Shown: positions 1 to 40,893 of the stretch, piece after piece
Layout: every line of letters starts with the position of its first letter
How positions within the stretch are numbered: position 1 is the first letter of the stretch
NCBI GenBank assembly: GCA_001823155.1
Contig: MHTR01000023.1
Span: 1-40,893 of the forward strand
Direction of reading: 5' to 3'
Source of the DNA: Candidatus Wildermuthbacteria bacterium RIFCSPHIGHO2_01_FULL_48_25
Lineage (GTDB): Bacteria > Patescibacteriota > Minisyncoccia > Minisyncoccales > UBA10102
Length of the DNA stretch: 40,893 nt
The notes under the pieces: generated by a model
Told to the model about the DNA's origin: nothing
Databases searched by the model: none
Seen by the model: the letters and a program-made list of their open reading frames with translations, nothing else
Made by a program: the position numbers and the translations under genes

Positions 1-234
1 CTTATCTCTGTGGTTATAGAGGTATTTCATTTGCAGCTTCGTGAGCTCTGCTTCGTCAAAATTCTCTCCGGTGTGGAACGTGCGGGAAAGAACCTTTCCT
101 GTTTTGAGGTTTTTAATTCGCGCAGATACCGTGGAACTTCCTCTTCCTTGGAACATCATAGAACTCTCCAGCACCTCGTAGGGCTGGCCCTCGAAAAGAA
201 ACTGCACTCCTTTTTTTAATTCTGTGTGTATCAT
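1..234 (-). CDS. efp: Elongation factor P, N-terminal 78 residues (cut by window edge)
   Basis: EF-P binds the ribosome beside the P-site tRNA and relieves stalling at proline stretches. The minus-strand reading from the ATG at 234 gives 78 residues with the KOW-like N-terminal domain, including LKKGVQFLFEGQPYEVLES and the following RIKNLKTGKV strand and RTFHTGE. It is open at the window edge, so domains II and III lie outside. The ATG overlaps the fmt stop as ATGA, implying translational coupling. The loop tip that carries the modified lysine in E. coli (Lys34, PGKG) reads FQGRGSS, with arginine at residue 31. The gene is missing from the ORF track because it is truncated. The proline-rich protein encoded at 3591 would be an obvious client. 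Confidence 0.9.
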   Translation of the reverse strand, partial: MIHTELKKGVQFLFEGQPYEVLESSMMFQGRGSSTVSARIKNLKTGKVLSRTFHTGENFDEAELTKLQMKYLYNHRDK

Positions 235-1220
235 ACTTTGGAACCAATAATATCTTTATGACCGAGAAGGAACTCCTTGGAACTCATGGGTTTCTTGCCC
301 TCAAGCTGTAGCTCCTCAATAACCAAGGCGCCTTCCCCGCATTGAATAGCAAGTTTTTTATCTTCGGTCAAGAACACCGTGCCAGGAGTGAACTTGGTCG
401 GGCCAAGTTTCGGGAAACTTGGCCCGACCAAGTTCTGTACCAAGTTTCGATTGAACACTGCAACTTTGAGTATTTTCAAGTTATGACCCTTAAACACCGT
501 GAACGTTCCTGGCCAGGGAGTAAACGCACGCATCTGGCACTCAATTTCTTCTGCTGGCCTATTCCAATCGATCTTTCCATCTTCTTTTGCAAAGATTTTG
601 GTATATGTTGCCCTTGAATCATCTTGGGGAATGGCTTGTATCTTACCCTCAACCCATTGCGGAATTGTTTTGATGAGCAACTCTGCTCCCAGCTCCGCAA
701 GTTTATCACGCAACTCTGGAAAGGTTGGTTTTGAAAATTGAAAATTGAAAATTGAAAATTCTTGCTGCGCAAGTATTGGCCCGTGGTCCATTTTCTCATC
801 CAAAAGCATAATGGTAACTCCTGTTTCTTTATCTCCATTGAGAATGGCGGTATGAACAGGCGAGGGGCCTCGGTATGTTGGCAACAAAGAAGGATGAACA
901 TTCAAGGTACCTTTCTTTGGAACGTCTAAAACTTCTTTGGGAAGAATCGCCCCGTACGAAGCTACCACAAACAGATCGGGAATCAAACTTGGCCCGGCCA
1001 AGTTTGAATCAAACTTGGCCGGGCCAAGTTTCACGGGTTGAGCTACTTCCAAAGAATACTTTTGTGCGGCAACTTTCACTGGTGAGGGAGTGAGTTTTAG
1101 ACTTCTTCCAGCAGGTTTATCCGGAGTAGTCACTACCAAAACAGGCTTTGTATTCGCCTGCACAAGTTTTTCTAATACAGTCGCTCCGAACTCAGAAGTT
1201 CCAAAGAAAACAATGTTCAT
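231..1220 (-). CDS. fmt: Methionyl-tRNA formyltransferase with two in-frame palindromic inserts
   Basis: The enzyme formylates Met-tRNAfMet with 10-formyl-tetrahydrofolate. The N-terminus MNIVFFGTSEFG is the family start, LNVHPSLLP carries the catalytic Asn and His, and DEKMDHGP carries the catalytic Asp. I use the ATG at 1220 rather than the track start at 1235, because it overlaps the upstream stop as ATGA and matches the family N-terminus. The length of 329 residues is slightly above the usual size. Two insertions explain the excess. Residues about 64-78 and 263-277 are encoded by paired AACTTGG/CCAAGTT palindromes, and residues about 154-163 come from an AATTGAA heptamer run. All inserts keep the frame. 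The gene is coupled to efp downstream. Confidence 0.93.
   Translation of the reverse strand: MNIVFFGTSEFGATVLEKLVQANTKPVLVVTTPDKPAGRSLKLTPSPVKVAAQKYSLEVAQPVKLGPAKFDSNLAGPSLIPDLFVVASYGAILPKEVLDVPKKGTLNVHPSLLPTYRGPSPVHTAILNGDKETGVTIMLLDEKMDHGPILAQQEFSIFNFQFSKPTFPELRDKLAELGAELLIKTIPQWVEGKIQAIPQDDSRATYTKIFAKEDGKIDWNRPAEEIECQMRAFTPWPGTFTVFKGHNLKILKVAVFNRNLVQNLVGPSFPKLGPTKFTPGTVFLTEDKKLAIQCGEGALVIEELQLEGKKPMSSKEFLLGHKDIIGSKV
391..434. repeat. Paired mini-palindromes inside fmt (C-terminal copy)
   Basis: AACTTGGT CGG GCCAAGTT and AACTTGGC CCG ACCAAGTT, 6 bp apart, are exact reverse complements. A third half unit (ACCAAGTTT) follows. They encode the in-frame LVGPSFPKLGPTKF segment. Confidence 0.88.
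732..760. repeat. AATTGAA heptamer microsatellite inside fmt
   Basis: About four tandem 7-bp units (TTGAAAA), encoding FSIFNFQF on the minus strand. Confidence 0.8.
986..1030. repeat. Paired mini-palindromes inside fmt (N-terminal copy)
   Basis: AACTTGGC CCG GCCAAGTT and AACTTGGC CGG GCCAAGTT, 7 bp apart. They encode the in-frame KLGPAKFDSNLAGPSL segment. Confidence 0.88.
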
Positions 1221-1672
1221 TTCACGATTCTCCACTCCATCATCGATTCTTTATCCGCAAACTCCAACCATTCTCCTTCGGGAGTAACCACGAACCACTT
1301 TTTCTTGGTTTCAGACCACACCATGGGGTTGTTCCGGTAAAAGGGTTTTTTCACTACTTCTTTTGGCTTCAACCTGTCGAGTTCCAGCCATTTCTTGAAC
1401 ACGGTTTCAATGGCGTAATCCAAGTTTCTCGACTGCGCCCATTCCGCTACCTTGGTTATGGCTTCTTTTGCGTTTTTGACGGAACCTGCCAGATCAATGA
1501 GCTGTTTCGCGGGCCGCACGAAGCGAGAGTAGATGATTTTTTTCTTCTTTGCGTCTTTCTTTATCTGCTCTATAGAAAGTCCCTTGGTGGAAAAGTAATG
1601 GTTTACCACTTCCTGAATAGGGGAGTCATCGGGTTTTTCTTTCTTTGCTGCTGTCTTTTTCGTTTTCTTCAT
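1217..1672 (-). CDS. Conserved hypothetical protein with Lys-rich N-terminus
   Basis: This 151-residue protein begins with a basic stretch (MKKTKKTAAKKEKP), followed by a mixed helical region and a C-terminal part rich in Trp and Lys (KKWFVVTPEGEWLEF). I do not recognise a named domain. The basic tail suggests nucleic-acid or ribosome contact, which is inference only. It is the first gene of a minus-strand chain with fmt and efp, and its TGA overlaps the fmt ATG. The chain starts 39 bp from the divergent ligT-like gene, so the two share a short promoter region. Confidence 0.75.
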   Translation of the reverse strand: MKKTKKTAAKKEKPDDSPIQEVVNHYFSTKGLSIEQIKKDAKKKKIIYSRFVRPAKQLIDLAGSVKNAKEAITKVAEWAQSRNLDYAIETVFKKWLELDRLKPKEVVKKPFYRNNPMVWSETKKKWFVVTPEGEWLEFADKESMMEWRIVK

Positions 1673-1691
1673 GAATTGATTTTAGCTTAAA

Positions 1692-1714
1692 AAGTGGTAC
1701 GATTCAATAATATG
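1692..1714 (+). promoter_or_regulatory. Extended -10 promoter of ligT-like/murC, probably leaderless
   Basis: TGG TACGAT ends at 1703 and the ATG begins at 1712. A normal start point would lie only one or two nucleotides before the start codon. No Shine-Dalgarno sequence is present. Confidence 0.5.
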
Positions 1715-2278
1715 CTGCACAGGATTTTTTTGGCAATAAAACTGCAAAAGGGAATGAAGGAACAGCTTCTGGCGTATCGGGAAAAGTGGCCGGAACTGCC
1801 CGCGCGATGGGCAAAGCAAGAAAACCTGCACCTCACCCTGGCATTCTATGGAAATGCCTCAGACCAGGAGCTTGAGGAGATAAAACAGAAAGTGAGAGAA
1901 GTGGCAAGTAAACACAAACCCTTTTCGCTCAAGCTTTCAAAAATAGTGTACGGCCCCAGTGTTTCGCAAGCGCGCATGCTCTGGGCGGTGGGGGACACCA
2001 CACAAGAACTCGCTTCGCTTCAGCAGGAACTCGCCGTGGCTCTCGAGCGCGTAGAAGAAAGGGAATTTTCACTCCACCTCACCCTGGCCCGATTCAACGA
2101 ATGGGAATTTAAGAAAATCAATCCCGAAGAGCGGCCCGAAGTAAACGAGGACATTTCTTTTGAAATCACGGTGCACTCAGTCGACATTATGGAAAGCAAA
2201 CCTAGAAGAGGCGGGGCTGAGTATAGTGTTGTTGAAAGTTGTAAATTGTCCGCCGGCCGGCGGATTGAAAATTCATGA
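1712..2278 (+). CDS. 2'-5' RNA ligase / RNA cyclic phosphodiesterase family protein
   Basis: This is a two-histidine phosphoesterase superfamily member of about 188 residues. The two HxTx motifs are visible as HLTLAFYG and HLTLARFN, spaced as in the LigT/ThpR family, which opens 2',3'-cyclic phosphates or joins 2'-5' RNA ends. I choose the ATG at 1712 (MLHRIFLAIKL) because family members start this way. It has no Shine-Dalgarno sequence, but an extended -10 (TGG TACGAT) ends 8 nt before it. The last residues are encoded by a TCCGCCGGCCGGCGGA palindrome, and the stop overlaps the murC ATG. The cellular substrate is unknown. Confidence 0.85.
   Translation: MLHRIFLAIKLQKGMKEQLLAYREKWPELPARWAKQENLHLTLAFYGNASDQELEEIKQKVREVASKHKPFSLKLSKIVYGPSVSQARMLWAVGDTTQELASLQQELAVALERVEEREFSLHLTLARFNEWEFKKINPEERPEVNEDISFEITVHSVDIMESKPRRGGAEYSVVESCKLSAGRRIENS
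2249..2264. repeat. Perfect 16-bp palindrome TCCGCCGGCCGGCGGA
   Basis: The palindrome lies at the 3' end of the ligT-like gene between AT-rich TTGTAAATTG and ATTGAAAATT stretches. It supplies the last residues of that protein just before the ATGA junction with murC. It resembles a mobile palindromic insertion that replaced the original C-terminus. Confidence 0.7.
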
Positions 2279-3585
2279 AGATTCACTTTATTGGTATCGG
2301 CGGTATTGGGGTTTCGGCTCTGGCAAAATATTATCTCCAGAAAGGCTGGGAGGTTTCTGGGTGCGATTTGGTAAGCACCGAGATAACAGACCAATTAAAA
2401 GAAATGGGGATATCGGTTCGCATTGGAGAACCCGACATTTCTTGCGTTCCTGAAAACGCAGACCGGGTTGTCTACAGCCCCGCTGTTCCAATAGACAATA
2501 TCGAGCGGAAAAAGAAGGAAGCGCAGAGTTATCCCGAAGCTCTAGGAGAACTGACAAAAACCCACTACACCATAGCTGTTTCAGGAACGCATGGAAAGAG
2601 CACCACCAGCTCTATGATCGGGCTCCTTTTGGTGAAAGCAGGATTTGACCCAACAATCATTGTCGGCACGAAGTTGAAAGAGCTGAGAGATTCTAACTGC
2701 AGAGTAGGGAAGTCAAAATACCTTGTCATTGAAGCAGACGAGCACTTTGCTTCTTTTTTGAACTACTGGCCCTCCATACTCGTATTAACTACCGTGGAAG
2801 CAGACCATTTGGATTACTACAAAAACCTCAAGAACATTGTTGAAACGTTCAAGAAATACGTAGGGCACTTGCCAGAAGACGGCTGGCTGGTGGCAAACGA
2901 AAACGATAAGAATATTACAGAAATCAGGAGTGTTGCAGACGCTTCACAAACCATGCTGTTCTCGTTAAAGCAGCAGGAAGCAGAAGAGTTGCGAAAACTC
3001 ATGAAAATACCAGGAGAGCACAACGTTACGAACGCCCTGGCTGCTCTTTCTACCGCCCGAATCCTCACCATTCCCGACGATATCTCTTTCAAAGCACTCT
3101 CCGAATACCAAGGCTCCTGGAGGCGGTTTGAGATTTTCCAGCTTAAAAAGCCAAAACCTTACACGTTGGTATCAGACTATGGCCATCATCCAACGGAAAT
3201 AAAGGTGACGGTGGAGGCGGCAAAACAAAAATGGCCGGATAAACCAATATGGCTCGTGTTCCAGCCTCATCAATACCAAAGAACACATCTTCTATGGGAT
3301 GACTTTGTGAACGTATTGTCCAATCTTCCTGTTGAGAAACTCATTATCACAGATATTTACGATGTGGCAGGCAGAGAAGACCCTGTTGCCAAAGCCAATG
3401 TTTCTTCTGAAAAGCTCGTAAGTGCAGTAAGCGCGTACAAGGGTTCGGTGCTGTATCTCAAAAACAATGAGGAAGCAAAAACATACCTCAAAGAAAACCT
3501 CAAAGGAGGTGAAATTGTCATGGTTATGGGAGCAGGGGATATTTATGGATTGACACGTTCGCTTGAAAAAGAGAAAATATCCTAA
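2275..3585 (+). CDS. murC: UDP-N-acetylmuramate--L-alanine ligase
   Basis: This cytoplasmic Mur ligase adds L-alanine to UDP-MurNAc using ATP. The 436 residues show the N-terminal Rossmann motif GIGGIGVSALA, the ATP loop SGTHGKSTT, EADEH and the TTVEADHLDYY segment of the central domain. The C-terminal domain holds DYGHHPTEI and the QPHQYQRT segment typical of MurC. Length fits the family. The start overlaps the ligT-like stop as ATGA. It heads the only part of the mur pathway found away from the mraY-murG cluster in this window. Confidence 0.95.
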   Translation: MKIHFIGIGGIGVSALAKYYLQKGWEVSGCDLVSTEITDQLKEMGISVRIGEPDISCVPENADRVVYSPAVPIDNIERKKKEAQSYPEALGELTKTHYTIAVSGTHGKSTTSSMIGLLLVKAGFDPTIIVGTKLKELRDSNCRVGKSKYLVIEADEHFASFLNYWPSILVLTTVEADHLDYYKNLKNIVETFKKYVGHLPEDGWLVANENDKNITEIRSVADASQTMLFSLKQQEAEELRKLMKIPGEHNVTNALAALSTARILTIPDDISFKALSEYQGSWRRFEIFQLKKPKPYTLVSDYGHHPTEIKVTVEAAKQKWPDKPIWLVFQPHQYQRTHLLWDDFVNVLSNLPVEKLIITDIYDVAGREDPVAKANVSSEKLVSAVSAYKGSVLYLKNNEEAKTYLKENLKGGEIVMVMGAGDIYGLTRSLEKEKIS

Positions 3586-3590
3586 TACAT

Positions 3591-4040
3591 ATGACACTTC
3601 TCGTCATCATTCTCTTAATGGTTCTGGTCGCAGTGATTACGTGGTTTTTTGCTTCACGTTCCGCACGAGCAAAAAGAGCTCCCGAACCAATAACGCCTCC
3701 TCCTGTTCAAAAGCCAAAAGTGATTCTACCCATTCCTCCCCGCGTGGCGCAACCTCCTGCTTCCTTCATCGCAAAGAAACCACTTCCGCCCGTTCCTCCT
3801 CCTTCGTATATTCCCAAACCCTTCGTCGCTTCCGCTCCTCAGGGCCTGCGGCCTACACCTCCGATGCCGCCAAAGCCAGTTGCTCCTCCTCTTCCTCAGA
3901 AACCGCCCGTGGCTGCTGAACCGTTAAAACCGTTTGAACCGCCAACAACTCAAAGGCCCATATTAACACCTCCTCCACCACCTCCAACCCCAAAACCCAA
4001 CACGCCCTCCATGCTTCCTAAGCCGCCTATAGGGTCATGA
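3591..4040 (+). CDS. Membrane-anchored proline-rich protein
   Basis: The 149-residue product has one N-terminal membrane helix (about residues 2-21) followed by a basic stop-transfer patch (SRSARAKRA). The rest is almost entirely proline-rich, with runs such as LTPPPPPPTPKP. It starts 5 bp after murC and its stop overlaps the next ATG, so it belongs to a coupled run ending in the large surface protein. Proline tracts of this kind need EF-P for translation. The likely role is an extended spacer or cell-wall-spanning stalk, which is inference. Confidence 0.75.
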   Translation: MTLLVIILLMVLVAVITWFFASRSARAKRAPEPITPPPVQKPKVILPIPPRVAQPPASFIAKKPLPPVPPPSYIPKPFVASAPQGLRPTPPMPPKPVAPPLPQKPPVAAEPLKPFEPPTTQRPILTPPPPPPTPKPNTPSMLPKPPIGS

Positions 4041-4444
4041 AAGAAACAGGCCTTATCTTTCTTGGAATTCTTGTTGTGCTCGCAATCAGCGCGGCAGGTT
4101 TCATATTCCTCAAAAACACTGGGTTACTCAACAACCAAACAGTAAACAACCCCTGCGCAGGCGTTGAAGAACCAGAAAGCGGCGTTATGTGCAAAGACGC
4201 AGTCGCAAGAGCCCTGGAACTGCATCCTGGAAGCGTAAACTCTGTTCAGCTCGCCACAACTGAAGTTGAGGGGGGACCAGGAGAAGCTCCTCAAGATGTT
4301 GAGTTGTGGCTTGTGGATATTAATGTTGAGAACCCAATTGAAACCGAATCTGAAATGATGCAGCGCATTATTGTTGCAGTAGAACCTACTCCAGTCCTTG
4401 GCATCGATTCTTTTGTGTACGAATTCTTCTCCTTTGCCCTATGA
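4037..4444 (+). CDS. Small single-pass membrane protein
   Basis: The 135-residue protein has an N-terminal hydrophobic helix (about residues 5-25) and a soluble acidic domain with two cysteines (NPCAGVEEP, GVMCKDAV). No named family is recognised. Both ends overlap neighbours by 4 nt (ATGA), so it is co-translated with the proline-rich protein and the 1045-residue surface protein. This suggests a role in anchoring or exporting that complex. The membrane topology is clear but the function is not. Confidence 0.7.
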   Translation: MKETGLIFLGILVVLAISAAGFIFLKNTGLLNNQTVNNPCAGVEEPESGVMCKDAVARALELHPGSVNSVQLATTEVEGGPGEAPQDVELWLVDINVENPIETESEMMQRIIVAVEPTPVLGIDSFVYEFFSFAL

Positions 4445-7400
4445 AATACTTTCCTCTCTTCATACTCGCCTCGTTTGCACTCCTCATAGCTTTGGTTATA
4501 CCAAGCTACGCCTCTGCCCTCCAATGCTCAGCACAACAAACCACACTCACCTTCACAAGTGAAAGATGCTATGACACCGATGGCACCTACATTGGCTGCA
4601 GCGGAAACAAGGTTTGCCAAGCAAACGGATACTGCTATCAACAAAACACCACAACCACAAACTGGTCGTGCCCTGACACCACGTCTGGTTCTTGCAGCTA
4701 TTCGAGCACCTGTGACGAAAGTGGCGATATTACCACCACGTACTCTTTCTGCGGCTCAAGCCCAGGAACCTGCTCTTCTTCTTCTTCCACCGAGTATGGC
4801 GCGTGCAGCAGAAGTACAAACGGCCAGTCGTGCGGCACAAACCAGGTATGTTCTGGCGGAAGCTGTGTAACATCCTGCGTTTCCAACCAAGGACAGAGCT
4901 GTCCCTCTGGCGCAAACGTCTGCGGCCAGACAAACACAGGAACCATTCAATGCGACGGAACCTGCTCGGCATCTACTCCGTCAAACCCGTCAACCTGTAT
5001 AAACAACGTGGGTGAAACCGGGTACCAATGCCCCTCTGGCTGCACCGTAACAGATAAAACCCTTTCTGTTTCAGTAACCGCAACTCCTTCTTCCGGCCCC
5101 GCTCCTTTGAAAAACGTGAAGATAGACGCTTCTGTGGGAGGAACCGCCACAGGAACCATTACCTACAAACTCGACTGCACCAATGACTTAGTGTTTGACG
5201 CAACCGAAACCTCAAGTTCAACATCCTACACCTTTACCAAGAAATGCGACTACGACACGCCCGGAAATTACACCGTGCGCGTGAATGTCACAAGGCAGAC
5301 TCTCAGCGTCAGCAATACCACCTCTGTGAGCACCTCTCTTGCGTGCGACTCCACCTCCTTTACCTCTTGCTCCAACGCGAAAGACTTTGGAAGTGGGGGA
5401 TCCATAGGAGCCATGTGCGGAGCAGATCAATACTATCAAGCCGTAGTTCCCGCGGGAAACACCTGCGATGTTTTGTTCTCGGTAACTCCCGACTCTTCCT
5501 CCGACTACGACTTGTATGTGGAAAACACGGCTGCTGCCTGCCCTTCAACAAGCGCCTGGGATTGCAAGTCAACGAATGGAACTGGAGCGAATGACCAATG
5601 CACGGCAACCCAGCTGGGGCCGGGAGCCTATAAAGCCCTGGTTCATAAATACAGCGGAAGCGGCATATACTCTGTTGCCTCAAGCGTTTATAACTGCAAG
5701 ATAATAAGCCTTACCTTTCCCTCAACCACATGGCAACGGTTATGGTACGACAACCCAAAAACGAACAACTTCAGTGACGCGAGCTTTCTGGGAGAAACCC
5801 CAAATGAATCATCCTTGCGTTTTGATACCGACTGGGGAGGCGGAACTCTCGCGTATTCGAGAAACAATACGGTTGGCTTTAAGTCAAGCAGAAGCATCAC
5901 GGTAAACCAAAGCGGAACCTATCAATTCGTCATCGGTTCTGATGACGGCGCACAACTCTATGTTGACAACTCTTTGATCATCAACCAGTGGGCCGATGGA
6001 AGCTGGCGCACCAGCACCGGAAGCGTTTCTCTCGCGGCCGGGACACACAACCTCGAGCTTAGATATTACGAAAATACGGGGAATGCAAGAGCATTCTTTA
6101 GCCCTGCAGTATCTATAACCGTTGAGCCTACCGCTATTGTGCAGGGAACGCAGATTACTCTTAGCGCGTACTGCGCGGGGAGCGCATGCGAAGGGAGGAC
6201 TGTTTTTTGGAACCATTCCTCGAGCGGGCCAAGCCCGGGAAGTTGTGTTTTGAGCGGCGGCAGGTGCCAAACCACATTTACCACCGCGGGACTTGGAACA
6301 GGAACCGTGAACTTCTGGGGAACCGTTGATATTTCAAACGACGGCGACACGACCGATGCAGGAGAACGTTCCGCAGATGTGCCGGTGACTATTGGTGCCT
6401 GCGCCAAAAACTATGACCTTATTCAGGATTCTATTAAGGTTGTTGTGCCAATCGCCGGAAGCACAAAAGAATGCACTGTCAACATCAATAGTTCAGGGCA
6501 AGACTTGAGCGACAGCAGTAATGTGAAGTACTACTCGCTCCCGTCGGGAAACGTGCGCACTGTGGAAATGGACGACGACCCTATTGGGGCAGGGGACTGC
6601 GACCTTGACCTTAAATGGACAGCATTTTTTGATGCTCCTTTGCAGGGTAAATTAGATATAGAAAGCAGAGCCGTAGAAAAAGAAGCGCTTCAAGGAACTT
6701 GGCCCTTCCAGACACCTCGAGATTTGTCATTTCAATATAATTTAAGTTCTTCGGAGTGTGTGTTTACGAGTTTTTCACCTGGGACTGCTAAAGATGACAC
6801 AAGCAGTTCAGGAGAAAACGCATGGACCAACCCAACTATATCTACAGACAAAAGAGCAGTCGTGAAAAAACACGGCGTCAAAGCCAACTACGGTAGTAAT
6901 GAAACTGAGAAACAAGTGTTCAGCAATCGGCAATTTACTTTAAAGGAGTGTGTTTCAAACGACCAGTGCAACCCTTCCAGCCTCAATCCAAACTCAGATG
7001 CAAGTTCCACTAAACAAATATGCAACATTGATGCGAATGATAATGGGGTAGGGGATATCACAAGTAATTTCTCCCCGAATACATGTATTGATAGCGTATA
7101 CCCAAGTACAAAAATAACAGGGCTTACGTCTTCGGATTCAGGGATTGCGAGAGGAGAAAAAGGTGGATCCGTATGGCTGCGAGGTCGTGACGGCGGAGGA
7201 AACAGACTTTATACCGCAACTGCAGAATTTAAAGACGACGGGGGAGCAGGACTCCAAACCTGTCTTTTCGCTCTTCGCACAGGAACGCCCGCGACAACCG
7301 TAATAACAAGCAATCAATGGTGCAGTGGTACTACGACTACAAAAAGCTTTACATTCAGCGTAGGGCCGACTGGAGATTGCAATACACAAGAACAAGATAA

Positions 7401-7578
7401 TTGCACAGTCTGGGCGTGGGGAATTGATCGTGCCCAAAACAATGAGATATTTGATGCATATCGAAAGCTTTCGAACTCGTCCCAAGAAAAATCATACCTC
7501 GACTCTTCTACGAGTTTCACTGAGCGTATCAACTACCTTGAAATGGGCGTGGACTACACTCCTCCTACTACTCAATAA
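4441..7578 (+). CDS. Large secreted Cys-rich surface protein with PA14-like and PPC-like domains
   Basis: The 1045-residue product starts with a signal peptide (hydrophobic to about residue 25, ending SYASA). Residues about 28-200 are a Cys-rich region with repeated GxCxxxxxC patterns. About 205-300 is a PKD/Ig-like strand region. About 305-415 resembles a pre-peptidase C-terminal domain (SSDYDLYVENTA). About 425-560 resembles PA14, with GSDDGAQLYVDNSLIINQW and AGTHNLELRYYENTG. The rest is a Ser/Thr-rich beta protein with more cysteines. PA14-like modules often bind glycans, so host attachment is plausible but unproven. No sortase motif or C-terminal anchor is visible. It is coupled to the upstream membrane proteins by ATGA. 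Confidence 0.85.
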   Translation: MKYFPLFILASFALLIALVIPSYASALQCSAQQTTLTFTSERCYDTDGTYIGCSGNKVCQANGYCYQQNTTTTNWSCPDTTSGSCSYSSTCDESGDITTTYSFCGSSPGTCSSSSSTEYGACSRSTNGQSCGTNQVCSGGSCVTSCVSNQGQSCPSGANVCGQTNTGTIQCDGTCSASTPSNPSTCINNVGETGYQCPSGCTVTDKTLSVSVTATPSSGPAPLKNVKIDASVGGTATGTITYKLDCTNDLVFDATETSSSTSYTFTKKCDYDTPGNYTVRVNVTRQTLSVSNTTSVSTSLACDSTSFTSCSNAKDFGSGGSIGAMCGADQYYQAVVPAGNTCDVLFSVTPDSSSDYDLYVENTAAACPSTSAWDCKSTNGTGANDQCTATQLGPGAYKALVHKYSGSGIYSVASSVYNCKIISLTFPSTTWQRLWYDNPKTNNFSDASFLGETPNESSLRFDTDWGGGTLAYSRNNTVGFKSSRSITVNQSGTYQFVIGSDDGAQLYVDNSLIINQWADGSWRTSTGSVSLAAGTHNLELRYYENTGNARAFFSPAVSITVEPTAIVQGTQITLSAYCAGSACEGRTVFWNHSSSGPSPGSCVLSGGRCQTTFTTAGLGTGTVNFWGTVDISNDGDTTDAGERSADVPVTIGACAKNYDLIQDSIKVVVPIAGSTKECTVNINSSGQDLSDSSNVKYYSLPSGNVRTVEMDDDPIGAGDCDLDLKWTAFFDAPLQGKLDIESRAVEKEALQGTWPFQTPRDLSFQYNLSSSECVFTSFSPGTAKDDTSSSGENAWTNPTISTDKRAVVKKHGVKANYGSNETEKQVFSNRQFTLKECVSNDQCNPSSLNPNSDASSTKQICNIDANDNGVGDITSNFSPNTCIDSVYPSTKITGLTSSDSGIARGEKGGSVWLRGRDGGGNRLYTATAEFKDDGGAGLQTCLFALRTGTPATTVITSNQWCSGTTTTKSFTFSVGPTGDCNTQEQDNCTVWAWGIDRAQNNEIFDAYRKLSNSSQEKSYLDSSTSFTERINYLEMGVDYTPPTTQ

Positions 7579-7591
7579 TTTTGATACTCGG

Positions 7592-7640
7592 CAAAAGAAA
7601 AACGGCCTTCTCCTTTCTTGAAGAAAGAAGAAGGCCGTTT
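7592..7640 (-). terminator. Intrinsic terminator of the gene at 7659-8453
   Basis: On the minus strand an 18-bp stem with one mismatch (AACGGCCTTCT to AGAAGGCCGTT at its base) has a small loop and is followed by TTTTTCTTTT. On the plus strand it may also stop transcription from the surface-protein operon. Confidence 0.85.
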
Positions 7641-7658
7641 GCCCGATTTGGGCTTTAC

Positions 7659-8453
7659 TTACGAACGAACAAGGACTTCATACACCTCCTTGATGGTGAA
7701 GATGGAGTCGTTTGGCGCAGTCGTCGCAATGACAATCCGTGACCAATCTCCCTCGTCAAAGACAGTCAACCCTTGGGCACCCCTCAATCCGAGAAGCCTC
7801 AGACCCTTGGTTGGGTCTTTGCTTTCGTTATACCCAGGAGGTGGCGCAAGTTCGCGCCATGTCTTCCCCTCGTCAAGAGAGTAGACAGGCCGATGAATGC
7901 CACGGGTGACGAAGAGACTCTCCGGAGAACAGTTCTCGATGCAGGTGTCATCCGACCACAGTGCGACCCATGTATTCCCATGGGCAACGATGTAGGAAAG
8001 ACCACCTGGATGCCATTTCTCTGGAGTGCTCGGGTACAGGTACGGTGCATCGAGCTGCATGGTCGCAAACAGCGTCTCGTTCAGTTCATTCCAGGCTTCG
8101 CTGGAAAGGAACTCGGCCTTTTGGTCCGGGTTCTTTACAAATTCCGAGCCGGGCTTCCAGATCGGTTCTACGATCGGCACTTTCGCCGATGCAACCGACA
8201 ACTCACTTACTGGAACCGGTGCCCGAGAAGGCACTCGAACAATGCTGGACTGCTCACGTGTCGCAGGAACTGCAGAGTTGCGAGCGCCTGCGAACACAAC
8301 GAACAGAACTGCCACTGCTACTGCGAAAACCGCGACTACCAAGAAAGACATGGCGAGTGGAACAATCCTGTCCCACCGCACATTCTCGAGGCGGTGCCGC
8401 GTTGCTTCGACGTGATCCGAAGCAGCAATCTGCTCCCGAATCTGGTCTAACAT
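7659..8453 (-). CDS. Single-pass membrane protein with extracellular BNR/Asp-box-like domain
   Basis: I start at the ATG at 8453 because GGAGG lies 6 nt before it. The track start at 8471 places this Shine-Dalgarno sequence inside the gene. The 264-residue protein has a short cytoplasmic N-terminus, a strong membrane helix (about residues 31-57), a Ser/Thr/Pro linker and an extracellular domain. That domain contains YSLDEGKTW, a good Asp-box (SxDxGxTW) as in sialidase-type propellers, and SPESLFVTRG. One visible Asp-box is too few for a full propeller, so this is a fold hint only. It is monocistronic with its own promoter and terminator. Confidence 0.75.
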   Translation of the reverse strand: MLDQIREQIAASDHVEATRHRLENVRWDRIVPLAMSFLVVAVFAVAVAVLFVVFAGARNSAVPATREQSSIVRVPSRAPVPVSELSVASAKVPIVEPIWKPGSEFVKNPDQKAEFLSSEAWNELNETLFATMQLDAPYLYPSTPEKWHPGGLSYIVAHGNTWVALWSDDTCIENCSPESLFVTRGIHRPVYSLDEGKTWRELAPPPGYNESKDPTKGLRLLGLRGAQGLTVFDEGDWSRIVIATTAPNDSIFTIKEVYEVLVRS

Positions 8454-8509
8454 TTGGCACCTCCATGCCACTTATTTGGTTATGTACGGAAAATCTCCGA
8501 ACTAATACA

Positions 8510-8539
8510 ATTATATACCCATTTGTACCTATTTGTCAA
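8510..8539 (-). promoter_or_regulatory. Sigma-70-type promoter with internal direct repeat
   Basis: On the minus strand TTGACA is followed after 18 nt by TATAAT. The spacer region holds two consecutive 10-mers, ACAAATAGGT and ACAAATGGGT, which could be an operator. It drives the gene starting at 8453. Confidence 0.75.
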
Positions 8540-8555
8540 GATGGCAATTTAGAGC

Positions 8556-8590
8556 ATAAAAAAGAGGGCTGGTTTTGACACCAACCCCCA
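8556..8590 (-). terminator. Intrinsic terminator of the gene at 8598-9620
   Basis: On the minus strand GGGTTGG pairs with CCAGCCC, allowing one G-U pair, and is followed by TCTTTTTTAT. Confidence 0.75.
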
Positions 8591-8597
8591 CCTGTGC

Positions 8598-9620
8598 CTA
8601 CTGTTGGATAAGTCCCGCAAGCACGGCGTTCTCCCGAGAGAGGAGATAAACTGTTCTCCCTGAAGGAGAAATGGAATGAATTATCCACTTTCCCTCAATG
8701 AGAACTGTGCTTGACTGCTGGGTTTCCGGCCAGTCGCCAATCACCTTGCCGTCGCCATTGAGATCTTGTAGGACCACAACGTCTCCAAGGTTCTTGAACA
8801 TCCCGTATCCGCTCCGTTCCTGGAGCGCGAAGAACCTATCGGTTTCCGAAATTCTTCCGACCCGCACACTCACCGTCTGAATGCCTACGCTCACCGCACT
8901 AACTGGTTGAGCCATCTCTGCGACGATGCGAAGGGCAGTCGGGATATCTCCCTCTTCCCCAAAATCAACGGCGTAGGAATTCACCTCGATTGCGTGGCTC
9001 TGCACAAGAGAATACGCGTACGCATCCGCCAGTGAACCGTTGAGCTCTCTGCCAACGTAGAGCGTCCCCGGGTTTTGGAAACCTTCTGGTAAAGGATCTA
9101 TGATGTCAGCCATTATGGCGAGCATGCCTCGAGATCCAACCCTGAAAACTCCGTAGTAACCAACACCCCTTGCCTGCGGAGCATCCTTCATCTCCAGGGG
9201 CTTCTCTCGCGCGAGTGTCTTTTCCTGCCCCGAGTAACCTCCAAGGATGTTGAGGTCTGCGATGTTGTCCCCCGATATATCAATCGTGGTTATGGCAACA
9301 AGAGGCAACGGGGTAGAAGTAGGCGTTGGCGAAGAGACAGACGCGGCAGTCACTTCTACGGTTGGCACCTGCGTAGGTGCCGAAACCACGGTTGCTCCAA
9401 CAGCGGTCTCTGTTGGCTGCGCCAGGGCTGTACCCGTTGGAACGAACACCGGCGTTGCCGTCGGCTGCGTCAACACTCCAGCTGTCGACGAAACTACAGG
9501 CGTAGAATCAACAGTTGAAACCGGCTTATCGCCACCACTCCGCATCACGAGAAAAGCTACTCCCACTGCTACGAACGCAACGAACACTCCGGTCAAAACC
9601 ATTAACGCTTTACGGCTCAT
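8598..9620 (-). CDS. Membrane-anchored extracellular protein with Thr/Pro-rich stalk
   Basis: The start is set at the ATG at 9620 (MSRKALMVLTGV), preceded by GGGGAGGG at suitable spacing. The track start at 9749 lies in the promoter region. The 340-residue protein has a membrane helix at about residues 5-25, a Thr/Pro/Ser/Val-rich stalk to about residue 120, and a beta-rich domain with TIDISGDNIADLN and QDLNGDGKVIGDW. The last two look like FG-GAP or EF-hand-type calcium loops. It neighbours the other membrane-anchored protein at 7659 on the same strand, but each has its own terminator. Function unknown. Confidence 0.75.
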   Translation of the reverse strand: MSRKALMVLTGVFVAFVAVGVAFLVMRSGGDKPVSTVDSTPVVSSTAGVLTQPTATPVFVPTGTALAQPTETAVGATVVSAPTQVPTVEVTAASVSSPTPTSTPLPLVAITTIDISGDNIADLNILGGYSGQEKTLAREKPLEMKDAPQARGVGYYGVFRVGSRGMLAIMADIIDPLPEGFQNPGTLYVGRELNGSLADAYAYSLVQSHAIEVNSYAVDFGEEGDIPTALRIVAEMAQPVSAVSVGIQTVSVRVGRISETDRFFALQERSGYGMFKNLGDVVVLQDLNGDGKVIGDWPETQQSSTVLIEGKWIIHSISPSGRTVYLLSRENAVLAGLIQQ

Positions 9621-9748
9621 GGGTATCCCTCCCCAATACTGAACCTCGCCAGAACATATAACCCGAGATCCGCCATCCACCAACTGGCAGAGCAGACTTC
9701 TCGTAACTACCTCCAGCGAACCATAAATAAAGTCACCTGTCAATTCCA

Positions 9749-9767
9749 AACTAGGGTTACCCTAATT
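9749..9767. repeat. 19-nt triloop palindrome, AACTAGGG TTA CCCTAATT
   Basis: This is one copy of the intergenic subfamily with a single mismatch in the second arm. A further half copy (AACTAGGG) overlaps the nearby plus-strand promoter. Confidence 0.75.
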
Positions 9768-9796
9768 TGGATAATTTGGCGAAACTAGGGTATAGT
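9767..9796 (+). promoter_or_regulatory. Promoter of the SDR gene
   Basis: TTGGAT and TATAGT are separated by 18 nt. The half-palindrome AACTAGGG sits immediately upstream of the -10, so the repeat may act as an operator. Confidence 0.5.
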
Positions 9797-9840
9797 GTGC
9801 GAAGGGTACAAAAGCACATTACACAAAGAAAGGACAGGCG

Positions 9841-10998
9841 ATGACGACGCTACTGGTCACTGGAGCAACAGGCACTGTTGGCCAAATCGTCGTGCGCCTT
9901 CTCCTTGAGAGAGGACACGACGTTATCGCACTTGTGCGGGGAAAAAATGGAGAAAACGCGCAGGAACGCATGAGGAAAATCGTTCCTGGCGCGGAACGCC
10001 TCACGGTTCTTGAGGGAGACATTTTGGAACCGTTCGCGGGAGTGCGCACCGGAGATATAGCGCAGCTCTACGGAAACGTTCACGGGCTCGTGCACAGCGC
10101 GGCAAGCATTAAGTTCATTGAAACCCCAGACAAACTCGTTCACCGAACGAATGTTGAGGGCACCAAGAACGCGCTGAATCTTGCTTCGGCTCTGCGCATT
10201 CCTGCGATCTGTTACGTAGGCACGGCGTACGCCAACGGAAACAAATCGTTCTGCCTCGAAGACGCAGTGCCGGTTGACCCGCTCATTCAGCGAAACGCCT
10301 ATGAACTTTCGAAGGCACTGGCTGAAAAGCTCGTGCGAGAGTCGGGGATCCCATTCTCCATTCTGCGTCCCGCTATTGTCACGGGTGATTACCACACTGG
10401 ATTCACCCCTGAAGTCAATAGCGGATACGGAGGATGGTTCGAGGTCTTGTTCCGCCATGGTAAAGCGATTCAAAAAGAGTGGAAACAGGACCCCCAAAAG
10501 CTTCTGGGGTCGGGAATTCACGTTGACTCGCAGGGAGTCATTACCCTTCCCATTACCATCAGTGCCACCAAGGTGGGACCACTCCACTTGGTGCCACGCG
10601 ATTGGGTGGGAAGCACGCTAGTCGGATTGATTGAGAGCCCAGTACAGAACATGACGTTCCACCTCACGCATCCGAATCCGCCAAGCGTAAAGTTTGTCAT
10701 TGAACAATCCCTGGAACATCTGGGAATACGCGGTTTCAAAATTGGGTCAAGTGACCATGCGCCATCGGGCCGCGCTGGCGCAATTCAAAGAGTCATACAA
10801 GGACAATTGGCGCAGTTTAACCCCTACACGCGCCAGGACGTTCAAAAGTTTTCGAACTCCAACACCAGAGAAGTGCTGGGACCAAGGTGGGTGGCACCGC
10901 CTCCCATTACTCCCGACTATTTCGCGCGACTTCTCGATTACGCAATTTCCCAAAACTTCGGGCGAGAACGGGAACTTGTGAGCACAGGCAGAACGTAA
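9841..10998 (+). CDS. Extended SDR family NAD(P)-dependent epimerase/reductase
   Basis: The 385 residues form a Rossmann oxidoreductase. VTGATGTVGQ is the cofactor loop, LVHSAASIKF the HxAA motif, and YELSKALAE the YxxxK catalytic pair. The extended C-terminal part resembles the thioester-reductase/NAD-binding-4 branch of extended SDRs, although this is a weak call. The start is supported by AAAGGA 7 nt upstream. It is monocistronic, with a terminator overlapping its 3' end. The substrate cannot be told; a nucleotide sugar or lipid-linked group is possible. Confidence 0.85.
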   Translation: MTTLLVTGATGTVGQIVVRLLLERGHDVIALVRGKNGENAQERMRKIVPGAERLTVLEGDILEPFAGVRTGDIAQLYGNVHGLVHSAASIKFIETPDKLVHRTNVEGTKNALNLASALRIPAICYVGTAYANGNKSFCLEDAVPVDPLIQRNAYELSKALAEKLVRESGIPFSILRPAIVTGDYHTGFTPEVNSGYGGWFEVLFRHGKAIQKEWKQDPQKLLGSGIHVDSQGVITLPITISATKVGPLHLVPRDWVGSTLVGLIESPVQNMTFHLTHPNPPSVKFVIEQSLEHLGIRGFKIGSSDHAPSGRAGAIQRVIQGQLAQFNPYTRQDVQKFSNSNTREVLGPRWVAPPPITPDYFARLLDYAISQNFGRERELVSTGRT

Positions 10999-11013
10999 GT
11001 TCTGCTTTTTTCT
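10988..11013 (+). terminator. Intrinsic terminator of the SDR gene
   Basis: GCAGAAC, loop GTAA, GTTCTGC, then TTTTTTC. The stem begins inside the last codons of the gene. Confidence 0.9.
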
Positions 11014-11023
11014 TTGCGGAACT

Positions 11024-11040
11024 GATATAATATCTGAATG
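11024..11040 (+). promoter_or_regulatory. Extended -10 promoter of the histidine kinase, probably leaderless
   Basis: TGATATAAT contains a perfect TATAAT, which ends 6 nt before the ATG at 11038. No Shine-Dalgarno sequence can fit. Confidence 0.65.
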
Positions 11041-12600
11041 AACGTTTTTGCTCTTTCGGGCATTCTTATTGGAACCACGAGCACTGCCATGGCGGTTTTG
11101 ATGATCCTTATTGGAAAGGAAAAGCTCCACCACATTTGGGGCTTGTTTTGCACGGCTGTCGCGGTGTGGGGGTTTGGCGCCTACCAAATAGCAACCACGA
11201 GTAATATTGCGCAGGCAGAACTCTGGTGGAGAATAACGCACCTCGGAGTTATTTTCATCCCCATTCTGTTCATGCACTTTGTATCAGAGTTCTTAAAACT
11301 CAAAAACAAGCCCTTCATTGTTTCTCTCTATACCCTTGGCTTCTTGTTCTTAGCTCTCAACGCGAAAGGGGATCTCTTCATTGCCAGCATGCGCTGGGTG
11401 TTCAACCAGTTTTACTATGACTCGCCCCCAGGCATTTTCTACATTCCTTTCACTTTCTTTTTCATAGGGTTGGTCATCTTGAGCCATTATATTCTCTGGA
11501 GAGCATTGAGAACCGCAACGGGGTTGAAGAAAAAGCAGATCCAGTATTTTTTCGCGGGCATGCTCGTAAGTTTCGCAGGTGGCAGTTTGAGCTTCCTTCC
11601 TGTGTACGGAATAGATTTTTATCCCATATTCAACCTGTTTGCCTTTCTCTACACCCCTATTCTCACCTTTGCCATTTTGCGAAAACAGCTGTTTGACATA
11701 CGGCTTGTGTTAACCCAGTTCTTGGTAGGAGCCATTGCTATTCTTTTACTCTTCAACTTCTTCACCTCTTCTTCGTTCTTTGAATACGCGTGGAAAGGAA
11801 CTTTATTTGTGGCTTTCTTGCTCGCGGGATACTTACTTATCAAGAGCGTGCTTAATGAGATTCGAATACGTGAGCAATTGGAAGAGGCGCTCACAAAACT
11901 CAAAGAGCTCGACAAAGCAAAGTCTGAATTCCTTTCCATTGCTTCGCACCAACTGCGAGCGCCGTTAACTGCCATTAAAGGATACTTATCCATGCTCATG
12001 GAAGGAACGTATGGAACAGTGGGGGAACAACAAAAGAGGCCCATGCAGAACGTGTATGATTCAAACGAGCGCATGATAAAACTCGTCAACGACTTGTTGA
12101 ACATTTCGCGCATTGAATCAGGAAAGGTGGAGATGAAAATGGAAGAGGGGAGTGTTGAAAAAATTCTGGAGAGCGTGGTGCAGGAACTTCAGGTAAAGGC
12201 GCACGAAAAACGCTTGGACCTGGTATTCGAAAAACCACAAAGTCCTTTATCTCTTTTCCGCTTTGATAAAGAAAAGATGCGCAATGTGGTGCTGAATCTC
12301 GTGGATAACGCCATTCACTACACAGAGCAGGGCAGCGTAAAGGTACAAGCCAGACAAACCGCGCAAAACACGATTATCTCGGTTACGGACACAGGGCTTG
12401 GCATGCGAGAAGAAGAAATAGCGCGGTTGTTCCAGAGCTTTACCAGAGGTGAAACAGGGAACAGGGCATGGGCAGAGGGTTCGGGTTTGGGCCTCTATAT
12501 CGCGAAACAATTCGTTGCTTTGCACAGGGGGAGGATATGGGCGGAGAGCAAAGGACAAGGCAAAGGTTCAACCTTTTTTGTGGAATTGCCTCTGGCATAA
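11038..12600 (+). CDS. Membrane sensor histidine kinase with 7TM N-terminal region
   Basis: The 520-residue protein has about seven or eight membrane helices in residues 1-270, resembling the HisKA_7TM sensor type. A coiled linker (EQLEEALTKLKELDKAK) follows, then the HisKA phosphoacceptor segment SIASHQLRAPLTAIKG with the phosphorylated His. The HATPase_c domain has NLVDNAIHYT (N box), DTGLGM (G1) and GSGLGLYIAKQF (G2). No response regulator is adjacent, so it is an orphan kinase in this window. It is followed after 23 bp by aspS, which has its own -10 box. Confidence 0.92.
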   Translation: MNVFALSGILIGTTSTAMAVLMILIGKEKLHHIWGLFCTAVAVWGFGAYQIATTSNIAQAELWWRITHLGVIFIPILFMHFVSEFLKLKNKPFIVSLYTLGFLFLALNAKGDLFIASMRWVFNQFYYDSPPGIFYIPFTFFFIGLVILSHYILWRALRTATGLKKKQIQYFFAGMLVSFAGGSLSFLPVYGIDFYPIFNLFAFLYTPILTFAILRKQLFDIRLVLTQFLVGAIAILLLFNFFTSSSFFEYAWKGTLFVAFLLAGYLLIKSVLNEIRIREQLEEALTKLKELDKAKSEFLSIASHQLRAPLTAIKGYLSMLMEGTYGTVGEQQKRPMQNVYDSNERMIKLVNDLLNISRIESGKVEMKMEEGSVEKILESVVQELQVKAHEKRLDLVFEKPQSPLSLFRFDKEKMRNVVLNLVDNAIHYTEQGSVKVQARQTAQNTIISVTDTGLGMREEEIARLFQSFTRGETGNRAWAEGSGLGLYIAKQFVALHRGRIWAESKGQGKGSTFFVELPLA

Positions 12601-12606
12601 CCTAAT

Positions 12607-12626
12607 GATATACTGGCACAAGCATG
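12607..12626 (+). promoter_or_regulatory. Extended -10 promoter of aspS, near-leaderless
   Basis: TGATATACT ends 9 nt before the ATG at 12624. No Shine-Dalgarno sequence is seen. Confidence 0.55.
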
Positions 12627-14042
12627 CAACGAACATTGAGCTCAGAAACGCTTTCCCAAGTTGGGAAAACCGTGAAACTCGCGGGCTGGATACAAACCCG
12701 CAGAGACCACGGCAAAATCATCTTTTTTGACCTTCGGGATTCTGGAGGTATTTTGCAGTTGGTATGCACGCCCCAGGAAAAGGAGGTATATGAGCTCGCG
12801 CAGACGTTGAGATCCGAGTGGGTGGTAGAGGTTGAGGGCGAAGTGAAAGAACGGCCAGACGCAATGAAGAACGCGGAGCTGGCTACCGGAAACGTTGAGG
12901 TAGGAGTGAAAAAGCTTGTGGTGCTCTCTGAAGCCAAAACTCCGCCCTTTCCTATTGATACTCCTGGATACGACATTGATGAGGAAACGCGGTTGAAATA
13001 CCGGTACCTGGATTTACGAAGACCCCGGCTCCAGAAAAACCTCAAACTGCGTTCCGAATATGTGAAAGCGGTGCGCGAATACCTTTTCAGCAAGGGATTT
13101 TTGGAAATTGAAACTCCGCTTTTAACCAAATCCACCCCCGAGGGTTCACGCGACTTTGTAGTTCCAAGCAGAGCACAGCCTGGAAAGTTCTACGCACTTC
13201 CTCAAAGCCCTCAGCAATACAAACAACTGCTCATGGTTGCCGGGTTTGAAAAGTATTTCCAGATAGCGCGGGCTTTGCGCGACGAAGACCCCAGAGCAGA
13301 CAGGGGATTTGAGCACAGCCAGGTAGACTTGGAAATGAGTTTTGTGGGAATGGAAGACGTCATGAACGTGGTGGAAGAGATGACCGTGTTCGCGGTGGAG
13401 AAAATCGGAGGGAACATAGCAAAAAAACCGTTCCCTGTGTTTACCTATGAAGAAGCAATGAAACAATTCGGGGCAGACAAGTTTGATTTGAGAACCGAAC
13501 AAGAAAAGAAAGAGGGGATACTGAGTTTTGCCTGGGTTGTGAGCTTTCCATTCTTTGAAAAAGACAAAACAGGCAAATGGACGTTCACGCACAACCCGTT
13601 TTCAGCTCCTTTGAACGAAGAACATGAAGCAATGCTTTTGAAAGGAAAGGATATTGAGAAAATCATAACTTCGCAGTATGACCTGGTGTGCAACGGTCTT
13701 GAGGTTGCAGGAGGAAGCTTGAGAACGCATAAGCCCAATGTGCTGAGAGCAGTGTTCAAAACAATGGGGTACAAAGAACAGGAGATCGAGGAACAGTTCG
13801 GGCACATGCTGGAAGCATTCTCACACGGCGCTCCTCCGCACGGCGGATGCGCGCAGGGATTTGAACGACTACTCATGGCATTCCTGGGAGAGGAGTATCT
13901 GAGAGAAGTACAGGCATTTCCCCAAACAGGCCAGGGAAGAACCTCTGTTATGGATGCACCAAGCGAACTGTCTGAAGCGCAATTGAAAGAACTCCACTTA
14001 AAGGTGCAAAACCCTTCGACTAAACTCAGGGCAGGGAAATGA
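12624..14042 (+). CDS. aspS: Aspartyl-tRNA synthetase lacking most of the GAD insertion
   Basis: A class II synthetase that charges tRNA-Asp. The 472 residues show the OB-fold anticodon domain (AGWIQTRRDHGKIIFFDLRD), then YRYLDLRRPRLQKNL, motif 2 around FQIARALRDEDPRADR and EHSQVDLEMSF, and a C-terminal GFERLLMAFLG motif 3. Bacterial AspRS usually carries a GAD domain of over 100 residues after a DKPDLR-like motif. Here DKFDLR is followed within about 20 residues by WVVSFPFFE, so the insertion is nearly gone. The last ten residues (NPSTKLRAGK) come from a CCCTTCGAC...GGGC repeat that reads to the stop. It is coupled to the next gene by ATGA. Confidence 0.93.
   Translation: MQRTLSSETLSQVGKTVKLAGWIQTRRDHGKIIFFDLRDSGGILQLVCTPQEKEVYELAQTLRSEWVVEVEGEVKERPDAMKNAELATGNVEVGVKKLVVLSEAKTPPFPIDTPGYDIDEETRLKYRYLDLRRPRLQKNLKLRSEYVKAVREYLFSKGFLEIETPLLTKSTPEGSRDFVVPSRAQPGKFYALPQSPQQYKQLLMVAGFEKYFQIARALRDEDPRADRGFEHSQVDLEMSFVGMEDVMNVVEEMTVFAVEKIGGNIAKKPFPVFTYEEAMKQFGADKFDLRTEQEKKEGILSFAWVVSFPFFEKDKTGKWTFTHNPFSAPLNEEHEAMLLKGKDIEKIITSQYDLVCNGLEVAGGSLRTHKPNVLRAVFKTMGYKEQEIEEQFGHMLEAFSHGAPPHGGCAQGFERLLMAFLGEEYLREVQAFPQTGQGRTSVMDAPSELSEAQLKELHLKVQNPSTKLRAGK
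14012..14032. repeat. CCCTTCGAC/GGGC imperfect palindrome at the end of aspS
   Basis: Its reverse complement reads GCCCTGAGTTTAGTCGAAGGG. It matches the rarA insert at 28998-29017 except in the central bases. It encodes the PSTKLRAG tail. Confidence 0.75.
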
Positions 14043-15025
14043 CAAAGAACACCTTCTACTTTTTCGCGGCGTTCCTCTTGAGTATGCCTTTGTTCATGGG
14101 CATGAATACTGTTTCAAGCACCATTGAAAACACCTACTTTTTAGCAGAACTCTCCAAAAACCCCGAGGTGCTGGCAGCAACAACCGCAAACGCAGTGCTC
14201 CAGAGCGCTTTTTTTGAGGAACAGCCGTTTCGCAACACGTCAGTTCCTTTAACTGAAGTTTCTGCAAAGGCGGCGTTCTCCTTGTTTGTCAACAAACAGG
14301 GGAATACGAATGTGCTCTTTGCCAAAAACCAGCACGAGGCCCTTCCCATTGCGAGCTTAACCAAGTTGATGACTGCTTTGGTTGTTGAAACGTATTATCC
14401 ACAAGAAGAAATAATCACCATAACCAAAGAAGCCATACAAAAAGAAGAAAACACAGGGAACTTCAATATTGGAGAGCAGTTTTTGGTAAAAGACTTGCTT
14501 CGCTCTCTTTTAGTTGAATCATCCAACGACGCCGCAGCTGCCTTTGCCCTGCAGTGGGGACGGGAAACCTTTTTGCACGCAATGAATGAAAAAGCGGAAC
14601 AGCTTTCACTCGAACACACCTCGTTCGTAGACGAAGCAGGGGTAGACCCCAACGAAGGAGAACTCATAAACCGCGCAACCGCAAAAGACCTGGCTGAACT
14701 TTCCCGCTTTGTCATGGAAAACCACCCTGAAGTGTTTTCACTCTTGAGTATGACGTCTGCCGAATTGAGAACAGCTGAGGGAAAACTGCACCACACCGTG
14801 AAAACAACCAATGATTTATTGATTTCGAATGGTTGGGAGACAAAGGTGCTGGGAGGAAAAACCGGCTGGACCCCCAAAGCAAATGGATGCCTGCTCTTGA
14901 TCCTAGAGTCACCCGACGGAAAAGGATACCTTGTAAACGTTATCCTGGGGGCCCAAGACAGGTTCGCCGAAATGAAAACCATGGTGAACTGGGTATTTGA
15001 CGCATACGAATGGAAACAACCATGA
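14039..15025 (+). CDS. D-alanyl-D-alanine carboxypeptidase (S11, DacA/PBP5-like)
   Basis: This extracytoplasmic penicillin-binding enzyme removes the terminal D-Ala from peptidoglycan stem peptides. The 328 residues include a signal or anchor helix (about residues 5-22). The three catalytic motifs are ASLTKLM (SxxK with the nucleophile Ser), SSND (SxN) and GGKTGWTPKA (KTG). FVDEAGVDPNEG lies where the family has its FxxxxGL region. There is no large C-terminal domain, so it is a short S11 member. It overlaps aspS upstream and mraY downstream, both as ATGA, and opens the cell-wall cluster. Confidence 0.93.
   Translation: MTKNTFYFFAAFLLSMPLFMGMNTVSSTIENTYFLAELSKNPEVLAATTANAVLQSAFFEEQPFRNTSVPLTEVSAKAAFSLFVNKQGNTNVLFAKNQHEALPIASLTKLMTALVVETYYPQEEIITITKEAIQKEENTGNFNIGEQFLVKDLLRSLLVESSNDAAAAFALQWGRETFLHAMNEKAEQLSLEHTSFVDEAGVDPNEGELINRATAKDLAELSRFVMENHPEVFSLLSMTSAELRTAEGKLHHTVKTTNDLLISNGWETKVLGGKTGWTPKANGCLLLILESPDGKGYLVNVILGAQDRFAEMKTMVNWVFDAYEWKQP
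14395..14403 (+). other. TTATCCACA, exact DnaA-box match inside the carboxypeptidase gene
   Basis: A 9-mer match to the DnaA-box consensus in coding sequence. On its own it is likely chance, but two further exact copies occur in palindromic elements of this window. Confidence 0.3.
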
Positions 15026-16122
15026 TTCCAGAACCCTCGCTCAATATTATTAAAATAGCAGTAGCGGGATTCTCCGCGTTCGTGCTTGCTTTGCTCTTCA
15101 CTCCCGGCCTCATACGCATTATGTACAAATACCGGCTCTGGAGAAAAGACGTTCGAACCAAGGCTTTGGGCGGAGGAGAGGTTCCCTTTTTCCAGAAGTT
15201 CCACGGAGAAGGGGAAACTGGCATTCCGCGCTTTGGGGGACTGCTTATTTGGATTGTGCCCCCCGTACTCGCTCTTATCTTCTGGCTCCTTTCGTTTACG
15301 GGTATTGGATTTTTAGAAAAGCTCAACTTCCTTTCCCGCGCCCAAACATGGCTTCCTTTAGCAACCTTGTTAGCAGCTTCCGCAGTAGGGTTTTTGGATG
15401 ACATGCTCCAGGTGGTGCTCAAACCCTCAAAGGATTTCTTTGGAAAGCTTTGGGAAGTACTGGGAAAACACGCAGGAGGAGGGCTTTCTTTAAAATACCG
15501 CTTCTTCTTGGTTGCTTTGATTGGCTTGGTGGGCGCCTGGTGGTTCTTTTACAAGCTTGAGTTCACCACTCTGCTTATCCCAGGGGTTGGAAACTTTGAT
15601 ATTGGCATTTGGTATCTTCCCTTGTTCGTGCTCGTTATGCTGGCCACCTACAGTGGGGGAGTTATCGACGGCTTGGATGGCCTAGCTGGCGGCACGTTTG
15701 CCGCCATATTCACCTCATTTGGCATTATTGCTGTTTCAAACTCGCAGATCGATCTAGCCGCGTTCTCCATTGCCATGGCAGGCGCTCTGTTTGCGTTTTT
15801 GTGGTTCAATATTCCCCCTGCCAAGTTCTACATGGGAGAAACCGGCATGATCGGGCTTACCGCCACCTTGACAGTTGTTGCCTTCCTGACCGATTCAGTC
15901 GCGGTGCTGCCGATTATAGGGATTCTGCTTGTCATGGAATCAGGCTCTGTCATTATTCAGCTGCTCTCAAAGAAGTTCCGCAAAAAGAAACTGTTTTTGG
16001 CAGCTCCCATTCACCACCACTTTGAGGCTCTGGGCTGGCCCCACTACAAGGTAACCATGCGCTTCTGGATTATTGGCGTGGTGAGTGCTATTGTGGGGGT
16101 GGCAATACGATTACTGGGCTAA
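15022..16122 (+). CDS. mraY: Phospho-N-acetylmuramoyl-pentapeptide-transferase
   Basis: This membrane enzyme transfers phospho-MurNAc-pentapeptide to undecaprenyl phosphate, making lipid I. The polytopic protein shows IPRFGGLLIW, the catalytic FLDDML, GVIDGLDGLAGG and the His-rich HHHFEALGWPHYKV loop, all diagnostic of MraY. I use the ATG at 15022, which overlaps the previous stop as ATGA, rather than the track start 12 bp upstream. Length (366 residues) fits the family. Confidence 0.95.
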   Translation: MIPEPSLNIIKIAVAGFSAFVLALLFTPGLIRIMYKYRLWRKDVRTKALGGGEVPFFQKFHGEGETGIPRFGGLLIWIVPPVLALIFWLLSFTGIGFLEKLNFLSRAQTWLPLATLLAASAVGFLDDMLQVVLKPSKDFFGKLWEVLGKHAGGGLSLKYRFFLVALIGLVGAWWFFYKLEFTTLLIPGVGNFDIGIWYLPLFVLVMLATYSGGVIDGLDGLAGGTFAAIFTSFGIIAVSNSQIDLAAFSIAMAGALFAFLWFNIPPAKFYMGETGMIGLTATLTVVAFLTDSVAVLPIIGILLVMESGSVIIQLLSKKFRKKKLFLAAPIHHHFEALGWPHYKVTMRFWIIGVVSAIVGVAIRLLG

Positions 16123-16140
16123 GTTAATGGAAAAGTAAAA

Positions 16141-17484
16141 GTGCAAAAATCAAAATTACAACTTAAAGTTGAAAAATTACGAGGAAGATATCCTCGGTTT
16201 TTTTATCGCGGCTATCGACACGAAGTCAAAGGAAAGAACTTAGAAATTACTTTTTACTTTGAAGTTCCGCCCGACATTCGATTCCACCCCAAGGTTGTAA
16301 TCAAAAACATTCCCCAAACTAAGCGAAGCTTAGTTGGACTTGAGAATCTTGTGTTTCAGCTTGGACTTATGGAAATCCCAAGTTACTGGAAAGCAACCTC
16401 GAGCCCTGAAATTGTTATTGAAGCAGGTTCTTTGAATAAAGAACAAGTAGCGTGGTGGAAAGACCTCATACTGAAGGGAATGGGGGAGTATTTCTTTCAA
16501 AACAAAATTGATTTCACCACGCCAAACTTCCTTAGCATATCTTCGGTTGGAGTTCATCCTTGGCCCGACCAAGAAAATCCTTGGTCGGGCCAAGGAAAAC
16601 CCTCTTCCCAAACCTTAGTGCCAGTTGGGGGCGGGAAAGACGGGGTGGTAACGCTCAAACTGCTTAAAAAGGGAAATATGGATATTACGCCCCTTCTTTT
16701 GAATCCAAAGCCTGAGCAAATGAAAATCCTTAGCCTGGCTAAGGCAGGAGAACCAATTGTGGTAGAGAGAATTATTGACCCAAAGCTTTTGGAGCTCAAC
16801 AAAAAAAGATATCTAAATGGGCACACGCCGTTTTCCGCGTATCTTGCGTTTCTCACGGTTTTGGCCGCGGCGCTCTTTGGCCATAAATACATCGCGCTTT
16901 CTAATGAACGAAGTTCCAATGAAGGAAATGTAAAGTACCTGGGAAAGGTTATCAATCATCAGTACTCAAAAACATTCGAGTTTGAGAAAAAGTTTCGTGA
17001 ATACAATAAGAAATACTTGGCGAAAAATATTGAATACTTCAGCTTTTTGAGACCCTTGTATGAACTGCAAATCGCAAACATATTCTCGCGGTATCCAAAA
17101 TACTTCCCGGTATTCCTGAGTTGCAATGAAGCACGGAAAACAAAGTCGGGCACACAAAGGGGAACAGGGGAGTGGTGTGGAAAATGCCCCAAGTGCCTCT
17201 TTGTATTTCTTGCTCTCTATCCTTTTATGGGAAAAAAACGCACAGTTGCCATATTCAAAAAAGATCTCCTTGAAGATAGAAAACTCAAACCTCTTCTAGA
17301 TGAACTTACAGGCAAAAGAAAATTCAAACCCTTTGAATGTGTAGGCACTATTGAAGAAAGCAAAGCCGCGCTTGCCCTCGCTTTGGGGAAAATACACGAC
17401 CACAAGATTCTGCATACTTGGAATAGCCAACACTTTTTGCCTTCGGTTTTCCAAAAATTACTTAGGCGAGCCATTGACAAATAG
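16141..17484 (+). CDS. murL: MurL-type UDP-MurNAc-L-Ala-L-Glu epimerase
   Basis: MurL converts UDP-MurNAc-L-Ala-L-Glu to the D-Glu form with ATP, replacing glutamate racemase. The 447 residues contain the PP-loop-like VGGGKDGVVTL, NGHTPFSAYLAFL, ALSNERSSNEGN, and a C-terminal Cys cluster (EWCGKCPKCLF). I recognise these as MurL-family features from memory, without alignment. Position between mraY and murD supports the role. The GTG start lies 18 bp after mraY, with a weak GGAAAAG upstream. Residues about 140-151 (PWPDQENPWSGQG) are encoded by a paired palindromic insert. Lack of this gene's activity would have to be made up by a racemase, which is not seen here. Confidence 0.8.
   Translation: MQKSKLQLKVEKLRGRYPRFFYRGYRHEVKGKNLEITFYFEVPPDIRFHPKVVIKNIPQTKRSLVGLENLVFQLGLMEIPSYWKATSSPEIVIEAGSLNKEQVAWWKDLILKGMGEYFFQNKIDFTTPNFLSISSVGVHPWPDQENPWSGQGKPSSQTLVPVGGGKDGVVTLKLLKKGNMDITPLLLNPKPEQMKILSLAKAGEPIVVERIIDPKLLELNKKRYLNGHTPFSAYLAFLTVLAAALFGHKYIALSNERSSNEGNVKYLGKVINHQYSKTFEFEKKFREYNKKYLAKNIEYFSFLRPLYELQIANIFSRYPKYFPVFLSCNEARKTKSGTQRGTGEWCGKCPKCLFVFLALYPFMGKKRTVAIFKKDLLEDRKLKPLLDELTGKRKFKPFECVGTIEESKAALALALGKIHDHKILHTWNSQHFLPSVFQKLLRRAIDK
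16559..16594. repeat. Paired mini-palindromes inside murL
   Basis: CTTGGCCCGACCAAG and CTTGGTCGGGCCAAG are exact reverse complements, 6 bp apart. The outer AA/TT pairs of the family have decayed. Confidence 0.85.
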
Positions 17485-17502
17485 GCAGGGTTAGCTAATA
17501 AT
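17474..17502 (+). promoter_or_regulatory. Promoter of the orphan gene inserted between murL and murD
   Basis: TTGACA, 17-nt spacer, AATAAT. It starts inside the last codons of murL. Confidence 0.6.
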
Positions 17503-17551
17503 GTCCAAACGGGTACTTGGGGTTCATCGTAGGTACGGAGGATACGATACC

Positions 17552-17887
17552 TTGTCCACAGTAGTGACTGCTTTCGACGTCGTCCCCGGAAGGATCGCGG
17601 AGAAGGATCTCAAGGCAGGCAATGTTGTGCGAATCCCCTTGAAGGACGCACAAGATCCATGGCCAGAAGAGGTCGAAGGCCACATCTTGGCCGCAAATCC
17701 GATCCGAAATGGAACCGGTGCGGTTCCGACGGAAATCGACGTACTCGGAGTAGCCTACGTACTCGGCTTGATACAGTTTTTCAAGGGGGTACTCATCGTG
17801 GTGGCAAGCACCGGAGGAGGTGAAATCTGCTTCTCCCCGACCCTGGGGTGGTTCGTCGCTAAAAAGAGGAGGGCTCCGGCTCTCTAG
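17552..17887 (+). CDS. Orphan small protein (TTG start) inserted in the cell-wall cluster
   Basis: The ORF track starts at an ATG at 17501 that overlaps the -10 of the promoter, so it would not be transcribed in full. GGAGG at 17537 with 10-nt spacing to TTG at 17552 gives a better start and a 111-residue product beginning STVVTAFDVVPGR. It is a mixed alpha/beta protein with a hydrophobic stretch (VAYVLGLIQFFKGVLIVV) that could be a membrane or buried strand. No family is recognised. Promoter, Shine-Dalgarno sequence and terminator form a self-contained unit between murL and murD. Confidence 0.65.
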   Translation: MSTVVTAFDVVPGRIAEKDLKAGNVVRIPLKDAQDPWPEEVEGHILAANPIRNGTGAVPTEIDVLGVAYVLGLIQFFKGVLIVVASTGGGEICFSPTLGWFVAKKRRAPAL

Positions 17888-17916
17888 TAGTCCCCGAGCA
17901 ACATCGCTCGTGGAGG

Positions 17917-17948
17917 GGAGAGTCCAACCGGACTCTCCGTTTTTATTT
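17917..17948 (+). terminator. Intrinsic terminator of the orphan gene before murD
   Basis: GGAGAGTCC, loop AACC, GGACTCTCC, then GTTTTTATTT. It separates murD from upstream transcription. Confidence 0.92.
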
Positions 17949-17967
17949 AACTAGGCCTCGCCTAGTT
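17949..17967. repeat. 19-nt triloop palindrome AACTAGGC CTC GCCTAGTT with ATCCAC tail
   Basis: Perfect 8-bp arms with a 3-nt loop, followed by ATCCACC. It lies between the terminator and the murD -10 box. Confidence 0.8.
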
Positions 17968-17983
17968 ATCCACCCCTTTTTTA

Positions 17984-18004
17984 TGCTAAAATAGCGAAAT
18001 AATG
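17984..18004 (+). promoter_or_regulatory. Extended -10 promoter of murD, near-leaderless
   Basis: TGC TAAAAT ends 9 nt before the ATG at 18002, with no Shine-Dalgarno sequence. Confidence 0.5.
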
Positions 18005-19264
18005 CGCGTACAAGACCTCAAAGATAAAAAAATCCTTATTCTGGGCTTTGGTAGGGAAGGGAAAGATACCCTTTTGTTTTTGCGAAAGTATTTCTCAAAA
18101 AAGAAGATTGGTATTGCAGACCAAAAGCAGGGGAGCGGGTACCTTAAGAAAATCAAGGATTACGACGTTATTATCAAGAGCCCCGGAGTTCCTAACTGGA
18201 AAATCGCTCCGTTCTTGAAGAAAAAACAAGTTGTAACCTCACAAACCGACATATTCTTCAGTGAATGCCCGGGAACCATTATTGGGGTTACCGGAACAAA
18301 AGGTAAAAGCACTACAGCTTCTATGATATATGGCGTTTTGAGAAGCGGAGGAGTGCGAGCGCATTTGCTGGGGAATATTGGGGAGCCAGTCCTTTCACAC
18401 CTTGCAAAGGCAAAACCAGAGGATGTCTTTGTATACGAACTTTCGAGTTTTCAACTCGAAAATCTAAGGAAAAGCCCGCATATTGCAGTACTCCTGAACG
18501 TATACCCAGAACACCTCGACCATCACCAAAGCCACGCAAAGTACGCGTGGGCAAAAGCACGCATTGCAATGTATCAAACACCAACCGATTTCCTTATCTA
18601 CAACCAAGACAGTAAAGTTGTTTCAACCATCGCAAAACTCTCAAAAGCCCAAAAGCTTCCATTCAAACTTGGCCCGACCAAGTTATCCACAACTTGGTCG
18701 GGCCAAGTTTCACGCCCGGTTTTGGCCTCGGTTAAGCCTGCGAGAATTGTAGGAGAACTTTTTGGAATACCAAAACAGAAAATCGAAAGGGCTATTAAGA
18801 ACTTCAAGCCCTTGGAGCATCGCTTGGAAAAAGTAGGGGAATGGAAGGGGATTACTTTCTATAACGATTCTTTGGCAACAATCCCAGAGGCAACAGTAGC
18901 CGCGCTCGACGCGTTGGGGACAAATGTTTCAACACTCATTGCCGGCGGATATGATAGGGGATTGGATATGAAAAAACTGGGGGAGCGGATAAAGAAAAGT
19001 AACATAAAAACGCTCATTCTTTTCCCAACAACAGGAACAAAAATACTGCAAAGCATAAAGAGGCCCCCTCAATCATTTTTCGCAAAAGATATGAAAGAAG
19101 CGGTGCGGTTGGCGTACTTGCACACACCAAAAAAGAAAATCTGTTTATTAAGCCCTGCTGCTTCCAGTTTCAATATGTTCAAAGATTACAAAGATAGGGG
19201 AGAGCAGTTTAAAAAGTGGGTGGCGTATTATGGAAAGAGGAAAAAAATATCTTTTCAAGCCTGA
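18002..19264 (+). CDS. murD: UDP-N-acetylmuramoylalanine--glutamate ligase
   Basis: This Mur ligase adds glutamate to UDP-MurNAc-L-Ala. The N-terminal domain has LGFGREGKDTL and IKSPGVP, the ATP loop is GVTGTKGKSTTASM, and ELSSFQLE and LNVYPEHLDHH are central-domain signatures. The C-terminal domain shows LEHRLEKVGEWKGITFYNDSLATIPEA. Because MurL is the upstream neighbour, the enzyme is probably the MurD2 type using L-Glu; this is inferred from context, not from residues. Residues about 222-236 (KLGPTKLSTTWSGQVS) are an in-frame palindromic insert near the central/C-terminal domain junction. Its 3' end overlaps ftsW by 35 nt. Confidence 0.92.
   Translation: MRVQDLKDKKILILGFGREGKDTLLFLRKYFSKKKIGIADQKQGSGYLKKIKDYDVIIKSPGVPNWKIAPFLKKKQVVTSQTDIFFSECPGTIIGVTGTKGKSTTASMIYGVLRSGGVRAHLLGNIGEPVLSHLAKAKPEDVFVYELSSFQLENLRKSPHIAVLLNVYPEHLDHHQSHAKYAWAKARIAMYQTPTDFLIYNQDSKVVSTIAKLSKAQKLPFKLGPTKLSTTWSGQVSRPVLASVKPARIVGELFGIPKQKIERAIKNFKPLEHRLEKVGEWKGITFYNDSLATIPEATVAALDALGTNVSTLIAGGYDRGLDMKKLGERIKKSNIKTLILFPTTGTKILQSIKRPPQSFFAKDMKEAVRLAYLHTPKKKICLLSPAASSFNMFKDYKDRGEQFKKWVAYYGKRKKISFQA
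18666..18709. repeat. Paired inverted mini-palindromes inside murD, with central DnaA-box sequence
   Basis: AACTTGGC CCG ACCAAGTT and AACTTGGT CGG GCCAAGTT flank the 6-nt spacer ATCCAC. The two units are exact reverse complements, so the insert can form one 19-bp hairpin or two small ones. The junction reads TTATCCACA (18683-18691). Confidence 0.88.
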
Positions 19265-20360
19265 AGGCTCATCAAAGCCTGAACGGCCTGACCTTTGGCT
19301 CTTGGGTTCAGCTTCTGCTCTTGTTGTGTTTGGCGTCCTCATTTTAGCCAGCGTTTCATCCTCATTCTCTTTGGAGCGCACAGGCACTGCTTTTTACTAT
19401 TTGAACCACCAGCTGCTGTTTGGGTTGCTCCCAGGGCTGCTCCTGGGATTCATTGCCTATCGCATTCCTTTGGAGCGTATTCGCAAAGGAAGCTTGCTCT
19501 TTTTGCTGTTCACCATAGTTTTGCTAATCATGGTGTTCCTTCCCGTGATAGGCGAAGAGGTAAAGGGAGCGTACCGGTGGATTTTCGTGGGTTCGTTTTC
19601 GTTCCAGCCCTCGGAGCTCTTGAAACTTTCTTCCATTCTCTACTTGGCTGCGTTCCTGGCTGCCCGGCGCGAAAAAGAAAAAACAGGGCCTACGTTCCTT
19701 CCTTTTGTGGCTGTTATGGGAGTCATGAGTTTGCTACTCATTCTACAGCCCGACGTGAGCACTCTGGGAATCATAGCGCTGGTGGGATTGCTGCTCTACT
19801 TTTTGAGCGGCACGCCGCTCTGGCACTTCTTACTCATGCTCGGGGGTGGAATCGCGGCCCTCCTTGTTTTAGTTCGCCTGGCTCCGTATCGATTAAGCAG
19901 GTTAACCACGTTCCTTGATCCGGAACTCGACCCCTTAGGAAAAGGGTACCAGATAAAGCAGGCGCTTATTGGTATTGGTTCGGGAGGATTGACCGGAGTA
20001 GGCCTTGGACTATCATTCCAAAAGTTCGGCGTACTCCCAGAACCCATTTCAGACTCCATTTTCGCGGTGTTTGCTGAGGAAACAGGGTTTCTGGGCGCCC
20101 TGTTCCTCATTCTTTTGTTCTTGCTGTTTGCCTGGAGAAGTTTTGTGGTCGCGGGCCGGCTGAACGACATCTTTCTCAAACTCACGGCGCTTGGCATCAC
20201 CCTTTGGATAACCCTGCAAGCATTGATTAACATGGGAGCAATGACAGGAATTTTTCCCTTAACAGGAATACCGCTTCCATTCATTAGTTATGGCGGGTCT
20301 GCCCTGCTTGTGGAGTTGCTCGGTCTTGGAATATTGCTTAACATATCTAGAAGAGCATGA
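19230..20360 (+). CDS. ftsW: FtsW/RodA-family peptidoglycan glycosyltransferase
   Basis: This SEDS-family membrane protein polymerises lipid II. The 376 residues contain about ten membrane helices, GAYRWIFVGSFSFQPSELLKL and the C-terminal PFISYGGSALLVELLGLGILL, both SEDS hallmarks. Its place between murD and murG points to FtsW rather than RodA. It starts inside murD (35-nt overlap) and ends with an ATGA overlap with murG, so it is strongly coupled. Confidence 0.92.
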   Translation: MERGKKYLFKPEGSSKPERPDLWLLGSASALVVFGVLILASVSSSFSLERTGTAFYYLNHQLLFGLLPGLLLGFIAYRIPLERIRKGSLLFLLFTIVLLIMVFLPVIGEEVKGAYRWIFVGSFSFQPSELLKLSSILYLAAFLAARREKEKTGPTFLPFVAVMGVMSLLLILQPDVSTLGIIALVGLLLYFLSGTPLWHFLLMLGGGIAALLVLVRLAPYRLSRLTTFLDPELDPLGKGYQIKQALIGIGSGGLTGVGLGLSFQKFGVLPEPISDSIFAVFAEETGFLGALFLILLFLLFAWRSFVVAGRLNDIFLKLTALGITLWITLQALINMGAMTGIFPLTGIPLPFISYGGSALLVELLGLGILLNISRRA

Positions 20361-21481
20361 AGATACTATTTACCGGAGGAGGCACGGGTGGGCATGTCGT
20401 CCCGTTGGTCGCGGTGGCGCGCGCGCTTTTTGAAATGAAGCGGGAAGAGGATTTGGATCTGTTCTATCTTGGCCCCAAAGACGCGTTTGGAGACATGCTT
20501 CTTTCGCAAGAAGGCATTGGCATTTTCCATGTTTCAGCAGGAAAACTGAGAAGGTATGGGGGAGCAAAAGCCATTCTCCAAAATATCGTTGACGTTCTAT
20601 TCAAGAATCCCTTGGGATTTTTGCAGGCGTTCTGGAAACTCTTTTTCCTGGCTCCAGACCTCATCTTCAGCAAAGGGGGATATGGTTCACTTCCCACAAC
20701 CATAGCTGGCTGGCTTTTGGGTGTTCCTATCTTTTTACATGAATCAGACAGCGTGCCGGGTTTGGCTAACCGCATTGCTGCAAAATTCTCCACCATGATA
20801 TTCACCTCGTTTCCACGAAATGAGCATTTTCCCAAAGCAAAAACATTGCTTCTCGGAAACCCTGTTCGAACAGAAGTACTCAAGGGCTCCAAAGACCAGG
20901 CGACGCAGTTCTTTCACTTAGAAGGCCAAAAACCCTTGGTATTTATCATGGGAGGGTCGCAAGGCGCAAAGCGCGTCAATGAAATGCTTTTGATTATTTT
21001 AGAAGAAGCACTTAAAACATTTGAAATAATCCACCAAACTGGGGAGAAAAACTACCCAGGCATGAAACAGGAAACAGACGCGGTGCTGAGCGAAGAAGCG
21101 AGAAAAGCCTATCATGCTGTTCCATTCCTCAAAGAAACAGAACTGCGTGACGCATATGCCGCAGCAGACTTGGTAGTGGCGCGAGCCGGCTCGGGCTCAA
21201 TATTCGAAATAGCCGCGGTGGGGAAACCCGCAATACTCATTCCGCTTCCAGAATCAGCCCAGAATCATCAGGTAACAAACGCCTACGAATACGCGAGAAC
21301 AGGGACGGCAGCTGTTTTGGAAGAAGCAAACCTTACCCCGCATTTCTTTCTTGAAAAGGTGAAAAATCTGCTGCAAAATCCCCAAGAGTTGGAAAAGATG
21401 GCTTTTGCCGCGCGAAGCTTTGCCAAACCAGGAGCTGCGAATAATATCGCAAAATATCTCCTGCAGTACCTTGCAAGATAG
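20357..21481 (+). CDS. murG: UDP-N-acetylglucosamine--lipid I GlcNAc transferase
   Basis: A peripheral-membrane GT-B glycosyltransferase that makes lipid II. The 374 residues show the N-terminal FTGGGTGGHVVP loop, FSKGGYGSLP, HESDSVPGLANR, NPVRTEVLKG, the GGSQGAKRVNE hinge and the donor-binding ARAGSGSIFEIAAVGKPAILIPLP. Length is typical. The ATGA overlap with ftsW makes it the last gene of the coupled cell-wall run. The promoter of the next small gene lies across its stop codon. Confidence 0.95.
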   Translation: MKILFTGGGTGGHVVPLVAVARALFEMKREEDLDLFYLGPKDAFGDMLLSQEGIGIFHVSAGKLRRYGGAKAILQNIVDVLFKNPLGFLQAFWKLFFLAPDLIFSKGGYGSLPTTIAGWLLGVPIFLHESDSVPGLANRIAAKFSTMIFTSFPRNEHFPKAKTLLLGNPVRTEVLKGSKDQATQFFHLEGQKPLVFIMGGSQGAKRVNEMLLIILEEALKTFEIIHQTGEKNYPGMKQETDAVLSEEARKAYHAVPFLKETELRDAYAAADLVVARAGSGSIFEIAAVGKPAILIPLPESAQNHQVTNAYEYARTGTAAVLEEANLTPHFFLEKVKNLLQNPQELEKMAFAARSFAKPGAANNIAKYLLQYLAR

Positions 21482-21499
21482 GGGAGTGTGTGATAAAAA
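21471..21499 (+). promoter_or_regulatory. Promoter of the small orphan gene after murG
   Basis: TTGCAA, 17-nt spacer, TAAAAA, overlapping the murG 3' end. Confidence 0.5.
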
Positions 21500-21529
21500 A
21501 TGCAGCAGAGATAAGGGAGGTAACCGGCT

Positions 21530-21706
21530 TTGGTAAACATACATTCGCTCGACACTAATTCGGCCGAGGAAGAATCTTCCCCTGCCCCTGGGAATACGCA
21601 GGTGATGGTTCGGACCACCCGCCAATGGATGGCCTACTACGAACCAGAATTGCAACTGGCAGAAGATTGGGCCACCGCATCGGATGACCCAACTGCGGCG
21701 ACCTAA
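21530..21706 (+). CDS. Small orphan protein, 58 residues, TTG start (not in ORF track)
   Basis: AAGGGAGGT lies 9 nt before a TTG at 21530, and the frame stays open for 58 codons to TAA at 21704. The product has an acidic, Ser/Pro-rich N-terminus (NSAEEESSPAPG), a central TTRQWMAYYEPELQ and an acidic C-terminus. No family is recognised. A terminator follows directly and a promoter overlaps the murG end, so the gene is a complete unit between murG and gltX. Confidence 0.6.
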   Translation: MVNIHSLDTNSAEEESSPAPGNTQVMVRTTRQWMAYYEPELQLAEDWATASDDPTAAT

Positions 21707-21726
21707 CTCGCCGCCTTTTCTTTTTC
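21695..21726 (+). terminator. Intrinsic terminator of the small orphan gene
   Basis: GCGGCGA, loop CCTAAC, TCGCCGC, then CTTTTCTTTTT. The stem includes the last codons. Confidence 0.88.
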
Positions 21727-21734
21727 TCCAAAAG

Positions 21735-21752
21735 TGGTACTTTAAAGCAATG
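21735..21752 (+). promoter_or_regulatory. Extended -10 of gltX, probably leaderless
   Basis: TGG TACTTT ends 6 nt before the ATG. The context AAAAGTGGTAC is the same as in front of the ligT-like gene. Confidence 0.45.
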
Positions 21753-23186
21753 GATAAGGTACGAACAAGATTTGCCCCATCACCCACGGGGCCGCTGCAT
21801 ATGGGAAACGTGAGGACTGCACTATTTAACTATCTTTTTGCGAGAAACCAAAAAGGGGATTTTGTGCTGCGCATTGAAGATACAGACAAAGAACGTTCTG
21901 AAAAGCAGTGGGAAGATGACCTCTTGGAAAACCTCAAATGGCTGGGTTTGAACTGGAACGAAGGAGTAGAAAAAGGAGGACCTTACGAATCGTATCGACA
22001 AAGCGAAAGAACGGATCTGTATGAAAAGTACCTTAAGAAACTCTTGGATGAAAAGAAAGCGTATTATTGCTTTTGCACTGAAGAAGAGCTCGAAGCGCAA
22101 AGACAGGAGCAAATGAGCAGGGGAGAGGCGCCCCGCTACAGGGGGACATGTAGACAATTGACAATTGACCAACAACAAAAGCAACTAAAGGCAGGAACGC
22201 CTTCTGTGATCCGCTTTATCATGGAAGTAAAACCTTTGGCCTTCGAAGATCTTGTTCGAGGTAAAGTTCAGTTCGACACCGGTTTGATAGGGGATACCGT
22301 TGTTGCAAAAGACCTCAAAACTCCTTTGTATAACTTCTCGGTGGTCATTGATGACTTTGAGATGAAAATCACTCACGTTATTCGCGGTGAAGACCATATC
22401 GCGAATACTCCAAAGCAAATACTGCTTCAAGAAGCCCTTAGCTTCCCCAGGCCCGTGTATATCCATTTGCCGCTTATTCTCGCAGAAGACCGCACCAAAT
22501 TAAGTAAACGACACGGAGACAACTCTGTTACTCGTTTTCGAAAAGAAGGATACTTGCCTGAAGCCGTAGTAAACTTCTTGGCTCTCTTGGGCTGGAACCC
22601 AGGCGACGAACGAGAGATCTTTTCTTTGGAAGAGTTGGTAAAAGAGTTTTCTGTTGAAAAAATACAAAAAGCAGGCGCAGTGTTTAATGTAAAGCGCTTG
22701 GATTGGATCAATGGCGCGTATATTAGGAAAAAAACTCCAAAGGAGCTCGCGGAACTCTCAAAACCATACCTTCCCGAGGGCGTGAAAACAGAAGATGTAG
22801 AAAAAGTCATAGTATTATACCAAGCGCGGCTGAAAAAAATGTCTGAAATAACAGAACTTGCTGATTTCTTTTTCGCAAAAGAACTGAAATATGACAAAAA
22901 AATGCTTATCTGGAAAGGAGCAGGGGAGCAGAAAACGCGAGAAGCCCTGGAGCAGGTTCAGAAAATACTTTTGGAAGTGAAAGAAAAAGATTGGAACAAA
23001 GAAAAATTGCAGGAAATATTAATGCCAGAAGCTGAAAAAGTAGGGGATAGGGGGCTTTTGCTTTGGCCCTTGAGAGTTGCATTAACAGGAAAGGAAGCAT
23101 CGGCAGGGCCATTTGAGGTTGCACAAGCCCTGGGGAAAACAAAAACCTTGCAACGAATTGAAGAAGCGCGTACACTAATACAATGA
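21750..23186 (+). CDS. gltX: Glutamyl-tRNA synthetase
   Basis: This class I synthetase charges tRNA-Glu, and perhaps tRNA-Gln if no GlnRS exists in the genome. The start at 21750 gives MDKVRTRFAPSPTGPLHMGN, the HIGH region; the track start 66 bp upstream runs into the terminator. KLSKRHGD is the KMSKS motif, and ADRTKLSKRHG plus VIRGEDHIANTPKQ confirm the family. The length of 478 residues is normal. Residues about 135-140 (RQLTIDQQQKQ) overlap an ACAATTGACAATTGACC microsatellite in a loop region. Its stop overlaps the next gene as ATGA. Confidence 0.94.
   Translation: MDKVRTRFAPSPTGPLHMGNVRTALFNYLFARNQKGDFVLRIEDTDKERSEKQWEDDLLENLKWLGLNWNEGVEKGGPYESYRQSERTDLYEKYLKKLLDEKKAYYCFCTEEELEAQRQEQMSRGEAPRYRGTCRQLTIDQQQKQLKAGTPSVIRFIMEVKPLAFEDLVRGKVQFDTGLIGDTVVAKDLKTPLYNFSVVIDDFEMKITHVIRGEDHIANTPKQILLQEALSFPRPVYIHLPLILAEDRTKLSKRHGDNSVTRFRKEGYLPEAVVNFLALLGWNPGDEREIFSLEELVKEFSVEKIQKAGAVFNVKRLDWINGAYIRKKTPKELAELSKPYLPEGVKTEDVEKVIVLYQARLKKMSEITELADFFFAKELKYDKKMLIWKGAGEQKTREALEQVQKILLEVKEKDWNKEKLQEILMPEAEKVGDRGLLLWPLRVALTGKEASAGPFEVAQALGKTKTLQRIEEARTLIQ
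22153..22170. repeat. ACAATTG microsatellite inside gltX
   Basis: Two and a half 7-bp units (ACAATTG) within coding sequence, encoding QLTID. Confidence 0.6.
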
Positions 23187-23434
23187 GTTTGAAACGACTT
23201 GCAATTCTTTTCATCATTCTGTACTTCTTGCCTGTGGTACTAGGCCAAGTATCTGCAACGCCTTTGGTTGACGGGTTCAAGAGTTTCTCATTGCCCGCCA
23301 TTTGGGAGGGGTTCACAACGGTCTTAGACCAGAATATAGAGTTTTACCTGGGTTGGCTTACCCCGTGGATAGATAAGGCTAAGAACATCCTCAGAGGTAA
23401 CTTACCACCCGAAACCCAACAGTTCGTGCCCTAG
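23183..23434 (+). CDS. Small membrane or secreted protein
   Basis: The 83-residue product starts with a hydrophobic segment (about residues 5-23, LAILFIILYFLPVVLG) resembling a signal peptide or anchor. An amphipathic region with several Trp follows (PAIWEGFTTV, YLGWLTPWIDK). It is coupled to gltX by ATGA. No family is recognised. Confidence 0.65.
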   Translation: MSLKRLAILFIILYFLPVVLGQVSATPLVDGFKSFSLPAIWEGFTTVLDQNIEFYLGWLTPWIDKAKNILRGNLPPETQQFVP

Positions 23435-23455
23435 ACCCCTTCTAGGGCTTTAAAA
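23428..23455 (+). terminator. Probable terminator after the gltX pair
   Basis: GCCCTAG, 7-nt loop, CTAGGGC, followed by TTTAAAAT. The T tract is short, so strength is uncertain. Confidence 0.5.
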
Positions 23456-23596
23456 TGCCTTATTTTACTCTCAAAAAGCAGCCCTTGACACGGTTATAGG
23501 GGAGGGTTATTGTGAATATAGGATAGGTCGCACAATATAGGTTAAGCGACTTTTAAGATATAAAAGGTTCCGGAGTTGCACAATAAGCACTTCCCT

Positions 23597-24550
23597 ATGG
23601 AAAAATCAAAAAAGCCAATACTTGAACATATAGTTGATTTTCTTGATTACTGCGAAGTAGAACGCGGATTGTCCAGCAAAACTCAAGAGAATTATAATCA
23701 CTATCTCAAGAAGTTCTCTACCTGGCTCTCTTCCAAAAACCGCCAAGGCCTTCTTCCAGCTGACTTTACTGCCCAGGATGTCTGGGATTATAGGCTTTAC
23801 TTGTCTCGGCACCAGGATAAGGCTGGCAAAAGCCTGTCTAAGCTCACCCAGAACTACTATTTAATAGCCCTGCGAGCCCTTCTGGGCTACTTTGTAGCCA
23901 AAGACATAGTTTCACTGCCTCCAGAGAAAGTAACCCTGCCAAAGGACGCAGACAAGGAGAAAACCATCAAGTTCTTAAACCTAGAACAGATCCAGAAGCT
24001 TTTGGATGCACCAGATGCTACAAACCCCTCTGGACTACGGGATAAAGTGATCCTGGAAGCCTTGTTTTCCACTGGTTTGCGTATTGCAGAACTCATAGCA
24101 CTCAACAAGGAACAATTTGATTTCAGTTCAGATAAAAAGGACTTTGAGTTAAGTGTTATTGGTAAAGGTTCCAGAGCCAGAACCGTGTACTTTTCAGAAC
24201 GGGCTTTGGAATGGCTTAAAAAGTATCTCAATACGCGCAAAGACAAGCAAAAGGCTTTGTTTATCAACTACAGGGGCCGAACTAAGGAAGAAAACCGGCT
24301 CACAAGCCGTTCTATCGAAAGAATGATGAAGAAGTACTCAATCAAAGCCGGCATTCCCCTATTCACTACTCCTCATACCCTACGCCATTCATACGCAACT
24401 GATTTGCTTGAGCAAGGTGTAGACCTCCGCACCATTCAAGAATTCCTGGGTCACAAAAACATTGTGACCACCCAAATCTACACCCACGTCACCAACAAAC
24501 GCCTCCGAGATATTCATCGTCAATTCCACAGCGGCAAAAACCTTAAGTAA
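23597..24550 (+). CDS. XerC/XerD-type tyrosine recombinase
   Basis: A site-specific recombinase, likely for chromosome dimer resolution or element integration. The N-terminal SAM-like DNA-binding domain covers about residues 10-105 (VERGLSSKTQENYNHYLKKFSTWL). The catalytic domain shows TGLRIAELIAL (first Arg), GKGSRARTV (Lys), HTLRHSYATDLL (His-x-x-Arg), GHKNIVTTQ and the Tyr nucleophile in IYTHV. The ATG at 23597 gives about 317 residues. A TTG at 23576 (in the track) is also possible; neither has a clear Shine-Dalgarno sequence. A complex inverted-repeat locus follows directly. Confidence 0.9.
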   Translation: MEKSKKPILEHIVDFLDYCEVERGLSSKTQENYNHYLKKFSTWLSSKNRQGLLPADFTAQDVWDYRLYLSRHQDKAGKSLSKLTQNYYLIALRALLGYFVAKDIVSLPPEKVTLPKDADKEKTIKFLNLEQIQKLLDAPDATNPSGLRDKVILEALFSTGLRIAELIALNKEQFDFSSDKKDFELSVIGKGSRARTVYFSERALEWLKKYLNTRKDKQKALFINYRGRTKEENRLTSRSIERMMKKYSIKAGIPLFTTPHTLRHSYATDLLEQGVDLRTIQEFLGHKNIVTTQIYTHVTNKRLRDIHRQFHSGKNLK

Positions 24551-24669
24551 AACTAGGCCCGGCCTAGTATAAGTTCCACCTAGTGTGTGGATTATATAAA
24601 GCGCCCATACAAGGGCGCCTACAATATAAACTAAGCTCCGCTTAGTTATCCACACCTAGGTGGAACTTA
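24551..24669. repeat. Nested palindromic locus next to the tyrosine recombinase
   Basis: Outer arms TAAGTTCCACCTAG(T)GTGTGGAT at 24570-24592 and the inverse ATCCACACCTAGGTGGAACTTA at 24648-24669 match except for one inserted base. Inside are GCGCCC ATACAA GGGCGC (24601-24618) and the mini-palindrome AACTAAGC TCC GCTTAGTT (24629-24647). Another mini-palindrome, AACTAGGC CCG GCCTAGTA, precedes the left arm (24551-24569). An exact DnaA-box 9-mer TTATCCACA lies at 24646-24654. No gene is present in the 24551-24767 gap. Confidence 0.85.
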
Positions 24670-24701
24670 ATCACAAGTCGCCTGCGGTCTTTTTCTTTGT
24701 T

Positions 24702-24738
24702 GAAATAAAAACACTGATAAGATGTCTCCTATCAGTGA
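24702..24738 (-). terminator. Intrinsic terminator of the gene at 24768-24998
   Basis: Minus strand: CACTGATA, 10-nt loop, TATCAGTG, then TTTTTATTTC. Confidence 0.88.
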
Positions 24739-24767
24739 TACATACCTTGGGGATTAACCCTAGGGCA

Positions 24768-24998
24768 TCATGCCCCCAACCGTCCCCTTTCCCTTAGAGC
24801 AATCTCGAGTATGTCGCTTATCATGCCCCGTGGAGTTGCCACCGGTTTACCATCTTGCGCAACCACGTATTGCTCGTCGGGTGTGTGAGGCACGAAAACG
24901 AGCGTGGATCTCCTGCCGGTTCTCCGCTCCCATTCGCAAAGAGCGTCGAGAAGCCGCACCATTGCTGTGTCACATTCTGGATCCCTGTGATGAACCAC
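24768..24998 (-). CDS. Small orphan protein, GTG start
   Basis: The 76-residue product begins at GTG 24998, with AAGGAGG 6 nt upstream. It has VRLLDALCEWERRTGRRSTLVFVPH, then a short DEQYVVAQDGKPVATPRGMISDILEIALRERG. The last part could be a helix that contacts a partner or DNA. No family is recognised. It has its own promoter and terminator. Confidence 0.7.
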   Translation of the reverse strand: MVHHRDPECDTAMVRLLDALCEWERRTGRRSTLVFVPHTPDEQYVVAQDGKPVATPRGMISDILEIALRERGRLGA

Positions 24999-25027
24999 GT
25001 TTTGCCTCCTTGAGCCTAGCTGACGCT

Positions 25028-25055
25028 ATCTTAATCATAAAGAACAAAAAGTCAA
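25028..25055 (-). promoter_or_regulatory. Promoter of the small gene at 24768-24998
   Basis: Minus strand TTGACT, 16-nt spacer, TAAGAT. A CTAGGGTTACCCTAG palindrome lies about 18 bp upstream of the -35. Confidence 0.6.
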
Positions 25056-25072
25056 GAATGTCGCACAATGTA

Positions 25073-25091
25073 AACTAGGGTTACCCTAGTT
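25073..25091. repeat. 19-nt triloop palindrome AACTAGGG TTA CCCTAGTT
   Basis: Perfect copy, lying between the DUF167 stop codon and the promoter of the next small gene. It could serve as a weak terminator or an operator. Confidence 0.8.
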
Positions 25092-25096
25092 TTGGA

Positions 25097-25309
25097 CTAC
25101 TCCCCCACTTCGAAGACTTTTTGGCGGGAAACAAAGCCAGAAACGAGTTTCACAGGTTTGTGAAGATATTCTGTTAAAGCTTTCTCAATTGCCCTGTTCG
25201 CTCTCCCCTCTTTTGGCGGCTCCTTCACCGAAACCACGAAATGCGCTTCATCAATTTTCTCAATCCCCTCTTCCCTCGCCCCCGGCTTCGCTTTTATAAA
25301 GATTTTCAT
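25097..25309 (-). CDS. DUF167 (YggU/UPF0235) family protein
   Basis: The 70-residue protein has the family pattern: KIFIKAKPGAREEGIEKI at the N-terminus, then FVVSVKEPPKEGRANRAIEKALTEYL and LVSGFVSRQKVFEV. This is a small conserved alpha/beta fold of unknown function. It lies 29 bp downstream of the hydrolase gene on the same strand and is probably co-transcribed with it. Confidence 0.88.
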   Translation of the reverse strand: MKIFIKAKPGAREEGIEKIDEAHFVVSVKEPPKEGRANRAIEKALTEYLHKPVKLVSGFVSRQKVFEVGE

Positions 25310-25338
25310 ACACTTACACTAAGGAACCTCGCATAATG

Positions 25339-25899
25339 TTACCTCTTCGTGATTATACCCAAAAAGGCATCTAAGATGACTGGGTATTCCTTATCATTAA
25401 AATGTCCCCTGCCCTGTTCTATAATCGATCTGGCACCAAGTTTTTCTCGGAACAAAGCGTTGTGTTTTACCAATACCCAAGGATCGTCTGTTGAGTGAAT
25501 AGCTACAAAACTACTGCAATGTTTCTTAATTCTCTCCCAATCAATAGGAGTTTCAAAGAAACCTATCAGTTCATTTTTGTAATCTGCGTATTCCAAGTTA
25601 GAACCAAACCCTGCTACCAGAACAGTTCCACCGATCTTCTGATCATCTTGCAGTGTTTCTAAATAACGCAAAATAGTAATGCAACCCAAACTGTGCCCGA
25701 TAAAATAGGTATCTTGGTTTGGAGTTCCCACTGCTTCGGTAAGGTAAGAAACCCAGGCATCCATTTTTGGGTTCATCGGGTCTGGCATGGCAGGAGCAAT
25801 GACGTTGAACCCCTTCTGCTCGAGCTCTTTTTTAATCCAAACAAACCAGTCCTTTTCTGGATTCCCCTCCCACCCGTGTATAAGAAATACACGCTTCAT
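25339..25899 (-). CDS. RBBP9/YdeN-family alpha/beta hydrolase
   Basis: The 186-residue serine hydrolase has VFLIHGWEGNPEKDW at the N-terminus and the nucleophile elbow FIGHSLGCITI. The acid Asp lies in HSTDDPWV and the catalytic His in QGRGHFND. Length and motif order match the RBBP9 family, whose substrates in bacteria are mostly unknown. It starts at an ATG 6 nt after TGG TAGGAT on the minus strand, with no Shine-Dalgarno sequence, so the mRNA looks leaderless. A divergent accessory gene starts on the other strand. Confidence 0.88.
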   Translation of the reverse strand: MKRVFLIHGWEGNPEKDWFVWIKKELEQKGFNVIAPAMPDPMNPKMDAWVSYLTEAVGTPNQDTYFIGHSLGCITILRYLETLQDDQKIGGTVLVAGFGSNLEYADYKNELIGFFETPIDWERIKKHCSSFVAIHSTDDPWVLVKHNALFREKLGARSIIEQGRGHFNDKEYPVILDAFLGIITKR

Positions 25900-25938
25900 G
25901 GAAGTATCCTACCAAAAAATCGCCCGGGAGCCAACTGA

Positions 25939-25967
25939 TTGACAACGGAAAGCTCAGCGAGTATAAA
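25939..25967 (+). promoter_or_regulatory. Consensus promoter of the orphan gene at 26015
   Basis: TTGACA, 17-nt spacer, TATAAA. The leader that follows can form GTATGC CTCTT GCATAC or the overlapping AGAGG TATG CCTCT hairpin just before the Shine-Dalgarno sequence. Confidence 0.8.
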
Positions 25968-26014
25968 GGAGGCGCGAGAGGTATGCCTCTTGCATACAAG
26001 AAGGAGGTGAGGGT

Positions 26015-26629
26015 ATGCCCTCAACTAAAGGACTGAAACTGCTCGTTCGCACAACCCAGCCCGATTACGGAGAATGGCTCGAGCTACTAGAGGCTCGAAG
26101 AGTCCTTCTCAAGCCGCACTTCGACTCGATCACGCTTCGCAAATTGGGAGACGTTGAATGTCTCCGTTCGGGAAACTCCGCCACGCGACTCGGTTTCGCT
26201 CGTCCCTTAGTAGGAGACAAGCGTTTCTCGCTGGAAACGCAGGGTGTTTTCGCCACCATCTGGAAATGCACCTACGTCCCTCATAGCGGATATCAGGCAC
26301 CTCCAGGAGGTGTATCCTCGCCAGACGGTATTCTGCATTTCTGGGGCCTGACTCGTGATGCGCTCTGGATTCTCGTGGCAGTGCAATTCAAGGGGGAACC
26401 GGGATACAAGAACTATGGTCTCCAGATTGCTGTCTCGGTAGATATCCAAGAAGCAACCCCCGCACGCATCGTTGAGAAAACAGAGCGTACTGCGCTAGAG
26501 ATCTGGCGAAGGCTCGGCGAGACGGCCCGAAGTTGGCTTCAAGAACGCCAAATACTGTACCAGCATATACAGAACCTCACCACGCAGATTGCCATGGAGG
26601 AACAGGCACTCGCCTTGATAGAAGAATAG
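26015..26629 (+). CDS. Orphan protein with C-terminal coiled coil
   Basis: The 204-residue protein starts at an ATG with AAGGAGGTGAGGGT upstream. The N-terminal two thirds look like an alpha/beta domain (GILHFWGLTRDALWILVAVQF, NYGLQIAVSVDI). Residues about 150-204 are predicted helix with heptad-like leucines and glutamates (ARSWLQERQILYQHIQNLT). No family is recognised. It is monocistronic, with a consensus promoter and strong terminator. Confidence 0.7.
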   Translation: MPSTKGLKLLVRTTQPDYGEWLELLEARRVLLKPHFDSITLRKLGDVECLRSGNSATRLGFARPLVGDKRFSLETQGVFATIWKCTYVPHSGYQAPPGGVSSPDGILHFWGLTRDALWILVAVQFKGEPGYKNYGLQIAVSVDIQEATPARIVEKTERTALEIWRRLGETARSWLQERQILYQHIQNLTTQIAMEEQALALIEE

Positions 26630-26635
26630 TTGGAA

Positions 26636-26671
26636 AGGCCTTGAAGTTCGACTTCGAGGCCGTTTTTATTA
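26636..26671 (+). terminator. Intrinsic terminator of the orphan gene at 26015
   Basis: GGCCT(T)GAAGT, loop, ACTTCGAGGCC, then GTTTTTATT. Confidence 0.92.
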
Positions 26672-26707
26672 AGGCAATAAAAACCATCGAACTCGCCACA
26701 TGAAATC

Positions 26708-26885
26708 TTGACAATTTTAACTTCCTAATGTACAATACGCAGTGCCCCGGCTCGAGCATGCACCCGGCACACGCCGGAACCAAAGCGAGCCTGATACGCC
26801 AGCTCGACCGAATGCAGTTCAACACGTAGAACCAGCTCCCCGTTCAACCCAGCCCCCGTGCGAACGCATCGGGGGCTTACTATTA
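26708..26885 (+). ncRNA. Candidate noncoding RNA gene with consensus promoter
   Basis: TTGACA, 17 nt, TACAAT (26708-26736) predicts a start near 26743. The transcript would contain CCGGC ACAC GCCGG and a strong 3' hairpin, GCCCCCG TGCG AA CGCA TCGGGGGC (26852-26876), with one bulge. The hairpin tail (TTACTATT) is not a good T tract, so the 3' end may be processed. A 23-codon ATG frame (26758-26829) exists but has no Shine-Dalgarno sequence and is probably not translated. No known RNA family is recognised. Confidence 0.5.
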
Positions 26886-26908
26886 GGAAAGTGAGTTTTT
26901 TATGCCAA

Positions 26909-26927
26909 AACTAGGGTAACCCTAGTT
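26909..26927. repeat. 19-nt triloop palindrome AACTAGGG TAA CCCTAGTT
   Basis: Perfect copy, lying 24 bp after the candidate ncRNA in a stretch with no gene. Confidence 0.8.
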
Positions 26928-26965
26928 TAAATGAAACGGGGCGAACTAAAGACGAAGGATGAGAG

Positions 26966-26988
26966 TGTTAGACGCCGAGCGTCTAACA
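26966..26988. other. Perfect 10-bp hairpin in a gene-free stretch
   Basis: TGTTAGACGC, loop CGA, GCGTCTAACA. On the minus strand it follows a sequence almost identical to the promoter of the gene at 29691 (TTGACTTTCTTTTTAATTTCG). The stretch 26886-27014 holds this hairpin and a mini-palindrome but no supported gene, and may be a remnant unit. Confidence 0.5.
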
Positions 26989-27014
26989 TCTACGAAATTA
27001 AAAAGAAAGTCAAG

Positions 27015-27049
27015 GAAATAAAAAGAGGCTGCAACATGTGCTGCAGCCC
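27015..27049 (-). terminator. Intrinsic terminator of the secreted-protein gene
   Basis: Minus strand GGCTGCA, 8-nt loop, TGCAGCC, then TCTTTTTATTTCC. Confidence 0.88.
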
Positions 27050-27077
27050 TGCGATTGAAACGAGGATTACTCCTCGT

Positions 27078-27686
27078 CTACTGGGTCCATTGGTCGTTGA
27101 GCCCGAATCCGGGCGCTCCGACCTTGGACTGAAGCCCGTGGAAGCCGCCCACCGGGTCGTTGTACACCTCCTGGATGACCGTGTACTGACCCCAAAGCGG
27201 GCTACCCGGACCGGTCCAGACGATCTTCACGAAGTACGTGTAGTGGGCGTCCTGCGTTCCGTCGCCATCTGAGTCGTAGTCGCCCTCATTCTGGTTTGTG
27301 AGCCATCCCAGACTGATACCACCGACAACTCCGTCCACCAGACCACGGTCGAGTTTTCCGTCGCCGTCACAGTCAACGTTGGCTAGCCAGGCATCGCTCC
27401 ACTTCATGATCAGACTGTCGTCTGCGAAGTCGCTGGTGTCGTTCCCGATGACGCGGTCAAAGGCGTCGTAGGTGCCGACGAACAGATGAGCCTGGTAGTT
27501 GTACCCGTACTGGTCAAATCCAACCTGCACGGGATTGCCGGCGTTGTCGCTGATGGTGCCACCCTGAATAGTGGCGCATCCGACATTGGGCCCTCCTCTT
27601 GCGAGCACGCTGGGAGCTCCAAGGAGCCCCACTGTCAGAACAAGTGCCAGTATCAGAAACCAGAACCCGAAACGAAACTTCTTCAT
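27078..27686 (-). CDS. Secreted protein with two calcium-loop-like motifs
   Basis: The 202-residue product has a signal peptide (hydrophobic residues about 8-25, ending SVLARG). A beta-rich body follows, with FDQYGYNYQAHLFVGTYD. DCDGDGKLDRG and DYDSDGDGTQDA are typical DxDxDG loops as in EF-hand and dockerin-like repeats. It ends in a region rich in Gly and aromatic residues. The start ATG has AGGGGGAT directly upstream. I do not assign a named family. It is monocistronic with its own promoter and terminator, and probably acts outside the cell. Confidence 0.8.
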   Translation of the reverse strand: MKKFRFGFWFLILALVLTVGLLGAPSVLARGGPNVGCATIQGGTISDNAGNPVQVGFDQYGYNYQAHLFVGTYDAFDRVIGNDTSDFADDSLIMKWSDAWLANVDCDGDGKLDRGLVDGVVGGISLGWLTNQNEGDYDSDGDGTQDAHYTYFVKIVWTGPGSPLWGQYTVIQEVYNDPVGGFHGLQSKVGAPGFGLNDQWTQ

Positions 27687-27718
27687 ATCCCCCTATCCTT
27701 CCTAAATGGCCCGCACCT

Positions 27719-27747
27719 ATATTACAAGGAAACCAGTCTTCTGTCAA
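27719..27747 (-). promoter_or_regulatory. Promoter of the secreted-protein gene
   Basis: Minus strand TTGACA, 17-nt spacer, TAATAT. Confidence 0.75.
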
Positions 27748-27778
27748 AAGTCTGCTAAGGAAATATACTCAACAAAAC

Positions 27779-27810
27779 AAAAAACCACCGCATAGCGCGA
27801 TGGTTTTTTG
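27779..27810 (-). terminator. Terminator of the cold-shock gene
   Basis: AAAAAACCATCGC, loop GCTAT, GCGGTGGTTTTTT: symmetric, so it may work in both directions. Confidence 0.88.
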
Positions 27811-27823
27811 TTAGAACTGCGTG

Positions 27824-28021
27824 TTAGGCTCGTGTCACGTTCTGGGCGCTTGGTCCTTTCTCTCCGTCAACGACGTCGAAAGAAACGCTGTCACCCACTT
27901 TGAGCTCTTCGTACGTCACGCCGCTCAAATCTTTGGAATGGAAGAAAAGATCCTTTGCTTCGCCTTCGCGGGCAATGAATCCAAACCCCCTATCCGTAAG
28001 TGTCTTGATTGTTCCTGTCAT
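27824..28021 (-). CDS. Cold-shock domain protein (CspA family)
   Basis: A 65-residue single cold-shock domain that binds single-stranded RNA and DNA. TGTIKTLTDRGFGFIAR includes RNP1 (GFGFI) and DLFFHSKDL is RNP2. VGDSVSFDV and GPSAQNVTRA complete the OB fold. The usual KGFGFI has Arg in place of Lys. The 5' leader region of about 100 bp before the ATG may carry cold-responsive structure, but I see no specific motif. Confidence 0.95.
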   Translation of the reverse strand: MTGTIKTLTDRGFGFIAREGEAKDLFFHSKDLSGVTYEELKVGDSVSFDVVDGEKGPSAQNVTRA

Positions 28022-28122
28022 AGGTTTACGTTCAATGTTATGTTATCTTGCTTTTCTTCAGAAACCCGACCCCGTCTCTTAGTCTTCAAGCATATGGATA
28101 CTACCATACATATTATACCCTG

Positions 28123-29271
28123 TCAAGGTTTTCTTAAATATTCCTTCCCCTTGAGCTGTTCAGGCAGTAAATCTTCTTTAGTATATTTCTCATAGTCTTT
28201 CCCATACTCCAGCTCTTCCATAAGCTTGGTTGGAGCATTTCTCAATTTCAAGGGAACAGGCAGGTTGCCGTATTCTTTCACATCACCCGCGGCTTTGAAA
28301 TACGCGTCATACGCGCTCCTGTCTTTTTTGCACTGGCACAAGTACGCGACTCCGTGCGCGAGGTTTATGGCGCACTCGGGCAGGCCTATTATCTCAACCG
28401 CGCGAAAAACCCCGTTGGCAACAACAAGAGCGGTTGGCTGGGCTAAACCAATGTCTTCTGAAGCAAAGATAACCATTCTTCGTGCTATGAACTTCGGGTC
28501 TTCTCCCGCGTCTATCATTCGGGCCAGATAATACAGGGCCGCGTTGGGCTGTGACGCTCTCATGCTCTTAATAAAAGCTGAAATGGTGTTGTAGTGCTCC
28601 TCGCCCTTTTTGTCATAGCGCAGGAACTTTGCCTGGAGCGTATCTTTGAGTGTCTCTAATGTAATCGTACCGTACAGTTCTTTGGTATTCTCAAGCATTG
28701 AAATCGCTTGTCTCGCGTCTCCGTTTGCCATGGCAACGAGCCAGTCTGTAGCGGTCTTGTCGAGCTTAAACCCCGTCTGCTTTATTACTTTTGCCATTTC
28801 CGCGCCTGAAAGTTCGTTGAGCACGAACACCCTGCAACGCGAGAGCAAAGGAGAAATGACCTCAAAGCTCGGGTTTTCGGTTGTGGCTCCAACCAATGTT
28901 ATTTCCCCAGTTTCAACATATGGCAAAAGAAAATCCTGCTGGGCTTTGTTGAACCTGTGTATCTCGTCTAAAAACAGTACCTTTGGCCGTGCTACTTGCC
29001 CTGAGCCTGTCGAAGGGTCCTGCACGATCTTCTTAATGTCTGCTTTGCCCGCTGATACCGCGGAAAGCTCATAAAGTTTCGCGTTAAGACTCTTTGCGTA
29101 TATCTTTGCCAGGGTTGTTTTGCCAGAACCCGGCGGGCCCCACAGAATAAAGGAAAATAAGTGTTTTTGGGCAATGGCAACATTCAAGGGCTTACCTTCC
29201 CCTACCAGATGTTCCTGGCCAAAAAACTCTTTTAAGCTCTTTGGCCTTATCTTTGAAGCTAAGGGTTCCAT
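28123..29271 (-). CDS. rarA: Replication-associated recombination protein A (RarA/MgsA)
   Basis: An AAA+ ATPase acting at stalled replication forks. The 382 residues show the N-terminal PLASKIRPKSLKEFFGQEHL, Walker A WGPPGSGKTTLAK, Walker B VLFLDEIHRF, sensor 1 VGATTENPSFE and the arginine finger region LLSRCRVF. The C-terminal tetramerisation part includes AINLAHGVAYL. Residues about 85-92 (DPSTGSGQ) are an in-frame palindromic insert between Walker A and Walker B. The ATG follows GGG TACCAT by 6 nt without a Shine-Dalgarno sequence, suggesting a leaderless mRNA. Confidence 0.94.
   Translation of the reverse strand: MEPLASKIRPKSLKEFFGQEHLVGEGKPLNVAIAQKHLFSFILWGPPGSGKTTLAKIYAKSLNAKLYELSAVSAGKADIKKIVQDPSTGSGQVARPKVLFLDEIHRFNKAQQDFLLPYVETGEITLVGATTENPSFEVISPLLSRCRVFVLNELSGAEMAKVIKQTGFKLDKTATDWLVAMANGDARQAISMLENTKELYGTITLETLKDTLQAKFLRYDKKGEEHYNTISAFIKSMRASQPNAALYYLARMIDAGEDPKFIARRMVIFASEDIGLAQPTALVVANGVFRAVEIIGLPECAINLAHGVAYLCQCKKDRSAYDAYFKAAGDVKEYGNLPVPLKLRNAPTKLMEELEYGKDYEKYTKEDLLPEQLKGKEYLRKP
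28998..29017. repeat. CCCTGAGCCTGTCGAAGGG insert in rarA
   Basis: An imperfect palindrome of the same family as the element at the 3' end of aspS. It encodes the DPSTGSGQ peptide in frame. Confidence 0.8.
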
Positions 29272-29299
29272 GAAGCTATGGTACCCCTGAACAAACGCA

Positions 29300-29329
29300 A
29301 ATAAAAGAGGGACGAGGTTAGTCGTCCCA
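29300..29329 (-). terminator. Terminator of the gene at 29335-29691
   Basis: Minus strand GGGACGA, loop CTAACC, TCGTCCC, then TCTTTTATTT. The 20-nt hairpin is identical to that at 29766-29785. Confidence 0.9.
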
Positions 29330-29334
29330 GGACG

Positions 29335-29691
29335 TTAGTTCCACTGCGCGTTTCGCGCGCCAGGTGGTGCTGAAGACATTGGAACCATAGTGAGGTACAG
29401 CCATTGAAGATCTTCGGGGTCAAAATCCTCTATGTCCCGTGTTCGAACGATGTAGTCTACGGTTGCCTTTCCGTAAACCGTGTCGAGCTCTGCGTGGAAC
29501 AAAATGCCGAAAATGGCGCCGAAACCAGCTGTCTTGGACTGGGTTTCGACCACTCCCTCAAGGTCATCGGTGACAACACGAACCCTTCCTTTGTTTTCCC
29601 TATACATGGAACAAGCAGTCCTGAATAGGAACGTGCGCATCTCGCTGGTCAGATTTGCTCCGCCCACGGTGAAACAGAATATTTTGTGCAC
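29335..29691 (-). CDS. Orphan protein, GTG start
   Basis: The 118-residue protein starts at GTG 29691, since a TGA lies immediately upstream in frame. GGGGGTG about 5 nt upstream is a possible Shine-Dalgarno sequence. It shows GRVRVVTDDLEGVVETQ, TAGFGAIFGILFHAELDT and TVDYIVRTRDIEDFDPEDLQWLYL. The alternating strands and acidic helices suggest a small alpha/beta fold. No family is recognised. It is monocistronic with its own promoter and terminator. Confidence 0.65.
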   Translation of the reverse strand: MHKIFCFTVGGANLTSEMRTFLFRTACSMYRENKGRVRVVTDDLEGVVETQSKTAGFGAIFGILFHAELDTVYGKATVDYIVRTRDIEDFDPEDLQWLYLTMVPMSSAPPGARNAQWN

Positions 29692-29726
29692 TCAACACCC
29701 CCATTCACGCACAAGAAGCTAGGGGT

Positions 29727-29754
29727 AGTGTAACGAAATTGAAAAGAAAGTCAA
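29727..29754 (-). promoter_or_regulatory. Promoter of the gene at 29335-29691
   Basis: Minus strand TTGACT, 16-nt spacer, TACACT. The -35 begins directly after the T tail of the upstream terminator. Confidence 0.65.
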
Positions 29755-29755
29755 G

Positions 29756-29786
29756 CAAATAAAATGGGACGAGGTTAGTCGTCCCT
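29756..29786 (-). terminator. Terminator of the zinc-ribbon gene pair
   Basis: Minus strand GGGACGA, CTAACC, TCGTCCC, then ATTTTATTT; same 20-nt hairpin as at 29309. Confidence 0.88.
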
Positions 29787-29945
29787 GTTGGTTGCGTCTG
29801 CGCGCTGCACGTCGGGGCTGTTGCAGTCGGGGCATACCAGGTCGTGGCAGCCCGAAGGCGAGGGCTGAAAATCTTCTGGGTGCGCCGTGAAGCCGCAAGC
29901 ACTGCACACTGCTTTTGGGCCTTGCTGAACGGTTTCAGTCGGCAA
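29775..29945 (-). CDS. Small zinc-ribbon-like protein (second of a pair)
   Basis: The frame extends to 29987 in the track, but AAGGAG precedes a TTG at 29945 by about 9 nt, giving a 56-residue product that begins PTETVQQGPKAVCSACG. Two CxxC pairs, VCSACG and VCPDCN, are 28 residues apart (Cys to Cys), as in a zinc ribbon. The TTG overlaps the end of the upstream gene by about 11 nt. An ATG at 29969 is an alternative start. The stop codon lies inside the terminator stem. Confidence 0.6.
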   Translation of the reverse strand: MPTETVQQGPKAVCSACGFTAHPEDFQPSPSGCHDLVCPDCNSPDVQRADATNRDD

Positions 29946-30117
29946 CTCGCTCGTCTCCTTCTGACGCATCGCCCGCCAGTACAACATTCACGCTGCCGCA
30001 GTCGGGACATTCGAGCATGTCGCCATTGACCGTGAAAATGGGAAGGAAAGAGCTGACAGAAGCAGTATGTGAACAGTCGTAACACGTTGCGCTTGGGAGC
30101 TCATCGAGCATAACCAT
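29935..30117 (-). CDS. Small zinc-ribbon-like protein (first of a pair)
   Basis: The 60-residue product starts at an ATG with AGGAGG 6 nt upstream. CYDCSHTA and CPDCGS form a four-cysteine zinc-ribbon pattern like that of the next gene, to which it overlaps. The two proteins may be diverged duplicates. Such small ribbons often act as adaptors for nucleic acid or protein partners, but no function can be assigned. Confidence 0.7.
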   Translation of the reverse strand: MVMLDELPSATCYDCSHTASVSSFLPIFTVNGDMLECPDCGSVNVVLAGDASEGDERVAD

Positions 30118-30141
30118 GGCCTGCCTCCTGTGGTTTTATCT

Positions 30142-30169
30142 ACTGTATCTAGCCAGCATACTTTGTCAA
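30142..30169 (-). promoter_or_regulatory. Promoter of the zinc-ribbon pair
   Basis: Minus strand TTGACA, 16-nt spacer, TACAGT. Its -35 is only 7 bp from the -35 of the opposite promoter at 30177. Confidence 0.75.
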
Positions 30170-30176
30170 CTAAAGC

Positions 30177-30204
30177 TTGACTTTTAGTCTAATTGTTTTA
30201 TAGT
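30177..30204 (+). promoter_or_regulatory. Promoter of the nucleotidyltransferase-domain gene
   Basis: TTGACT, 16-nt spacer, TATAGT, back to back with the zinc-ribbon promoter. Confidence 0.7.
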
Positions 30205-30278
30205 TACGGTACTTCTTTACGTTCAATAAGAAGCTGTTTTTTGACAATTGAAGCAAAGTACGAAGAAAGGAGGCGCAT

Positions 30279-31970
30279 GTGTCGGTATCGCTCGTTCCCG
30301 TTGAATCGTTTTTTAGCCTCGCAAAAGCTGCAGAACTGTGGGATGAAACCACTCTCGGCAACAAGACCTTCCGCGAACAGATTACGGAGCGCGCAGAGCT
30401 GAACAGGCGCCTTCAAAACGTCCTGGACTCTCTGCCCCGGCCGGATATTCCTCTTGAAACCGCAATCGACCAAGGACACCTCACCGAAGAGCAGGCAGCA
30501 GGCCTGTACTCGTCCCTGAGCGGCTTACTGTCTGAACGTGACTACAGACGGCTTGTCTTGTACTTTCCTTTTGAGCTCATGCCAAAAAAGGCATGGCGTG
30601 CTCCAGGGGAAAAACTCAAGCAGGCTGTGGAACAATTCAGGCATGCGTATATGGAGGCATGGAAAAGCCTTCTCTCGGCGCATGACGTGCGCGCAAACTT
30701 TACCGATGGCGACGTGCTTGAGATAGAGTTGCGCGAAAGCGATCTGCCCCGCGTGGTAAAAGCTGCTCACCTCATTCCAGTACTCATTGAAAAAGGCTGG
30801 ATGACGGTTGAGGACGCAGAAAGACTCGCGAAAGAAATCAAAGACCAAACTTTGCGAGACAGCGTTGCTGACGCGCTTTCAGCTGTTCGGGGCACACTCA
30901 AACCAGAGCAGCCCGAAGCAGTAAAAAACACCGCGCCTATCACCGAAAAACGCGCGGCGTGGCTGAAAAAGCGTGAGCGCGAAGAGGCAGTTGATGCCTT
31001 GAGCGAACACGTAAGCAAACTGATTATCCAGGGCAAACGTGCGGACGCAAGCCAGGAAGTGCTGACTGAAGGAATCAGGAAAACGGTTGAGTCAATTGCC
31101 GCAGTCGACCTCGAAAAAGCGCGCGCGCTGTACGCGCAGCACAGGGCAACCCTGCTGAAGCTCTGGGAAAGCGATTCCTCTGACGTAAAGGATGCTCTCG
31201 TAAAGACTTTTCGCCGGTTCTGCCACCTCGGCATTGTCGACGAAAAACAACTTGCAGAACTCAACATCGCTCGCCCGAAGCTGGAAGGACCATTCTCCGA
31301 AAACCTGAACTTCATCACGAACCTGGTTGACATGCATGGGATGGTTTCGTCCATTGAATCAACGCGCGAACTATCCAACCTCATCTACCCCGTGGTTCTC
31401 GTGTATGGTTCCCGTCTGAATGGATACGGCACGCGGAACTCAGACATTGATGTCGCGGTGTTTGTGAGGCCAGGAACACCCTTTGTAATCCGACAAAGGC
31501 TGCAGGAACTCCTCGCGCGAACCTTCAGCCATGTGCTCATCCCAAACGTGGTTGAGTTCTGGCTCGAGGAAAGAAATGGATTGCTTAGGGTTCGGGATTT
31601 TGAAAGCCCTGACGTGTCGCTGGGAGAAAGCTACTGGACACACGCCCTGTTCGGAGCCGCGTGGATAGGGCCAAAGCCCGTCATACGCGAGCTCTGCCTA
31701 CGACTGCTGCTTCCCTACCTCTCTGACACAAGCGGCACGCTCCACAGACAGAACGCGCGAAGGCTGTATCTTGAGAGCCTTGAAAGCGCTTCCCTGCAGT
31801 ACCGGCTCATGCACAACGGGTACGAAAGATTCTTCGCCCGCTACGGCGCGCCGTACCCCGACAGCGTTGACGGCAAGAGCGCCTTCTGGGATTCAGGCTA
31901 CAGGTGGCTCGCGACAAAGCTCTTTTTGAGCAAGGTCTTTCTGCCCAAACTCCCTGCTCCCCTAATATAA
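30279..31970 (+). CDS. Large helical protein with C-terminal Pol-beta-type nucleotidyltransferase domain
   Basis: The 563-residue protein starts at GTG 30279, with AAGGAGG 5 nt upstream. Residues 1 to about 340 are predicted helical, including KKREREEAVDALSEHVSKL. Residues about 375-391 read YGSRLNGYGTRNSDIDV, the GS...DxD signature of the Pol-beta nucleotidyltransferase superfamily. A C-terminal helical region follows, with YLESLESASLQYRLMHNGYERFF. The fold can transfer NMP to nucleic acid, protein or small molecules; nothing shows which. It converges on the vWA operon, with terminators between them. Confidence 0.8.
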   Translation: MSVSLVPVESFFSLAKAAELWDETTLGNKTFREQITERAELNRRLQNVLDSLPRPDIPLETAIDQGHLTEEQAAGLYSSLSGLLSERDYRRLVLYFPFELMPKKAWRAPGEKLKQAVEQFRHAYMEAWKSLLSAHDVRANFTDGDVLEIELRESDLPRVVKAAHLIPVLIEKGWMTVEDAERLAKEIKDQTLRDSVADALSAVRGTLKPEQPEAVKNTAPITEKRAAWLKKREREEAVDALSEHVSKLIIQGKRADASQEVLTEGIRKTVESIAAVDLEKARALYAQHRATLLKLWESDSSDVKDALVKTFRRFCHLGIVDEKQLAELNIARPKLEGPFSENLNFITNLVDMHGMVSSIESTRELSNLIYPVVLVYGSRLNGYGTRNSDIDVAVFVRPGTPFVIRQRLQELLARTFSHVLIPNVVEFWLEERNGLLRVRDFESPDVSLGESYWTHALFGAAWIGPKPVIRELCLRLLLPYLSDTSGTLHRQNARRLYLESLESASLQYRLMHNGYERFFARYGAPYPDSVDGKSAFWDSGYRWLATKLFLSKVFLPKLPAPLI

Positions 31971-31972
31971 CG

Positions 31973-31999
31973 ACCGTTAGTTCCCAGCTAACGGTTTTT
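31973..31999 (+). terminator. Terminator of the nucleotidyltransferase-domain gene
   Basis: ACCGTTAG, loop TTCCCA, CTAACGGT, then TTTTTG. Confidence 0.92.
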
Positions 32000-32003
32000 T
32001 GTT

Positions 32004-32041
32004 TAGAAATAAAAGGGGCCAAGCATTCGTATGCTTGGCCC
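32004..32041 (-). terminator. Terminator of the vWA/PurA-like operon
   Basis: Minus strand GGGCCAAGCAT, loop ACGA, ATGCTTGGCCC, then CTTTTATTTC. Confidence 0.92.
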
Positions 32042-32068
32042 TGCCCGTTCCTTTTACGGGCTAAAGAA

Positions 32069-33205
32069 CTAGATGCGCCCCTTCCGATCGGCGCCAATGC
32101 CGCTTGGCATTCTGCCGCCTGCGTAGCTGTTGCTCAGCTGATCCCAGGGGATCTGGGAGCCGAGCATGTACAGGGCACCGAAGTACTGGAGCTCTTCGTT
32201 GCCCGCCGGCTGGTCCTTGACGCCCATGATAGAGAGGACGAAACGCGTCAGGTTGTTCTCGAGCCGTGGGTAGGTGGCTGAAACCGCCACTCCCAGCTGC
32301 TTGAGCATCTGCTCGCGATTCGCGGCGCCGATCATGCCGGGCAATCGAGGGTTCTCCAGAGCTTCCTTGACCTTGACTGCGTCGTAGGCGAGGGCGGCTG
32401 CGATCTGCACGCCGGTTCCCGCGAACACCCTATTGATGGCATCTGCGACTGCGTCAGCATGGTCGCGCAGCACTCCGGTTTCTGGCGGCGATATCATGCC
32501 CGGAGGTATGACGTTCCCGCCACCAGAGCTGGCCATGAGAACGCTCATCATCATGGCCGGATTCGCAGCACCCTGCATCCAGGCCGACTGCCACGAACGC
32601 AGCTGCTCAAAGAAGGCGGCGATCGCGGGCCAGAGATGTTCGTCAACTCGGCCGAGCAACTGCTTTCTCCTGGTCTCGGTCACGTAGTTGCCGTCGAAAC
32701 CCTCGAGGGCCTCGAAGATCTCGGCGTAGTTGCGGCGCGTCATGTCTCGGCGAAGCTTGAAGAACGCGGGGTCAACCTGTTCGTCGTTCTCGTCGGCGAA
32801 TCGTTCCATGGCCTTCACCAGAAGGTTAAGAACATCGAAGAGTCCCACGCGAGACGCAAGCGCCGCGCGAACCGCCGAGATGACACTCGACTGGTCAACC
32901 TTGAGAACACCTCCGGCCTTGAGCGCCTCGAGCCACGAGCTGTCGCTCGGAACTGCCGGAAGCACCGCATCGAACGAAACAGCCACTGCGGCTGTTTCGC
33001 TTGCGGGCCGGGCCGGCGCGAGTGCCGAGACCAACTTCCTTGCCGGCAGCTTTTTCATTCCAGCTGCAACAAGATCGTCCTCGGTCAAGCCGGCCAGATC
33101 TTCCACTGTCGAAGCGCCCAGGTCTGTTTTGATCTTTTCGATCACGTCAACCGGCACGCCTAGTTCCTCCAGCCTGCTCTTTACCTGGTCCGTATCTACT
33201 GCCAC
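32069..33205 (-). CDS. SAM-like plus helical protein, last gene of the vWA operon
   Basis: The 378-residue protein begins at GTG 33205, with GGAAGGAG 7 nt upstream, 15 bp after the PurA-like stop. Residues about 5-62 resemble a sterile-alpha-motif or helix-hairpin domain: SRLEELGVPVDVIEKIKTDLG then LTEDDLVAAGMKKLPARKLV. A short Ala/Pro/Val linker follows. The rest is a large helical region (residues about 95-350) with a Gly/Pro/Met-rich segment, SSGGGNVIPPGMISPPETG. No known domain is recognised in the main part. A SAM-like module suggests self-assembly or docking to an operon partner, which is inference. Confidence 0.75.
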   Translation of the reverse strand: MAVDTDQVKSRLEELGVPVDVIEKIKTDLGASTVEDLAGLTEDDLVAAGMKKLPARKLVSALAPARPASETAAVAVSFDAVLPAVPSDSSWLEALKAGGVLKVDQSSVISAVRAALASRVGLFDVLNLLVKAMERFADENDEQVDPAFFKLRRDMTRRNYAEIFEALEGFDGNYVTETRRKQLLGRVDEHLWPAIAAFFEQLRSWQSAWMQGAANPAMMMSVLMASSGGGNVIPPGMISPPETGVLRDHADAVADAINRVFAGTGVQIAAALAYDAVKVKEALENPRLPGMIGAANREQMLKQLGVAVSATYPRLENNLTRFVLSIMGVKDQPAGNEELQYFGALYMLGSQIPWDQLSNSYAGGRMPSGIGADRKGRI

Positions 33206-33220
33206 TGTCGCTCTCCTTCC

Positions 33221-34606
33221 TTACCTGCACACCTTGTCTTGCTCGGTTGGTCCGAATGAAACCATTCGGACTGGCACTCCCAATGCTCCATTGAGAACGT
33301 TTGCGCAGAGCGAGTATAGCTCGTCGCGCCCGGCCTCAGACGGAATCTCGAGAGTGGTGACTATGGGCTTAGAAGCCAAAACCTGCTTACCCAAACGTTC
33401 CTGGTACTCGAGGTGCTCTTCGTCTTCTCCTCCTTTGACGTTCAGCGCTCCCTTCTCTGTGAAGTACTCGGGATTCTCGGCGTTCGCGTAGCGATCGCAA
33501 AGATCCCACCTTTTATTGGCCATGATCTGGTCGAACCAGGTAACAGCCAACCCGTTGAAGGCCTCTGAACCTCCGCAGGCCTCTATGGCGTAGCGGAGCA
33601 GAACAAGATCAAGGGGGCCAACGCGCACTTTTCCTTGGTACCGGTTCTCTTCTTTGTGGCTGCCAGGCAGCAGGCTTTCGGCCATAGCTGCGTCTGCAGT
33701 TGGAAGAGGCCCGGCACCGTGGCGAATGGCGTAGGCCCGGAACACACCGATGCTCACCGTTTCTTCGCCATATCCAGCCTCTCTGAGCATTGCTTTTGCA
33801 AAGCGCGGCAGCGTTCGGATTGCGCTGGTATGGGGGTGGAAACCGCGGTAGCGATCCGTGAGCACCCCATGCGAGCTTTCGACCACGACCACGCCGTCTC
33901 GAGAAAGGATCTCTCGCTCGAGATACTCGCGGTCAACGATCGTAGCTTGCCGGGATACTTCTTTGAATTGCTCCGCGCAGTAGCTCAGGAAGTCGTCGTC
34001 GTACAGACGGCCGACTTCCAGTTTTACCTGGTGAAGGTCATGAGGAAGAAACTCAGGGATCATGCTTGTGGTGTCGCGCCGCACCTGTTCTCGAATTGCA
34101 ACAAGCCGGTCTCTGATATCGAGCCGCGAAAGGTCGCGAACCCGAATCGTCAAACCTGGGTGCCGCTCCGAATAGCGATACGCCTCACCTACTCCTGTGC
34201 CGATCGTACCGCGGGGGTTCTTGCCCCGCGCCATTTCTTTGAGGCGCGAAGCAATCCCGTGGTACGGCGTGGCACAGAGCACGTCCCTGTCTACCGTGAG
34301 CATGCTGAAGGGATCGTGAATCCCGTGTTCGTACCGAAGCGCGCTGGCTTCGTTCAGCAAACCCACAGGGGAAGCCACCATGCGAGGAGAAAGATACGTC
34401 CTTACTCCTTCGAATGTGCCACAGCCCCATTGGCTGAATGCAAAGCGTTCACCCCTTGAGGTGCAAACGCCGTGGCTTCCCTGAGCTCCTCCGACCTTCA
34501 CAACGGTGTGGGCACGCATCATTGTTGTGATTTTGTGCACCACACCGCCTTTGCCGCCGTCACCCGGACCAAGATCGGTGACGGTGTATACTTTTTTCAC
34601 CGCCAC
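33221..34606 (-). CDS. Divergent adenylosuccinate-synthetase-like enzyme
   Basis: The 461 residues follow the PurA fold. GPGDGGKGGVV matches the P-loop/catalytic-Asp region (Asp16, Lys19), GTIGTGVGEAY the IMP loop and RHGAGPLPT the conserved RxGAGPxPT. Yet key sites differ from PurA. The catalytic His41 (GGHNAGHT) is Ala41 (GGAQGSHG), the EGAQGTLLD loop reads ESSHGVLTD, and the aspartate loop TTGRRRR reads RYQGKVRVG. TKLD, the guanine-binding motif, reads TWFD. It therefore probably joins a different amino acid, nucleotide or both. Start is GTG 34606, with AAGGAG 7 nt upstream. It lies 14 bp after the vWA gene. Confidence 0.85.
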   Translation of the reverse strand: MAVKKVYTVTDLGPGDGGKGGVVHKITTMMRAHTVVKVGGAQGSHGVCTSRGERFAFSQWGCGTFEGVRTYLSPRMVASPVGLLNEASALRYEHGIHDPFSMLTVDRDVLCATPYHGIASRLKEMARGKNPRGTIGTGVGEAYRYSERHPGLTIRVRDLSRLDIRDRLVAIREQVRRDTTSMIPEFLPHDLHQVKLEVGRLYDDDFLSYCAEQFKEVSRQATIVDREYLEREILSRDGVVVVESSHGVLTDRYRGFHPHTSAIRTLPRFAKAMLREAGYGEETVSIGVFRAYAIRHGAGPLPTADAAMAESLLPGSHKEENRYQGKVRVGPLDLVLLRYAIEACGGSEAFNGLAVTWFDQIMANKRWDLCDRYANAENPEYFTEKGALNVKGGEDEEHLEYQERLGKQVLASKPIVTTLEIPSEAGRDELYSLCANVLNGALGVPVRMVSFGPTEQDKVCR

Positions 34607-34620
34607 CTCTCATCTCCTTC

Positions 34621-35742
34621 CTAGAGCCACTTGGGCCCTTCGGGGTCGCCGCTTTCTTCCGAAGGCGCGCCCTCTGAATCGACTTCGCTCGGGTCGATCG
34701 GCCAGACATCGGTCTTTTCCCTGAACAGATCACCCTTTTGCGGCCGCTTGCCAAAGTTGGGCAGAGCTGCCTGGGCGCCTATGGGGATGTTGGCGACAGA
34801 ACGCACGATCCTTTTCGCGTCGTCCCTTTCAACGTTGTTTTCCTGGAGGAACTCCTCAACACTGCTAAGGTCGAGAGTTCCTTCGGTAAGGCCGATGATC
34901 GCAGCCTGCACCTGGGGCAGAAGCTCTGTGCTTGGCAGAACGACCACGCGCTCTGCGCCGAACACTCCTGTCCAGAACCGCGTTGTACTCGGGGCGTCTC
35001 CGACCTGCAGGAAAAAGGCGTGCGCCCGTTTCAGCAGGTCCTGGACAACCTCCATCGTACTCGGCAGGTCACGGGAATCCACCTTGTGGCCGTTCTCGGC
35101 CACTTTTTCGAACACCTCGGGACCGAAAATGCGGCGGAGCTGACTCTCGTCGAGCCAATCGCGGCCCGGCGCGTCCGACACCGTAAAGTCGTACCCCTTG
35201 AGGTCGATCCGAACGATGTACACAGCAGTCAAGAAAGCAGCGCCGAACAATCCATAATGCGGATCTTCGGGCGCATCGCCGCCTGCCCGTTCGGGAACCA
35301 TGAGCGTAAGCTGTTCAACGATTTTTTCGGCCACCATCTCGAACTGCGGCCGGCACAGAACGAACCTGTCTCCTACGTCGCCAAAGATCCCGATCGCGCT
35401 CTGAAGATCGTAGCCAGGCAGCACGCCGCTGCACAGCTCGTAGTCTTTCGGCAGAACGCGAAGGGCAATGTCAACATTGCCACCCATGCTGCCGGTTGTG
35501 TCCACGCGAACTTCTTTTGGTATTGGCGTGCCAACCGTGAGAACCCAGAGGCCGTCTGCTCGCTTTTCGAGTCGCGGCAGCGATCGGCGGATCACGCCGT
35601 AGCCTGCCGGATCGACAAGCGGATTCAACGTGCCAGTTTCACGGGCTACTTGCTCTGCCCGGAACGTCGCGGGGCCACTCTTTGGTACGAATGTTTCAGC
35701 TGCCAGCGAGTAGGCTTCGCGCGAGAACGTTCTCTTTCCCAT
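34621..35742 (-). CDS. vWA-like protein with MIDAS-type motif
   Basis: The 373-residue protein carries VRVDTTGSMGGNVDIAL at about residues 78-94, a DxTGSM metal-ion-dependent adhesion site as in von Willebrand A domains. IGIFGDVGDRF (about 117-127) may be the later metal-binding strand. A middle region reads YGLFGAAFLTAVYIVRIDLKGYDF, and VFGAERVVVLPSTELLPQVQAAIIGLTEG follows. The C-terminus is acidic and Pro-rich. vWA domains with a DxGS site usually bind Mg2+ and a protein partner. AGGAG precedes the ATG, which begins 2 bp after the upstream stop, so it is coupled to the kinase-like gene. Confidence 0.8.
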   Translation of the reverse strand: MGKRTFSREAYSLAAETFVPKSGPATFRAEQVARETGTLNPLVDPAGYGVIRRSLPRLEKRADGLWVLTVGTPIPKEVRVDTTGSMGGNVDIALRVLPKDYELCSGVLPGYDLQSAIGIFGDVGDRFVLCRPQFEMVAEKIVEQLTLMVPERAGGDAPEDPHYGLFGAAFLTAVYIVRIDLKGYDFTVSDAPGRDWLDESQLRRIFGPEVFEKVAENGHKVDSRDLPSTMEVVQDLLKRAHAFFLQVGDAPSTTRFWTGVFGAERVVVLPSTELLPQVQAAIIGLTEGTLDLSSVEEFLQENNVERDDAKRIVRSVANIPIGAQAALPNFGKRPQKGDLFREKTDVWPIDPSEVDSEGAPSEESGDPEGPKWL

Positions 35743-35744
35743 GG

Positions 35745-36572
35745 TCAGTTCTCCTCTTCATTCCTCAACGGTTTAGTGGTGAATGGATGGTACTTGCGCT
35801 CCCAGAGCGCATCGACCAATGCGTAGAACTCCTTGTGTGCTTGTTCTGCGTCTCGCATGCCTCCTCGTGCCAGATGTAGGACGAAATCGGTATACGCCTT
35901 GGTGCTGTTGTCTGGGAATGTGCCTGTTTCCAGTTCACCTCCCAGCACGACAACAACCGCTTGGGCGGCTTTTGAGATCTGCAAACTCTGCGTTTCTCTT
36001 GGGACCGCTTCGGGAAATACCTGCGCTGTTGACCAATCGAAGATCAGCACATAGTGCAGCTTCGGCTCGATCAAGACGTTGTTCCCGGTCGCTTCAATGG
36101 AGAATCCCTCACTGAACGCAAATACGAGCAGTTTGAGAAGTTTCCCCATGATCCACGCGCTGGTGCGCTCGTCAACACGAAGCCTGTCTTTGGCCGTGAT
36201 GTTGCTCAATGGCACCATGCTCCTCACATCCCCTACGTTCCTAAACGCAAGGATGTTGATGTGCCGCGCTCCCTGTTCTTGGGAAACGAAGCTGTCTACA
36301 AGTTCGGGAAACCCGAGCTTGTAGTTAAGCATGGCTTCGGGATCCTTCTTCACACGCGCGTACTCTTCTTCAAGCTCATCAGCATAGCGCTCAAGCTCTT
36401 TTAGAACGTAGGCTGTGCGCTGAAGACCGCCGTTGTTAGCTGTCGCAAGCGCAATCTGCAAAAGGCACTGACTCCCTGCTTCGTCGCGGCAGAGGTAGAG
36501 CCGGTAGGTACCGGTCTCTGCCACCTGCTTGCCGACTTGGTATAGGTGAAAATCGTTCCGTATTTCTATCAC
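35745..36572 (-). CDS. Kinase-fold pseudokinase, first gene of the vWA operon
   Basis: The GTG at 36572 with GGAGGGG 6 nt upstream is the likely start; the track start at 36629 is upstream of the Shine-Dalgarno sequence. The 275-residue protein has YRLYLCRDEAGSQCLLQIA, which aligns with kinase strands 2-3 but has Gln39 where VAIK has Lys. GNNVLIEPKLHYVLIFDWSTA resembles the catalytic loop and DFG region, with Asn and Asp but without the HRD aspartate. It is best described as a protein-kinase-like fold lacking catalysis. The alignment is by eye and moderate. A TAA or TGA free 5' extension is explained by the promoter region. Confidence 0.65.
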   Translation of the reverse strand: MIEIRNDFHLYQVGKQVAETGTYRLYLCRDEAGSQCLLQIALATANNGGLQRTAYVLKELERYADELEEEYARVKKDPEAMLNYKLGFPELVDSFVSQEQGARHINILAFRNVGDVRSMVPLSNITAKDRLRVDERTSAWIMGKLLKLLVFAFSEGFSIEATGNNVLIEPKLHYVLIFDWSTAQVFPEAVPRETQSLQISKAAQAVVVVLGGELETGTFPDNSTKAYTDFVLHLARGGMRDAEQAHKEFYALVDALWERKYHPFTTKPLRNEEEN

Positions 36573-36608
36573 GAAATTCCCCTCCGCTTGACTCTTTTCC
36601 AGATATCT

Positions 36609-36663
36609 ATTGTCAAGGTTCAGCAGCAAAACCCTACCAGTTTTGTATTAAATTGTCAAGGTT
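36609..36663 (-). promoter_or_regulatory. Promoter region of the vWA/PurA-like operon with direct repeat
   Basis: Minus strand TTGACA (36654-36659), 17-nt spacer, TAGGGT (36631-36636). The 12-mer AACCTTGACAAT occurs twice, at 36652-36663 and 36609-36620, 43 bp apart (about four helical turns), one copy forming the -35. A repressor bridging both copies is possible. Confidence 0.6.
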
Positions 36664-36725
36664 CGCCCGGGCTTCAAAGAAGTCCAGGCGGCTAACTCCC
36701 GGTCAGACGTCCGAACTCCTTTAGA

Positions 36726-37406
36726 TCAAAGAAATTGAAAGAACTCTGTTTGCCTTTTCGCAAACTTGTGGAGTGCCGCAGGCCTGTTTGCCCCTCCCCT
36801 CTTTTCTCCTCCAGTAGGCCGTACCAGGTTGAGCGCGAAAAGCTTCTTCCGGAAGTTGCGCTTGTCAAACTTCTTTCGCAGCACAACTTCGTAAACTTCT
36901 TGCAGTTCGCCTAAGGTAAATTGGGGCTTCAAGAATCCTTGGGCTATAGTGGAATACCCAAGCTTTGCCTCAAGACGCTCCAAGCCCTTTTTCACGATTT
37001 CGTTGTGATCGTATGCAAGGTTGAGAAGGCGTTTTGCATCTTTCCAGTATACTTTTCTCGCATTGAGGCTTTTGGAAATTGCTTCTGGAGAAACTAACAC
37101 AAGATATGCCACAGATACCACCCTGCCTCTTGGGTCGCGATTGACCGAACTGAACGTGTACAACTGCTCGATATAGGAAGGGACAACGCCTGTCTTGCCT
37201 TTTAAATGGCGGCGAACCGACGCATCGGCGGTTTCATGGGGGCGTATCAAACCGCCAGGCACGCCGAGCATATGCTTATAAAAAGGTGGTATATGCACAT
37301 CGATCAAAAGAACCTTGAGAATTTTTTCGTGAATAGTAAAAATGACCACGTCGGTGGCTAAGACCGCGAAGTGGAGTTCTTTGGTACTTGGCTTCTTTCG
37401 TTTCAT
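36726..37406 (-). CDS. NrtR-like transcriptional regulator (Nudix plus winged helix)
   Basis: The 226-residue protein starts at ATG 37406. Residues about 10-135 form a Nudix domain (LHFAVLATDVVIFTIHEKILKVLLIDV and PGGLIRPHETADASVRRHLKGKTGV). The Nudix box REUxEExGU reads RHLKGKTGV, so catalytic Glu residues are lost, as in regulators that only bind a ligand. The C-terminal part (FTLGELQEVYEVVLRKKFDKRNFRKKL) is the winged-helix domain of the NrtR family, which senses NAD-related nucleotides. It lies about 96 bp upstream of the vWA operon on the same strand with no clear terminator between, so it may control it. Confidence 0.8.
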   Translation of the reverse strand: MKRKKPSTKELHFAVLATDVVIFTIHEKILKVLLIDVHIPPFYKHMLGVPGGLIRPHETADASVRRHLKGKTGVVPSYIEQLYTFSSVNRDPRGRVVSVAYLVLVSPEAISKSLNARKVYWKDAKRLLNLAYDHNEIVKKGLERLEAKLGYSTIAQGFLKPQFTLGELQEVYEVVLRKKFDKRNFRKKLFALNLVRPTGGEKRGGANRPAALHKFAKRQTEFFQFL

Positions 37407-37414
37407 TATACTTA

Positions 37415-37443
37415 GTGTATAACTATACACGAAGTGCTGTCAA
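37415..37443 (-). promoter_or_regulatory. Promoter and operator-like palindrome of the regulator gene
   Basis: Minus strand TTGACA, 16 nt, TATACA. The perfect palindrome GTGTATA AC TATACAC (37415-37430) covers the -10, fitting autorepression. A start point about 7 nt after the -10 falls within 3 nt of the ATG, so the mRNA is probably leaderless. Confidence 0.7.
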
Positions 37444-37451
37444 GAGCTGAA

Positions 37452-37496
37452 GAAATAAAAGCGGGCGGGGAATGGTGGTAAACCATCCCAGCCCGT
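37452..37496 (-). terminator. Terminator of the alpha/beta hydrolase gene
   Basis: Minus strand CGGGCTGGGATGGT, loop TTACC, ACCATTCCCCGCCCG, then CTTTTATTTC. Confidence 0.88.
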
Positions 37497-37520
37497 TTGT
37501 TTGCTGGCCGAATCCGTTGT

Positions 37521-38327
37521 TCAGATAACGTTCTCGTGCCGCAGGAACACCTCTGTTTCAGAAATAAGCCATTCCTCGTGGCCCTTGAACTGGTGATCTC
37601 CACGCGGCGTGATGCGCACGTCTGCCCATATATCGAGATCACCGAATTTCTCCGACAACTCATACGGTATCACCTCGTCATTCCTACTGTGAATGACGAG
37701 CGTGGGAGTCGTGAAGCTTGTTGCAAGAAGAGACTCGAGGCGATCCCACTGCCTTGTGTCTTCCATATCGTCCCAGGTTCGGGTTTGGGGCTTGCCCCGC
37801 CTTAGGTAACTTACCTCGCCCATTTCCCGGAACGAGGCCTCGTTCACTCCCACTTCTGCGATGCGAGTGAGAAACCGCGCGTAGTTGCCCCATGCAGGCG
37901 CCACGAGAATACACGCGACAACCTTACGCACGGCAACCTTACGAAACTGGCGAGTTGCTGCCCACGCAAAGGAAACAAATGCTCCCCTGCTGTGCCCCCA
38001 GAGAACGACTTTGCCGTCTTCTGGCACAAGGGTCTGGATCACGAGATCCAAGTCGACGCGACTCTGGGTAATGGTCGCGTCGAGATGGGGCTCGGAGTCG
38101 CCGTCTTCGTCGCGCAGATCGAATGCTGCGAACGACCAGCCCAACCGTTCAGCAAGTTCGCACAAATGGGCCCAACGAGCGCCCTTGCGCTTACTCTGCG
38201 AGTGTCCCCCGTGAACACCAATCATCCAGTGCTCGAGGTCTCGCCGGTCAACGGTCGCGGCAAGCCTGGTGTCTCCGCTTGTAATCCACTCGGGCTCACG
38301 TTGAGCGTACTCCTGAACGTTTACCAA
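37521..38327 (-). CDS. Alpha/beta hydrolase
   Basis: The track ORF starts at 38633 inside the divergent gene; the real start is probably TTG 38327, with AAAGGGGG upstream and a promoter before it. That gives about 268 residues. MIGVHGGHSQSKRKG is the first strand and oxyanion region, VVLWGHSRGAFVSF the nucleophile elbow, IHSRNDEVIPYE the acid and PRGDHQFKGHEEW the His. The fold and triad are clear; the substrate is not. It resembles small-molecule esterases or peptidases. Confidence 0.8.
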   Translation of the reverse strand: MVNVQEYAQREPEWITSGDTRLAATVDRRDLEHWMIGVHGGHSQSKRKGARWAHLCELAERLGWSFAAFDLRDEDGDSEPHLDATITQSRVDLDLVIQTLVPEDGKVVLWGHSRGAFVSFAWAATRQFRKVAVRKVVACILVAPAWGNYARFLTRIAEVGVNEASFREMGEVSYLRRGKPQTRTWDDMEDTRQWDRLESLLATSFTTPTLVIHSRNDEVIPYELSEKFGDLDIWADVRITPRGDHQFKGHEEWLISETEVFLRHENVI

Positions 38328-38370
38328 TCTATCCCCCTTTTGTAAAACCACGTCGTGTGCTACTGCAACA

Positions 38371-38399
38371 GAAATACCACGTTTATTGCTATAAGTCAA
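38371..38399 (-). promoter_or_regulatory. Promoter of the alpha/beta hydrolase
   Basis: Minus strand TTGACT, 17-nt spacer, TATTTC, back to back with the promoter at 38403. Confidence 0.5.
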
Positions 38400-38402
38400 C
38401 TC

Positions 38403-38431
38403 TTGTAAAAACTGGAGATATGGGGTATAGG
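38403..38431 (+). promoter_or_regulatory. Promoter of the gene at 38457
   Basis: TTGTAA, 17-nt spacer, TATAGG. Confidence 0.5.
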
Positions 38432-38456
38432 AATCATGCAAAGGAGGATAGCTGCT

Positions 38457-39029
38457 TTGACAATTACATTCAAGAACCTCGACGAAGAAAGCACACAACT
38501 GCTCTACGACTTTTGCGTAGGAGTTTACCTCGACGGAGAATGTTACGCGTTTGCCGTCGCGCTCCAACAAAATCTTGATTGGCCCATAGTAGGCCTCACA
38601 CACGGGGGAACCATACGCCACGCACTTTTGCAAAGACCTGATGGAGGCCTGTTTGACGCACGCGGCCCGATAAAGAGCAAGGATGTCGGCAAACCCTTTG
38701 GCGTGCCGCCTCCCTACGATCTGAAACCGGTAAAAGAAAGTGACCTAAGGAAGGTCAGGCCGATACAGGAATTGAGCATTGCGCGGGCTTTGGACGTTGC
38801 GCAAAGATTGTGGCCCGATCTTCCCTGGAAAAACGGAATGCGCGAGCGTGCGCGCAGATTCGCAGAAGCGCTTGAGGTATTGAGTCGGAGGCACGGCATC
38901 TGGATTCGGGGCAAAGTACCAGCAGCGCCGCCAGTACTGGTGCTTGCACAAGGAGACGAGGCAGGGTATGTTCTTTCTCCCACTCTCGGTAATCCTTCAA
39001 TCTGCACTCTGGACCAAACACTCGCTTGA
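38457..39029 (+). CDS. Orphan protein with papain-like Cys/His/Asp pattern, TTG start
   Basis: The Shine-Dalgarno sequence AAAGGAGG sits inside the track ORF, so TTG 38457 is the likely start (190 residues). The N-terminal half has LDGECYAFAVALQQNL, then THGGTIRHALLQRPDGGLFDARG. A Cys, a His and an Asp in this order and spacing recall small transglutaminase/papain-like proteins found in phages and polymorphic-toxin loci, where the pattern is GxCxxFA, H, DGxxxDAxG. I recognise the pattern but cannot name the family. The C-terminal half is helical. It is divergent from the alpha/beta hydrolase. Confidence 0.65.
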   Translation: MTITFKNLDEESTQLLYDFCVGVYLDGECYAFAVALQQNLDWPIVGLTHGGTIRHALLQRPDGGLFDARGPIKSKDVGKPFGVPPPYDLKPVKESDLRKVRPIQELSIARALDVAQRLWPDLPWKNGMRERARRFAEALEVLSRRHGIWIRGKVPAAPPVLVLAQGDEAGYVLSPTLGNPSICTLDQTLA

Positions 39030-39038
39030 TGCTTCACT

Positions 39039-39073
39039 GCCGGGAGACACCACAATCTCCCGGCCTTTTTATT
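39039..39073 (+). terminator. Terminator of the gene at 38457
   Basis: CCGGGAGA, loop CACCACAA, TCTCCCGG, then CCTTTTTATT. Confidence 0.92.
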
Positions 39074-39106
39074 GAAATAAAAACGGCGAGTTGAAACTCA
39101 CCGCCT
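39074..39106 (-). terminator. Terminator of the gene at 39124
   Basis: Minus strand GGCGGTGAGTT, short loop, AACTCGCC, then GTTTTTATTTC. Back to back with the opposite terminator. Confidence 0.85.
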
Positions 39107-39123
39107 TGTCGAACCGAGAACTA

Positions 39124-39765
39124 TCAGGGGTGCTCAGCGCGGCTAATGTGCGTAACCACTATTCTGGTCATTCGCGGCACATGCCGGGCCACTTCTCTTA
39201 CAGAGGCCTGTACAGGTTCTGGTAGGCGTGTCAGAGCTTTTTTCCCTTCCCGAATGCGCTCTTGCCGCAAGTTGCACACCCGCCCGGCAGAAGAATCGGC
39301 AAAGCCGGTGTCAGGGTTGTGCCATTTGTCTGCGAAGCGACTCTCCGACGACCGGGGCAAAAGATTCCTCATCATTGCCCCGAGGAAATCCGCGTCAAGC
39401 TTTTCACGGTTCTTCCCGACCGCCTCCCAAAGTGCTTCCCAAAGGATTTCTTCGATATCCGCCTCTGAACCAAATCCTTTCTTGGGAATCACTGGCCAGG
39501 TATCTGCGAACGCCACAATCATGGCGCCTGCTATGCATGTGTACGCCCACGGCCGCCGGACCGGACACTTTCGGTGACCGATTCCCGCAACAACTAGTGC
39601 TGCCACACAGTTCCGCTCAAATTCCCACTCGGGCCAGCGTACTCGATGCATTTCTTGGTAGCTGTGTATGGATTTGCGGCCGAACCATTGTTTATATTCA
39701 GAACTTGGCCCTGTATGAGCAGGATAACGCGGAAGTTCCAGTTTGTTCTCGGCTGTTAAGACCAT
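39124..39765 (-). CDS. Orphan protein of unknown function
   Basis: I start at ATG 39765, with GGAGG 8 nt upstream; the track GTG 33 bp earlier lies before the Shine-Dalgarno sequence. The 213-residue protein has ERNCVAALVVAGIGHRKCPVRRPWAY and AGAMIVAFADTWPV, a moderately hydrophobic helical region. The C-terminus is Arg-rich and basic (GRVCNLRQERIREGKKAL). No domain is recognised. It has its own promoter and terminator. Confidence 0.65.
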   Translation of the reverse strand: MVLTAENKLELPRYPAHTGPSSEYKQWFGRKSIHSYQEMHRVRWPEWEFERNCVAALVVAGIGHRKCPVRRPWAYTCIAGAMIVAFADTWPVIPKKGFGSEADIEEILWEALWEAVGKNREKLDADFLGAMMRNLLPRSSESRFADKWHNPDTGFADSSAGRVCNLRQERIREGKKALTRLPEPVQASVREVARHVPRMTRIVVTHISRAEHP

Positions 39766-39812
39766 GTCTACGGCCTCCCTCCCTATTTTCCTTTCCACTC
39801 GCTACTGCCTAA

Positions 39813-39841
39813 ACAGTATCGAATTCTCTTGTCTTCGTCAA
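39813..39841 (-). promoter_or_regulatory. Promoter of the gene at 39124
   Basis: Minus strand TTGACG, 17-nt spacer, TACTGT, divergent from the ncRNA promoter at 39852. Confidence 0.65.
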
Positions 39842-39851
39842 GCGCCGAATG

Positions 39852-39880
39852 TTGACAGTATAAGCTACTTCTAGTATACT
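39852..39880 (+). promoter_or_regulatory. Consensus promoter of the candidate ncRNA
   Basis: TTGACA, 17-nt spacer, TATACT. Confidence 0.85.
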
Positions 39881-39886
39881 CTTTTC

Positions 39887-40075
39887 AGCGTCGAGACGGC
39901 CATCAAAAAGAGTCTGGACAACTCGGCTCATCTCGTACCTCAGAGGTCTGGCCTCGGAATTACTCCGAACGCAAGCAGGTTGATACTGTGCACGGAGTCA
40001 GCCCTCCGTTCCAGGTCAGGCCCTCTGAAAAGTCCATACCGTCTCAATTATCTGGGTTGAGACGGTTTTTTATTT
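39887..40075 (+). ncRNA. Candidate structured noncoding RNA, about 185 nt
   Basis: Between a near-perfect promoter and a strong terminator there is no ORF with a Shine-Dalgarno sequence. The transcript contains several hairpins: GAGG TCTGG CCTC, TCGGA ATTAC TCCGA and ACGGAG TCAGCC CTCCGT. GAGACGG near the 5' end (39893-39899) repeats in the terminator (40059-40065), so it can pair with the terminator's CCGTCTC arm instead. No 6S, SRP, RNase P or tmRNA signature is evident. The plus strand has no gene downstream, so it is a stand-alone RNA rather than a leader. Confidence 0.65.
40038..40075 (+). terminator. Terminator of the candidate ncRNA
   Basis: ACCGTCTCAA, loop, TTGAGACGGT, then TTTTTATTTC. 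Confidence 0.92.
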
Positions 40076-40078
40076 CTC

Positions 40079-40893
40079 TTATTGCGAGAGGCAGGCGTTG
40101 AAACTAGACACCTGCTGGTTGTATTGCACCACCAATACCTTGGTTGCCTCAATGAGTTCGTTGTACTGAGCCACAAGCGCGTTATACGCATCCACTTTCT
40201 GATTGTATTCCTCTCCCCTTTTGGGCTTTGTGTTTTCAAGCTCTTCTCTCAAGCTCAACATCTCTTGCTGTAGTACATCTAAATTGAGTTCAAATGCTTC
40301 TATCTGCGCTCGCAAAGTAGGAGCAGGCTCGGGACAGGCAGAAAGCGGCTTTCCGAATATTTGAACAGCAAGCCACCGAGAGTTTCCCTCAAACATGCCT
40401 TTTCCAACCGCAATGCCAATTTCGCGATACTTTGAGTTTAAAATGTTGGCCCGGTGCCCAGGGCTGTTCATCCACGCCTCAACCAGTTTCTCGTCATCCT
40501 CGAAATTTCCCAAAGCAAGATTCTCTCCTATAGTAATGAATTCATACCCCGCAAGAGTAGCCAAGTCTCCGGCAGATTGGCCGATAGGTGAAACATGAGC
40601 AAAATATTGGCGCTCAAACATATCTTCCAGCTTTGCAAAAGCCGCAACGCGCAACTGTTCATTTGCTTTCAAGGGTTGCAATCCAAAGGTAACACGCTGG
40701 GTATTGGTCCACTCAAGAACTCCTCCTGTGGTCAAAAGCGAGCTTGGAGCGTCAACAATACTCCTCAAAGGAGGAGGCGCGGAAATGATCCTTTCCAGTT
40801 CTTTCAAAAGCTCTTGCGGGCTCGCGACGTCAAAGCTCTCATCTTTGATGCTCTGGAATTGAGAAAAGCCAGGGCTGCCTTGCAGGAGAAAAT
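40079..40893 (-). CDS. CAP-domain (SCP/PR1) secreted protein with coiled coil, N-terminus outside window
   Basis: The minus-strand frame is open from the window edge; the track start at 40807 is only an internal TTG. The CAP domain shows LEWTNTQRVTFGLQPLKANEQL, the FAHVSPIGQS segment, GENLALG and VEAWMNSPGHRANILNSKYREIGIAV, which hold the two conserved His and Glu of the family. A C-terminal coiled coil follows (IEAFELNLDVLQQEMLSLREEL and YNALVAQYNELIEATKV). Bacterial CAP proteins are usually secreted; the signal or anchor would lie outside the window. The function is not established for this family in bacteria. Confidence 0.88.
   Translation of the reverse strand, partial: FLLQGSPGFSQFQSIKDESFDVASPQELLKELERIISAPPPLRSIVDAPSSLLTTGGVLEWTNTQRVTFGLQPLKANEQLRVAAFAKLEDMFERQYFAHVSPIGQSAGDLATLAGYEFITIGENLALGNFEDDEKLVEAWMNSPGHRANILNSKYREIGIAVGKGMFEGNSRWLAVQIFGKPLSACPEPAPTLRAQIEAFELNLDVLQQEMLSLREELENTKPKRGEEYNQKVDAYNALVAQYNELIEATKVLVVQYNQQVSSFNACLSQ

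Follow-up and report, generated by a model that had tools for sequence, protein, structure and literature searches.

A third clade of PurA-like proteins, encoded beside vWA and kinase-like partners in bacteria and phages

A PurA-like protein encoded in the genome of a Candidatus Wildermuthbacteria bacterium belongs to a third clade of the PF00709 family, separate from both enzymes for which the family is known. Two reactions of this family are well known, AMP synthesis by PurA and formation of the Z base of phage DNA by PurZ. The third clade combines coherent changes in the active-site pocket with near-obligate gene partners, and its members come from many phyla of bacteria and from hundreds of phage genomes. 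Its genes form a cassette that encodes a J-domain or kinase-like protein (probably a pseudokinase), a vWA protein and the PurA-like protein, often together with an NrtR-like Nudix protein. This conserved cassette is stronger evidence for a distinct role than the residue changes. The reading that we prefer, and hold at about even probability, is that the PurA-like protein is a catalytically active ligase that accepts some nucleotide besides IMP's place in the PurA reaction, depends on the cassette and is tied to the NAD/ADP-ribose state.

Results

The window, by which we mean the whole stretch of 40,893 nucleotides that was analysed, encodes the protein in an open reading frame that fills positions 33221–34606 of the minus strand, starts with GTG at 34606 and specifies 461 amino acids. 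A first-pass annotation had called a PurA-like enzyme here from the letters alone, and both profile and fold bear out the call. The protein matches PF00709 with E=5.4e-35 and 121 bits, against a curated Pfam cut-off of 27. An AlphaFold2 model computed from an alignment of 38 family members (pLDDT 94.5, pTM 0.93) has the PurA fold: the top Foldseek matches are all PurA structures (TM 0.72–0.75), and PurZ structures rank lower (TM 0.58). By these measures the gene is real and a genuine member of PF00709. The features of its neighbourhood are as follows.

30279–31970, plus strand: nucleotidyltransferase-like protein, 563 aa, convergent (weak NTP_transf_2/Polbeta match)
32069–33205, minus strand: SAM/helix-hairpin-helix-like protein, 378 aa (weak SAM_TNK match, E=0.0016)
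33221–34606, minus strand: PurA-like protein of the third PF00709 clade (Pfam, alignment to E. coli PurA, tree, AlphaFold2/Foldseek)
34621–35742, minus strand: vWA-like protein, 373 aa, with MIDAS-type DTTGSMG and C-terminal ...KWL (own profile across loci)
35745–36629, minus strand: kinase-like protein, 294 aa, lacking the catalytic Asp of HRD (phmmer to Fludd gp260, E=6e-10)
36726–37430, minus strand: NrtR-like Nudix regulator (Nudix plus winged helix), 234 aa (PF21906 E=1e-18, PF00293 E=2e-6)
37410–37435, no strand: imperfect palindrome ACTTAGTGTATA-AC-TATACACGAAGT, spanning the start of the Nudix gene

An alignment of 205 sequences, numbered by mature E. coli PurA (L208), was used to map the active-site residues. 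In the E. coli enzyme, Asp13 and His41 are catalytic, and Asn38, Thr129, Arg143, Thr301 and Arg303 bind substrate. Arg303 touches both the 2'-O of IMP and aspartate (PMC8342488). The window protein keeps the equivalents of Asp13, Lys16 and His41 as D16, K19 and H45. All strings cited in the first-pass annotation (GDGGKG, GGAQGSHG, RYQGKVRVG and TWFD) occur in the translation, and its statement that the P-loop Asp and Lys are kept is correct. Its claim that catalytic His41 is Ala was a register error. The E. coli motif GGHNAGH comprises G35-G36-H37-N38-A39-G40-H41, with the catalytic His as its last residue; in the window motif GGAQGSH, His37 is replaced by Ala, Asn38 by Gln, and His41 is retained. 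The error perhaps came from residue 41 of the window protein, an Ala that falls in the column of E. coli His37. Retention of the catalytic His fits an active enzyme.

The annotation was also right that the loops which contact substrate are altered. The aspartate loop TTGRRRR reads YQGKVR and is one residue shorter, with T300 replaced by Y, T301 by Q and R305 by V, and with R303 deleted. TKLD reads TWFD, in which K331 is replaced by W and D333 is kept. The PurA contacts to IMP and aspartate that the window protein lacks are Asn38 (now Gln), Thr129 (Ile), Arg143 (His), Thr301 (Gln) and Arg303 (deleted). Among the residues that had seemed to be missing, alignment restores His41 and leaves Asn38, Arg143 and Arg303 missing.

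The same pocket recurs across a large family, with about 140 members spread over large phages and bacteria of many phyla, and a further 190 or so mycobacteriophage records. Relatives occur in 198 phage records, 189 of them from Mycobacterium phages (with a few weaker, ordinary matches); on plasmids of Rhodococcus, Tsukamurella, Variovorax and Agrobacterium; on chromosomes of many further bacteria; and in viral contigs, where an alignment search found them and a single-sequence scan of viral_contigs gave none. Across the 130 family sequences with a vWA or kinase neighbour, Asp13, Lys16, His41, Gln38 and His273 are invariant and Arg303 is absent throughout. Asp333 is present in 129 of these sequences, Thr301 has become Gln in 126, and Arg143 is retained in only 7; Gln224 is kept across most of the PurA-like family. 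Since the loop changes are common to the whole family, they do not reflect chance or sequencing error.

Loss of many substrate contacts, together with a partner kinase that also appears inactive, could mean that the PurA-like protein is catalytically dead and acts as a nucleotide sensor or scaffold. Such a protein would not be expected to retain Asp13, Lys16 and His41 in every member surveyed and Asp333 in all but one, and we consider this account decidedly unlikely.

Two Vibrio phages, VB_VaC_SRILMA (L209) and phiKT1024 (L215), encode members that retain Asn38 (GGANAGH); both have the vWA gene immediately upstream, and the sequence surveyed showed no kinase-like gene. At another locus (L240, G187:C15:80002-80592), the reported 24,207-aa open reading frame around a PF00709 fragment is suspect, with N at 1,501 of 3,501 bases.

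PurA, PurZ and the window family form three mutually exclusive clades. In an IQ-TREE phylogeny of 60 sequences, bootstrap and SH-aLRT support was 100/99 for the PurA-like family, 99/95 for PurA and 100/99 for PurZ, and a larger quick tree gave the PurA-like family an SH-aLRT of 99. The window protein groups with L126 (57% identity), L127 and Saccharibacteria L082 in a fully supported subclade that shows further changes (ESSHG for EGAQG, and TWFD). A recent PF00709 phylogeny of 767 sequences placed 251 in a PurA clade and 151 in a PurZ group; several hundred sequences thus belong to neither, and the window family should fall among them. The third specificity suggested in the first-pass annotation keeps its footing in a clade and an invariant pocket set of its own, and loses the argument drawn from a missing catalytic His.

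We also considered whether the family, like PurZ, supplies phage DNA with a modified purine deoxynucleotide, its cellular copies having been acquired from phages. The family is common in mycobacteriophages and large phages, the best PHROG family for the window protein (PHROG 1211, E=3e-45) carries a PurZ-type annotation, and Arg303 is lost in PurZ and the window family alike. However, Asp13 is kept here, whereas all phage PurZ have Ser at this position, a contrast that the annotation had drawn and that our alignment upholds. PurZ in the alignment pairs this Ser with retained Asn38 and Val273, and with Thr301 in the four sequences tested. The two groups are separate clades, and chromosomes and plasmids of many bacteria carry the window family's gene with the same partners. 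In place of vWA and kinase genes, PurZ phages have the nucleotide-pool enzymes DatZ, MazZ and DutZ, which were not named among the genes of the surveyed cassette surroundings. These differences make a PurZ-like role quite improbable.

The phage product name "2-aminooxy adenylosuccinate synthetase" (for example in NC_041993.1, and also in PHROG 1211) seems to be a corrupted PurZ name, and it has been put on members of this non-PurZ family.

Profiles built from genes that adjoin the PurA-like gene were used to detect its partners. Of 140 family loci (Gln38/His273), 131 have a vWA or kinase-like gene, and none of 58 canonical purA loci (Asn38/Val273) has either; about half of the canonical loci were surveyed over only 1.5 kb of flank and the rest over up to 7 kb. 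The vWA gene lies on the same strand as the PurA-like gene in 129 of 129 cases, at a median gap of 14 bp, and the order kinase-like, vWA, PurA-like holds in 83 of 92 loci. Ten family loci were counted as lacking vWA; in seven of them the PurA-like gene lies within about 1 kb of a sequence end, and the vWA gene is truly absent only from L078, L079 and L083. Homology between cassette genes of the window, mycobacteriophage Fludd, Rhodococcus, Tsukamurella and Agrobacterium was detected by phmmer. A search with the vWA profile across Patescibacteria was positive in 13 of 380, about ten of them strongly, which indicates that the cassette is rare and patchy there. The GC content of the cassette DNA (58–59%, versus mostly 44–53% in the rest of the window) fits horizontal transfer.

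The Patescibacteria version of the cassette has additional genes. In L082, L127 and L238, an orthologue of the SAM/helix-hairpin-helix-like gene immediately follows the PurA-like gene, and homologues of the nucleotidyltransferase-like gene, an accessory to this version, hold the same position in L082 and L127.

Several loci have features of their own. In Saccharibacteria L082 (3037–13833), the cassette seems to be inserted in a ribosomal-protein cluster, with ribosomal-protein-like genes on both sides. The cassette of Patescibacterium G222 (L206, 7439–8413) includes a pyruvate-kinase-barrel-like gene (weak match), and a similar-looking gene occurs in Patescibacterium G103, whose cassette has extra vWA-like genes (L235, 9174–11253). 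On plasmid pAtS4e of Allorhizobium ampelinum S4 (L043, 9374–16948), genes for an AAA ATPase, DUF5682, DUF4132 and VWA proteins follow directly downstream, and look like a separate vWA system.

Could the window protein nevertheless be an ordinary adenylosuccinate synthetase that has evolved fast in a reduced genome and still serves AMP synthesis from IMP? Its catalytic residues are kept, and it is the sole PF00709 gene found in the window genome. A search of this genome for a normal purA and purB found neither, and purB was likewise not found in 46 phage records; with the genome 82.5% complete, the missing purA and purB are weak evidence. Against ordinary PurA, relatives in other phyla and phages carry identical changes, other Patescibacteria have an ordinary high-scoring PurA, and G222, of the same order as the window genome, has one ordinary PurA and one family member. 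PurA equivalog models score the window protein at 77–83 bits and have cut-offs near 400, which it does not reach. Adding the absence of purB from the window genome, and that of the cassette from every canonical purA locus surveyed, we regard an ordinary PurA as very unlikely.

Neither the PurA-like nor the vWA protein had a convincing match to a defence system in PADLOC. The cassette is apparently undescribed in openly licensed literature, in which we found no account of a PurA-vWA-kinase/Nudix system; papers behind subscription could be missed.

The partners resemble protein-binding modules. The kinase-like profile matches Ser/Thr kinases, and Pfam finds Pkinase in 19 of 33 members and DnaJ in 14 of 33, the J domain being N-terminal. 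Because these proteins have HGA or similar where the HRD catalytic loop is expected, the kinase-like partner is probably a pseudokinase. The vWA family has no sequence match in Pfam or the PDB; an AlphaFold2 model of the window's vWA-like protein matches integrin-type vWA domains (probability 1.00) and has a disordered tail. Arg-Leu ends 50 of 114 distinct tails and Arg is penultimate in 67, a C-terminal bias not seen in the PurA-like or kinase-like proteins; the window tail ends in KWL. This conserved tail could serve as a docking peptide or could itself be the substrate.

In Fludd gp261 (L039, 4209–5993), the vWA protein has a long insert at KGY|C that starts with Cys and ends ...SN|C. It looks like an intein, and the other phage relatives have none.

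In another reading the target is a macromolecule: the enzyme would act on a protein (the vWA protein's Arg-Leu tail, for instance) or on an RNA, or attach something to it, and the vWA protein and the J-domain pseudokinase would present this target. The near-constant presence of vWA and J-domain/kinase folds would fit, as would the vWA tail, which is disordered in the model and often ends in Arg-Leu. To our knowledge, though, no PF00709 enzyme modifies a macromolecule, and the tail, which in the window departs from Arg-Leu, may be a mere docking peptide. We judge a macromolecular target to be unlikely.

An NrtR-like Nudix gene occurs in 46 of 140 family loci, and two thirds have none within the sequence surveyed. 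The window's Nudix regulator passes the PF00293 and PF21906 cut-offs and scores 124 bits with the NtrR equivalog model, under its cut-off of 400. The palindrome across the start of its gene is a candidate operator and suggestive only, one to three of such quality being expected by chance per window. Palindromes of another type, GGCCAAG...CTTGGCC, lie at window positions 398–427, 981–1033, 16562–16591, 18673–18702 and 32015–32042; some are inside genes (231–1235, 18002–19264), like intragenic palindromic elements.

Genes of NAD and ADP-ribose metabolism accompany the family at some loci. Several phage cassettes contain nicotinamide or nicotinate phosphoribosyltransferase genes. Of the 13 phages with such a gene, 8 have it no more than 6.5 kb from the PurA-like gene, against an expectation of 0.77; because the 13 phages are partly related, the probability attached to this proximity is only indicative. 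In Kaiserbacteria L058, a Patescibacterium, genes for an ADP-ribosylglycohydrolase and a NAPRTase follow the PurA-like gene, and in Vibrio phage phiKT1024 a NADAR gene and a TROVE-annotated gene are nearby. These neighbours, with the NrtR-like Nudix gene often in the cassette, make a link to NAD or ADP-ribose probable. Enrichment of the phosphoribosyltransferase in family phages was considered and rejected: 13 of 46 have it, against the 22–33% of medium and jumbo phages reported to carry NAD-salvage genes (PMC9503650), so only its proximity is notable. Neither adenylosuccinate nor PurA is mentioned in the papers examined on jumbo phages, on viral systems of NAD and ADP-ribose, or on NTP-dependent conflict systems.

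Discussion

The phosphoryl-transfer residues of the family are invariant and its contacts to nucleotide phosphate, ribose and aspartate are replaced, a combination from which we judge the enzyme to be active on a 6-oxopurine, with an acceptor other than IMP. With the P-loop, Asp13, Lys16, His41 and Asp333 kept, an NTP would phosphorylate O6 of the purine, and an amine would then replace the phosphorylated O6. The acceptor is probably not 5'-IMP, because Asn38, Thr129, Arg143 and Arg303, which serve the 5'-phosphate and 2'-OH of IMP, are replaced family-wide. The amine donor may not be aspartate, given that the aspartate loop (Thr301, Arg303, Arg305) is also replaced family-wide. Loss of Arg303 alone is no proof of a new donor, since PurZ without Arg303 still uses aspartate. 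That no other purA and no purB turned up in the window genome, and no purB in the 46 phage records, is weak evidence against a succinyl product for which a lyase of its own would be required, though phage hosts can supply one.

The protein partners suggest a complex, in which the vWA protein and the J-domain pseudokinase would probably serve as scaffold, adaptor or chaperone, and a state related to NAD or ADP-ribose would probably provide the acceptor or the trigger. A bolder, and rather improbable, proposal is an undescribed conjugation or signalling system in which the PurA-type ligase would make a new aminated purine derivative, or place a purine nucleotide on the vWA Arg-Leu tail; the J-domain pseudokinase would be the adaptor, ADP-ribose would be the trigger, and bacteria and phages alike would use the system in NAD-based conflicts.

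Proteins of the third clade currently go by the plain name "adenylosuccinate synthetase" or by one of PurZ type. Identification of the substrate of the proposed ligase could uncover a purine metabolite or modification that is new, with a possible tie to NAD or ADP-ribose.

Comparison with known systems sets the family apart. Like PurA (PF00709, TIGR00184), it has the fold, the P-loop, Asp13, Lys16, His41 and Asp333, with Gln224 in most members; unlike PurA, it has Gln for Asn38, His for Val273 and Gln for Thr301, lacks Arg303, has mostly lost Arg143, scores far under the equivalog level and forms a separate clade with a vWA/kinase cassette. PurZ/PurZ0, the 2-aminoadenylosuccinate synthetase of Z-genome phages, shares the fold, the loss of Arg303, carriage by phages and PHROG 1211, and differs in Ser13, in keeping Asn38 and Val273 as well as Thr301 (the last in the four sequences tested), in clade and in gene neighbours.

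Other systems share partners. The NrtR/Nudix ADP-ribosylglycohydrolase and vWA systems (PMC9503650) have an NrtR-type Nudix and a vWA protein in common with the cassette, and a glycohydrolase gene also lies beside the L058 cassette; the paper mentions no PurA-like enzyme, and at most family loci a glycohydrolase was not seen. The MoxR-vWA ternary conflict systems (PMC7159879) likewise pair a vWA protein with presumed partners, although the paper makes no mention of PurA and, by gene clustering and Pfam census, a MoxR-type AAA+ gene is not a conserved cassette neighbour.

We found no described function for the "PurA-like" gene of cluster-C mycobacteriophages. Within the stretch seen, the Fludd locus differs from the window in having no adjoining Nudix or SAM-like gene; its gp260–262 belong to the same family of loci, with kinase-like, vWA-like and PurA-like genes as neighbours, and the PurA-like protein is about 34% identical to that of the window.
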